Origin: Acytostelium subglobosum LB1
Taxonomy: Eukaryota; Evosea; Eumycetozoa; Acytosteliales; Acytosteliaceae
Length of the DNA stretch: 64,000 nt
Direction of reading: 5' to 3'
Assembly: GCF_000787575.1 (NCBI RefSeq)
Contig: NW_012236520.1
Coordinates: 1-64,000 of the forward strand
In this document: piece after piece, positions 1 through 64,000 of the stretch
Layout: each line of letters starts with the position of its first letter
Position numbering within the stretch: the stretch's first letter is position 1
The notes under the pieces: generated by a model
The model's input: only the letters and a program-made list of their open reading frames with translations
The model's database searches: none
Told to the model about the DNA's origin: nothing
Made by a program: the position numbers and the translations under genes

Positions 1-546
1 GCAGGTGTTTGCCCAAGACCCAGATATCCAACTCAGTACCGCAGAAGAAGCATTTGACACCTGCTTGCTTAACTCTGGTGACTATTAACTGGGTTAGCTC
101 CTCAGACATCAGATGTTGTATTATATATATGTATTAATTGGTCGCTATTACTATGTTGGAGGTTGCAAAGGGTCATCACGGGTCGGACCTTGGATTCCAA
201 AACAAATATTTGAAGAATCCACCCACAACACCCGTTGAACCCTGCAGAACCCAAGCTAACCTTAGCAGCAATCAAGTCTTGTTGTTACCCCCAACAAAGC
301 AAGCACATTTTATTCAACTCTCGCGGTGGTCTTGCGAAACCAAGTGCGAACTGACTCCGAGAGTAGCAAGATTGCCACGGAAAGGGAGAATGTCTGGAGT
401 GGAATGACTGGATTCTCAGGGTAGCACATCATTGCACCTATCTCTTGTGGTCCATGTAATCATCTGTCTTGACAGACGTTGATTGATTGGATGGATGTCT
501 TGACATATGTTGATCGACCAATTTGTTGATTATGATGATCATTATA
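1..546. other. Intergenic / unassigned left edge
   Basis: I see no gene here. The segment from about 150 to 410 is less A/T-rich than normal spacer and has an 89-codon open frame on the plus strand, but that frame has a weak amino-acid make-up, no intron signals and no family I recognise. The last 100 bases, beyond the MED22 stop, carry short GATT-type repeats typical of dictyostelid spacer. Confidence 0.4.
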
Positions 547-1126
547 TCATATGCGAGAAGATGATTGAATCGATTGAAAGGGGAAGGATGATGTTGATGA
601 GGATGATGAGGATGAAGAGGATGAAGAGGAAGGAGGTTGCTTATACTCAGAGTTGTAATATTCATTCTCCAACTCTAGAATTGATCGTGATATATCCTCA
701 GAGATGGCCTTGATTGACTTTGTTGACTTTGCATTCTGTTTCTGATAAACAAGACTCTGTAGCCTGACCTCTTCAGTCATATTAACAAAGTCATTCAATA
801 TTATATTCTGTTTCAACTCTTCTACAATCTTTAACAGTGCTTCTGCAGAGTTTAACTTGATAATATATTTGTTAGTATAAAATACATGTACATCATCTTG
901 TTCAAGATGAAATAGATCAACATACTATATTAGTTGTACGAGTCTCCATTTCGTATATCTCTGATGAGTTCTGTGCATTCTCATTGACCTTTGCTATCTT
1001 TATGATTGAGTGATAGTTGTCCAACATCTGATTGGTCTTAATCTCGATCTGTTTCTGGAAGTACTGTTGATCCCTAAACAATGTCTCACCTCTTGTCTGA
1101 GGTTGTTGTCCCATCATAGAGTTCAT
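547..1126 (-). CDS. med22: Mediator complex subunit 22 (Med22)
   Basis: Med22 is a small subunit of the Mediator head module, which links transcription factors to RNA polymerase II in the nucleus. Two exons, 1126-926 and 855-547, joined in phase 0 across an intron that begins GTATGT, give 169 residues. Recognition rests on order and content: a helix with YHSIIKIAKV, then TNILNSAEALLKIVEELKQ, then ILNDF, and finally the LELENEYY block; this is the Med22/Surf5 arrangement. The C-terminus is a low-complexity serine run (about 12 Ser) that is usual in amoebae and absent from animal Med22. The start is the first ATG of exon 1, preceded by A/T-rich leader. It is divergent from the F-box-like gene that begins 138 bases to the right, so the two may share a promoter. 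Confidence 0.85.
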
Positions 1127-1263
1127 TCTATCTTTTATCTCTATATTCTTAAATTACTAGTATTTGTATTGTGAATGTTCACCTTCAAAAAAGTGATGAT
1201 CTTTGATCAGAGTTTGATCACTTTGGCACACTATCATTGTCATAGATAGAGAGAGATAATAGA

Positions 1264-4200
1264 ATGAATACTAGTAGTGCATTCAAAGTGATTGAAGACA
1301 TATGGTTGAGATATAAGGACAATCATTTTGACTCGTTGGATGATGATCAGAAGTCAACACTCGATCATACTTTGAATCATTTGTTGGAGATTGATCCCTA
1401 TCTACAAGACAACCTAGTAGGCCTCATTAACTCACTCCCACTCCTATCCAATGTATGTATTGATGTTTGATGGGTGGATGAATTCAATCATTCAATCGAT
1501 GACTGACTGGAACTATCCCACTCTTGCTTACTTACCTTAGGTTATGGAACATAATATAAACATTAAGAAAGTGTTTGGAAAGATTGCAATCACTTCACCA
1601 TTGAATTCATGGTCATTCCCTGAAATTGATTATGAACAACTTCAAAGTATGCCTGGAATCAAAGTCACATTGTTTGATTTGGCATTGGCCTACTTCCGAG
1701 CAAGAGACAACATACAGGTCATGTATTATGAATTCTTGGTCGATCCAGTCTTTATCAACAAACTATCATTAGTTGAAAAAGAACTGTTATATGAGCATTA
1801 TATACAGTTACTCATTCATCACATTGATGATAAAGTATACCTGGACAACGTCGCCAAGACATATGGTATGGAGCGTGTTGAACAACATCTTATCAAATGG
1901 TTCATCAACACAATCCAGGACCCAATCCATCAATCTGCTGATCAGCATTCTCGGATGGTTAAGTATCTCACGAACTTGCCAAACATGTCCACATCAACCT
2001 TGTTGATCAATCACAAACAAGATGTATTCAAGTATGTTTGATTGATTGATTCATTGGACACACATACATACTTACTACTTTCCACATCAACGCGAATACT
2101 ACATACAGATTCATTGATGGATGTGACCTGGATAAAGAATTAACATATGGTCTATCAATGATGTACGCCATAATTTTGGATGATCCACATTTGGACGCTG
2201 CCAATCAACAATTGATATTGGATATGTTGGAGAGACGCGAGGGAATGAAAAACACTCAAAGTAATGATTCATTTATAATTGATATGCTTCCACTCCTCCG
2301 ACTCATCAAGCCATCAGATCGCTTTCTCAATCTTTGTCGTCGACTCGATCCATATCTCTTATGCAAGGTCATCACGCACCTTGGTCCATCATTCAAACTG
2401 GTATGTGTGACCAACCCCATCAATCAATCTGTTACTGACCACAGCCATTACTCCAGCACTACAAGCAACTAGAACCATTGATTCTTAGATCACTCACCAC
2501 TCAAGAATTGATGGTCATTGGTGGAGTTTCCAAATACTTTGGATCGGTTGGCGGATGTGAGGATATGTGGACGTCAATATTGAAGCGTGTTGAGTCAATG
2601 CGCTTAAATGGCAACATCTTAGTTGGATCAATTAATTGGTATCCTCCCGACAGACGAGATGAGATCTTGTTTTACATTGGCACTGGTCTACTTGGTATGG
2701 TGGAAGCTTTGGATGGTGTGATCACAGACAAGCAGCGAGACCTTTACATCAACACTGCCATCCATTCAATGATGCACTGTCATCAGTATGGTGTTGACAA
2801 GCTGGACGAACAACACTTTGTCCAACAATACCGACCATGGCTCCAGAATTACATTGAGAGTGAAAGATATGAAATGGCCTGTCCTAGAATGGAATCCAGT
2901 CGACTCCTCTGTATAATGGCTCGTCATTCATTATTAGACGAACATCTCATCAAAAGCCTAATTGAGAAATCCAGCAATTGGCACAAGGACGATCCAGGCA
3001 ACTTTGAATTCTTTGACTCATGTCCTGACCCAGCGACCGCGTGGTCATGTTTCCTTGGCATACCACAAAATAACAATATTGATTATTATGCAATGCGGTG
3101 CAATAACATCGTGGTGACTAATCGACTCTTAAAATGGCGATGTGTGCAAAGCGATAAGGGCAGTTCCAAGCACAAGAGGATATTGTTGGCCAAGCTATCA
3201 CTCCTCTCAATCAACAGCAAGGATTACAAACATCAACTGGAGCTTTACAAAAAGTACAAGAAGGATTCAATTGCTACACTAATCTGGTCAAAGTCCACAC
3301 CGACGACCAGGACCGACATAACCTCAGATGGGCCATCGAGCACGGCAATGGCACTCACATCACTCTCGCCAGTGCTAATCAAACATATACTTAAGAATGT
3401 GTTACTAGACGATGACAAGATTGATTCGAGATGGGTCGTGTCATTGTCGACGGTCTGCTCCAAGATCCATCATTCATTAAGGTCAACATTGTCCAACACA
3501 ATACTGCCATCGATCACAATCCATTCAACTATTGCCCACATTGGTTCGAAATATTGCCTCTACATCAATGCTCCACTTCATCTCCACGCACGAGAATTGA
3601 ACTATATCCCACCGGATCACATTGATCAATGTCTAAACCACTTACAATCACTGGTCATTCCATTTGATATCTATGAGAATAGCCTTGACGAGGATGAGGA
3701 TGACTACTTTGATCAATTCTCCATCATCTACATCAGCGTTATGCTTGGACCCAACATCAGACATATACATTTCCAAGAGAACGGACACATTTCCATTCGA
3801 GAATGGCGCAGTAATTCGCCTCACAAATCATTTGTATCATTCGTTGTCCAAGAGCCATACGATGGTCCCGTGAGCAAGTTCCATCAAGCAAGCTTCACTC
3901 TACTCATCAATGACTTTGTCCGTGATCGAACATCGGTTCAACACATCGAGATCACATCATGTTCGCCATCAGGTCCCCAACCACTGACATCCAGTGCCCA
4001 TTGTGCGCCTCGACTTACCTTCACATGGGAGTTGTTGGATCAAGGACCAAGCCAGTATTGCACTTTCTTTAGTTCAGATGAGAGTAACCTGAAAGAGCAT
4101 GATCACCTCCAAGATCTGGACCGGAGCGAACTGGATCACATCACATCAATCATCCTGTATCAGTGTCATCCAGTGCATAGTTTGTCAAAAGTGAACAATG

Positions 4201-4670
4201 TCCAACATCTCACTCTTCAACCAGAGCCTCGCTTATTGGAAGACTACCTGTTGGATGAGTACTCATCATATATTCAACAATTCTACAAAGAGTGCAAGCA
4301 ATTGAGAACACTGACTTTGGTGGTTTCTCAACTGAACGAAGCTGAATCATTGCTACCAGACCCATTATCGATCACATCACTGGCAACGCTTCAATCAGTG
4401 GAGATCCATATCAACGAATGGATATGGATTGCCAAACTAGAGATTGAGGACAGGATTCAAGATCAATTGTCCAAGATACTTAAACGTGTCGATATGCCAA
4501 ACATCCAGAAGGTATCAATTCTAATCAAACCCGAGGTAGGCCAATCACCTGGAGTACTCTATCTCTCATACTACCGATGTTGTCCACGATGTCCACTCAC
4601 TCCAACATCAGACAAACAGAGCAAGTTTAGCTTATTCCAACATCAAGAGCAACAAAAATTGACCAATTAA
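1264..4670 (+). CDS. F-box-like hypothetical protein, about 1061 aa
   Basis: Four exons: 1264-1452, 1541-2031, 2109-2400 and 2457-4670; phases agree and introns start GTATGT. The last acceptor could also be at 2445, which would add four residues in frame. I do not recognise a named orthologue. The start of exon 4 (LEPLILRSLTTQELMVIGG, then CEDMWTSILKR) has the spacing of an F-box, and a second segment in the middle (SPVLIKHILKNVLLDDDKID) looks like the F-box-like openings common in large dictyostelid families. The first 320 residues are helical, without clear motifs; the last 300 residues hold leucine-spaced strands resembling degenerate LRR-like repeats. If the F-box is real it would act as an SCF substrate adaptor, but that is inference. 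The stop is only 22 bases from the stop of the convergent ABC transporter. Confidence 0.7.
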
Positions 4671-4692
4671 AGTTGGATCTATTTCCTTGTGT

Positions 4693-7600
4693 TTATTTAC
4701 GCTGATGACGAATGAATGTGAGCGCCAGGAAACTGAGCATAATGTAGGCAATGTTGAAGGCGATCAACATGAATATGTTCCAATTCACTCGGTCATACTC
4801 AAGTCCATATCGTTCGAGGAGTGTATCGCCTGATGTGATTGGACAGAACATCATTGTGTTCTTGCCCACGGGTATTGGATAGGCACCAACATCATTGGGA
4901 CAATCAAATGTTGCGCCTCGCAACTCTGTTACACCAATCGACTCAAGACCATAACGTGAGAACATCAACCAATGTAGCCACTTCCATCCTCGTGGGATGT
5001 CTGGACCCGGGATGAAGAAGCCGCCAAACAGTCCGAGGAAGTTGAGCGCCATTGAACTGATCAGTGCAGCCACGGGCAGTTCGGGCATCACAAAGGCAAA
5101 CATCAAGGCAAGGTTGTCGTAGCAGAGTGTCATGAGGAAGTAGATGAGGAGACTGAAGAAGAACTTGCCCCCGCCCTCGCCACCATCCATGCCACTCAAC
5201 AAGAAGAATGGGATCCAGTAGACGAGCGAGGTCATCACGACCATCGGCAGATCGGTCACCAATGTAGCGGCAAGGTAAATGAATGGCGGGTACGTTCCAG
5301 ATTGTTTCTCGCGGTAGAATAGTGATCGATCCTCCAATGCCATTGGTATCTTGGACACAGATGAAATACCAGCAAACACAAACGATTGGAAGATCATTGC
5401 CAATCTATTTCGGGCACCTGATTGATCGTGATCAAGTCGAAGGAACATCGTGCCCAAGATAAAGGCTGGGATGATTCCACGAAGGAATCTGATCAAGATT
5501 GTTGTTGGACGTCTAACATGATTGAGCCATGCACGTTTGGTCAGGCAGTACATCTGAGTCCTCAATGACGAACCATACATGTTGGTGAACTTGGGCACAG
5601 TAACACCAGTTGGCACAACCTGCTTGTTGGTCAGCTGCTCAGTTGTGGTCTGGCACTCAGTTGATGCACGGTAATACTGGATTGGGTTCCTGGCCTCGTC
5701 ACGCAGCTCGGCCACCTCAAGTATGAAGTCGGCGGCATTCCTTCCATGTTGCATATGATAGCCTTGATGAGCAAAGTAGTCGACGACGGTCTGGCAATTG
5801 GGTCCAGTGTCTCCAAAGTATATGACCTCACCCTTGGCCAACAACAATAACTGATCAAACTCTTCAAAGATCTCTTGTGATGGTTGATGGATGGTGCATA
5901 TAACTGTTCGTCCACTCTTGACCACCTTGCGTATACAGTTCATCACTTTGAGTGCAGCAGTTGAGTCCAGACCAGAGGTGGGCTCGTCCAAGAACAGTAG
6001 CTGGGGGTCGGCAGCCATCTCGATTGCAATGCTGACCTTCTTGCGATTGGCCAATGAAATGCCTACCATTGGATTGAGACCGATCTTTGAGTCCTGGACC
6101 TTGGTCAAGTGTAGCAACTTGATGATCTCCTCCACCAACTTCATCTTGTCCTCGTTGGGCATTGTATCTGGCAGGCGACACAAGGCAGACATGTAGACGG
6201 CCTCCTTCACAGTGAGATTCTCTGGCAATATATCTTGTTGTTCAACATAGGCGGTGAATCGAGTGAGTTGCATCGAGTCAATTGATTGACCATTGATTGA
6301 CACTTGTCCAGTGATCTCGCCTCCATTCTTCCTCTTGGCCAATATGTCCAAAAGAGTTGACTTGCCTGCGCCAGATGGGCCCATCAACGCCATCATGCCA
6401 GGTTTGACAAATGCATTGATGTTGTTGAGCAGCTGCAACTTTGCCTTCTCAGTCTTGCCCGTATGTTCATTCCTCTTCTTGACCTGGACTGAGTAGTTCA
6501 GGTTCTCAATGGTCATGTAACATCCTCCATTGTTGGCCATGGCAACATTGTTCGCGTCAATGATGGTATTCTTCCTGTCCTTCTTTACCTTGATGCCATA
6601 TGATATTGTCCTTGGTGGCTTCTTGGTCTCGAAGCGAAGCCATTTCAATCCAATAAAGAAGAGTGTGAACAATACAAATGCGTAGCAGACCACGATGAAC
6701 AAGTCGATCCATCGCCATGACAATGTATCATTGAATCCAAATAGTTGGAGGGTGGGTGGCGGGATCCTCTCGTGGGGCGCACAATGGAATGTCTTGTCCA
6801 CCATCTCATTGGAGGCCAGCGCATCCAGCACGTACTTGAGTGGGTCGAGATAGTACAACCATATCCACCAATCTGGATAGTTGGTGCGTGGCAGGATGAA
6901 GCCAGATGAGATCATGAACAAAAGTATGATGGCTGGTGTCACCAATGATGCCTTGAGCTGGGTCGATGAGTATGCCGATGCGCACTGGAACAGTCCCTGT
7001 GCAACAATGTTTGTCAATGCATTGCATATGATGAACACAAAGAATCTGTCTGCACTGGCATTGAATCCAGCAGTCCAATAACATATGGTGGCGAACAATG
7101 TTGACTCGATGAATGACACGGGGAACTTGGAGACAACCAATGAGAGGAAATATGCGAATGCTCGATAATATTTGCCATCCTGTTGGAGATAGAACACTGG
7201 GCGCAGCTGATGGAACTCCTCGATCGAGGGGTACGACGTCCAGATGTGAAGGTTCATTGCAAAGTAGAGTATGGCGAATCTGTTGCGGCCGCCAGTCTGA
7301 GTGTCGCCCAGTTGGAAGAACAATGAACCAAGTACGAATCCCATTACAATGGCCTGTACGAAACGTACAATATATTGCTTCCTGACCATCTTCATCACTG
7401 TGAACTGTCTACTCAAACAAAGTTTGATATCATCCAACAATGTTGAAGGTCTNACTCAATGAGTCCTTTGTCGTTGACATATCCCTGACCTCCAAGCCAT
7501 CAGGTGGAAGATGATCCAATCGTTCAATCACACTCTGAAAGTCTATTCATTGTTTGAGTTAATGTATGAATAATTGATTGAGTGAGTGATGGTAACATAC

Positions 7601-8835
7601 ATGATGATTGTTTGAATAAGTGATCAAACTGAATGTTGTGTGGATCCTGACTATTATATAATGGCTGTGTCTCGATTGAGTACTTCCTTGGATCAATGAC
7701 AATGTCTTGGACAAACTCTGCCTCCGGTTGATCCTGAAGTGGATGGTATCCAATTGAGTTAAAGTCTGGAATATTTGTTTGATTGATTGAGTAAGATAGT
7801 GAAATAATTGATTGATTGAACATATAACATACATGGGAGTAGTTGTTCACGTGGGCCAAAGTAACAGAGTGTACCATGCTCACCAAGTAGGATGACATCA
7901 TCAAATAGTGTGAATAACTCTGGACTTGGTTGTAATAATGAAAGGACTGCTGATGACTTGGATTCGATGGCAATGGTCTTGACATGATTGCAAATGTTGA
8001 ATGAGGTGGCAGAGTCCAATCCAGTGGTAGGCTCATCCATCAATATAAGATTAGGACACTTTGTAAACTCAGACGCCAGAGTGACACGTCTCTTCTGTCC
8101 ACCTGATATGCCACGAATGAGTTCATCGCCAACCAGTGTATTCCTCTGCTCGGTCAGTCCGACCATCTCCAATATGAGGTCGACTCGCTCCTTCTTGGCC
8201 TGCTCTCTAGACTGCTGGCCCATGTTGCAGTTGGCCGAGAAGTCCATCGTCTGCTGAACCGTGAGTATGGGTATGTGGCGATCGTCCTGTGGAACGAATA
8301 TTGTGTCGCGGTGATGTGTCTTGTCGTCCGCCACATGACCATTGAACAATAGTTGTCCGTCGATGGTACTGTGTTGCTTGGGATGTCTGTTGGCCAGAAG
8401 TTGGAGTAGAATTGATTTGCCAGACGATGGAGGACCCATCAAGAGTACCATGCGGCCAGGTTGTAATGAGAAGTTGAGATCATTGAGCAGGGTCTTGGTT
8501 GCAGGGTCATGTTGAGGTTGTACAACCTTTGTATTGGAGACCAATGATTTCCAAATTGGCTTGGGGTTGGTGTCGACCTTGAGGCTCAATCCCTTGGCAA
8601 CAACATACATTCCAGTCTTATTTGGACTGACATGTGATGTTATATGTTGACTTAATTGATTATTATTATAATTATTATTATTAATATTTATAGTTGTGTG
8701 ATTGTTTGTTGTTGATTGTTGTGGTCTAATATCAATTGATGTCATCTCCACGGATGTTGGAGTATATCCTCTTCCTCCTCCTCCCCCAACATTGTTGTTG
8801 TTCCGAGGTATCTTATAATTGTTGTGATTGTACAT
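4693..8835 (-). CDS. abcG: ABC transporter, G family, full-size PDR type
   Basis: A full transporter in (NBD-TMD)x2 order that exports lipids, drugs or other hydrophobic solutes across a membrane. Exons 8835-7833, 7765-7601 and 7542-4693 give 1338 residues if the single N at 7453 is not a real base. The N-terminal NBD has Walker A GPPSSGKS, signature SGGQKRRVTLA and Walker B LILMDEPTTGLD; the second NBD has GPSGAGKS and LLFLDEPTSGLD, with a degenerate signature (LANRKKVSIA), an asymmetry seen in this family. Each NBD is followed by six or so membrane helices. The first 75 residues are an Asn-rich, Gly-rich tail. Dropping the N restores one frame through the linker (TTKDSLSRPSTLLDD), so the gene is probably intact. 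The exact abcG paralogue cannot be assigned. Confidence 0.92.
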
Positions 8836-10080
8836 TATTAAATAAATAAATAAATATATAAATAATTATGATTGATTGATTGATTGATGGATAAAGATAC
8901 ATACTATTACTTAAGTATGATTGATTAATGTTCCAAGCATTCCTTTGTTTTAAACATTAAGGTCACAATAATACATCATGACGTATCCAGATGACCCAGT
9001 GTGTGAATGATCTTGGAAGGACCGAGAGGAGGTCCTTGAAAGGGCTGACTGGATGACCCGTCTGAATGTGACTCCCCATTCCGTAACCCCTGTGATGGGC
9101 TTGTTCTCCGGGTTACCCCATAGGCTCTCAATATTCCTTGATGGGCACACTGAAATATCATCGATGTTGTTTTGTTCAAAAGCCCAAAACCTTGGAGAAT
9201 CGTTGAATGCCTCGTGTGTTTCTGCGAAGGGTCATGTGAGAACAACTTAAAAAAATTATCATAACACTATGTTTGTGTGTGGCGTGTTAGTTTGTTTGTC
9301 GTCTGATCATTGTCAACTACTGGATCACTTACATTGTGGCATGCCTATCTAGTTGGAGACCGTCTTACTTTGGCAACATGATGGATGTGGCGCCCGTTGG
9401 TGATGTGGTTTTGGTGGGTGAGTGGGCCGGGGTTCGGGGCACCTCGCGTAATCAATCAATCAATCAATCATTCCCTGATCACTGTTGTGTGTTCTATAAA
9501 TAAATAAATAATTATTATTATTAATTAATCTATATATGACGTTGATTGATGAGTTAGCCCATTACCATTAACTATTATTATTATAATATGGCCCAATGTC
9601 TGGAAGGTTAGTTCACCCTGTAAGAAGATGTGATATGATTGAACAGAAACCTTGAACATTGATATGATGACATCATCAATCCACGAAGTAGTCAATGTCA
9701 TATTATCTATCTCGAGATAACCTTTATGTATTAATATACCAACCTTATTAGTATCATTTATTACTTCCTTCATTCAATTAGATAAATAAAGAGTGGTTCA
9801 AGAAGAAAAACTGAAGTGAGGTCCGAATTGAAGAAGTGAAGTGAAGTGAAGTGAAGTGCAACCACACAGGTCACTCCACAAGTTGTGTGTGTTTGGGGAT
9901 CGGTGATGATGCAGGGCATGGAGAGGGTTGATCAGGTCATCACATGTTGTTGTGACAAAGTGCAAGAGAGAGATATAGAAAGAGAGGATAATAGTTAGTT
10001 TGTTGTTGTTGTAATAGTAGTAGTATCAGAGGGTGTGACGTGACTATCACATACCATAACAAGTGTAGCTTTTTTAAACC
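8836..10080. other. Gene-poor spacer between abcG and argJ, with possible relics
   Basis: This 1.2 kb has no confident gene. From 8950 to about 9470 base composition rises to that of coding DNA. On the minus strand a stop-free stretch runs 9231-8950 (93 codons, contains WGNPENKPITGVTEWGV), and another runs through about 9470-9370 (contains APNPGPLTHQNHITNG). Neither matches a family I know, and I make no attempt to join them. A separate 82-codon minus-strand frame at 9773-9525 starts with ATG but is isoleucine-rich and may be chance. The right part is A/T-rich with (GTGAA)n repeats and should hold the argJ promoter. Confidence 0.4.
9834..9858. repeat. (GTGAA)n microsatellite
   Basis: Five tandem copies of a 5-base unit in the argJ upstream region. 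Simple-sequence repeat; no function is apparent. Confidence 0.8.
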
Positions 10081-11600
10081 ATGATGATGTCAAGATCACT
10101 CAACAGTTGTCTCTTGTTCAACAACCGTACCAATACTCAATCACTTCTAAAGAAGTTCTACGTGTCCACCAGTGGCAGCAGCAGCAGTGCATCATTCAAA
10201 GTACTGTATACACTCATTCAATCAATCAATGGTCATTAAGTCAGTCACTTACCAACCATCATCTATATATTATAATAGGCCTTCCCAAAGGGATTCAAGA
10301 CTGGTACATCAGCTTGTGGACTGAAGAAGAGTGGAAACAAGGATGTTTGTGTGATTCACTCGTCGACACCTTGTCAGGTTGCTGCGGTGTTCACCGAGAA
10401 CAAGGTTAAGGCTGCACCAGTGGTACTCAGTCGTCAACTTCTTGACAGCCATCACTCAAAGGGCTTCAACTCACTTGTCATCAACAGTGGTGGTGCCAAT
10501 GCCTGCACAGGTGATCAAGGTATGGCCAACGCCAAGACCATGTCCACCCTGACCTCCTCTCTTGTCAAGGCTCCCCAGCCCTCACTTGTTATGGTATGTT
10601 ATGTTGTTCGATCAATCAATCAATCAATCAATTGATAGATCACATGTTAATCAATCAATCAATCATGATATTTCAGTCAACAGGTATCATTGGACAACAA
10701 TTGGATATGACCAAGGTTGAGAAGGGTATCAAGGAAGCCGTGTCCAACCTCAATGAGGCTGATTGGTTGTCAGCTGCCAGAGCAATTATGACAACGGACA
10801 AGGTACCAAAGTTGGCACAGGCCAATGTAAAGATGTCGGGCACTGACGTCAACATCATCGGTATCTGCAAGGGCGCCGGTATGATCCATCCCAACATGGC
10901 CACGATGCTGTGCGCCATCTGTCTGGACGCCAACATCTCGGAGCAGTGTCTCAAGTCGCTGCTCAAGCACTCGGTCCAATACTCATTCAACTCGATCAAT
11001 GTCGACGGTGACATGTCCACCAACGACACCGTCGCCATCTTTGCCAACGGATCGGCCAACAACAAGATCGTCGACGACGTCAACTCGCAGGACTACATCG
11101 CCCTGCAGGCTGCCGTGCGCGACGTTGCCACCAAGCTCGCTCAGATGATCGTGCGTGACGCAGAGGGCGCCACCAAGTTTGTCACAATCAATGTGCAGGG
11201 TGCCGACAACGAGGCCAACGGACACATCGTTGCCAACAGCATTGCCACTTCATCGTTGGTCAAGGCTGCCATGTATGGAGGCGACGCCAACTGGGGCCGT
11301 GTGCTGGCTGCCGTTGGCTACAGTGGAGTCAATGTGGATCCACTCAAGGTGTCAATGTGGTTCGCCAAGGGCGACGGAGACAACGTCGGCAAGGGCAAGA
11401 AGAACGATCCAGAGACCTCGATGCAGTTCATCGAGAAGGGCACGCCACTTCCCAAAAACGAGGACAAGGCTGCCGAGCTACTCAGTCACAACGACATCTC
11501 AATCATCGTCGACCTCTCCATGGGCAAATCATCCTACACCATGTGGACCTGTGACTTGACCGAGGAGTACGTGAGAGCCAACTCCCACTACAGGACATAA
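10081..11600 (+). CDS. argJ: Arginine biosynthesis bifunctional protein ArgJ (ornithine acetyltransferase), mitochondrial
   Basis: ArgJ transfers acetyl from N-acetylornithine to glutamate, recycling acetyl in the cyclic arginine pathway. Exons 10081-10200, 10279-10593 and 10677-11600 encode 452 residues; all junctions are phase 0. The first 40 residues (start MMMSRSLNSC, rich in Ser, Asn, Lys and Arg and without acidic residues) look like a mitochondrial targeting peptide. The autoproteolytic site is visible as PNMATML, with cleavage expected before Thr221, producing alpha and beta chains. Other family blocks are SGGANACTG, MSTGIIG and the C-terminal NSHYRT. The first intron donor is GTACTG rather than GTATGT. 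Third-codon positions in exon 3 are strongly C/G-biased, as in highly expressed dictyostelid genes. No other arginine gene is nearby. Confidence 0.95.
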
Positions 11601-12121
11601 TCAATCATCTCAACTCCAATTCTCCCTATCCAACTCAAACAGCATTAGTATCTCTATATCTGTCAATTTCAAATCAATCATTCAACTCCATTCAATCATT
11701 CAATCAATCAATCACATTCGAGTTCATGTAAATATTACATAATATATAAATCATTGTCAACATGACCTCGACAAGTACTTCGGTATGGAACACGATATTA
11801 GGATACCTTGGTATTCATTCATGACTTCTCGTTACCCATCAGGAATCCGAATGGCTTTTGCCATTTTTGTTAAAGTTGTTGCGTGGACTGGGTTGAGAAC
11901 CAGCGCCAATGTTAAACATAATTGATTGGATCACGTGTGCAAACAAAAACACTTTTTTGATTGATTTTTGGTGTGGTTGTTGTTGCGTTTGTTCAAAGGG
12001 TACTCACATGCATGCAAGTGACCATGCTGAACACCGACACCGACATAGTTCAATTTCAATCAACAATATCTTTTATTCACATTTATAATATATATATATA
12101 TAAACAGATATAAATATAACA
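11601..12121. other. Intergenic, argJ to fucosidase
   Basis: Contains the argJ 3' region with CAAT repeats, then a segment (about 11745-11930) with an open plus-strand frame of roughly 60 codons (includes WYSFMTSRYPSGIRMAF) that looks protein-like but has no start or family. The last 130 bases are A/T-rich, with an alternating TA run just before the fucosidase ATG, likely its core promoter. Confidence 0.4.
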
Positions 12122-13721
12122 ATGAATAGAACATCATTATTTATTGTTGTTATTTTGTTAACTGTACTCTCCCTATCATGGGCTCAGTATCAACCTAACT
12201 GGCCATCAATTAACTCCAGACCACTTCCTGCTTGGGTAAGTATATCATTGTTCAAACAAACTCAACTTATACTAACCAAGGATACAAATATAGTATGATC
12301 AATCAAAGTTTGGTATCTTTATCCATTGGGGAGTATACAGTGTACCTGCCTTTGCTGTATGTGTCCATTCCAATCCAATACAATCCAATCCAATCCAATG
12401 TACTAACATCTTTTTGATTGAATGAATGAATGAACAGGTCCCTGAGTGGCCATCCGCAGAATGGTTCTGGTGGACAAGTAACAACCCACAGGTTGATGGA
12501 GGTGCCACTCAACAGTACCTACATGACACTTTTGGAAAGGACTTCCTTTATCCATCATTCGGACCAATGTTTAAGGGCGCCTTGTTCGATCCAGACCAAT
12601 GGGCAGACCTATTCGAGGCATCCGGTGCCAAGTACGTCGTGCTGGTGAGCAAGCATCACGAGGGATTTCACCAACTGGCCATCCGCAAATGCTTGGGGCT
12701 GGAACTCTGTTGACGTTGGACCACACAGAGATATCGTCGGTGAGGTGACCAAGTCTGTGAGAAACAAGGGACTGCACATGGGTCTCTACTACTCATTGTT
12801 TGAGTTCTACAACCCATTGTACTTGAACGATGTCAACTCTGGTGTGCCACCAACAACCAACACCTATGTCACCACTCACATGATGCCACAGCTGCTCGAC
12901 CTGGTCAACACTTATGAGCCCGAGGTCGTCTGGTCCGACGGAGACGAGGGCGAGAACTCCACCTACTGGCAGTCGACCGAGTTCCTGGCCTGGTTGTACA
13001 ACGAGTCGCCCGTCAAGGACACCGTCGTCGTCAATGATCGTTGGGGACTGGACTGTGATGGCAAGAATGGAGGTTTCATCACACCATCCGATCGTTTCAA
13101 CCCAGGTTACCTCATCAAGCGTAAGTGGGAGAACTGCTACACCATTGGAACATCATGGGGCTACAACCAGAATGAGCCACTCTCCGAGTACCAGAACATC
13201 TCATCACTCGTTCAAACTCTTGTCTCCACCGTCTCATGTGGTGGTAACTTGTTGTTGAACGTTGGTCCAGTAAGTATTGCCGCGCCGTAGATGACTTGAT
13301 CACACATTACTTATACTTCCCCACCCATTAGACCAGTGATGGAGTGATCCCAATGATCATGCAATTGAGATTGATGGAGATTGGACAATGGCTGGACATC
13401 AATGGTGAGGCCATCTATAATACCACCTTCTGGAGAGTCCAGAACGACACGCTTGCTTCAGACCTGTGGTACACCACCAACTTGGAGTCAGGTGCCGTCT
13501 ACGCCATGTCCTACAACTGGGCCGACGGAAATGGAGACTTACATCTCGAGGCACCAATCGCCAGCCATGAGACCAAGATCACACTCTTTGGCTATGGAGG
13601 AGAGATCAAGTTCACGCCAAGAGAGTTTGGCGCTGGATTGACGCTCCACCTTCCATTCCTTGCACCAGGCGAGTACCCTCCACATGGTGTCTACACATTT
13701 AAGATGATGAATGTCAAGTAA
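12122..13721 (+). CDS. alfA: Alpha-L-fucosidase (GH29), secreted/lysosomal
   Basis: Hydrolyses alpha-L-fucosyl linkages in glycoproteins and glycolipids in the endolysosome or outside the cell. Exons: 12122-12235, 12294-12356, 12438-13269 and 13332-13721; about 465 residues once one base is discounted. Residues 1-22 are a signal peptide (hydrophobic core [13 protein letters not shown]). GH29 landmarks are [38 protein letters not shown] (the aspartate is the expected nucleophile) and [10 protein letters not shown]. At about 12669 an extra C after GGATTT shifts the frame inside exon 3; without it the text continues as [18 protein letters not shown], the normal family sequence. This is a single-base insertion not in a homopolymer, so it could be an assembly error or a true recent frameshift; everything else looks intact. 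Confidence 0.93.
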
Positions 13722-13904
13722 ATCATTCAATCATAATATGAGCAACTTTTTTCAATTTTGGGGGATATATTTATTATAATGAGTGCGTGAGCAACAAAGA
13801 AAGGAATAACAACAAAAGCAACAAATAGAGAAACAGGAGAAGAGAGAATGAGAACGACGACAACAAGAGGAACAGAGGAAACAAGATAGAAGTCTCCAAT
13901 GCAA

Positions 13905-14075
13905 TCAGTAGTAGTGGAAGGCCTCATTGATCTCTTCGATTGGGTAGTTGAAGGTGATGAACTCGTCAACCTTACCCTCCATGTACCAATGATTGATATA
14001 TGCATGTCCATTCACTGACTCCATCCAATCATATGGTTGTTGTTTAATATGTCTATTCACTGACTCATCACACAT
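13905..14075 (-). pseudogene. Possible truncated alcohol-dehydrogenase C-terminus
   Basis: A 56-codon minus-strand frame ends with YMEGKVDEFITFNYPIEEIN then EAFHYY and a stop. This closely follows the C-terminal pattern of zinc-type alcohol dehydrogenases (K-x-DE-[FL]-IT-H...INEAF). The preceding 25 residues do not look like an ADH, and no catalytic domain is present within reach, so this reads as a broken fragment or a duplicated last exon. It could also be chance, since only about 27 residues carry the match. Confidence 0.35.
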
Positions 14076-14205
14076 CTTTATATATATATATTATAATTAA
14101 AAAGGGGATAACCTATCCTTTGGAAGGTTTATTAACTCGAATGGTGGAAAAGAGAGAATTATGTAGTGTAATGTATGTATAGTATGTATAGTGGGGGCCA
14201 AGGCC

Positions 14206-14791
14206 TTACTGACCGAATACCTTTCTTCGATTGTTGCCTGGCAGTGAATGATTGACCAATGAGGATTCGCCATTGGGATTGCCTCCCAACAGCTCATGGG
14301 GCGGTACGAACTTGACCTTGGGTTTGCTCTTGCTGTCCTTTCGCACAGGCATGTGCGAGATCTCGGGCGTGCCAATCATAAAGTCGTTGGTTTGATTGGC
14401 CGTCGGGCAACAAGTCGTCATCGTCGTCGTTGGCGCCGTCGTTGTCAGAGTCCGAGTCCGAGTCCGAGTCGCCCTTCCTGAGCGGGATTGGGATTGGGAT
14501 GGGCGCCGAGGCAGACACGTGGATGTCCTTGGTCGGCGCAGCGATGGATATGTTGAGGGAGCGCAAGTATCGCATCTTAATGGAGTTGTAGCCGTCATCC
14601 TTTCCAGAGATGGGAACAGTGCCCTCCTCGCCGGCCAATATCGGCTGCAAGTACTCTCTTGTGCCAATGATGGTAGCACCACGCTTCCTATTGACTATCG
14701 AGTCCTGCTTGTCAGGTGATTGTTGGACCACTGTTGTGGCCACCAAATCACTGGTGGACGATTTGTTATATTCTTCTAGAGCTGCTCTCAT
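14206..14791 (-). CDS. Hypothetical acidic protein with C-terminal FVPPHELL motif
   Basis: I do not recognise an orthologue with certainty. The gene is a single exon of about 194 codons if one base near 14395 is discounted; the upstream frame starts MRAALEEYNKS and the downstream frame ends RRKVFGQ. Visible parts: an N-terminal half with TIIGTREYLQPILAGEEG, a central acidic run of Asp-Ser pairs followed by Asn/Asp, then a basic KSKPKVKFVPPHELLGG block. A PPHE motif near the C-terminus is also seen in the plant S40 senescence-regulator family, but the similarity is too short to claim homology. The frame change falls at GGC-CAA-T-CAA-ACC, where removing one T joins both halves. A single N lies 22 bases upstream of the ATG. 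Confidence 0.6.
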
Positions 14792-15892
14792 TATGTTTGT
14801 TTAAATTGATTNGATTGATATTGATTGAGATTGAGATTGAATGACTGGGATTGATTGATTGATTGACGTTGTCGACTTTGTGTTTATAATTTACAAGGAT
14901 GCTGTTGATGCTGCTGCTTATTTAATCGCTAGCTCGCTTTATAAATGTAATAGTATTAATTGGTAATAGTATATGTATGTGTAATTGCTTAATTAATGTA
15001 TGTATCTAATGTATCTATCTATATTAAAGAATTGTTATTATTATTAAAGTATTATATATCTAACTCCAAGAGAATAGGTTCAAACTAATTGATATCAGAC
15101 TAAGATGAGGTGATGATGTCGAAAATAGTAGCATGGTAATCAATAGAGATATATAATTGTTTGATTGATTGGTTGGTTATTGATCGTTGTTGTTGGTTGT
15201 GTTTGAAAGAATGATCTTTGATTCTTATTCGTTGCTTTGATGATTGTTTAAGATGCTTGGAGTAAACTGACTTATATTGTCATACTACTGCTGCTGCTGC
15301 TACTAGTTAATTATAATAAAATGATATATGATTAGTTATTTAGTTATAGAGAGATAGATTGATTGATAGATAGATATATTTGTTATTTATGTGTGTGGGT
15401 GTAAGTGTATCTCGGAGGATGAAAGGAAATGAGGAGTGAGCGTGGTTTGAAAAGTTGGATTGTTTGGGTCACTCCTGTGTGCGTCAATTATTTGATTTTT
15501 TCAACTTTAATTGATTTTTATCACAAATCACACATTAACACAAAAGAGTGGCGTGATGAAAGACGAAGATAGGAGTAATAATGACTCCACTCATACCCAC
15601 CACACACCAACACAATGATCATCGACCAATCAATGAAGCATGCAAGTAATAATAGAACTTTGGCTGTGGATAATAATAAATATAATATATATATTGGGGA
15701 TGCGATACTGCTTGCTTGCTTGCTTGCTTGAAAGCTGGATAGGTTCTATGTACACTTGTCAATGACGACGACAAAGAGACGGCGACTGCGACGGCGACTA
15801 GCTAACAGACCACGTCTAAGACGGAAGTGCACATCGACGACGACGTGAATATATACCTCTTGAAAAATAATAATGATAATAATAATATATAT
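14792..15892. other. Intergenic, 1.1 kb, A/T-rich
   Basis: No gene seen. Holds the promoter of the acidic protein (left), the 3' region of the P4-ATPase (right), GATA and TGAT repeats and a (CTTG)5 tract at 15711-15730. A single N is at 14813. Confidence 0.6.
15711..15730. repeat. (CTTG)5 microsatellite
   Basis: Five perfect tandem copies of CTTG in the spacer downstream of the P4-ATPase; simple repeat. Confidence 0.85.
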
Positions 15893-18800
15893 TTAACGAT
15901 TGGCAGATCCTTCGCTCCTGCCATCCCTAATATTCTCAGCAGCACGTTGTGCACTTGTTCGTGATGATGGACTGAACATGCGAGAGAAGAATGATCTCTT
16001 CTTCACGACGCTGCCATCCTTGTTGTCCATATCCAATGCGCCCTTCTCCATTGTGTTGTCATCGAATTGAGCTGGGTCGATCAATGGCACGTGAGACTTC
16101 TCCATTTCCTGGATGATCTGGTATGGCTTGGGGAAGAACTCTCGTTGGATCACCTTGTAGATGGCGAATGGTATCAGAGCAAAGATGGGCACGAACAGCA
16201 TGCCCAGCCAGAACTTGGGCGCGCGGAAGTTGTGGAAGACCGTGTAGAAGACGTCTCCAGAGTTGTTGGTGCTCACAATACGGATGAGGTTAATGATGAC
16301 GGTCCAGGGGGAACCAGAAGATGATGCTGCCCCAGATGGACGAGTGAGTGATGTGCGTCCAGTATCTTGTGTCCATCGCCAGACGGATGGTGACGGTGAT
16401 AACCACGACGATGAATACCAGTTGACCAAATGCCCACATCTCAAGCACTGATCCGTCCTTGAGGAGAAGGCCACCATGCGAGTAGATGGCCTTGGTACTA
16501 AAGAATATGATTATAGACTGCGTGATGGCCATGAAGATGTTGATCCAGAGTATCTTGATGTTGAACTCAGAGTCCTTCTGACCAGCCTTGTACAACATTG
16601 GGTATCGGAGTGCGCTACGCACACTAACGTCCTGATCAAACACGGCGTAGATGATTGGCTGGAGACCAGTGAAGAACACGTTGAAGACGGCCAATGAGAA
16701 GGAGTCAAAGAGTACTTGAGCTGAGAACTGATTGAATATGCCGAACCAGAATTGAGTCATACCGAGCACCATGTTCTTGTAGAAACTGTACAACATGAGG
16801 TAACTGTTACGCTTGTAGTTCCAGCGACCGTGCACCAAGAGTAGCTTGTGGAGGAAGCGGAACTGGGCGATTGAGTAGTCACTGGCCATGACAGCCTGCA
16901 TACCCTCATTGCCACTGATGCCAATACCGACATGAGCGGCTTGGATCATAGACACGTCGTTTGCACCATCTCCAATGGCCAGTGTGACCCATCGCAGTGT
17001 GTCACGGACCAGCTTCACAACCTCGGCCTTTTGGATGGGTGTGGTACGGCAGCAGATGACAGACTGGCAACGGGATGCCAGGTCCAGGAATTGGTTCTTC
17101 AGCACACCGTCCAGCGCGTAGTTTAGGATACGTCCTTCGACGACCAGCGCGAAGCCGTTGGTCTGGAAGTCCCTGGCATCGTGGGCAAAGTAGGTCTGCA
17201 AGGATGAGTTGATGTTGTCTTGTACCTCCTCCACACTGTTGCCATTCAGGATAATGATCTTCATGTCGTGGCGCAACAGACGGCATGAGAAACCAATGTT
17301 AATGGCAGTCTCTTGCTTGTCTCCAGTGAGCACCCAGAGCTTGATGTTGGCCTCAGCTAGAGCGGCTATGGTCTCGGGAACACCATCTTGTAGCTTGTCT
17401 TCGATTGCAGTTGAACCAAGAAGTATTAGACTGTGCTCGATCTGCTCGGCAGCACGTCCAACATTCTCCTCACGGTTCTGAATGGACACGGCGGCTTGCT
17501 TGTATGATTCGTTCCATTGTCTGTACTGATCCTCGGGAATGATGGCGTAGGCCAGCACCAAGGTACGCAGTCCATCCTCAGAGAACTCNTTGCAAATGAG
17601 CCATTGTGTCATTCTCCATGTCGTGTTGGTCCTTGGAGAGCAGTGGCAACATGGTGGAGTCTGCTCCCTTGGAGTAGATAACGATGCGGCCTTGTGAATC
17701 ACGGACAATCACAGACATTCTCTTTCGGTCACTGTTGAACTCTAGCACGTTGAGCAACTCGAATCGCTCCTCTTTGCCATTGATCATCACGTAGGTGTAC
17801 TTGGGGTCACGTCTGTGGAAGGCGAAACCAAGGTTGCGGGCGGCATTGGCCAACGCCTCCTCATCTGGACTCGATGCCTCGTAGTTGATCACCGAATCAT
17901 CCTTGTTGGGACGATCAGCAATCACTGTATGGCAGACAGAGAGCAAGGTGAGGAACTGATGGATCATCTCTCCCTGCTGGCCGCCGGCGTTGAGGTCATT
18001 GAGCAGAGTGCGATCACGGAAGTTGAACTTGGGGTCGGCGCCTGGGATGCCCTCGCTGTTGCCCTCTCCATTCATGTGGCCGTAGATCTTGGGGCCGACA
18101 GAGCAGCGCATAAAGTCCATCTGGTTACGGGTGAGCGTGCCAGTCTTGTCACTGAGGATGATCTCAATCTGACCGAGCTCCTCACTGAGGTTGGTCGTGC
18201 GAGAGACGGCTCTGGTGTCAGACTCGGGATGATACATGTCCATGTCCCACGAGATGAATATAGCTTGTGCGACCTTGACCATCTCCATAGAAACGTACAG
18301 CGAAATGGGTACCATGACGGAGAAGGTGATGAGGAATGTAAGGAAGTTCTTGATGGCGGCGGCAACTGCACGAGAGTTGAAGAGTAGGTACCAGTCATCG
18401 ATGTGTTGGTGGGTCCTCACCATGCTCACAATCATGCCGATCAACGACACGACAATCATGATGGGGAACAGATTGATGAGTGCGCGGTTCACCAGCTTCT
18501 CTAGGGTGCTTCTCTTGCTTGGTGCATCGGTGGAGTTCTGCATGACCTTGGTGTCTCCCACCAGTATACACAGACACGCCGTAGACCCAGTCAGCATTAC
18601 GCAGGATGCAGCCACGCAGCAGGGTCTGTTGGTTGGAGAGAGGGTAGGTGACGACACTGGGCTCGCTCGTCATGGCCAGTGCGCCACGGAACACGTAGAT
18701 GACATTGTTGGGATGTTCACACTCGATGCGACCACGGAACAGTGCCAAGTCGGCTTCATTCCTCAGGTTCTCGAATGTCTCGGGGATGGCCTGACGCATC

Positions 18801-19690
18801 TTCAAGTTGGTCTCACCGTCTAGATTGGACGTCTCGATGTAACAGACACCATGTTGTTCCGAAGTGTTCAGCACGATGAGGTCTGCTGGGAAGCTCTCAC
18901 CCTTGCATACCTTTACAATATCACCAACCTTTAGATTCTTCCAAGGTCTCTCCTCGAATACTGCGCCATTGAACACGCGTACAGGTAGATTATTGATAGT
19001 TATATCATGCTTTCTTCGTTTCTATTATGATCATTTGATTCATTAGTTATCATGTTTTTGTTGAATCAACCAATGAAACTTACAATATCTTCAATCGCCT
19101 CCTTGACTGCAGTGACTGCCAACACAAAGATCAGTGGAATGATTGTTGCGTATGGATTGACGGCAGAGATGTGAAGAGGGATGACCTGGATAATGAGAAT
19201 GATCAAGAAGAAGAAGTTGGCAGCACGTCTGAACTGCTCGTAGAGGTTCTTGGGGATGAAGTTCAACAGAGTGTACTTTGTAGTCTTGATAGTGTTGTTG
19301 CCAAACTTGGACTCGAGATTCCTTGTCTGATCGTTGACGAATATATTCCTCGTCTCACCAATATACTTCTTCTTCTTCTTTCTCAGAGGTTTGTCCTTCT
19401 TTGGTTTCCTGCCTCGCAGTCTAGATCGTTTTAAATTACTATTTGGTGATGTCCTTGGACCTGATCCAGAACCACTTGACATTGAACGTGGTCTACCTGC
19501 TTGTTGTGATAACATTGGATCTGTACCAGTTGGCATTGGTATATCTTGTAATTGATTACCTGCATTATTAATAATCACACCTAGTTCATTATTATTATTA
19601 TTATTATTCTTGTTAATACTATCATTCAATTTAATCAAATATCTGTTATTAATACAACATACCAGGTGTATTAATATTATTAGGATCCAT
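15893..19690 (-). CDS. P4-type ATPase, phospholipid flippase
   Basis: Moves aminophospholipids from the outer or lumenal to the cytosolic leaflet of Golgi, endosome or plasma membrane. Exons 19690-19663, 19559-19084 and 19021-15893 give about 1209 residues when three surplus positions are discounted. P4 hallmarks: FFLIILIIQ (M1), the actuator motif LDGETN, P4-specific PISLYVS in M4, phosphorylation site [17 protein letters not shown], and hinge motif [11 protein letters not shown], followed by six C-terminal helices. The N at 17589 and two homopolymer additions (GGG at 18557-18559 and GGGGG at 16307-16311) shift the frame; ignoring each gives standard family text, for example [11 protein letters not shown] and IIFWFPWTVI. 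With all three removed the coding length is divisible by three. These are most likely sequencing errors. P4-ATPases usually work with a CDC50 subunit, not found here. Confidence 0.92.
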
Positions 19691-20432
19691 TGTATATAAA
19701 TTATAAGGTTGTCTTCAAAGTTATCCACTTCTTATCCTCCCTCACTACTGCTGTTGTCGGAATTATTTATATTATCCTGTTAACTATAACAAATAATATA
19801 TATTAAATAAATAATATATAAATAAATAAGTAAGTAAATAAGTATCTGTATCTGTGAGTATATATCACTTGAGTTCGTCTTTGGTGTGTCTACTCCCAAT
19901 GTCCACTACAACTTCACTGGGCTGGAACTGAAAGAGATGCTCCCTAAAGATATAAAAAGAAGGAAGTAAACTCATACATATGCATGTCATTCATTGCAAT
20001 GAATGACACTCTCACACACACACAGACAGATACACACACACACACACATAACTAATTCATGACCATATATGGTCGTGTATATCAATCTGAGTGAGGACAA
20101 TGCGTGTGTGTAGTGGGGTGTGAATGTAGGGATTAAGATGAGACACTGACAGACTTGTTGTTGTTTGAAGGACATGCATTGGATGGACTTGGACGAGCGA
20201 ATTCGAGAGCATAGGAGGAAGGAAGGACAGAAGGAAGGAGGAGGATCCATTCTCCTCCAAATAACCCTTCACTCTCGAAGTAGGAAGAGGATGTCGCCAC
20301 ATCATTGTTGGCAAGTACCAAAGATTGGTCGTTGTTGTTGTTATAATTATTATTATTGTTGTTATTTGTTGTTATTTGTTATTATTATTGCAAGTCCTTC
20401 GAAGGCGTAGTAATAGTATCAGAGCGCGCAGG
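19691..20432. other. Intergenic, P4-ATPase to dynactin
   Basis: No gene recognised. Includes a CA-dinucleotide tract at about 20012-20048 and long T/A-rich runs at 20330-20390. A 62-codon minus-strand frame at 20321-20133 has a start but serine-rich, featureless sequence and is left out. The left third is the flippase promoter; the right end is the dynactin 3' region. Confidence 0.55.
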
Positions 20433-23400
20433 CTAATTTACAAATGTCGAGTGGACCTTTCTGAATGATTGAACGTTGTCCATTTGAACAATGAATGGTA
20501 CATTGTCTGACTTTAACAGCTTCTGAATCTCTTGATCCATTTGGCTGCTGTTGCTGTTGCTGCTTCGATGTGGATGAGGCAATGAGACACTGCCAATGTG
20601 CGTGGACTTGACCTCGTTCCTGACTTTGACCGATGCAATGTCTGTGAATCGTCCAAAGTGATGTGATGACGATGGTTGTGTTGAGATTGTGTTCTGAATG
20701 AGCTGCGTCATCTTGTTCTGCAGCTGACTGACCTGTAGCTGCTTCTGAACCATGTTATTACGGTATTCGTCGGCGACCTTGCTTGCGGCAGCGCCTCCAC
20801 CACTAATATCCAACACCTTGGGTGTGGCCATCTTCTCCAACAGATCGCCAATGCAGCTGTCCACCTGCTTGCTGTAGTCCAATATCTCATTGAACTTCAC
20901 TCCATGCAATGGTGTCTTGGTGCTTGTGGCCGGAGCCGCGGCACCTGCTGCTGCAGGACTGTTGTCGCCTGGCTGCTCGACATGTACATTTGAGAGGTTG
21001 AACAACTTGGTAGACCTGCTGCCGGAATTGCCAACCAACTCTTGAAGCTCGCGAACAGACTTCTGAGCCTTCAGTCTGATGTTCTCGCTTCGCAAATGTT
21101 TGATGGCCTTGCGCATGCTCGCCGTCTCAATATTGTCGGTGCGTTGCTCCTGCTGAGGAGCGGCAGAGACCTTCTTGGACTGGTCTCTCTCGAGCGTCAC
21201 ATAGCGAGCCTGCAGTGACTTGTGCTCCTGCTCTATGGACATCTTGTCCTTCTGTAGACGATTGATCGCTTGCTTGTAGGTGGTCTCGTTCTCAGCTCGT
21301 GACTGTTGCTCCTTCTGCAGGGTCTCGGTCAGGTCTGTCTCGCTCTTGAGCAAAGTCTTGATACGCTTGTTGAGTGCTTCCTCCTTGCGCTTCTCCTCCG
21401 ACAGCTCGGCATCGCGAGCCATGATCATCTTGGTGTTCTCCAGAGCCTCCTGCTCCTTTGCCTGGATCATGTCTCTCAAGCTGCCCGTCTCGCCGAGTGC
21501 GGCCTTGAGGATCTGTGCACGAGCGACCCATGGATGTACGACGTTCAAGAAGTCAGTGCTCTCCTGTGCGGACATCTGGAGGTCACCAGCGAGGATCGTG
21601 TCCACGACGTCATTGAGCTGTGAGGACATGCGACCAAACACTTGCTCAAGGGGTGGCAGCGAGCTATCTGCGGCAGAGTCGTCGTCGTCGACGCCAATGT
21701 CAGCGGCAGCACTTCTGGTGGCTGAGGCAATCATCTCAGCCTTCATATCGATACCGGCCACCAATGAGTCAAAGTAGGATGTGTCGTTGTGGACCTTTGG
21801 TGCGCCTTCGATCAACAATGTCAACAGCTGCTTGCAAACGGCTTCTGAAGACGTGAGGATATCGTTCACGATGGACGACTGCTTGAGCATTGGCTTGAGC
21901 AGCAGGTTCTTGACGACCTTGCGGCAGACGGACAGTGCCTTGCTCAGCAGCTGCTGGGGGAAGTAGTACTTGCGCTGGGCGTGCAGTGCAATCGAACAGA
22001 TGTTGTGATCGTTGAGCATGATCTGTTTGATGGCGTACTGGATGTTCAGAATGTGATTGAGTAGTGTTGACCATTCGGACCTGTGGATACGATCGCCAAA
22101 GACGTTGGCGAGGATGGCGTCCAGCTTGGCAGTCATCTTCTCGAGGTCGGTGCTGGCATAGGCCGTGCTGTACTGCTCCTGCTTGATCAGTGTTAGGAGA
22201 TTGTCGAGCACCTTCTCCTGATGCTCGAGGTCGCGAGCCGAGCGTCCGGCTCTGAGCCAATGATCCACCTGGCAGCGCTGTAGTGTGTCGATGAGCCATG
22301 TGGCCGAGATGGACAGATGGTCCAGGATGTGGATGATCTGTAGGGAGTGACCCACGTCGCCGGCAGTCAAGACTGGTGCCTCGCCACTGGTTGGTGTCAT
22401 GCCAATCTCCTCGACCTTGTAAGTCTTGTTGAGGTACTTTTGCGCCAGACCACACTTGAGCACGATGCGCTGTAGCAACAACAATATCTTGATCGAGTCG
22501 TTGTCGGCAGAGAATGATTGCTCGGGCAGGAACTCTGAGACGTAGCCCAGATGCAGGGAGGCCTCCTTCGAGCGGTACTTCTCCAGCTGATGATCGATCT
22601 CCATTGCCGTGGCCTTGGTCACCTGGTTCTGGAGATGGATGTTCTTGCTGAGCAACTCCTGTTGGACCATAGCCCACATTGAGTTCTGTTCGGCATGTTT
22701 CTCCTCGTTTCGCTTCAACTCCTCGATCTTGATCTGCAGCTTGGACACGAGTGTTCTGAACTGAGTGATTGTGCTCTCGTTCTCCTGTTGCTTCAGCTGC
22801 ATGTTTGCCAGATTGCCATTCAGGTTGAGGTTCTCCACCTCCTTTGAGTGCAGGTCGGAACGCAGGGCCTTCTCGACTGCGGCCTGGTTCTCCTCCAGCT
22901 CTGCAGACAAATCGCGCATGGCTTCCAAGTCGCCCACCATGGTCTCCAGCTCAGAGACCTGCTCACTCAGCTCTAGATTCTTCTCGGAGAGATCGGTCAC
23001 CAATGACTCGGATGTGGCGGCGTCTTCGAGTGCCTGTCTCAGCTCCTCAGCCTCCTCTAGCTTCTTGGTGAGGTCGGTCTCGAGCTTGGACACCTTGTCC
23101 AGCAGAGCGGCGTTCTGCTTGACGGTGGTATCAAAGTCCTTCAATCGCTTGGAGGTCTCGTGCTTCTCGTTGAGTGCCATATCGCGCATCTTGACCAAAG
23201 TCTCCTTGAGCTTCTCGTTCTGGGCCTTGAGAACGGCTGCGCTCTCGCCACCCTCCTCGCCAGACATTGGCGTGGAGAACGAGCTGTTGCTGGCGGCCTG
23301 CTTCTCCAACTCCTCAGCCTCCATCTTGCTCTTTAGTAGCTCATACTCGCTTCTGACCAACTCCAACTCATTCTCGGCGACTTCCACCTTTTCCTCTGCA

Positions 23401-25125
23401 AACTCCTTGTCCAGTGTCATCATCTCAATCGTCTCATTCAAGTTTGTCAGCTGCTCCAACAAGTCCAGTCTCTCCTTCTCCCAAAGACCCTTCTCCTTTG
23501 TCAACTGCTTCTCTGCCGATTCCTGTTGAAGATTGATTGATTAGTCATCCACCTTCACACCCTTGTTGAGCGAGTGATTGATCATTCGCTACACATACAT
23601 CATGTCTCTGTTGACTCTTGAGTGCATTCTCTGTCTCCTTGTCCTTGTCCTTGAGTGACTTTTCCAAGTGTTGCACCTGCTTCTCCAGCTCCCTGATGGA
23701 CTTGTCCTTGGACAAGTTGACCTCCTTGAGGTTGTTCTGAAGATCAGCGATTTGCTCTGTATGATTGATTGATCGTCATCGTTAGTGATCATTCGCGACA
23801 TGCTACAACTTGATCATGGTCATAATCATACCCTGTGCCTTGGTCTTGTATTCAGTGAGCTCGTTGATAGCACTGATCATCTTCTCGACATTCTCATTCA
23901 TCTGTGGTGCAGCTGCCTTCTTTGTTGGCGTGCTCTTGAGGATCTCCTTGATGTCATCCTCATCATCGTCGTCTTCTTCCTCCTCATCATCATCCTCGCC
24001 CTGTACAATCTTTGGCTTCCTATCCAGTGTTGGTGAAGCAGTTGATGGTGATGGCGCAGTTGTTGCTTGGACTGCGACTGGTGCTGGAGTTGTGGCTGGG
24101 GCTGGTGCTGGAGCTGGCTCTGTATGAACAGGAGTTGGCTCTGGTGCCTGAGTAGCGGGTGTAGGAGTTGGTTGTTGTTGCACGACTGCTGGCTCCTTCT
24201 CAACGACAACAGGTGTAGTTGTTGTTGTGGTTGTGGTTGTGGTTGAAGTTGCTGGTAGTGCTGCAGGAGTTGCAGCTGGTGCAGTCGCGGGTGCTGGTGC
24301 AGTTGTGGCAGTAGCTGCTGGCTTAGTTGACGTTGATAGTCTCGATATCTTTGACGATGAAGTTTCTGTTGATGCTGCTGCTGCTGGCTTGGTTGTCTCA
24401 GTCTTTGGTGCGGCAGTACTTGTTGCAGCTGGTGTCTTCTTTGTCTCTGTTGTCGCTGCAGCAGGTGTTGTTGAAGCCCTCATACCAATGGATGATGGTG
24501 GTCTGAGTCCAGATGATGGCTCCTTCTTTGTTGTCGCAGCTGCTGGTGCTGGTGTACTATCGCTCGATGCTGCAGCAGGCTTCTTCAATCCTGATGTTGT
24601 TGTTGTGGTCGTTGGTGGACTTGTCTCAACAGGCGCTTCACTCGCAGCTGGTGACGTTGAAGTGAGTGTTGGAGTCACTGTAGGTGGTGATGTCTTTGTT
24701 GTGGTCGTTGTCGTTGATGGTGTCAATGATGGCCTCTTGCCAAGTGATGATGGTGGTCTGATGCCTGATGATGCCGGTGCTTTCAAGCCCGATGTCGTGG
24801 GTGTAGTTGGTGGAGCAGCGGTCACCGCTGGTGGAGGCGGCATCAGCTTGGAGTCATCGATCTCCTCTGCCTCGGCAGGGAGCGACACTACGAGTACGGC
24901 AGGCGGCTTGACAAAGATGCCGTGTGCAGGCTTGCAATCAAAGTACTTGACGCCCTGCACCGTACCGTCGTTTTTGCCGTTGGCTGCGTCCAGCTCTATT
25001 CCAACCCATCGACCCGTCTGAAACTTGGTCATTCCACAGTACTTGACTGTACCCTCACCAATCTCTGGTTTATTGTTGATGGCCACTCTACTGCCCACCG
25101 GTATGGCTTTTCCCTCCTCTGCCAT
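20433..25125 (-). CDS. dctn1: Dynactin subunit 1 (p150Glued)
   Basis: The largest dynactin subunit; binds microtubules and the dynein intermediate chain to make dynein processive. Exons 25125-23832, 23756-23599 and 23522-20433 encode 1513 residues. Residues about 6-80 form a CAP-Gly domain: GSRVAINNK, GEGTVKYCG, FQTGRWVGIELD and the microtubule-binding GKNDG at 50-54, then YFDCKPAHGIFV. Residues about 100-370 are a Pro/Ala/Thr/Ser-rich, lysine-containing linker, probably a second microtubule contact. An acidic DDDEEEEDDDD run precedes long coiled coils (about 420-760), then a mostly helical globular segment and a second coiled coil (about 1090-1250), matching the p150 layout. The splice joins are in phase and the exon 1/exon 2 link is inside coiled coil. 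Long antisense frames here are shadows of the biased codons. Confidence 0.95.
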
Positions 25126-26170
25126 TCTTTCAATAATTCTTCACTCTGTATTCTATCTTGTAGTAGTTGTCTGATATATCTGTTTTGTTCAATGTTGTAT
25201 CTTATACTGTTATTATTATTATCTTTACATATACATATATATATATATATCTTCACAAGTAAGTAGGTTTGTTCAATGATTAATTGATGATCACATTATT
25301 GGAGATTTGCTCTCTCCCATTCAACAGATTTTTTAATATTTTGAAGTTCGTTAACTCTACAAGCTTTAGGAGTGCACAGTTGGTTTTTTCTTCTCTCAAT
25401 CACAGCAAGATTGAAACAATCCATGTTGAGATTGGATGAAGTGTGCCCTTGTCCTTCCAACTCATCATCATAAGTCACGAACTACATTTTGTTTTTTACC
25501 AGTGAGCGATAAAGGTATCAAGTGAAGTCGTGTAAACAACGCTTTATCTTTGTCAAGATAGACAAACAAGTAATGTGTGCGGAACAACTCAACGACACTG
25601 TCCATCCATGATCTACTTCTCTCTACATATCAATTATCTTGAGGAAGGCATAATCAAGATGCGGAGCCTCAAAGTTATCATTTGAGTTGAGTTGTCAAAC
25701 TCATTATCCATTAAGCAATAGTGTCATCAACAATTTGACAACCCAAGTCTCAGCTAAAAGATAGAGTCATGGCTCTAATGATTGAGACCAGGTCATTAGG
25801 TTCACATAGATATAAAGAGCTCCTCTCCATCGGGCCGAAACAATCCATATATCCTATCCTATCCTATATTTGGTGTAACCCCTTATTTTATCCGTTTTAT
25901 GTAAACAATCTAAAGATCTACTCCTTCAACAATCAAAGCCTACAAGTGAACTTGTACCATTGATGGGGGTGGATAGTTGGATGGGTTGTGCAGTTCAATT
26001 CAATTTGAAGATGTTGCAAATGTAGTAGTGTGTTTGATTGAATGAAGGATGGTTGGATCGACCACAATGTATCCACATCAATCACATCAACATCAATAAC
26101 AACATCAATCAACTCACTCACTCCTACGTGATAGTCTCTATCAAACGATCATACGATCTATATATCAACG
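25126..26170. other. Intergenic, dynactin to DUF2804 gene, with possible relic
   Basis: The left 150 bases are the dynactin leader. Between about 25628 and 25296 the minus strand has two overlapping stop-free stretches in different frames: one includes HYLFVYLDKDKALFTRLHLI, the other LNMDCFNLAVIERRKNQL. Both look protein-like, but I know no family and there is no start codon. This looks like a decayed gene or a missed exon. The rest, to 26170, is A/T-rich with ATCA repeats and holds the promoter of the next gene. Confidence 0.4.
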
Positions 26171-27585
26171 ATGAAGTCACCATCAACAACAACAGAAGAA
26201 AGAAGGCCCAAGACTAGCGGTGACGACAACGAATCAATACTTTGTAGATTATTGACAAAGATAAAGACAGTTAGTAGAGGTATATTTCTTACAATCACCT
26301 TCCCTGTATTTGTATTCTTGATACTCTTTGAGAAGATATACCAAAAGACAATACTACCTCGTTGGCTTGAAATGTCCACTCACGTAAAGTACTCGCGTGA
26401 TACAATAGAGTAAGTTCAATCTGTTGATTGAATGATGTAGCTACTGACGTCAACATTAGTGAACAGAATGAGATCACCAATCATGGTGATGACCTGCTGG
26501 ACAAGAAGGGACAGTTGGTACATAGGGGATGGTGCAGACAACCTTTGTTGAAGTACAATCCTGATGTGTTGTCAAGGTTCAGATCGGCATTCAGATTGAA
26601 GTCTTGGAACTATTACGCTGTTGGAGGACCTACTTTCTACTTTGCAGTGGCCGCCATCGACCTTGGCTACGTCACAAACTTCCAAACATTCATCATTGAG
26701 TTTGACGATGCCAACAAGGACAACAAGCAACAGTTGTGTGAGGAGATCACATCGCCATCGTTGCTAAAGAGTCTGGGTCTGCCACGAGATAGCTGCCAAC
26801 ATGGCCAGCACATTGCATACTCATCCTCCAAGTTCAAACTACACTTTGACGTTGAGGGCGACAGTGGCAACACCGATCAACAACAAAAGTCAGTCATTCA
26901 TCATATTCAAGTGACCAGCGCAAAGCTTGGAATTGTGGCCAATCTCCACTTTGACCTGTCGCCAAACAGAGAGTCCGTAGTGCTGAGCACGCCAATCGGC
27001 AAGGACAACTTCTTTTACAATCGCAAGACCAACCTGATCCCTGTCACTGGCTCACTACAAATCAATGGCAAGGAGTACCTGCCGCAGCAACAATCAAACA
27101 ATGACAACAACGACAAGGACATCAAGGACAACAAGAACAACATGGCATTTGGAATTATGGATTGGGGAAGAGGAGTTTGGGATTACAACAGCTTCTGGAT
27201 TTGGAGTACAAGCTGGGGCAAGGCGGCCGATGGTCGCGCAATTGGCTTGAACTTGGGCTCAGGCTTTGGCGACCTGTCAACTCATACAGAGAATGCAATC
27301 AATGTGGATGGAGTCATTCACAAGCTTGGCCACATCGAGTTTGAGTACGACGATAAGGACCTCATGGCGCCTTGGCGATTCGTCTGCAAGCATGGACGTT
27401 TTGGCGAGCAACCATTGACATTCACACCGATCAAGAAGAAGTGGGAGCACAACAACTTTGGTCTGGTCATGTCCAGCTTCCACCAAATCGTTGGACGTGT
27501 CACTGGCGAGCTACTCCTCGACTCTGGCGAACGTCTTGCCATCGACATTCACTCATTCACTGAGGTTCACTATGCTAGATGGTGA
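26171..27585 (+). CDS. DUF2804 domain membrane protein
   Basis: Exons 26171-26409 and 26460-27585, joined across a 50-base intron (GTAAGT...TTAG), encode 454 residues. Residues about 34-57 form one hydrophobic segment (GIFLTITFPVFVFLILFEKI), so the protein is probably anchored in a membrane with the large domain on one side. From about residue 90 the text follows the DUF2804 family: GWCRQPLLKYN, RLKSWNYYAV, FAVAAIDLGYV, and near the end WGRGVWDYNSFWIW, LNLGSGFGD and the W-rich strands. The family has no firmly known reaction; its fold is thought to be a lipocalin-like beta barrel. A poly-Asn/Asp insert near residue 305 is a typical amoebal low-complexity loop. It is convergent with the gene on its right. 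Confidence 0.8.
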
Positions 27586-27642
27586 GTGGAGTGGATGAGG
27601 TGCAAGTACAACAACAATGAAATCAATCAAACATATTATAGT

Positions 27643-29870
27643 TTAGTTCAATGACTTGTCAACGAGTAATCGTTCATCTTCAAAGTACTCGACACCTGGC
27701 TCTCGTTTGTCTAGTATGAATATGGGATTGGGCCGAATCGAGCCGTAGATCAGGATGTAGGTGCCAATCAAACCGACAAACCACGAGCCAGGATAGTAGA
27801 TGTCTTGAGTAGATCCCAGACAATAGTTGAATAACAGTGCTGATGTACCCAGACAGAACACGATCAGACTGACACCGATCGCTGTCAGTGATCCATATCT
27901 AAAGCGTTCAGTTCGCGCGAATATGAACAGTGCTATCGCTGGAATGATTCCGGTCATTGGTATGATCAATGACCATCCGGGGAAGGAGCAATCGTCCGGG
28001 GAGCTGGGCAGGGGTCTGGTGACGTAGGGCACGAGCTTGAAGAAGAAGAAGCAAAAGTATGTGAATACCAATGGGAGGATGCTCACCATGAAGCCGATGT
28101 GGAACTGTGTCTTGGTGCCCAGTGGCCTGCGCATGAATGAAGGCAGGATTGATCCAGTCTCTGGCAGATACTTGATGAATAGCGAGAGATGGTATACGAT
28201 GACCATGGTAACAGACCATGTGACGGCAAAGTATGTTGACTGGAGAATGGATGTTATATAAAGTTGTCGCAATGATGCCGTGTCCATGTTTAGTGATGAA
28301 CTCGCCCCTTCACTACTCGCTGTGTTGTTGGTACCTCCTCCACTATCACTTCCATCGCCATTGTTTGATGATCGCGCTGCTTTGTACAAAGGGAATGGGA
28401 AGTTGAAGGTGAAGTATTGCCAGCCATCAATTGCATATAATGTGGTCCAAGCGATTAACAACGTTCCAATGGAGATTGAGCAGTAGAATCCAGCCTTCAT
28501 ACCACTGTATCTTTTGAGATTATGTCTCAACAATGGATAGAGTGCGAATAGATTGAATGCTAATCCAATGAGGAAGTGTCGCCATTTGGAGTAGAGTACA
28601 GGTTTGATACGATCAGGTGGTACATACTCAATCACCTCATCATTCTCGAATCGATCCATATCCTGTGACATCACTACACAATTACGTGAATAAATCTCCA
28701 AGTTCAACAAGTTATAAGTTGTCCTGATCAGAATTGATACTCCAAGGCATCCAAGTGTGAACAAAATCGTCATTGGTGTCCAATATTGTGAGAATATAAT
28801 GATCAGGTATACAGTGAATGGTGACTTGGGGTGGGGAGTAAGGGTCAGGGATAGTTCCAAAGTTGTATGATTGAGAGGTGGTTAGTTACCTTGAAGAATA
28901 TGATTAGGAATCCAATAGCTAGTTGACCTCCATATCGGAAACGTTTGTTGATTCCTGTGGCCACGGTAAGATATGCAATGCCAAGGTAGTTGAAGATCAA
29001 TCCAATCAATAGTCCTTTCCAGTAGTCATTGATAGTGCCACTTGCATCACCATTCCTTCCAATCCTATTCCACCATGCACGTAACAACAACCTGAATGTG
29101 ATCAATGTACCATTCAGCAATCCAAGTCCAGCACCCAACTTTGTTAGTATACCACTGATCTCAGGGTATCTACATACTGCATGCGGGACACTATATGTAT
29201 GATTGATTGGTCAGTTGAAACGTCTTTCAATCAATCATTCATCAGTTTGACTTACGATTCTTGAGCACTATAAACTGCTTTGAAGTCACATGCACCAATT
29301 TGGAAGGGACATCTTATCTTTGCTTGATCTCTGTTGTCCTCATAGGTGTAGTCTAGGTTGGTTATCCATCGATTGGATACATCCATACAAGCAGAGTCAC
29401 AAGTATCACCTGGTTTCATTCCAACACATCCAATCTGAGCAATATTGATTGTAATGTTATAATCTGGAACTGGAAGATATTGAAGTGCACTAATCATTCA
29501 TTCATTCAAGTAGAGTATGAGTATTAGTATGATTGATTGAATGATGACAATGAATGATTGAATGTACATACGCATCACAGTTCAACTTTAACTGTGTTTG
29601 GATGTAATTCTTGCATGATGTACTGTTTGAACAGGTATCGTTCACTGCCATGTAGACCCATGAGTTGCTGGGTGTGATCATATTGGCACATGCACAACAT
29701 GATGGTAATGATCCATATTGTGGCTGTATAGTATAATATAAATATATGAATAACAATGGCAAGTAGAACAGCATAATGATGCCGGCAAACATATTTCTTG
29801 ATCCATGTTTCACTTCCTTGTATTTTGGATTGAGGTCGCAATCCTCCAAGAACTCCACAGCTCTATCCAT
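27643..29870 (-). CDS. Multi-pass membrane protein, unknown family
   Basis: Four exons (29870-29572, 29489-29256, 29190-28890, 28824-27643), all in phase, encode 671 residues. I do not recognise it. The N-terminal part has one membrane helix (GIIMLFYLPLLFIYLYY) and then a cysteine-rich stretch (12 or more Cys between residues 55 and 180, with several N-x-S/T sites), which suggests a disulphide-bonded lumenal or extracellular domain. The C-terminal two thirds have about ten hydrophobic helices. An internal motif recurs: NKRFRYGGQLAIGF and later TERFRYGSLTAIGV, each starting a hydrophobic segment, plus a weaker copy KRYSGMKAGF, so the membrane part may be built from repeats. A transporter or receptor-like role is possible but unsupported. 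Confidence 0.75.
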
Positions 29871-30196
29871 GGATCTCTAATTATTACTTCTTGTTAATTA
29901 ATATTGTTAACAATACAATGTCAATTTAGTAACATTGATCATCGTCTGTGATTGATCATTCAGTGAGTGATCAAGAGTGTGTGATTGATCAGAAGTGTGT
30001 GAGTTGAAAGGGTGTGATGACAGGCACACACCACAACATCCAATTGGCGGGTCTGGCGGATGATGGTTACTGTTTTACTCATGAGTTTATTGAATAGGAT
30101 ATAAGGTGGAATGATGGAATGGATGGTTGGATAGTATTGTCGTTATGTTTGGCGGTGATGATGAATGATGAGTGGACAACTGGACAGACAACCAAC
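29871..30196. other. Intergenic, membrane protein to DLIC
   Basis: Short A/T-rich spacer with TGATCA-type repeats; promoter of the membrane protein gene and 3' region of DLIC. Nothing else seen. Confidence 0.6.
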
Positions 30197-32027
30197 TCAC
30201 TTCTTCTGCTGCTGTTGCTGTTGCATCTTCTCGAGCTGCTTCTGCGCATCCTGTCTGACAGAGTTGGATGAGGCTGGCAGTGGTGCTGTGAGGGATGCCT
30301 TGAGGTCCTTGGCACCTCCGGGTCCTTTGCTCGTCCTGTCCTTGGAGATCAAGCTCGTGAAGAAGTTTGCCAACACTGCCTTCTCGGCTGGTGGTGTGCT
30401 GCTTGGTGGTGTCGTGCTTCCACTGTTCCTCAGAGGACTGGATGAGCCTGACTCAACCACCTTCTGCTCTCCAACCATACTATTGCTGCTGTTGCCCGCA
30501 TTGTTGGCAGTGTCCTTCGATGGCTCAGATGGTTCATTCTCTACATTATTCTTTATCTTTGCCAGGAATTCCTAATATATATGATTGATCAGTCAGTCGT
30601 CCAGTCCAAGTTGGAGTGAGTGTGTTATATCTTACCTGGTCATCGTCTGCGATCACGTTGGCATTCTGGTTCATCTCTCTTCGCTTTATAATACTTGGCT
30701 TTTTTACAACATTCTCGTAGAGCTCCTCGACGTCTTTGCACACCTTTTGGTTCTCAAAGTCCATGGTGATCTTGGCCAGTGAGTCCCAACCTGCTGGGAC
30801 AAAGAGCTGGTCCTTCTCCAAGAGTTGTGTACGTGACTTTAGCTCGTATCCAAACAACATATTCTCTATATACTCTAATGCTACATCACAGTTTATGTCC
30901 TTCCTGGCTGATGTATAAATCAGTCCTGCTCCATCTATGAATGAGTGATTTAGTGATTGAGTGTTGGTGAGTGATTGAGGGAGGCCTCGCGTGGACCTCA
31001 TGGCTCCTTGGATACATACACCTTATACATATCCTTCTGAGGTATTGTTGGATATAATCAAACAGGTCGTCCTTATAATCGAAATCCTTTTCTAACATTA
31101 CAACAGAGTCACTCTATGTTTGATTGTGATTGATTGATTGATCAGTGAATGACTCCTCATACCTCACACCTCGAACATGTACATGACTTACCTTGCAGCA
31201 AACGACCAGTACTGGTACGCCAAGGTTGTGGCTGAGTATATCCTCGCCTAGTGGTGGAAGTACGCTGATGTCTTCGATGGGTGCGTGCACAACCTTTCTC
31301 TTCTTCTTCTTCTGTGCGTTCGTCAGTGGTGCAGCCGCACTGTTCTGTGGAGGCTCAACATACTGATGCCACTTGATCATCAGCTTGTCGTCCAGTCCCT
31401 TCATAAGTTGCTTCTGTGACGATCCTATCGACTTTATATGTGACTCTACAATGCCCAGCCATTTCTGTAAGGTGAGGAGGTACGCGCGTGTATGTGAGCA
31501 AATGAATGTGATTGATCAATCGATTGATTGATCATGAACGATCAGCACGAACATACCTTGAGTGAGTCGACGATGTTCCATGGCTGTGAAAAGTCCAGTG
31601 TGATGACGATCATTGAGTGTGCAATGTTGTCTGGTGTGAGAGCAAACTTGAGCAGGTCATGATGCGCAGTCTCTCCCTCTAGAGTCCAAAAGTTGGTTCG
31701 TCCAATAGGCTCCTCGCTGTTCTCCTCCTCATACACATCACAGAACGTATAGCTCAGTGCAATGCCACGCAACTGCTCCACATCAGACACTGGTTGGAAC
31801 TTTGCCAACAATGACGTGCCACCAGAGTTTGGATCGCCTGTGTATCATTAAGGTTAATGTCGAGTGTCGCTCATTCATTCATTCATTCAATCATTCAATC
31901 ACTTACCCAACATAATGACATTCTTTGTCTCAAAGTAGTTCGCCTTGTTTGATGACTCCTTCAGTATCTGTCCCCAAATATCCTCCTCTTCATTTGTCGA
32001 ACCATTGGTCGTTGGCTCTTTGCTCAT
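30197..32027 (-). CDS. dync1li: Cytoplasmic dynein light intermediate chain
   Basis: Subunit of cytoplasmic dynein that links the heavy chain to cargo adaptors. Exons 32027-31907, 31837-31557, 31464-31192, 31113-31020, 30934-30636 and 30571-30197 give 480 residues. The Ras-like domain starts with NVIMLGDPNSGGTSLL: this is the DLIC P-loop position, but the canonical lysine is glycine at residue 47, so nucleotide binding may be lost or altered. Family blocks are LSYTFCDVYEE, ITLDFSQPWNIV, GVPVLVVCCKSD, FIDYIQQYLRR-like YIQQYLRRICIRYGAGLIYT, and LFVPAGWDS. The C-terminus is a Ser/Pro/Gln tail with EFLAKIKNN at its start, the region that binds adaptors in animals. Exon 4 is only 94 bases. With p150Glued 5 kb away, two parts of the dynein motor system lie in this window. 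Confidence 0.93.
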
Positions 32028-32492
32028 TTTGTATGTTTGTTTGTTTGTTGTGATCTATCTATATATATCCTATCGATTATGACTTTATATATTATATGTC
32101 AATCCTACTATATACTATATATATATCGTTTATAAACTACAACTATTATTACAACAACAATACTACTACTTGTGAAACAGATTCATGAAGTTGAAAGGAC
32201 TGTGCGTGGTGAATGATCAGAGAGGGAATCTTCACAAAAAATCAATAATTGTTATGAGAATGCATTATTGTTGACAAGAGTGTCGTGGGGTTCAACACTT
32301 GGCGCGTCTGTGGGAGGTCTGGCGAATCAAATCCAAAGCTTAGACGATGATGACTTCAATGAATGCATGAAAGAGGAAGACGAAAGAAACAAAAGGAGGA
32401 GCAGTAGTAGTAGGTAGTCCTTTGAGATTGATTGGGTGTTGGCTGCTGGATTTAAAGTGTATTCAGAATTTATTTAGCTGGGGTGGGGCGCT
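32028..32492. other. Intergenic, DLIC to rpl28
   Basis: A/T-rich DLIC leader region followed by the rpl28 3' flank; no gene recognised. Confidence 0.6.
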
Positions 32493-32903
32493 TTAGTTGG
32501 CTGGGGCGGCCTTCTTGGCGGCAGCACGCTGGATGCGGGCAGCATTGTTGGCGGTCTTTCTGAGACGGTGGAGACGACCGAGGGCAGCAGCACGGAGCTC
32601 TGGGGCGTAGCCAGAGGCGGTGGAACGGACAGCCTTGGCGGAGGATCTGTAGTTGTTGGACAACTGGACCTTGCCGAAAGCGGTGGCTGGGTTGGCGGCC
32701 TTCTTGGTGCGCTTGGCAGACAAGACGATGGCACCCTTGGCGTTGGTGGAGACGTCAATGACCTTGCGTCTGGCCAAACCAGAGTACTTGATCGAGTGTC
32801 TGTTGCGGAGGTTGCCTGGCTCGGACGAGAAAGAAACACCACATCTGGTGATCTTGTAGGCGTTGGTTGGGGCGATGACGTTCCAAATGAGCTCTGTTGA
32901 CAT
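32493..32903 (-). CDS. rpl28: 60S ribosomal protein L28 (eL28)
   Basis: Component of the large cytosolic ribosomal subunit. Single exon of 136 codons, the usual length for eL28. The start MSTELIWNVIAPTNAYKI fits the family N-terminus, followed by SSEPGNLRNRHSIKYSGLA (family: EPNNL...NSFRYNGL) and the R-K-VID/V block, and a basic, Ala-rich C-terminal tail for rRNA contact. Codons are strongly biased to C or G in the third position, as expected for a highly expressed ribosomal gene. The ATG is preceded by an A/T-rich leader and by T-rich promoter sequence to the right. Confidence 0.93.
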   Translation of the reverse strand: MSTELIWNVIAPTNAYKITRCGVSFSSEPGNLRNRHSIKYSGLARRKVIDVSTNAKGAIVLSAKRTKKAANPATAFGKVQLSNNYRSSAKAVRSTASGYAPELRAAALGRLHRLRKTANNAARIQRAAAKKAAPAN

Positions 32904-33515
32904 TCTGTTTGTTTGTTATATTAGGAGAAGTAATGTTTGTTAGCCATTTCATTCTTTAGTCTTATGCTATGTCGCTGATCTCAATGCTAATGCTATCTGT
33001 TGTTCATTTGTTGTTGTTATTGATGATGCTGTTGTTGTTGCTCGCTGCTGAAGTTGAATGAATGAATGAAACAAAGAATGTGTCTCTGTTATGTGTTGTA
33101 CTATCTGCTGTGATTGAATCGCAATCATTCACCCATTTGATCATCATCGTTCGTTTTGTTGTATATGTACAATCTTGACATTGACATGATTATGTGATTT
33201 ATCCAAGTCGTCATATCATATTGTTGATATTGTTGATATTGTTGTAGTTTGAATGATTGATTGATTGTTGTTGTTTATCGCGAACAGTAGTAGCAGTAGC
33301 ATGTTGACAGACAGACATGTTGTTGATGATGTAATAATATACACACTCTTTAAATCCTTTGTATGTGTGATCCTGACTTGTGAGAGAAAACCAAAGTACT
33401 TAGACTTAGCGACAATGTTATTCGCTGAGCCAAGTCGTCACATTCACTCACACAACTCAACACAAATTCAAAATTAAATAAATAAAAATTGAAAAGCATC
33501 CCCACACAGACTGAT
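32904..33515. other. Intergenic, rpl28 promoter side
   Basis: A/T-rich with (TTG)n and ATTG repeats. It must include the rpl28 promoter; no further gene is seen. Confidence 0.55.
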
Positions 33516-33757
33516 TCATTCATTTACAAACGATTTACGTAATTGTGTAACAATACTCTTGAAGTCTTCAGGTGAGTTGTCCAAACTGACTCTGACTTTG
33601 CAATGGACCAATCTAGTTATAGTCATTCAATGATCAACATGGGTTACTCACTCAATCAATCAAACTCTGGAATGATTCCAATCACTCACTCACTAACTCA
33701 ATTAATCAATCAACCAGTCATACCATATTTGAAGTCAACACATGACTCATACTCCAT
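33516..33757 (-). CDS. Possible 37-residue protein, unknown
   Basis: Two short exons can be read: 33757-33724 (MEYESCVDFKY plus one base) and 33595-33516 (VRVSLDNSPEDFKSIVTQLR, then KSFVNE and a stop). The intron has a GTATGA donor and an AAAG acceptor with TGATTG repeats between them, like confirmed introns nearby. The reading depends on an AAG acceptor, seen also in the genes at 28.8 kb and 59.5 kb. An in-frame stop lies just upstream of the ATG, so a longer first exon is unlikely. I know no family. It sits tail-side of TMA16 on the same strand, 178 bases away, and could be an independent small gene or a relic. Confidence 0.35.
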
Positions 33758-33935
33758 GTATAATATGACAATCAATCAGATGAATAATACAAATTATAGT
33801 AGTAGACATGTCCATTGTGTTGTTGGCCCTCAATGGAGGATCAAGGTGGCATGTGTTGTTCAATCGTGGAGGACTGTGTGTCATAAGGGAGAGGGATGAA
33901 GATCATTGATAACAAATAACTGTATGATGCAAGAT

Positions 33936-34767
33936 TTATGTCATTGGCGTCGAGGTGGACACTGGTTGTTGCAAAAGTGACTTGGAGAGCGAGGCAAATG
34001 GATTGGATGTAGCAGGTGATTCCAGTTGAGTACGTAGAGATGGTTTGGATGGTGTTGATTTCATTGTTTCATCTTCATTGTTGTTGTCTGTTGTCGTTGT
34101 AGTCGTAGTTGTGGTAGTAGTCTCTATTTCATCTTCAGCTTGTACTGCCTTGAATCTCTTCATTGGCAGATTGGTTATAACCTTCATATTTCCATCCCAC
34201 TCTGTCAGCCACTTGACTGCTGCTACTCTTGATATATCAGGTACGACTATTATTCATTGCAACTCATTCATTAGTATGATTGATTGAATGATTGATTGAT
34301 TGATCACATCGATGAGTATGTATACATACGGTAACCCTCCTTATTGAACTGCAACGTCTCATTATCCTTGAGTGATTGCAACAAGTCGGTCGTGTTTGAT
34401 CTGTTAACCTTGCGCTTAATATCCTCTAGATCCAACAACTGATCATCATTCCTCTGAATATATTCCTCAATGAATCCTGCAATCTCTCTTGCTGAGTATA
34501 CTCTCTTTGGTTGTTCTTCTATCTTTGACTTGAACCACATCACCTTGTGATCTGTTGTAGGTCAATGATTGATTGAATGAGCGAGGTGAGTATGAGGTAG
34601 ACGATGGATATATGCCAGTGCGAGATAGACATACACAATACAGTCTGTTCCTTGTTCTTTGCAGAGACTTGCTTGACCTTCTTTACAACTCTGAAGCCCT
34701 CTCTTGTGACTCTCTTTGCCTTTCTTGACAATGGATGCAGTGTCTTCTTCTTATTAAAGTCGCTCAT
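33936..34767 (-). CDS. tma16: TMA16-like protein (translation machinery-associated, 60S assembly)
   Basis: TMA16 associates with nascent 60S ribosomal particles. Exons 34767-34635, 34551-34330 and 34246-33936 encode 221 residues. Landmarks: an N-terminal basic segment KKTLHPLSRKAKRVTREG (family: HP-SRKA), VLYHKVMWFKSKI, an acidic/helical IAGFIEEYIQRNDDQLLDL, the LVPDISRVAAVKWLTEWDG block and LPMKRF. These follow the TMA16 order well. After that comes an extra 65-residue tail with a run of 12 Thr and Ser/Pro-rich text, absent in yeast and animals. It is divergent from RPA32, sharing a 288-base promoter region. Confidence 0.82.
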
Positions 34768-34935
34768 GTTATATAATGTATGTAGTTATTATTACAATGT
34801 GATCGTGATGAAGATTTAACGTTATTGTTAGTGTCTTTTTGTTTATTCGTTCGTTTTTCCTCAACAACTCAACCAAAAAGTGTTTGAAACTCAAATTGGA
34901 AGTTCGATTTATTCTTGGAAAAGATTGGATTCAAG

Positions 34936-34946
34936 TTTCGCGCCAA
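34936..34946 (+). promoter_or_regulatory. E2F-type site upstream of RPA32
   Basis: The 11-base string TTTCGCGCCAA matches the E2F/DP consensus TTTSSCGC and lies 110 bases before the RPA32 ATG, in the spacer shared with TMA16. CG-rich words are rare in these A/T-rich spacers. Dictyostelids have E2F/DP and Rb homologues, and RPA subunits are classic E2F targets, so cell-cycle control is a reasonable inference. Confidence 0.55.
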
Positions 34947-35055
34947 CTTTATCAAAATCTTCAACCAAACATAACTTCACATTCATTTATCTCTCTATTA
35001 TAATAATAACATACATATACACATATCAATCAATCAATCAAACAATCTTTATATC

Positions 35056-35951
35056 ATGGCAGAGCAACAAGGAAATTTAGAGAAAGTAGCACATGCACCA
35101 ATTCCATGTGTCCCAATGACTATATTGCAGTATCATAACTTGGAGCAAAGGAAGACTGGTGCTGGAGAGTTTGTAGGTCTGTTCATGAACGAAACATCAG
35201 AGAAAAAGGTGGAGTTGATAGAGGTTGTTGGTTTCATCCTCACAGAGAACCCTCAGTACAAAGAGAATACATCCACCAAGAGTGACGCCACACATCGCAG
35301 TGTCACCTTGCAAATATCAGATGGTACCGACCGTCTCTTTGCCTACTTCACAGACTCTCTCGAGATGGAGTATCCATTCAAGTATGTTATTGTCCAGAGC
35401 ATGCTCTTTGTTCCTTGCTCTTGCTCACTCACTGACTCATTCACTCAATCAAACAATCAAACAAACATTGCATTGTAGGCCCAATCATTACTATCACTTT
35501 ATTGGAAGAGTTAGACCACCTACAACCTTTGACAAGGAGGGAAAGATGATAGAGAGCCGATCGGCTATATATGTGCAGAGCTTCCGCGAGATCACAGACT
35601 TCAATGAGATCACCTACCACTTCTCCAGATGTATGACTAACTTCCTTCGCAGCAACTTCCCTGCTTTGGTGATGGATGAGATTCGCCTCATCTGCCAAAA
35701 CAAGACGATCAACAACAAGACCATGCGCCTTCTCGAACAAGGAAATCACTCAAGGGAGGATATTGAGTAAGTATTAGTATGCTCGCGAGTGACTAATCTC
35801 TATCACTCCAAACTGACTCTCTCTCTCTTTGTCTAACCTTGGACATGTACCTTTATTTCCAAATCATAACAGAACCAATCTAAACAATATTTGCCAAATC
35901 GTCAACAACTTTGTTCATGTCGATGGAGAATACAAACTCGTTTTAGAGTAA
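35056..35951 (+). CDS. rpa2: Replication protein A 32-kDa subunit (RPA2)
   Basis: RPA32 is part of the heterotrimer that coats single-stranded DNA in replication and repair. Exons 35056-35381, 35479-35766 and 35873-35951 give 230 residues. The OB-fold is visible from IPCVPMTILQYHNLE through VELIEVVGFIL, VTLQISDGTDRLFAYF and the strand YHFIGRVRPP, to the typical RPA2 closing block YVQSFREITDFNEITYHF (animal: IRPIEDMNEFTFH). The C-terminal segment, spanning the last intron, resembles the winged helix (HSREDIETNLNNICQIVNNF then VHVDGEYKL). The Ser/Gly-rich phosphorylated N-terminus of animal RPA2 is missing; the protein starts only about 15 residues before the fold. The E2F-type site upstream fits S-phase expression. 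Confidence 0.85.
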
Positions 35952-36159
35952 AGGTGTTCGTACATACCACCGTGACACCAATGTACTTGTTTGTCTAATG
36001 TTAATACGTCTGCAGCTGTTTATTCAAAAGAGTAGAGAGAGAGAGGATAGGTTTGGGAGGGTAGCAGTCCGCAAATGTAGGCGAGACAGTAAGAGGGAGA
36101 GAGATGTAGAGAGAGAGCTTGCTGAATGAGGCATGAGGGGGGGGATTGAGGTGATACTA

Positions 36160-39100
36160 CTACTTTAAACCAAATCCCTCGGCATTGTTAAGGGCTTTGA
36201 TTAGACGTTCTTCGAGCTTCTCTTTGGTTGGGTAGCATGGCAGGATGAGCGCATTGAAGCAGGTGTGAGCGGATGGCAAACGATCACTATCGATTTGTTT
36301 GTGGATTGAGAAGTGCATCTTGGACAGTCCACCATAGGGCACTCGATCGCAGCCAGTCGAGAATGACAAGAACTTCTTCTTCATCTCGTTGGATAATCCA
36401 TGTATTGTCTCCCAGAAGTATCTAATTGATTGATTGATAGGACAATGATTGTTAGAGATTGATCCACAACCATTATGGGTTAGTGGGAGATAGACCACAA
36501 CAACATACTTTATGGTCTGATCTTGGTTCGTGTAGCCACCTTCGTAGATGACAACCTTCTCCAGTTCGGTAAAGTCCAAGTCCTCAACTCCACATATCAA
36601 GTCTTCCAGTTCTTGTGGTCTTAGTAGACGAAGGAATGGAGAGTCGCACACCAGTTGGAAACCTTTGTAAAACTCTACCCATTGCTTTGATATGGATATG
36701 TTGAGCAGGTAGTTTGTGTACAATGTCAGATACTCCTCTTTGTTCGAATTGTCGACCAGGATGTTGTCGCCACCTGGCTTGAGCTCGTGCACCTTTGTCT
36801 CGCCAAAGTTGTCATAGGTCACCGAGAAGTATGTTGACCATTGTGAGACATCATCGGTAGTGTCTCGCATCTTGATCATCGACCTATAGATCTCCTGTGA
36901 TTGTGATTGTGATTGTTGTTTGTGAGTATGAATGATCACTGTGTGGCGATTGTCGTCTGGCTCCAACATACCGGCTCCACTGACTCCACGTCGTCAATGT
37001 CCACAGGATATCCAAGCAGCTTCTTGTAGACTACCAAGGGGAAGTGGACGTCCAAGATGATTGAGTTGTACAGTGCCAGGCCAAGTATCTACATTGGATG
37101 ATGATCCAATATATATATTATGTTAGGTTGGCGTTGATCAGTCAACCAGACTACATTGGTTGGCGAGCCAGTCAAAGACCAAACTTACGATTCCAATCAG
37201 TTCAAACTCTAGCTTGTCCAATGAGTTGGTGTTGAACCACCATGTCCTTAGCCTCTCATTATATATGAACATTCCAAACTCTGGATCGAATATCTTGCGC
37301 ACCACAATCTGGAAGAACTCCTTCTGGACGCCACCTTGATCGATACCCTCCTCACCTTTAAACTTGATCTTTAGTTCCTTCTTCATGTCATACTTGTGGT
37401 TTTGAATCTAGAGTCATCGTTGGTTAAGTTTGTGTCAGCATATCATTGTGATTGATTGAATGGATTGTCAGCCATCCATCCACTTGTCCTGTCTTACATT
37501 GTTCAATGCGTCGTGTATAATATTATCTCTGCGGACTTGGAATACCAAATACTCTGGCTGAGGTAGTGTAGTGAGTGATGATGTTAGTGTCGTGTTGTTC
37601 AACTCCAGTCCATCATATATAACATACCAGATCCTGCTGTATCGTATACTCCACTTGTAGATAGGTGCTCTTTACAAATGTATTCAAAATGAATGGATAC
37701 TTGGTATAAGAGAAGCTACATTCATTGATTGATAGAGGTAGAGTTAGTTATATGTTGTCAGTCAATCAGCATCAATCAATATGTACCCTGTGTCGGCGGT
37801 ATAGTTCATGATGTCCACTCTTAGGTTCAGGTTGTTGTTGACCATGTCATTGTAGAAATCCCTATAGTCGACGTATTTCTTCTTGATGTTGATGTTGTCT
37901 GATCGATGTGGATGATGGATGGTGGATGTGATCGATGGATAGATGGATGGAATGATGTAATGGATAATGAGCAATCAATTAGTGATGAATGAATGGATGG
38001 ACCAAATGTGAGCAACTATAGTTTGCATGCATACCCAGAAGCTGCATGAATGCACATGCGCCAATGATTGGTTTGTCAGTGTTGAGCTCCAGCTTCTCAT
38101 CAGATGTCAACAATCGCACAGATATGAACTGCTGGAAGTTGGTCAATGTTTGAGTGAAGTGATCCTTTGAGAATCTGTCAAGTGTCCAATCACATGGCGA
38201 TGAATGAATGTTTGGAATGGAAGATGTTAGCATGATTGATTGATCAATTGATCGTTTGAGTATTCCAGTGTTCATTCTTACGTTGATAGCCACTCCCCAA
38301 ACACAGACAGCAGTGAAGGTATCAGTTGGTATATTCCAATGCAGAGATTCTCAAACATCCTGATGTGATCAATATCGTTGATGAATGGGTTCTGGATGGA
38401 TGGCGTGATTGATTGAGAGTGAGATAGGTTAGTAACATTGTTGGATGGATACATGTGACAATGACAATGATAATGACATACCGATAGGAGAAGTACAAAT
38501 GATATCAATGAGGTTGGTGTAGTGAATGAAGAAGAGTTGAACCTGAGGTATGCACTAAGATCGCTAAGTGAGTCCAACAATGCTTTGGTGACATCATCAC
38601 GATTCTGAATCATATGATTGATTGAGTGAGTCAGTGAGTGAGTGAGTGATGTCTGGCAGTCTATCTGTCTGTTTAGTGGACTTACCAGTGACATAATGAT
38701 GTCAAAGATTTCCCTGGTGTCCTTCAGGTTCAGTCCTTTAAAGTAATCAAAGGTGTCGTTTGCCTGCCTCTGTTGTTGATAGAGTGGATGAGTAAGTGGA
38801 TGGTGCATTGTCGATGGCTTGAGAGAGAATGACATACGATAGGATTGTTGTTTGCTATCTCTTCTACCTGGGAGGGAAGTGAGAAGTGCTCCTTGATGGA
38901 CACAATGATGAAGGTGTATGCCTGTTTCTGTTGGCATCGTTTAAGATATACTAATATGGACTCCTCATTCTTCCTAAAGATCAAACTCTCCTTATCCTTC
39001 AGATATGAGCACAAGAACTTCTCCTTGAACGTCTTTGCATATTCTATTGCCTTTACAGCTGATAAGTTGGCATCCTCCTCTGGTTTGTTACATACTTTGA

Positions 39101-39394
39101 GTTGGTTAGTGAGTGAGTTGGAGTGATTGATCGATTGAATGAGGACCAACAACATACATGGATTGTGAATACAATATAGTGAATGACTCTTTAGAGACTC
39201 CTTGCATCCTCTTGTCAACTGTGTAAAGTATCTTTTGTTACATTATTTAGTTAGTATTCATTCAATCATTCATTCAATCATTCATTCAATCAATCAATTA
39301 TAACATACTGTGTGATATAGGATCTAAAGAGACTCTGTTCATTGTTAGTGTCGTTGGTCGTAGCCATGACTGTGTCCTCTCCTTGTTGTGACAT
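36160..39394 (-). CDS. ube3a: UBE3A/E6AP-like HECT E3 ubiquitin ligase
   Basis: Transfers ubiquitin from an E2 through a cysteine thioester to substrates. I read 14 exons, all in phase: 39394-39309, 39231-39158, 39094-38838, 38769-38686, 38604-38482, 38391-38282, 38174-38035, 37898-37787, 37715-37628, 37557-37498, 37407-37189, 37088-36972, 36894-36509 and 36421-36160, for 705 residues. The N-terminus holds an AZUL zinc-binding domain (YFTQLTRGCKESLKSHSLYC, then LCNKPEEDA), the mark of UBE3A. The HECT domain begins around YLVFQVRRD, with FKGEEGIDQGGVQKEFF, and ends with TGCDRVPYGGL, SAHTCFNALILPCY (catalytic Cys673) and NAEGFGLK. At 705 residues it is shorter than human UBE3A, mainly in the middle. 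Small exons with TGAT-repeat introns explain why it looks fragmented in single frames. Confidence 0.93.
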
Positions 39395-39740
39395 TTGGTG
39401 TTGTGTTTGATATATCCTATCAATAGTATATATCCAAACTATCTCTCTATTTAATAAATATCTGTCTGTATATTATATCTATCTGTATATTATTATGTAT
39501 CTGTATATTATATATCTGTAATTATGTATGTTTCCAATAATGTAGTTATTAACTTTGAACTTACACTTTGGTGTTATTACCTTCAATTGAGTCTTGTTCA
39601 AGGGTGGGTGAAAGGTCGCGTCCACTTTCGTTCTCACTTACTCCCCACTCTCTCCATTCCCTCACTCGCTCAATCTAGTTTGACAACTTGTAATTACCTC
39701 AACATTGTGTAGAGATACATACATGTAATATCTATCTTCG
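39395..39740. other. Divergent promoter region, UBE3A-like / SET-MYND
   Basis: A/T-rich with repeated TATCTGTATATTAT words at 39460-39520 near the ligase leader; no gene seen. Confidence 0.6.
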
Positions 39741-40874
39741 ATGCATTATTATAACAAAGTAATACAGCGGCATGTAGAAGGAAGAGGAAGATACTTGGTT
39801 GCCTCAAAGGATATAGTACGAGGCGAAATAGTGCTCTATGAACAACCATTTGCTCATACAATCAACTATAGAGATGCTCTAGCAAGACAACTATGTCATC
39901 GTTGTCTGAGACAACTATGTACATCATCACAAGCATCACAATTGGATGGATGTAACACTTGTCAAACGACATATTACTGCTCAATTGAATGTCGTGAATT
40001 GGATACACCGATGCACTCAATCGAATGTCAACAATATCAACGTTTGGCATCGACTTCAATGTTTGACAATGATTGCAAATCAATGTTGAAGCTCTGTCTA
40101 CGTGTGCTGGTTATGAGACACCTGGCGCCAACATCAGAGTCATTCGATAATGTCTTACAACTGTGCGACAATCGTCACCAATTCTCTGCGAGTCGCATGG
40201 CTGACCTTGGCAAAGTGGCGCGATTCCTCGAGAAAGGACTGAACATGGGCACGGCAGCAACAAAGACAGAGGTACTGCGTGGACTTACTCAGATGGACCT
40301 TGTCAGACTGATGTGCGTATTGGAGTGCAACACTCACGAGATTGGATTGACATTGGAGCCATACAAGTACAGCTCGGTTGGCTCAGCATTATACATCATG
40401 GCGTCATACTTTAATCATTCATGTCAACCGAATGTGTGTCGAGTGAATCGTGAAGGTGATGGTGGCGCACTCTCGATGATTGCCCTGGCCGATATACCAG
40501 CGGGCACCGAGCTCTCTTACAACTACATCCAACTCTCATTGTCCAATGAAGAGCGCAAGACAAAGCTGTTCGACTCGTACTTCTTCAATTGCGTCTGTCC
40601 AGGATGTGCTGTGGTCAGCAGCGGTAGTGCCGGCAGCACCAAGTCGTCCAAAGGCAGGAGATCGGCCAAGGGTGGCGAGCCAGTCCAGAGTAAGTCGCAA
40701 CAGGCATACCTCAAGCGATACCTTTGTGATCGAGATGGATGCAATGGTGTTCGAATTTCCAACGGTCCATCATCGTCATGCAGCATGGACCAGGGCAAAC
40801 CTACTCAAGTCTGTAACATATGTCTGCCAGTTTCCCAATGGCCCATTGGCATTGTTCGTTGGGAAGACCAGTGA
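39741..40874 (+). CDS. SET and MYND domain protein (SMYD-like)
   Basis: Likely protein lysine methyltransferase using S-adenosylmethionine. Single exon, 377 codons. The SET domain is split by a MYND zinc finger: N-part GRGRYLVASKDIVRGEIVLYE; MYND CHRCLRQLC...CNTCQTTYYCSIECRELD...HSIEC (C-x2-C pairs plus His and Cys); then after a helical insert, the SET core SALYIMASYFNHSCQPNVCR, with ELSYNYIQL and the post-SET cysteines CVCPGC. These are the residues for cofactor and lysine-channel formation. The end is odd: after CDRDGCNGVRISNG and QVCNIC the frame stops shortly, whereas relatives usually continue with a helical C-terminal domain. Either the gene is naturally short or the tail has been lost; the following 300 bases are GC-richer than usual spacer. 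Confidence 0.85.
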   Translation: MHYYNKVIQRHVEGRGRYLVASKDIVRGEIVLYEQPFAHTINYRDALARQLCHRCLRQLCTSSQASQLDGCNTCQTTYYCSIECRELDTPMHSIECQQYQRLASTSMFDNDCKSMLKLCLRVLVMRHLAPTSESFDNVLQLCDNRHQFSASRMADLGKVARFLEKGLNMGTAATKTEVLRGLTQMDLVRLMCVLECNTHEIGLTLEPYKYSSVGSALYIMASYFNHSCQPNVCRVNREGDGGALSMIALADIPAGTELSYNYIQLSLSNEERKTKLFDSYFFNCVCPGCAVVSSGSAGSTKSSKGRRSAKGGEPVQSKSQQAYLKRYLCDRDGCNGVRISNGPSSSCSMDQGKPTQVCNICLPVSQWPIGIVRWEDQ

Positions 40875-41470
40875 TTGATTGATTGATGGTAATCAATCCA
40901 ACTTCCGGAAGTTACCTGTACATTCACACACTCGCGGGCCAAAGGTCGGCATCCACCTAACCTATTTGAAGGACACAGTCCCTCGGGTGACGTCTGCTCA
41001 CCTTTTTTGCAAATAAAAATCTTGGTGTGTGGTCCTCCTTGATCTTGGAGTGTGGGGAGCCTTCATTCATTCTCATGCTCAGGGGGTCTGATTTGCCTCG
41101 TGGATGCAATGGTGTGTGCCGCATGGGAGGGCAGATCTTTCATCCTAACTTTCTGTGCTGTTGCCATCGAGAGGGTGGTGCATACCTAACTGTATTATTG
41201 TGTTGTATGTGTGTGATTGTTTGATTGATTGAGTGTGATTGATCATTCACAATCATTAATTGACATCCTTTCACATTCACCTTGTTGTTGTAGAAGTAGT
41301 AGTAGTAGCTGTGAGGACTCAACAACATACCCCAGTATATTACATATATTTACAGATACACAAAAACATACAGATACACATACTAAAGAGATAAAGAGAT
41401 ATAACGAGGAGTAAATGAAAGCTTAACACTCGAGTGTGTACAGATCATTCAATCAATCAATCAAACAAAC
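40875..41470. other. Intergenic with GC-richer tract
   Basis: After TGATTGATT repeats, a tract at about 40915-41200 has near-coding base composition but no convincing frame; on the minus strand a short stretch (MKDLPSHAAHTIASTRQI) is protein-like. It contains a 10-base palindrome, CTTCCGGAAG, at 40911-40920. No RNA gene could be recognised. The rest is (TAG)n-bearing A/T-rich DNA with the next gene's promoter. Confidence 0.4.
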
Positions 41471-43001
41471 ATGATCTGGTTTACTTCAATCACATTTCCA
41501 TTATTTGTTCTGTATATTTCAATCACATTAGTTGTTGCTTTCCAAATTGGAAGGATCATATATAATAAGTATGTTAAGTCCAGTTAGGACCAGGACCTGA
41601 AGCCTAAGCCTCAGCCTCAGCCTCAAGCCTCAAGCCTCAAGCCTCAGCCCACACTCACACTCACTCACACTCAATATTAGACATAAGAAGTTCTCATTCA
41701 GGTTTGGATTCTTGTTCCTTGGACTGCTATGGGGTGTTCTGCGATCAGTGTTCTGGCTGACATTCTACGTGGACACTAATGGACTGGTCAGCAATCTATT
41801 GCTCAACATACCAATCAACATCCAGTTTGCCACCTACTCATTGTTGGTGCTCTTTTACGCACATGTCGTGCATCGTAAGACTTGGGAGCAGTCCACCAAG
41901 AAGTTATTCACTATAATCTATGTCTGTGTCAATACTGTACTCCTTGTACTTCAATGTGGTATGTATATATAAATGGAATCATTCCATCCCGGATAATATC
42001 TGACCTCAATCCAACCCACCTGATCAATCAAAGTTTGGATCGCATTCGATTATAAGGACTCACTCAATCAACCGACACCATCATCGAGTGGCAGTGGTAG
42101 TAATGGCGATTGTGGAGGCGCAACTGACCAGCAGTTGAACCAGATGGATCAACTGATGTACATATTGTCTGGTGTTGTCTTCCTTCTACTCGTCACAATC
42201 TTGGCAGTATATGGATGGAGACTAAACAGGATAATCAAGTCTACAAAGAGCGCTGTAAATATCACAATGATCATGATACATCACTTGGAATGGAGTCGAT
42301 GGAACATTCACTCACTAACATACCTCCACACCTGGAATCATTCCACTCATTCCACTCAATCATTCTTTTAGCAATTACAATCACAACTTCCAATGTCCAT
42401 TATACCAATCACATTCATAATATTCCTTTGCTTCACATCAAGATGTGTCTTTGACTTTGTCTCTGCCATTGGAAGCATTCCAAGCATTGACCTCGGATGT
42501 GTAAGTATCCAATCCATCAATCACACTCACACTCATGGTATCATTCCATCCACTTACTCACTCACTCACTCAATCAATCAATCATATAGCAATCACTGGC
42601 ACAGAGTATTATAGTCATTGTTATGTTCTTCATTTGGGAAATATTACCATATATTCTGATACTTGTACTATTCTGGAGGATACCAACGACTCAGATCGGT
42701 GGTCTGCGCAAGAGCAATCAGTACTACCCATCACCGACCACTGGACAGGCGCCACCAGGCCGCGTGATCACTCACAATCAGCAGCCAGGCGGTCCTGGCA
42801 CGTCTGTTTATGGACCCACAGCGCTACGACTCTGACGAGGAGACCACATCGCTACTATTCAAGAACAGTCCTGCGCCTGCACTCTACAATGGCATCAATA
42901 ATTCACCATACTGTACAACGCCAATCGAGGCCAACAATGACGACTATGGAGATGACTCTGGTGGCCATCAGCCATCCTTCTCATCCATCGGTTCCGTCTA
43001 A
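41471..43001 (+). CDS. Seven-helix membrane protein, TOM1/THH1-like (possible)
   Basis: Exons 41471-41568, 41702-41958, 42034-42254, 42372-42500 and 42590-43001; about 371 residues if one T in the TTT at 42807-42809 is surplus. Seven hydrophobic helices are visible, starting SITFPLFVLYISITLVVAF and FLFLGLLWGVLRSVFWL; the segment FATYSLLVLFYAHVVH resembles the plant TOM1/THH1 and animal GPR137 group, which act at the tonoplast or lysosome. The tail contains DSDEETTSLLF, an acidic dileucine motif of the type that sends proteins to endosomes and lysosomes; it lies after the frame change, so it is only present if the shift is an assembly error. Without correction the protein ends GPTALRL. Family assignment is tentative. 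Confidence 0.65.
41607..41648. repeat. CCTCA(A)G tandem repeat in an intron
   Basis: Six or so imperfect copies of a 6-7 base unit, followed by (ACTC)n, inside intron 1 of the seven-helix gene. It accounts for that intron's extra length; no function is apparent. Confidence 0.7.
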
Positions 43002-43332
43002 GACATCACCATCCATCAATACATACCTCTCCCCCTTCCCCTTTATCCTTACTTCATTCCTTCCTTGTCCTCGACTGACTGACCCATCAATTGACACCAT
43101 GTTGTGGACCAAATTGTGTGGGTTTGATTGGGCCTCAATCTGCGAATCGTCACACTTCGCGTGTGAGTGTGGGGTTGGGCTTGATCAGTCGATCCATCGA
43201 AGGGCACCGGATCATTTTAATGTGAGTATGATGAAGATCATCATTGATGAACACTTGTTACCATCATTATTAAGTAAGTTAGTAGGGTTAGAATAGAGAT
43301 AATAATAAGTAATAAGTTATAAGTAATAAGAA
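43002..43332. other. Intergenic, seven-helix protein to APMAP-like
   Basis: Left part is pyrimidine-rich 3' flank, the middle (43085-43215) is less A/T-rich, and the last 60 bases are AATAAGT-type leader. No gene recognised. Confidence 0.5.
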
Positions 43333-44953
43333 ATGGCAATGAGTACATTGAGTGCATTGCTACTTTGTTTGGCAGTGTACATTGGAACACTGTCATACTA
43401 TCCACCGTTGGGTCTGTTCACACATAGATTGACACCTGACATTGAGTTCCGACCATTCATCACTGGTCCCATACCAAGCAGAGAAGGTCCATACGCACCC
43501 AACCAACTATTAGAGGCCAACACTCAATACATTGAACTAGGTATGTGTACCATCCATCTGATCAAACAAGATTGATTGTTACCATGTGACTGACTTACAC
43601 ATTACACAACAACAAGGTATCCATGAGGGACCAGAATCAATCACAATTAACAAGAGAGGTGATGTATACTTCTCATTAAAGTCTGGAGAGATTAGATATA
43701 TTGAGGCACCAATCACACTTAGTGCACTGTATACCAATGGTTCCAATGTCATTCATGAGAGCAAGACATTGTTCCATGGAGGACGTCCACTTGGTATCCA
43801 CTTTGATCATGATGATAACTTATTGGTGGCCGATGCAGTCAAGGGTATGATCTTGCTCGCCTTGATGTATCTCATTCAATCACTGACTCAATCTATCAAT
43901 CAATGACTGTAGGTTTGATCCGTGTGGACAAGGATACAAAGGAGGCTACACTATTGGTAACAAGTTATGGTGGAAAGAAGTTGACTTTCATTAATGATGT
44001 TACATCAGCCCCTGATGGAATGGTATACTTCTCAGACAGCTCATCAATAGCTCCAATATATGATAGTCAAGGTGATTGGAACACTCAACTTCCATCAATG
44101 TTCTCATGCATCAGTTCAAATCCCAATGGAAAGTATGTCATATGACAGGTCACCAGTCCTATCCAACTACATGTGATATCACTCATTCACTCACTAACTC
44201 ACCAACTCTTAACAACTAGACTACTCTCTTACAACCCAAAGACTAAGGAAGTCAAAGTGCTCATTGATGGATTGCAGTATGCCAATGGAGTGACAATGGA
44301 TCAGAACAATGAGAGTGTGTTTGTCGCAGAGACTGCTACATTCAAGATATGGAGATACTGGATATCAGGTCCAAATGGTATGCAATCGAACGAATGAATG
44401 AGTGTGTGAGTGGCATGGTTCCTGACCCATCCATCAATCAATCAATCATAGCTGGAAAGGCATCAGTGTTCATAAGTGACTTGCCAGGCTTCCCAGATGG
44501 AATTAGACTGGGCCAGGATAACAGACTTTACATTGGTATTTATGGTGGAAGGACCTGGATACTTGACTTTTTCCTTCAATATCCAATGATCAAGAGGTCA
44601 ATCTTTAGACTACCATTCTTTGTTCCTCCCATCAGTCCCCCATTTGTTGCCATTGCCAACTCCAATGTAAGTTGATTGAATATTGATTCGGTCACTGGAA
44701 CCATCACTGACTCTACCTCACTCAATCACTAGACTGGCGACATCATTCAAACATTGCAATCTGCCAAGAACTCACATTTCAAGACAGTGACATCTGCAAT
44801 GGAGAGGGATGGATTGGTCTACATTGGAAGTAAGTTTGATTGATTGATTGATTGGATTGAATGGACATGGATACTAACACCATCCATGTTATAATATTAG
44901 ACTTGTACAACAACTTTATTGGAGTGTACAACATCAATGCCACCAACAAGTAG
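43333..44953 (+). CDS. apmap: APMAP / strictosidine synthase-like beta-propeller protein
   Basis: Member of the N6P propeller family (animal APMAP, plant strictosidine synthase-like), whose amoebal role is unknown; animal members have arylesterase-like activity. Seven exons (43333-43540, 43617-43844, 43913-44132, 44220-44377, 44452-44666, 44733-44829, 44901-44953), all in phase, encode 392 residues. Residues 4-22 are a hydrophobic anchor (STLSALLLCLAVYIGTLSYY), so the propeller is probably lumenal or extracellular. Family blocks: GPESITINKRGDVYFS, GGRPLGIHFDHDDNLLVAD, LTFINDVTSAPDGMVYFSDS, YANGVTMDQNNESVFVAET and the closing DGLVYIGNLYNNFIGVY. The strictosidine synthase catalytic glutamate region is not conserved in an obvious way, so an alkaloid role is not implied. 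Confidence 0.88.
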
Positions 44954-45085
44954 TGATCGGGGTGTCCTCTGTGAGGAGGAGTTACGTTATACATACACCA
45001 CCTGCCCTGCCCTGCCATGCCTTGCACTGTGACCATCCATCCATCGCCAGGACCATTAATAAAGTCAATCCTTTGACAACAACAT

Positions 45086-45947
45086 TTACAACTTCTTCTC
45101 AGCTCTAAGCTTCTCGTACAGGAAGAGTGATGACAGGGTCTTGCCATCCGGACTTCTTCTCCAAAGCTCGTCAAAGGGCACGACGTGCAGGGTGATCGAC
45201 TCGTTCTCAGAGAGACATCCAGTGAGTTTGTTCTGCAACTCATCGATCTTGGCCTGCTCCAGCGTGTCGCGGAACAGGAACAATCTGATGAACTCGTCAC
45301 AGCCACCGGGACTGGGGTACATGCCCTCAGCACTGTCGCCAAAGGCCAGCTTGGTCATGTCTATCAGCCTGTCCTCAGTGACATCGATTCCAGTCTCCTC
45401 CTTCATCTCCTTGGCGGCCACGCCAGCAAAGTGTCCACTGCCATCGAGCATGCCGGCGGGGATCTCACTGTATGCGAATGTGGCGGCGGGCACTCTAGTC
45501 TGCACCGTTAGCAACGAGTACTCCTTGCCAGTCTCCTTGGAGGTCAGAATGACCAAGATTGCCACAGATCCACCTCTACAAAAGATGATACCTGGCACAG
45601 GTCTCTTCTCTGGCAGCGCATGTACCTCTGCCTTAAACTTCAAGAATCCTACATTTGGTCCAAACATATCAATCGATTGAATAAGTATCGAGTTAACCTT
45701 CAACTGATCCTGCTTATCCATCTTCTTGATCCACTTTTGGAAGTTTGGTGCATTCACAGCCTGTCATTATCATTCATTCATTCATTGAGTTAGTATCATT
45801 CAATCATTCAATCATTCAATCAATTAATCAATTAATATACATTACAGTCTGGATTGGTACATCTAGTGATGGTACCAGTGTGACGGGTACATTCTCACCT
45901 CTGATTGATACTGTGGTTGATGCAGGTGCGGTTGTTGTAGTGGACAT
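45086..45947 (-). CDS. Nudix hydrolase, ADP-sugar pyrophosphatase-like
   Basis: Hydrolyses nucleoside diphosphate linked compounds, probably ADP- or other NDP-sugars, by comparison with plant NUDX14. Exons 45947-45846 and 45760-45086 give 258 residues from the ATG chosen here. The Nudix motif is GVAAKEMKEETGI with an adjacent substrate loop AYSEIPAGMLDG; GGCDEFIRLFLF and HVVPFDELW follow the NUDX14-type order. Exon 1 is open further upstream: in-frame ATGs at 46079 and 46208 would add a basic, Asn/Ile/Thr-rich leader that could be a mitochondrial targeting sequence, or a hydrophobic segment (LILGLFVCLFKVLVQILLWL). The start is therefore uncertain. It is divergent from GDP-L-fucose synthase. 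Confidence 0.85.
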
Positions 45948-46334
45948 GTTTCTGAAATAATGATGTTGTTGATGTTGGTGATGATTGAAGTTTGATAATA
46001 ATGATGTTAAAGTTGTTATTCTATTCCTTGTAAGATTATTATAAATATAATTATTTGATCGAATATACAAAGCTATCATTCTAAATGAAGGTTGATGTTG
46101 TTCAAGAAGCCAAAGCAATATCTGAACCAAAACTTTGAAAAGACACACAAAAAGACCTAGAATCAACCACTTTCTCCATTTCATCTTCAAAAACGACAAC
46201 GTTGGCACCTTGTTTGTGCCTCATTTTTCATTTCATTTCACTCCAACTCACTAACTTATTCACGCATTCATTCACTCATTATTACAAGTACTTCTAAGTT
46301 ATTACTACGTGATATATAAACATATAAAATAAGG

Positions 46335-47504
<1,170 letters not shown>

Positions 47505-47832
47505 TCAATCAATCAATCAATCAACATCACTTTTGGCTCTGGTCATTGCCAAATAAACCCAATGAATGCATTTCCCGTCCATTTGAGCACAAGTCAGTTT
47601 GTATGTTTGTGTGTGTTTGTGGTAAAGTTGAGAAATTGGAAGCTAGCAATGTTGGGTGACGCGTCACTCTGTGTATTTCATTCTAGAACACACAATATTG
47701 GATCATTCATTGTTCTATTGTTATAATAATATATATATATATACAGTATTAGTATTGCGATTGTACATAGATATAGGCGATACTGTGGAGCCACACAAAA
47801 ACACAGATTTATAAATCCTACTTTAATATATA
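47505..47832. other. Intergenic, GDP-fucose synthase to selenoprotein K
   Basis: 3' flank with TTTG repeats, then A/T-rich DNA with an alternating TA run at about 47730; no gene seen apart from the selenoprotein K promoter at the right. Confidence 0.6.
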
Positions 47833-48438
47833 ATGGATGTTGATAGTCGTTCAACATATGTCTCACGTATGTTATGATAATGATATGCATGCACTCGAAC
47901 AGCAGCAGCTGCAGCAGTAGCAGCTACAGCAGTAGTAGTGATTTGAACACAATATATTGATCAATACATACATTGATTGGATACATAAACATACAGAGAA
48001 TGGAACAGTGACAAAGAAGACATTCTGGAGCATAAAGACAATAAGAGAGTACTTTTGGTTCATTCTGAATCAGATTCTAGCATTGTATGTACAACATAAC
48101 AAAGGAGAGAGAAGATTCATTGTTAACATTATCGTTCATTTGACTCAAACGTTTATTTAGCTTCCACACATTGGTATCAGACCCTGCCACAGAGAAATAT
48201 AAGAACAAGGGAAGAGGAGGAAGCGATGGTTTTGGCGGATATGGTGGAGGAGGTGGTGGAGGTGGCGGAGGATATGGAAGAGGTGGAGGCGCTGGCGGCG
48301 GTGGCGGTAGAATGGGCACCATGAAGTCTATACGTATGTGTAAACAACATCAATAACAACATCAACTCGATCAACCATCACTAACTTTAGAGACACATAT
48401 AGCATCCTGCACAGTGCGAAGTGGGTGATCAAGATAGG
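47833..48438 (+). CDS. selenok: Selenoprotein K with in-frame TGA (Sec)
   Basis: SelK is a small ER-membrane protein of the ERAD and palmitoylation machinery. Exons 47833-47866, 47997-48084, 48161-48333 and 48392-48438; every junction is in phase. The order matches SelK: short N-terminus ending TYVSQNGTVTKKTFWS (family: VYIS-G-V...), one membrane helix (IREYFWFILNQILAFF then HTLVSDP), a Gly/Arg-rich tail and the RMGTM block, which aligns with the RRMGRI of animals. The last exon reads CTVRSG-TGA-SR then TAG. In SelK the selenocysteine sits near the C-terminus after Gly (animal GGUGR), so the TGA at 48427-48429 is best read as Sec, two residues from the end, giving 113 residues. If it is a plain stop the protein ends at Gly. 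Compare the two RNA structure entries downstream. Confidence 0.8.
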
Positions 48439-48479
48439 TTTAGCGCATAGGATCACAATAATACCTATGTGCTAGACTG
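48438..48479 (+). promoter_or_regulatory. 15-bp hairpin just after the Sec TGA
   Basis: Arms 48438-48452 and 48465-48479 pair over 15 bp with three G·U pairs around a 12-base A/T-rich loop. The inner 11 bp are TAGCGCATAGG against CCTATGTGCTA. The stem begins 8 nt after the in-frame TGA of selenoprotein K, the position at which the selenocysteine redefinition element lies in some animal selenoprotein genes. It lacks the ATGA/GA core of a SECIS. It could instead be a terminator-like 3' hairpin. Confidence 0.55.
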
Positions 48480-49158
48480 AATCAATACCGTCAAACTCTT
48501 GATACGAACAACCTCTGGGTGGCAATCCAAACAAACAAGTCATCACAAACAATCTTGACTTGACCTGGATTGTTACTCATTGTAATGAACTCCAACATCT
48601 CAACCTTTAACAAGGCGGTTTTGGAATGAAACAAACAGCATCGTATAACACAACAGGAGCACGACAACACGCGATCAACAATCTTTAGCACCAACAACAA
48701 CAACTACTAAAACTACTACTTCACAAGAGTTGTGTACATAAATCTACAAGTTACAAACTCATCATCTCATTACCATTCCCTGTCTTGTCCTGTCCTGTCC
48801 TGTCCATCCTGAATTAATTAATTAACCTCGTTGATAGGCTTTGCACACGCTAAACATAGACTAAAACAAGGTTGTCAAGTCGTGTTGTCTATCCACCAAA
48901 GACTCCCTCGTGAACACAACAACAGACACTACAACTACAAGTATTTCTTACATTCAATGAAAATTACCCATCAAAATTGATCAAAAAACATAATTTATTT
49001 TTAAAATTGTTGGGTGATGGCTGTTCAACAAACCCATTCCATTCTGCTTCAGCAACAACACTCATCCTTCAACAACAACACACTTCATCAATCTAACTCA
49101 CTCACTACATCATAAAGTCTAAGACTAAAAGATATAATAATACATAACATATAATATA
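48480..49158. other. Spacer, selenoprotein K 3' region to calponin gene
   Basis: Holds the SelK 3' UTR (with the SECIS candidate) and, from about 48900, the A/T- and CAA-rich promoter of the calponin-family gene. No further gene seen. Confidence 0.5.
48581..48636 (+). promoter_or_regulatory. Candidate SECIS element
   Basis: Downstream of selenoprotein K, ATGA at 48585-48588 is followed after 13 bases by AA (48602-48603), and TGA occurs at 48627-48629. The two sides can pair: TCCAA with TTGGA, then ATC with GGT and CTC-side pairs, with two mismatches; outside the core, TTGT pairs with ACAA. ATGA - about 13 nt - AA - TGA is the SECIS consensus layout. The pairing next to the core is imperfect, so this is a candidate only. 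Confidence 0.4.
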
Positions 49159-49970
49159 ATGACTGATACTAACTACCACTTTGGATTGGATGCTGATTTG
49201 GCTGCCAAGAGAGAGGCTCTCTACGACAGCAACCTCGAGAAGGACAGCATTGCATACATCGAGTCCACCCTTGGTGAGCCACTCCCAGCTGGCAAGTCCT
49301 TTGCTGAGGCCCTGAAGTCTGGTGTCATTCTCTGCAAGTAAGTATATGATACTACCTACTCCTCCTTCTCCAAGTATGATGCCAACCATTCTTTCAATCA
49401 ACCAATCACATAAAGGTTTGCCAACAAGATTAAGCCAGGTTCATGCAAGAGCTCCCCATCTGCTGCTCCATTCGTCCAGATGGAGAACATTGGAAACTAC
49501 CTCGCTTTCTGCAGAGGTCTTGGTATGGCCACCACCGACCTTTTCATGACTGTTGACCTCTTTGAGGCCAAGAACTTGAACCAAGTCATCCAGAACATCC
49601 AGGCCGTTAAGAGACTCGTTTCCGGAGGTGGCAAGCCAAGCGCTGTCCCAGCCAGACCACAGTAGAGCATTGTTCCAAACAAAGATGGAGAGAGTGATGA
49701 GAGAGAGAGAGAGAGAGTGAGAGTGGAGGGTGATGAGAGAGCAATAACAACAACAAGACTGGAGGAAGGAAGGAGGGCTGCTGGAGTTGGAAGTTGTGAG
49801 AACTCTGCTCTGCTATAACATTGACAACATTGATACTAATACTATACCTTCACCAATCAACCAACAGAGTCCCAATCAGCACTGGTCCAACCCCAGGTTT
49901 CTGTGGATCATGTGGCACCAAGGCCACCGCTGGCGCCAAGTTCTGTGGATCATGCGGAGGAAACCTCTAA
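49159..49970 (+). CDS. Calponin/transgelin-family actin-binding protein with C-terminal zinc-ribbon-like tail
   Basis: Exons 49159-49337, 49416-49661 and 49868-49970 give 175 residues. Residues about 22-135 are one calponin-homology domain: SIAYIESTLGEPLP, FAEALKSGVILCK, FANKIKPGSCKSS, FVQMENIGNYLAFCRGLG, DLFMTVDLFEAKNLNQVIQN, the type 3 CH pattern of transgelins, which bind or bundle F-actin. If exon 2 is simply read on, it ends at TAG (49663-49665) right after PARPQ. That TAG lies inside GTAGAG, a usable donor; splicing from 49661 to 49868 restores Gln and adds VPISTGPTPGFCGSCGTKAT then AGAKFCGSCGGNL, with two C-x2-C pairs. This tail looks like a zinc ribbon, and its repeated FCGSCG makes chance unlikely. 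Both forms could be made. Codon use is highly biased, pointing to strong expression. Confidence 0.85.
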
Positions 49971-50079
49971 GCATCCAGCCCAGTAACAATAACGTCCAAC
50001 AACCAATCAAAAAAACAACCAAACAACCAATAAAGTCACCTTTCTCCTCCTGTATCACTTTATTCCAATGTGTCCAGCT

Positions 50080-50844
50080 TCAACTACTACTGCTTGTGCT
50101 GGCGGTATTGGAAACACCCTCCTCCTCTCTTCCAAGCTGCTCAGAGTCGTAGTTGGAGCAGCAGAAGAAGTCATTCTGGAGACGTGGATGCTCGGGCTTG
50201 AATTTACAGACGCGCATGTTGGCAAAGAGTCGATTGATGTGTGGCCACTGAATGCGACCAGTGAGAATGAGCAGTCGGGTAGAGGCGTGTGACAGCGCCT
50301 CTATGCTCAGTGCCACCTTTTCAATGCACTCTTGGCTGAGAAAGGGTGGATCAAAGCAGATGTAGTCGAATGATTGTTTGTAGCTCGCTGGGAAGCCAAC
50401 TGGATCCCTGTAGTCGTAGAAGCGGAACCTGTCGCCAAACACTCCGAAACGCTTATCATACTCAAACAGATGGTAGTCCAACTGCTTAGACAGTGCTTCG
50501 TCTTGATGTACTGCTTTGAATATAGATGGTGTCGATAGGAACAGCACTCGCTTCTTTCCCTCTCCCTCTATCTCTTTTGCTATAGTCTCTGCAACATGTT
50601 GTGATGTTGATGGTTCGTACTATGTATGAATGAATGAATGGATGAATGAATGAGTACTCGAGTTGTGCATTACGATCCACTGCGCAGCTGCACGTACCCA
50701 AAACTGAGAGAGGTTCCAATCCTCGCCAATGTCTGTTCCCTGTTGTTCTGTCTCTTGTTGAGCAGATTGTTCTTTCAAGAACTGCTGTAATACAGCCAAT
50801 GTGTCAGGTCTCAAAGACAAATCATCGTCATCGCTGTCAGCCAT
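50080..50844 (-). CDS. eef1akmt1: EEF1A lysine methyltransferase 1 (EEF1AKMT1/EFM5, N6AMT2 family)
   Basis: Methylates a lysine of elongation factor 1A with S-adenosylmethionine in the cytosol. Exons 50844-50698 and 50619-50080 encode 228 residues. Landmarks: N-terminal LRPDTLAVLQQFLKEQ, EDWNLSQFWYEPST (family EDWQLSQFWY), the cofactor fold KRVLFLSTPSIF, FEYDKRFGVFGDRFRFYDY, and the catalytic DPPFL followed by SQECIEKVA; near the end CKFKPEHPRLQNDFFCCSNYD. All are diagnostic. The donor of the only intron is GTACGT. A short Ser-rich tail follows the conserved end. Its stop lies 109 bases past the stop of the convergent calponin gene. Confidence 0.92.
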
Positions 50845-51069
50845 CTATTTATCTATTATTCTGTGTATATATGTTTAGGTAGGGTTGTGCGACTGACGAA
50901 TGAAACGAAACAAGTGACATCCTCGTCCACATCATTGGCAGATTTTCAAAAGGAGTTGCTGTCAACTCATCAACCTCATTAATTAATGTACATACATTCA
51001 TACAACTAACATACAAATATCATATTATTCGTCCATTCATTCATTCATTGTACTACAGATAATAATAAG

Positions 51070-52321
51070 ATGGCAGAGTATAAAGGTGGAGAGGGAGACG
51101 GTATGAGGATAAGGATGTTTGAGAAGAAGAGAGAGAATGAAATGAAGGAACTCAATAAGATGAAGGAGAAGTTGAAGGAGGAGGCAAAGAACTCTGTAGT
51201 CAGTATAAGCCAGAAGTTTGAATCTGGTAATGATGCCAACAATGTAATCAAGACAGGCGGTCTAGTATCAATGAACGAGTTTAACAAGCAAACAAACACT
51301 GCTAGCAACAGCAGTAGTACCAATGAAAAGAACCCAGCCAATGACAAGAAGAGAGAGGCTGCAGAAAAGGCCGATCAACAAAGGAAGAAGAAGAAACAAA
51401 TGATTGCAAAGAATACTCTATCGTTTGATATGGACGAGGAAGAGCAAGAAGAGGAAGAGCAGAAGCATAAGGAAAAGAAGACCAATGATACAACCACTGT
51501 AGCACCGAGCAATGGCGAATCATCTGCGACGGATGAGCAGCCAACGGTGGCAGCCACAAGTACAGGCACCAGCAGCAAGCCAAAGATGTTTGGAAAGAAC
51601 CCATTGGTAAACACAGACTTCTTGCCAGACCAGGAGCGAGAGGAGTTTGAACAACGCGAGCGCGATAGACTAGCGCGCATCTGGACTGAGGAGCAAGAAA
51701 AGATTAAGGCAGAGGTCGTAGAGATCACATACAGTTATTGGGATGGCAGTGGACATCGTAGACAACTTCAATGTAACAAGGGTACCACAATCGACAAGTT
51801 CCTGGAGCGTGTCCGACAGGAGTTCAAAGAGTTGAGAGGTGTAACTGTCGACCATATGATGTTCATCAAGGAGGATCTTATAATACCACATGTATGTACT
51901 GCTACAGAGTAGTAGACACTATTGTCTCATCCAGTTCAGTTTTGACTGACCTCTCTATTTCCCGTCCCATCAACCAATCAATCTTTCCAGAACTATTCAT
52001 TCTATGACCTGATCGTTGAGAAAGCAAGAGGCAAGAGTGGACCTCTATTCAAGTTTGATGTACATGATGATGTTAGACTAGTGAGCGATGCTTCTGTTGA
52101 GAAGGATGAGGTAAGTTCCCTTCCATCCATCAATCCACCTTTCAATCAATCATTCTAACATGTTGATTCATCCTGGTGTGTAGACACATGCTGCCAAGGT
52201 AGTTGAGAAATCATGGTATGATAAGAACAAACATATCTTCCCAGCTTCTAGATGGGAGGTATATGATCCAACCATTGTCAGACAATCCTACACTATATCC
52301 GATAAATTGACAAAGCATTAA
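51070..52321 (+). CDS. fam50: FAM50/XAP5 family nuclear protein
   Basis: FAM50 (XAP5) proteins are nuclear and, in animals, found with spliceosomes; the plant relative XCT affects the clock and small-RNA levels. Exons 51070-51891, 51991-52110 and 52184-52321 give 359 residues. The start [20 protein letters not shown] resembles the family N-terminus; a coiled, charged segment and a Thr/Ser/Asn-rich linker follow. The conserved XAP5 domain begins near [20 protein letters not shown] and includes [62 protein letters not shown] and the closing [17 protein letters not shown]. These run in the expected order without gaps. Exon 1 holds three quarters of the gene. Confidence 0.93.
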
Positions 52322-52684
52322 TGGAGTAATTTATAATTTCCCTTATTGGAGTTGGTCAGAAGAATTAGACTATGTGGCATGATATGACCATGTGGCATAG
52401 TTATAACATTCTATTATTCGACATTATTGATTGTCATCAGATATTTGATATTTGATGGTATTCAATGATCATTCTCCAGCATTCTCATCACCCAATCACA
52501 CCTGGCGATGTCCAAAAAAGTGAGCTTGTTTTGGCTCGCAACGTAGTCGACGTTGAGGCAAAGGGTGTGTGATGCTGACACGAACCAGACCCCTTTTATT
52601 TTTGATTGAATGACGAATCTAATCAATCTATCATTCATCTATCTGTTTTGTGTACATATAAATATATTATACATATAATTAAGA
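52322..52684. other. Intergenic, FAM50 to GH47
   Basis: No gene. Contains the FAM50 3' flank and the mannosidase promoter, whose last 60 bases are TATA-type A/T-rich. Confidence 0.6.
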
Positions 52685-52830
52685 ATGGTTGTAATCAGGA
52701 AGAATATAGTATTGGCGATGTTCACCGTCATCTTCTTGATTGGATCAATCACTATTCTTAGTTTCGATACCAAAAGACCGACAGAGCCACCAAAGATATC
52801 TATTAAGTGGCAGAATGTATTAGTATGTAC

Positions 52831-52869
<39 letters not shown>

Positions 52870-54740
52870 AGTGACTCACTAATACATGTACACAACAACT
52901 ATATACAGGTCAGTAACATAACAAAGAAGGTTAGAGATAAGGATACATTTACAACAAAGAATACTCAACATCAACAACATATTCCTGGTGGCGACGTGGA
53001 GACACCACTGGGTACATCTACTATTACGATAGCGGCTGCACAGACATTGGGATTGGATGATGCTGCAAACAATGGAGTGCCAATGATCGAGGATAAGAAT
53101 AAGGAGGGAGGCGGTGGCGTCGGCGAGGAAGTGAACAAGGGCGACGAACAGCAACAACATACGACCAACAATTACAAATTCAATCCATTCGATAGGACGA
53201 GACAGTCGTACGAAGAGAATCGCGATAAGAATATCGAGCGCGCCAATGCAGTCAGGAGCGCGATGAAGTTTGCCTGGGACAAGTACGTCCAGTTTGCCAT
53301 GGGCTGGGACGAGCTGACTCCTCTATCAAGGAAAGGCAAGAACTGGTTCCATCTCGGACTCTCCATCGTCGATGGCATGGACACACTCTACTTCATGGGT
53401 CTGGAAAAGGAGTTTGAGGTTGCTCGCGAATGGATTGCCACAAAGCTTGATCACAGGATCGATACTGTATGTTTGATTGATTGATTGATTGATTGATCAC
53501 TCGCTCACATCACATATCATAACTGTAGGGCGAAGGATTGTCTGTGTTTGAAGTAACAATCAGAATGCTTGGAGGATACTTGGCGATGTATGAACAGACA
53601 AAGGATAAGATGTTCTTGGACAAGGCTGAGGATATTGGAATCATTCTGCTGCAAGCATGGCCAGCGGGAGCAGCATTCCCGAACACCTACATCAACTTTG
53701 CCAAGGGCACGTCAAAGATCGCACCCTGGACAGGCGGCTGCTTGATCTTGGCTGATGTCGGCACGCTCTTCATCGAGTTCACACACCTGTCCAAGGTGAC
53801 AGGCAACCCGATCTATAACGAGAAGGCGACTACGATCCTGGAGCGTCTCGACTCGATGAATGGTAAGGTCGACGGCCTATTCCCCATCTATCTCAACCAG
53901 AACTCGTTCTGCGTCGACACGCTCTCGATGGGCTCGATGGCCGACTCCTTCTACGAATATCTGCTCAAGATGTGGATGTACACTGATGACAGCCATCCCC
54001 AGCACGACATGTACAAGAGGATGTATTTGGACTCGGTGGAGGGCATGCGCAAGCACCTGTACGAGGTGTCAAAGAAGGGCGAGGGCTTCCTGTCCATCAA
54101 CAAGCATGGAACAAAGACACACACAATGGAGCATTTGGCGTGCATGTCAGGAGGCATGTTCGCGCTGGGCGTCGCCGCCAACATCTCTGGCGATCCCGAG
54201 CTCAACGCCATCCATCTCGAGATGGCCGAGAACATCACTAACACATGCGTGCAGACCTACTTCAACAGCAAGACGGGTCTGGGTGCCGAGACCACCTACT
54301 TTGACCCAGCGGACGGATCACATCAGATCTACGGCCATCTGGGCGAGGCCAAGTACATCTTGCGTCCAGAGACCGTCGAGTCTCTGTTCTACCTATGGCG
54401 TATCACTGGCAACCCCAAGTATCAAGACTGGGGATGGACTATATTCCAATCACTGGAGGAACACTGCAAGACACCCAATGGATACGTTGGTCTCAAGGAT
54501 GTTAACAATCCAGCCAACAAGGATGATATCCAACAATCATTCTTCTTAGCAGAGACTATGAAGGTATGTTCCCTTATTTGATTGGATTGGGATTGATTGA
54601 TCGATCAGCTTACTAACAAACTACTATCTCATCACATCCAGTACTTCTACTTGCTGTTTGCAGACTCTAGTGTAGTACCATTGAGCGAATATGTATTCAA
54701 CACCGAAGCACATCCCATCCCCTACAAGAAGGTTTGGTAG
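52685..54740 (+). CDS. Mannosyl-oligosaccharide 1,2-alpha-mannosidase (GH47)
   Basis: Trims alpha-1,2-mannose from N-glycans in the ER or Golgi. Exons 52685-52822, 52909-53466, 53529-54563 and 54642-54740 encode 609 residues. It is a type II membrane protein: cytosolic MVVIRKN, anchor about residues 8-27 (IVLAMFTVIFLIGSITILSF), a Gln/Asn/Gly-rich stem to about residue 140, then the (alpha/alpha)7 catalytic domain. Family blocks: AWDKYVQFAMGWDELTP, HLGLSIVDGMDTLYFMGL, SVFEVTIRMLGGYLA, FPNTYINFA, SFYEYLLKMW, MEHLACMSGGMFALG, LRPETVESLFYLWRITG and the calcium-binding end FNTEAHPI. Intron 1 is almost entirely a (TGAT)n run. Subclass (ER Man I or Golgi Man IA) is not decided by the sequence seen; the stem favours Golgi type. 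Confidence 0.93.
52832..52869. repeat. (TGAT)n run filling a GH47 intron
   Basis: About nine uninterrupted tetranucleotide copies just after the donor of the first mannosidase intron. It is the longest of many such runs in the introns of this window. Confidence 0.85.
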
Positions 54741-54845
54741 GGAGCTGTGTAGTATTAATAATAATAATAATAATAATAGTATCCACCTTTGGACGAGGAA
54801 ATCCATCCATCCATCCATGATTGTGTTCAGGGGATTGATCATAGG

Positions 54846-55985
54846 TTAGTCAGAGTCATCGCGGTCAGAGTCATCACTACCATGATCTCCACCACGCCCT
54901 GATGCTGTATTGATATAGGTTCCGCTGATGTTGTTGTTGCCGCCACGGTTCTGTGACAGTGATGTCTCCCAACGCTCTGCCTTGGGCTGGGGGATGATGT
55001 CGTAGCTCGCCAACAATAGCTCCAGATCCTCCTTGACAAAGTTGCGCTCCAAGTCTTCGGTGATCGGTATGAATGACACCAATAGATTGCCTCCAATGTA
55101 TACCAACAGCGAGGGCAGTGCCTCATCGTGATAATCAGCCTTTGCCTCAGTCGATAGAATCTTGAGGAACTTAATATGTCGATACTTAATAGCCAGTTGT
55201 GACAAGTGTTGGTTCAACGCAATGCACTCTGGGATGTACTGTTGTACATGCATGTATGTGGATTAGTATTGAGAGGGATAGTTCCATCCAGTTATAGATT
55301 GATTGATTGATAGACGTCCACACATACATTCTGATAAAGATGTACAATTACAAATACATGGGGAGGCTCGTTGTCAATCTCTTCGACGTACTCCTTCTTG
55401 TTGATCTGCTTGAGGAATCCGAATGTCTTGTTCTTGGGCATGGCAGGGTGTTGGTGTTGCTGTTGCTGCTTTCTGAACTGTGCCAGACGCTGCTCCTTTA
55501 GTCGTTTGAGATCTTCATCCTCCTCATCCTCCTCCTCTTGTTGCTGCTGCTGTTGTTGATTCGCAGGGTTATCCTTCACAGTGACCGCCATCTTTTGTAC
55601 CATCTGTTTCCTCAACTCCTTATCCATTACAAACTCCTGTCTCTTCTTCTCCTGATGCTCAGCATAGTCTGCCAACACACCCTTTACACCTGTATTTCCT
55701 CCTCCACGTCCCGCCCTATTCATTATCTGTTGTGGCATAGCATCCTAAGTATGATGTATGTTAGTGTTAGGGAGTACCATTAATGATGAGCGTGACCAAC
55801 TCACTTACCATTGTGTCTGAAGGTGGAGGGATGAAGTCTTCTAGATCGCTACCAGCATCATCGTCAGCCTCATCCGCACTGAACTTTTCATCGCCACTAT
55901 CATTCAATCTTTTATCATCATTATCATTAGAGTCACCAAAGAAGAATGGTAACTCCTTCTTTGCTGCATTACTTGTATCACTCAT
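54846..55985 (-). CDS. phlp1: Phosducin-like protein 1 (PhLP1)
   Basis: Co-chaperone working with the CCT chaperonin in assembling G-protein beta-gamma dimers. Exons 55985-55809, 55744-55328 and 55238-54846 give 328 residues. The acidic N-terminal part (SDLEDFIPPPSDT) and helical KGVLADYAEHQEKKRQEF match the Gbeta-binding helices of phosducins (GVKGVL-DY). A Gln and acidic run follows, then the thioredoxin-like domain: YVEEIDNEPPHVFVIVHLYQ, ALNQHLSQLAIKYRHIKFLK, LPSLLVYIGGNLLVSFIP and EDLELLLASYDII. The C-terminus ends in an Asp/Ser-rich tail (DDSDRDDSD). Retention of the phosducin N-terminal motif supports PhLP1 rather than PhLP2 or PhLP3. Confidence 0.92.
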
Positions 55986-56180
55986 TGTTATTAAAATATA
56001 TCTGTTTGGTTGAATGCCAAATGAATGAATGAATGAAATGATTGATAAGAAATGGGCCACTTCTCAAATTTGAAACTAACTTCAACTTTCGTTCATGTTT
56101 CTCAAAGTCACTCACTCATTCATTCATTCATTCCAACTTGTACACTTACTTGAATATACATACATACACATACATATACA

Positions 56181-57999
56181 ATGTCATTCTCGGCCAACCA
56201 ATCGGCACATTCATTGATCAATGCTCTCAAGCAGCAGCAGCAGCCAGAGACCGAAACCTCTCTGGCTGTATCTAGCTTGACAGACCTTCTGACATTGACC
56301 AAAGAGTCAGATGTAAGGGATTACATTGGTTCAGAGACAGATGTGATCAACCAACTCTCGGCATACTTGGTGGCACAACAACAGGATGCGCTCAACACAG
56401 TATCATTGGATCATACAAAGGTTATGTTATTGGGTACAAGATTATTACGTAATCTATGTGCTCAGAATGCTGACAATCAGAGGAGGATCATACTATCTGG
56501 TAGCACTGCTGATGCACTGATCACATGGTCAATCAATCAATTGGTCAACACTACCAACTCCAATCAATACACTGCCACCATTCAACTATTGATCAACTCA
56601 ATCGTCTCCAACAATGACACTCAATCACATCTCTGGTCACTAATCTTCCCCTCCAAGCTCGAGTAAGTTTGTTTGATGTTGTTGTTGTGAACATATGGTG
56701 ACTGACCATCCATTACCATTACAGGGCGATATTGAATGGAGTGAAGGAGGACGCTGTCAGACTATCAAGTGTATTGATGTTGTTGTACAATCTTGTGTGC
56801 AACAGTGATCAGAGACGCAGGGATCTGGTGAATGGTGGTTTCAGTCTGTTGCCAGAGATTGCCAACTCGATTGAACGATTCAATCAGGACACTGATGATC
56901 ATCATCAACTATTCCATTGGAGTCATCTCATCTTCAAATCATTGTTCCAAGCTGGACAACACTTTATTGAGCTCTACACTCAGTTTGGCGATGACAACTT
57001 TGCAAAGACACAGCCACAGCTCAAGGACATCAAACAACATCCTATCTTCCAGGGTGTGTTTGGTGAGGATGGTGTCAATGCACAGCAGCCACAGGTGGAC
57101 GACCATGAAGAGGTGGTGGAGGAGGACGATGATCACATGGCTGGAAGAACAAACAAATACCAGGTACTATTGCTGAACTTGTTGGATGCCATGGTGAACA
57201 AGGAGAAGCATGTCATGGACTTTGTAGAGAGCGATGCCATCATCAATCTTGAGTGTTGTGTCTTCCTTTTGAAGGAGTTGACCATACTCTACAACATGGA
57301 CTTTAAGCGCAGCGGTGCCGCCAGCAATGTCAAGACCGTTACACGTTTGAATGAGCATGATTTCAGTGCCATCTACTTCATCTTCAAGATATTGGCCAAT
57401 GTCTCATGCTACAGTGATGAGATGTTGAGTGTCGTTCAATCACTCGGCGATCAGAGAGATGATCTCAACACTGTGTTGAGAAAGAATGGCCTGGTCGCTG
57501 TGTGCATTGGTACACTCCACAGCAATCCTGAGCCCTCATCATCGCTCCGCGAGCAAGTGAAGGAGGCGGATGAGAATGCCCAGGACAAGGACTTCAAGAA
57601 GGAGATCATCAGAATACTTGGCAACCTGGCCTACAAGAACAAGGGCAATCAAGATGAGATCAGGGAGCTTGGAGGCATACATCTAATCCTCAATCATTGC
57701 AAGATTGATCCAAACAATCGATGTAAGGGTCTTCCAATTCTATCTTACTTGATCAAACTAACAAGGCACTCTCACCCTCATGTATAGACATCAAGGAATG
57801 GTCAGTATTTGCAATCAGGAACCTCTGTGATGAGAATCCAGAGAACCAGGCAGTGATTGAGAACCTTAGGATGCAAGGAATTGCAAACACTGAGGAGCTG
57901 GACTCACTTGGAATATCCATTAGTGTTGCAGAGGGTGGCGCACTCAAGTTCAGCAAGACAGACAACAACAATCCCGATGTGAATGAGATGGGTATCTAA
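56181..57999 (+). CDS. atxn10: Ataxin-10 family protein
   Basis: Armadillo-like helical protein; in other organisms ataxin-10 takes part in cytokinesis and neuron survival and interacts with Gbeta. Exons 56181-56662, 56725-57722 and 57788-57999 encode 563 residues. Recognition: repeated helix pairs including LGTRLLRNLCAQNADNQRRI and LSSVLMLLYNLVCNSDQRRR, IIRILGNLAYKNKGNQDEIR, and the C-terminal Atx10 domain ...GIHLILNHCKIDPNNR, YIKEWSVFAIRNLCDENPEN. The last is the most conserved block in the family (IREWAI-AIRNL-E-N-ENQ). Acidic inserts near residues 300-320 are amoeba-like. The start has the context ACAATG after a TACATA-repeat leader. Confidence 0.9.
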
Positions 58000-59149
58000 A
58001 GAACCCCCTCTGTCAGCCAAAGGCATCGCATTGCATGAATGCTGCGTAGTCAACCAACATCACACCATCCAAGTGATTGAAGCTACGCTCAGCATCATCA
58101 GGTGGACCATACTCAAACAGAGATGGACACATTGTGACCATGATTGGCACATCCGGATGTGCACTGCATTGATTGATTGTTAACATCCATGGACATTCCA
58201 ATCAATCAATCAATTGCAAACCAGCTGGAACTGGTCAACTTCTTGTGTACACAAGATGACCAAGGAGTCTAGTTTGTTCATCATCCACCATCTAACAGGG
58301 TCTTCCACAACCGAGGTCGTTTATCCATCTCGTCAGTTGGTCATCCAATCAATAAATCACTCTACAATCGCATATATATTATGTTAGGTTCTGTTTGTTC
58401 TATTATTGACACTGTAGTTCACTGTTGATTTAATACCCATGGACGAGGTGAGAGGAACAGGCTGGTTAATATTTGATTTACCTACTTGAGTTCCCTCATT
58501 TACTTCAACTCTGATCAAATATCTCAGGGATGATGATGTATGCAAAAATGAGTAGTTAGTGGGAGGCAACAAAGGCGATGTTGTCATTGCCCAGACGGAG
58601 CGGAAGTGTCGTATTGAACGATTCCAAAGTCTCCAAGTCAACTCTCTCATAGTAGAGTTCGGCACCATATCCAAGCATGATGACATAACCATTCACGTCA
58701 TAAGTGAATGGAGGGCAAACGAAAAGGTCTGGTAACGCTAGGAGAGGACTCACATAGACCTCTGTGATGGTCAACTTCGGTTACCAACCATCGACTATAT
58801 TGAATGTTTGACTTAATGATAACTACAACCTTCAATCACACCAAAGTAAATGATCGATTGTCTTGTGAATGAACATGTGACCTTCTCACCACAACTCAGT
58901 GCATGTCCATTATTGATGTGATTGATTATTGGTAGCATGGGCTTGACGAGTGACAATCCATTGGCCAACCAACCAACCAACTATTGTCGTAGCTTTAATG
59001 TGGATATAAGGATGTAAGCATGTCAATGGTGTTTGATTGTTACTTTGATCAGCGAATCTAGATTCGTTCGCTCGCCACGTTGCCAACTTTAGCCAACAAC
59101 ACATGACCATGACCAAGACCATGACCATGACACAACTCTATTCGATCGA
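58000..59149. other. Gene-poor zone with possible coding relics
   Basis: No intact gene. Minus-strand open stretches look protein-like: 58201-58013 (starts ATG; contains MCPSLFEYGPPDDAERSFNH and ends FMQCDAFG), 58774-58556 (contains LFVCPPFTYDVNGYVIMLGY) and 58560-58384 (contains VEVNEGTQVGKSNINQPV). The second resembles the loosely repetitive strands of dictyostelid kelch- or B-box-type proteins, but I cannot assign it. They may be remains of one gene of that kind, or exons of a gene I failed to model. The right end carries (CATGAC)n-like repeats at 59102-59131. Confidence 0.4.
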
Positions 59150-60133
59150 TCAATTATCCTCTTCAATATCATCAAGGTCTTCGGGCAGGTCATCGTTTCC
59201 AAATAGACTCCAGTCGACTTGTGCTGCAACATCTTCGAGCTTGGGCTTGACGGTCGAGGCAGAGATGTTTGATGTCTCCTCGCCCTCCTCCATGAACTTG
59301 GAGTCGGACAGGATCAGCGTCGAGTCGATCTCAAACAGCTGACGACCCGTCAGTTTGTTCAACTTGCTTGCGGCGACCTCCTTCTTCATTGGCTGCATCT
59401 CTGCCAGGAATCGCTTTCTCCACTCCTTAAACGTGTCAATTGTCACTGGTGTACCTTCAAATACGTATTCCTCTTCCTCTGATGATGACTCCTCTGCCTC
59501 ATCATCCTCCTGTTCTACCAAATCAGTATTATTGTTGTCCAACCATTCTTTGATTGTTCCAGCCTTAAATGATGATTGAGTGTAAGTGAGTATGTTTGAG
59601 GCCATGTTCATTGTCAACTTGATTCGACTCGATGATGCATACCAATATAAATATCATTGATGTACCTATGTTCTCTGTGGCTTGATTGTTTACATCTGAA
59701 ATGAGTCCTTCTATTCTATCCTTTGTCAACTTCTCAGTTGGTATCAACTCGATAATTGGTACTGAGTTGGGATAGTCTGCTGTATATTTAATGTCTAGTA
59801 TCACACCAACTGTATAATCATCATCATCATCATCATCATCATCATTAGTTGTGTCATATGTTAGTGAATCTGTATGCGCATTCATCAACGCGTTGATGAC
59901 AATAACAGCAACAATGATTATCATACCATGGTTGTCTTCTCCACTTGGGTTTGGCAGTAGAGTTATCTGTATATTATCATCGTTGATCACTGTGAGAGAG
60001 CGAGTGAGTAAGTGATAAGAGAAGCATTCATTATGAGTCTTAGATAAATTGATATTAAGCTCAACCTACCTTGAAAGCTATCCATATAGATGGCACCAAG
60101 TGCCTCTATCTCCATCAGTTTCTCCTCAGACAT
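59150..60133 (-). CDS. rwdd1: RWD domain protein RWDD1 / DFRP2 (Gir2-like)
   Basis: Partner that stabilises the DRG2-type GTPase and binds polysomes. Exons 60133-60070, 59989-59927, 59869-59643 and 59563-59150 give 255 residues. The RWD domain is split by introns: MSEEKLMEIEALGAIYMDSF, ITLLPNPSG, then after a poly-Asp insert VGVILDIKYTADYPNSVPII, LISDVNNQATENIGTSMIFI. The downstream DRG-binding region is clear: FEGTPVTIDTFKEWRKRFLA (family HGTPVTIENFL-W--KF), KLTGRQLFE and the closing acidic DWSLFGNDDLPEDLDDIEED. The last junction uses a GTATGC donor and a TTTAAG acceptor; this choice makes the text continuous with the family. The nine-Asp insert is a (CAT)n-type triplet repeat on the plus strand at about 59818-59844. 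Confidence 0.88.
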
Positions 60134-60502
60134 GATTGATATATGTGTATATATATATTATAAGTAATAATAAAGATATATGTGTATGTGTATGTGTAAT
60201 CAATCAATGAAAGCCGTCATCACAAGATTCATTCATACATCCAAAGTTGGACTTCACCACACCTCAAAGAAGACGAAGCCGACGAAGAGACCCTCTCTCC
60301 CTTTTGAATTTAGTTAGCACAACCATTAGTGATAAATATATGTATAAATATATATATATATATACATCAAACAACCAAGTTATAGTACAATTTGATCATT
60401 CAATCAATCAATCAATCATTCATTTATTCAAACAAATATTATAGTTGGGGTAGATAATAATACTTGTGTCCCAATAACAAAACAGGCGATTCGAACACAA
60501 AC

Positions 60503-62987
60503 ATGTTGAACATCACCAAATCAATCAATAAGTTCTTCTCACACACCATTAATCTTCGAAGTAGTACTATTGCGCAGTCATCACCTTTAACCACATCAAC
60601 TTCATTCTCACTGAGCCCTCAAAGAAGAAGTACATTCAATTATAACAACCACTTACTTGTAAACATCAACAACAACAACAACATACATATAAACTATCAA
60701 TCATCATATTACAAATCAACATCAGTACCAACAACATTAATATCATTATCAAAACAAAGACATCAATACTCTACATCAACAACAACATCAACAACAACAA
60801 ATAATAACAAGAATAATAATAATAAGATGTCTGAACAGATAATACAAGCGATAAAGTTTAGATTGGCCTCAAAACCAGAGGAGATTGAACCACGTGTCAA
60901 TGCTTTGATCAAGTCACACGACGAAGCTCTAAAGGCAATCATCGATATTCCAGTCGACAAGAAGACCTTTGAGAACACCTACGTCGAGTTGGATCGCATC
61001 GATAACATTTTCACACTAGAGGAGCACTCTTTGACATTCCCTGCCAACGTCGCCGTGTCCAAGGAGCTGCGTGACGCATCCAACGATGCACAATCCACGC
61101 TGTCAAAGTACCAGATCAACACGTTCTCGCGTGTCGACCTCTACCGCGCCTTTGCCGACTTTGTCGAGGCCAACCCCAACTACAAGGACGCGCTTGACGC
61201 CGAACAGCAGCGTCTGGTCACCAAGACATTGGAGGCCTTTGAGAAGAATGGTCTGCAATTGCCAGCCGAGAAGAGAGAGAAGCTAAAGGAGATCAAGTCC
61301 GCCATCAGTGACCTGTCCATTGCGTTTGGCAAGAACGTTGCCGAGGACAAGTCCAGAAATGAGTTCACCAGGGAGCAGCTCAAGGGCATCCCCGACGACA
61401 TCATCGACTCACTGGAGCGCACTACCGACGGCAAGTTCATTGTCACTTGCAAGGCGCCAGAGTACATGCCCGCGATGAAGTACTGCGAGGTGACTGAGAC
61501 TCGTAAGAAGATCGAGTATACCTATGGCAGCAGATGTCTCGACACCAACGTGGACATCTTGAGCAAGACACTCAAGCTGCGCAGGGAGGCAGCCGCACTC
61601 CAAGGCAAGGAGGAGTGGAGCGCCGTCGTCACCCAATACAACATGGCCAAGTCTCCAGCCAACGTCCGTGCATTCCAAAAGAGAATGATCGAGCTCCTCA
61701 AGCCATACGCCATCATTGAGTTGGAGAAGTTGAGGTATGTACATTTCTGGATTAGTTGTACGCCAATCCAATCACTCACCAATCACTCCCTGATCACTCA
61801 GTCAACTGAAGGCACAGGATTATAAGGAGAGAGGCTTGCCATTGCCCGAGCCAGAGATCAAGTCGTACGAGTATGGATATTACAACAATATGATGTTGGT
61901 CAAGGATTACAGTGTGGACAACAATCTCGTCAAGGCTTACTTCCCATTCGAGTTGGTGTGTCAGGGAATCTTTGATGTCTATCAAGACCTGCTTGGCGTC
62001 AAGTTCCAGGAGGTAGCGGCACCATTCGAGTTGTGGCATCCAGAGGTCAAACTCTACTCAGTTACCGACAGCACTGCCAACGGAGAGCTCATGGGCTACT
62101 TCTTCCTGGACCTCTATCCACGCGATGGAAAGTATACTCACTTTGCCGTCTGGCCCTCGCAGCCCGGCTTCAACCGTCCCGGTGCACGTCAGCTACCCGT
62201 GCCCATCATGGTGTGCAACTTCACAAAGTCCACCGAGACAGCGCCCTCGTTGCTGACGCACGACGAGGTCGTCACCTTCTTCCACGAGTTTGGACACGTG
62301 ATGCACAACATCAACACGACCGTCAAGTACTCCAACTTCTCGGGTACAAGCGTGGAGCGCGACTTTGTCGAGTGTCCCTCGCAACTCTTTGAGAACTGGT
62401 GTTGGGATGCTGCCGTCCTCGACAGACTGTCTGGCCACTACAAGGATCACTCCAAGAAGTTGCCAGCCGACCTCATCAAGAAGATGCTGGATTCCAAGAA
62501 CCTGAACATCTCACTCTTCTACCTCCGTCAGTTGCTCTTCAGTAGTTTCGATCAGAGAGTAAGTTCGGTTGATTTGTCAGATTGATTGATTGATCACGAC
62601 ACTAACATCCATCTATCCATCAACTCTCAGATTCACTCCAATGATGTTGATAGCTTTGAAAAGACAGAGGCCATATGGGCAGAGATGGCAAGGGATATTG
62701 CTATGATCCAGAACCAACCTGGCACCAATCCAAGTGCTACCTTTGGTCATTTGTTTGGATACGATGCAGCCTACTACTCGTACATGTGGAGCGAGGTGTT
62801 CTCGTTTGATATCTTCTCCAAGTTCGAGGAGCAGGGTGTCATGAACAAGGAGCTGGGCAAGAAACTCAGAGATCAAGTGTTGGCTGTCGGTGGATCACAG
62901 GACAGCAATGTCACACTCAAGAACTTCCTTGGTCGCACACCAGATGAGAAGCCATTCTTAAAGTCAATTGGACTTGGATCGTCCTAA
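60503..62987 (+). CDS. M3 family metallopeptidase (thimet oligopeptidase/oligopeptidase A-like)
   Basis: Zinc endopeptidase that cuts short peptides, in mitochondria and/or cytosol. Exons 60503-61734, 61802-62558 and 62631-62987 encode 781 residues. The zinc site is HEFGH at residues 572-576, with the third ligand in RDFVECPSQLFENW, as in all M3 enzymes. Other blocks are GYFFLDLYPRDGKYTHFAVW, VPIMVCNFTK, TEAIWAEMARDIAMI and GHLFGYDAAYYSYMW. Residues 1-108 are rich in Ser, Thr, Asn and Arg with almost no acids and begin MLNITKSINKFF, a mitochondrial presequence; an in-frame ATG at 60827 (MSEQIIQ), just before the conserved part, could start a cytosolic form. Codons from 61000 on are strongly C/G-biased. 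Confidence 0.93.
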
Positions 62988-63086
62988 AGAGATTGTAATA
63001 AATACAGTCCAATGGATGGATTATAATGTTTATTGAAGTGATTCATTGATTAGTTGATTGATTGATCGAGGTTCGATTGATCATGA

Positions 63087-63743
63087 TTACTTCAACAACT
63101 TGTAGTATCCCTCGAGGAATGCAGTCTCCTCCTCTGGCTTGCAAGGGATGACAGGGTAGGATTGTCCTTTGTAGATGATGTTGGATACGAATAGCTTGTC
63201 GAGTGCTTCCTCCAATCCCTTGTTGACACCACGCAAACCTTGGCAGACAGCCTTGCCCCAGACAAAGTAGCCCTGGATGATCTCCAGAGACCAGGCTGCT
63301 GGAGCGTTGTTTATAATGTCGCTGAGATTGTAGAGCTTGTCGGCCATCTTGACGATCTTGGCCTGCTGGTGGATGTGTGGGGCGTGCTCGATCTGATGCC
63401 TCTTGCGATCGACCTTTGAGAGCTTCTTGTCATCGGTGACGTCCATTACCAGCTGGGCTACATGTGCTCCAAATGTATCGATGAGCTCCTGCTCAGTGGT
63501 GGCAGTGTCCTCCACAGTGTCATGCAGCAAAGCGGCTTGAATAGTGGCGTGATCATAGACCTTTCCAATGTTGATCACGTTGCATGCTACACCAATTGGA
63601 TGATTGATATAAGGTGAGTTATATTGGTCCTTTCTTCTCTGATCTCTATGTTTGATTGCTGCAAACTGAACTGTATGCATCAGTTCTGCAATTATCTGTG
63701 TTGTTGTTGTTGTTGTTGTTGTTGTTGAGTCTGTTGTTGACAT
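63087..63743 (-). CDS. hddc3: MESH1/HDDC3-like (p)ppGpp hydrolase, HD domain
   Basis: Metazoan MESH1 removes the 3'-pyrophosphate from (p)ppGpp and also acts on NADPH. Single exon, 218 residues; after an N-terminal run of nine Thr, the HD domain follows the SpoT/MESH1 order: QFAAIKHRDQRRKD (His32), SPYINHPIGVA, AALLHDTVEDT (His74-Asp75, with Glu78-Asp79), IVKMADKLYNLSDI with the metal Asp, and GYFVWGKAVCQGLRG. There is no synthetase domain, so it is a hydrolase-only small enzyme. Length beyond MESH1 (about 180) comes from the Thr run and a C-terminal extension. It is convergent with the M3 peptidase. Confidence 0.92.
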   Translation of the reverse strand: MSTTDSTTTTTTTTTQIIAELMHTVQFAAIKHRDQRRKDQYNSPYINHPIGVACNVINIGKVYDHATIQAALLHDTVEDTATTEQELIDTFGAHVAQLVMDVTDDKKLSKVDRKRHQIEHAPHIHQQAKIVKMADKLYNLSDIINNAPAAWSLEIIQGYFVWGKAVCQGLRGVNKGLEEALDKLFVSNIIYKGQSYPVIPCKPEEETAFLEGYYKLLK

Positions 63744-64000
63744 ATCTTATTTATATTGTTTAGTTATAACTATGATTATTAATTAATTTGATTGGTGATG
63801 GGTCACCTTTGTCCTTTTGTGTTCAAAGTTTTGTTTGGAAGTTACAGCTTTCTTCCAATTTTCATCACAATGTCATTGACTTGAGATAGATTGGAGATTG
63901 GCGTGGCTGTACCAACGTAGTCCATGGAATGTTGGTAACAGCAAAGGATTACCTTGACAACATTCGAATGACAAGTCCAACCTCAAATGCAAGACATAAG
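63744..64000. other. Right edge, spacer
   Basis: A/T-rich leader of the MESH1 gene, then 180 bases of mixed sequence without a recognisable gene up to the window end. Confidence 0.5.

Follow-up and report, generated by a model that had tools for sequence, protein, structure and literature searches.

A selenoprotein K gene with a probable UGA selenocysteine codon and a SECIS-like element downstream in the social amoeba Acytostelium subglobosum

The locus described here is very probably a gene for selenoprotein K (SelK; SELENOK/SelG family), in which a UGA codon would be decoded as selenocysteine (Sec) by way of a SECIS element lying downstream. It lies in a stretch of 64,000 nucleotides of Acytostelium subglobosum LB1 (contig NW_012236520.1, positions 1 to 64,000 of the forward strand), which we call the window. 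The exon frame, the family match, the in-frame TGA, the SECIS-like hairpin and the genes of the Sec machinery can all be read from the DNA sequence.

The gene was read at 47833-48437 (+) as four exons that translate in a single frame. Exon 1 (47833-47866) encodes MDVDSRSTYVS and carries the first base of the codon for Q, ending at a GTATGT donor; exon 2 (47997-48084) encodes QNGTVTKKTFWSIKTIREYFWFILNQILA..., presumed by eye to be the membrane helix; and exon 3 (48161-48333) encodes the end of the hydrophobic part, the Gly-rich tail and RMGTMKSI, as indicated by both the translation and the Pfam match. The predicted introns 1 (47867-47996; 130 nt, GTATGT...ACAG) and 2 (48085-48160; 76 nt, GTATGT...TTAG) share the donor GTATGT with predicted intron 3, which runs from 48334 to 48390 with the nearest acceptor (ACTAACTTTAG) and to 48402 or 48414 with the alternatives. 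More than one acceptor is possible for the last exon: its candidate starts at 48391, 48403 and 48415 are spaced 12 nt apart, and all keep the frame. Starts at 48391 and 48403 translate to ...MKSIQTHIASCTVRSG*SR* and ...MKSIPSCTVRSG*SR*, with asterisks for TGA and TAG, and the start at 48415, read by hand, gives ...MKSI-L-RSGUSR; the predicted protein has 113, 109 or 105 residues including Sec, according to the acceptor. Whichever acceptor is used, the terminus is SG-TGA-SR-TAG and the exon ends at 48437. In both sequence and translation, the TGA that we take as the putative Sec codon (48426-48428) stands near the C terminus and is followed by two codons and the TAG stop codon (48435-48437).

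A preliminary description had proposed that a SelK gene is hidden in phase-consistent exons at 47833-48438, with a last exon reading SG-TGA-SR-TAG. The single-frame translation and the Pfam SelK_SelG match bear out the hidden gene, the last exon reads as proposed, and the coordinates stand in all but the end, which is 48437. A TGA combined with a short last exon of ambiguous start could easily cause automatic annotation to truncate such a gene, and the further proposal of that description, that annotation of the usual kind would miss the gene or end it too soon, is plausible. By eye, the upstream neighbour (about 46335-47504, +) resembles an NAD-dependent sugar-nucleotide epimerase of the GDP-fucose synthase type, and the downstream neighbour (from 49160, +), which starts MTDTNYHFGLDADLAAKREAL, resembles a calponin-homology protein.

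Animal SelK has a short N-terminus, one hydrophobic segment, a Gly/Arg-rich tail and Sec near the C terminus, and this layout is common to animal SelK/SelG and the predicted A. subglobosum protein, in which the hydrophobic segment was recognized by eye. The signature of the family is GGU, which in animals is followed by a few residues, whereas the protein described here would end in SGU-SR. The likeness to animal SelK/SELENOK and SelG extends to the family profile: Pfam SelK_SelG (PF10961; curated cut-off 23.3 bits) matched residues 8-89, with 58.4 bits for the 113-residue form and 57.2 bits for the 105-residue form. Because the Gly-rich tail could inflate this score, the 59 N-terminal residues were scored separately, and they reached 47.7 bits without the tail. 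At these scores the match is not a chance one, and the whole-protein and tail-free values support the original naming of the gene as SelK.

When the 59-residue N-terminus was searched against the A. subglobosum genome up to E 10, it matched two places, exon 2 (the top match) and exon 3 of this gene. Both places belong to one gene, which suggests that SelK is present as a single copy within the reach of this search. PF10961 itself had no match in the unspliced genome, nor in the 14 prokaryote control genomes; the former result presumably reflects the division of the gene over small exons in a search that ignores introns. The empty profile search is therefore no evidence of absence. A PDB search with the whole protein found, up to E 1, 51 distinct sequences, of which none bears the name SelK; the two alignments examined proved to be Gly-rich linkers and were rejected.

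A SECIS-like element of type II layout was identified at 48581-48634 (+), beginning 144 nt beyond the TAG stop codon, by a covariance-model match, a descriptor scan, covariation and a fold without flanks. It has a TGTA-ATGA core and an interrupted stem in which 9 of 11 positions are paired, and its upper part consists of a 4-nt 5' bulge (TCAA), a 4-bp upper stem (CCTT/AAGG) and a 3' GA. The core, TGTAATGA at 48581-48588, places UGUA directly 5' of AUGA. The full descriptor, which includes this core, matched one place in the window on both strands together and none of 3000 shuffles of 48438-49159. Looser descriptors with the core ATGA were less selective: with at least 9 of 11 pairs required, 5 of 3000 shuffles of the 3' region matched, as did 3 plus-strand but no minus-strand places in the window; with at least 8 pairs, 24 of 3000 shuffles matched, along with 12 plus-strand and 9 minus-strand places. 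By these counts the hairpin carries less weight by itself than in combination with TGTAATGA. Letters alone mean nothing, because they occur at chance levels: the window contains three copies of TGTAATGA, one of them at 48581, where chance would give 5.1, and it contains the unpaired SECIS pattern (core, AA and TGA) twice, where chance would give 1.74, a count equalled in 45 of 100 shuffles.

Because the descriptor had been written with the SelK candidate in view, we sought a test that did not use the SelK sequence. The covariance model R1 was built only from the SECIS candidates of the SPS2, Sep15-like and deiodinase-like genes described below, with the SelK sequence excluded. Its best match in the window was 48581-48634 (+), with 27.8 bits and E 7.2e-4, a value to be read as rough, as with covariance models generally, and for a stem layout that, like that of the descriptor, was drawn after the SelK candidate was known. 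The only other match up to E 10 scored 13.7 bits (E 1.4). Up to E 10, Rfam recognized no SECIS in the SelK candidate, and it also missed the three other SECIS candidates; its silence is therefore uninformative. Folded with its flanks, the SelK stretch was not unusually stable (z 0.32, with 121 of 200 shuffles at least as stable), and its minimum free energy (MFE) structure differed from the SECIS hairpin.

Three further selenoprotein genes of the genome each have, by eye, a similar hairpin behind the stop codon. The SPS2 gene, recovered as selD matches (L004 and L005; G000:C45 55863-56354 and 56449-56583, minus strand), has KG-TGA-GCK in frame and its hairpin at L004 976-922. The Sep15-like gene (L014; G000:C37:107761-107838, minus strand) has one in-frame TGA, CR-TGA-KLN, and its hairpin at L014 1148-1093; its frame scored 24.5 bits alone and 34.6 bits with its neighbours, for a cut-off of 26. 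The deiodinase-like gene (L015; G000:C37:224017-224547, minus strand) scored 122.5 bits against its profile and has one in-frame TGA, CGSYT-TGA-PPFRDK, with its hairpin at L015 1403-1348.

In an alignment of the four SECIS sequences that was fitted to the structure, pairing holds in 78.8% of the cells, and both sides have changed in 9 of the 13 pairs. Neither value was reached in 500 shuffles, and structures slid along the alignment paired in at most 50.0% of cells. A MAFFT alignment of the four sequences, A2, placed gaps within the stem and was set aside. Trimmed and folded without flanks, the four elements had a similar architecture in all cases (4/4). We see about even chances that the SECIS elements of these four unrelated genes share, beyond a U/AGUAAUGA core, a single geometry consisting of an 11-position stem, near-fixed mismatches and paired letter changes. 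The mismatches would lie at position 1 or 2 beside the core and at position 8 or 9, and a 5' bulge containing A would also belong to the geometry, as would a small upper stem.

The published SECIS elements of Dictyostelium discoideum have UGUA directly before the core, together with an apical AAA bulge and a U-U mismatch immediately after the core, in the description given in PMC2375036. The SelK candidate resembles them in its UGUA before the core and its type II layout, and as far as that description goes it differs in two respects: its bulge is TCAA, not AAA, and the U-U mismatch beside the core is missing. In place of the mismatch, the first stem position, which is C.C or C.U in the three other candidates, is A-U, and the second is C.A.

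The genome also encodes the machinery that Sec insertion would need. A tRNA-Sec was found with 68.2 bits (gathering 47), to which ARAGORN assigns the anticodon TCA; a second match of 37.3 bits, below the cut-off, was rejected as a tRNA-Ser. SepSecS scored 430.4 bits against its profile, and two exons of SPS2 scored 128.1 bits (cut-off 125) and 38.6 bits. The selB profile had 26 matches in the genome, none above its cut-off, and the eEFSec gene appeared among them as two lower-ranked fragments on contig C49 (88.5 and 83.9 bits). At 1.3e-55, its product (L023) matched PDB entry 5izk and chain E of 7zjw, followed after the eEFSec entries by SelB (4ac9) at 5.2e-27. Two other candidates were set aside by eye, the best selB match (L006) as mitochondrial EF-Tu-like and L024 as an EF-1-alpha-like protein. 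Among 7 L7Ae matches the SBP2 gene (L022) scored lowest, at 22.3 bits against a cut-off of 22.1, and the sole PDB match of its product up to E 0.01 was SECIS-binding protein 2 (7zjw), at 2.2e-21. The preliminary description, which had suggested Sec from the position of the codon only, had treated a genome lacking this machinery as evidence against its suggestion; Sec-tRNA, eEFSec, SBP2 and SPS2 are all there, with SepSecS in addition, and they and the SECIS-like element recovered by R1 lend the suggestion support.

It is very improbable that the gene is SelK with its TGA serving as an ordinary stop, so that the protein ends ...RSG and Sec use was lost or never applied. The SGU found in place of the GGU signature would agree with such an ending, as would a SECIS hairpin that is not the MFE fold when flanks are included and the inexact fit to two published SECIS features of D. 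discoideum. Against an ordinary stop stand the SECIS-like element, recovered with a model to which only other genes contributed, the SR-TAG that follows the TGA directly and in frame, and the presence of the Sec machinery in the genome. Least probable of all is a C terminus without Sec, arising because intron 3 is retained (read by hand, ...MKSIRMCKQHQ and then TAA) or the last exon is a different one, for which the three possible acceptors within 24 nt could be cited, but against which stand a GTATGT donor identical to those of introns 1 and 2, the arrival of all three acceptors at SG-TGA-SR-TAG, and a SECIS that would be left with no UGA to serve.

On the preferred reading, in which the UGA encodes Sec, the SelK mRNA would be spliced from four exons and the ribosome would reach the UGA close to the 3' end of the coding part. 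Bound to the SECIS hairpin of the 3' UTR, SBP2 would bring eEFSec with Sec-tRNA to the UGA at 48426; Sec would be inserted there, and Ser-Arg would complete the chain before the UAG stop. SelK is an ER-membrane protein whose tail lies in the cytosol and whose Sec makes the C terminus redox-active. For the A. subglobosum protein we infer the same location and redox role, along with the splicing and the Sec insertion themselves.

A Sec-containing SelK and SECIS elements of the UGUA type were already known from D. discoideum in 2007, and A. subglobosum would be alike in having such a SelK in a social amoeba. The five selenoproteins listed for D. discoideum at that time are SelK, SPS2, Sep15, MSP and a deiodinase-like protein (PMC2375036), and the figure of five is repeated in a 2026 account (PMC13063481). 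The search here covered four of these, SelK, SPS2, Sep15 and the deiodinase-like protein, and found all four, the companions of SelK covered by the search being shared by the two species. In the 75Se labelling reported for D. discoideum, four bands were seen but SelK was not (PMC2375036). The later account describes the only Sec-tRNA gene of D. discoideum as apparently repressed at all stages that it analysed (PMC13063481). It also gives a single Sec for each D. discoideum selenoprotein (PMC13063481), in contrast to the two reported in MSP (PMC2375036). The literature searched, which took in few subscription journals, held no account of SelK in dictyostelids other than D. discoideum.

The gene adds a well-supported Sec-containing SelK outside the animals, accompanied in the same genome by a SECIS candidate and the Sec machinery. 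The four SECIS candidates of this genome, with their shared layout, provide a test set for the UGUA-type SECIS of social amoebae. If the shared geometry is true, it would extend the observation made in D. discoideum in 2007, with the extra features present in a changed version, and it would suggest a lineage-specific constraint imposed by SBP2 or a partner.
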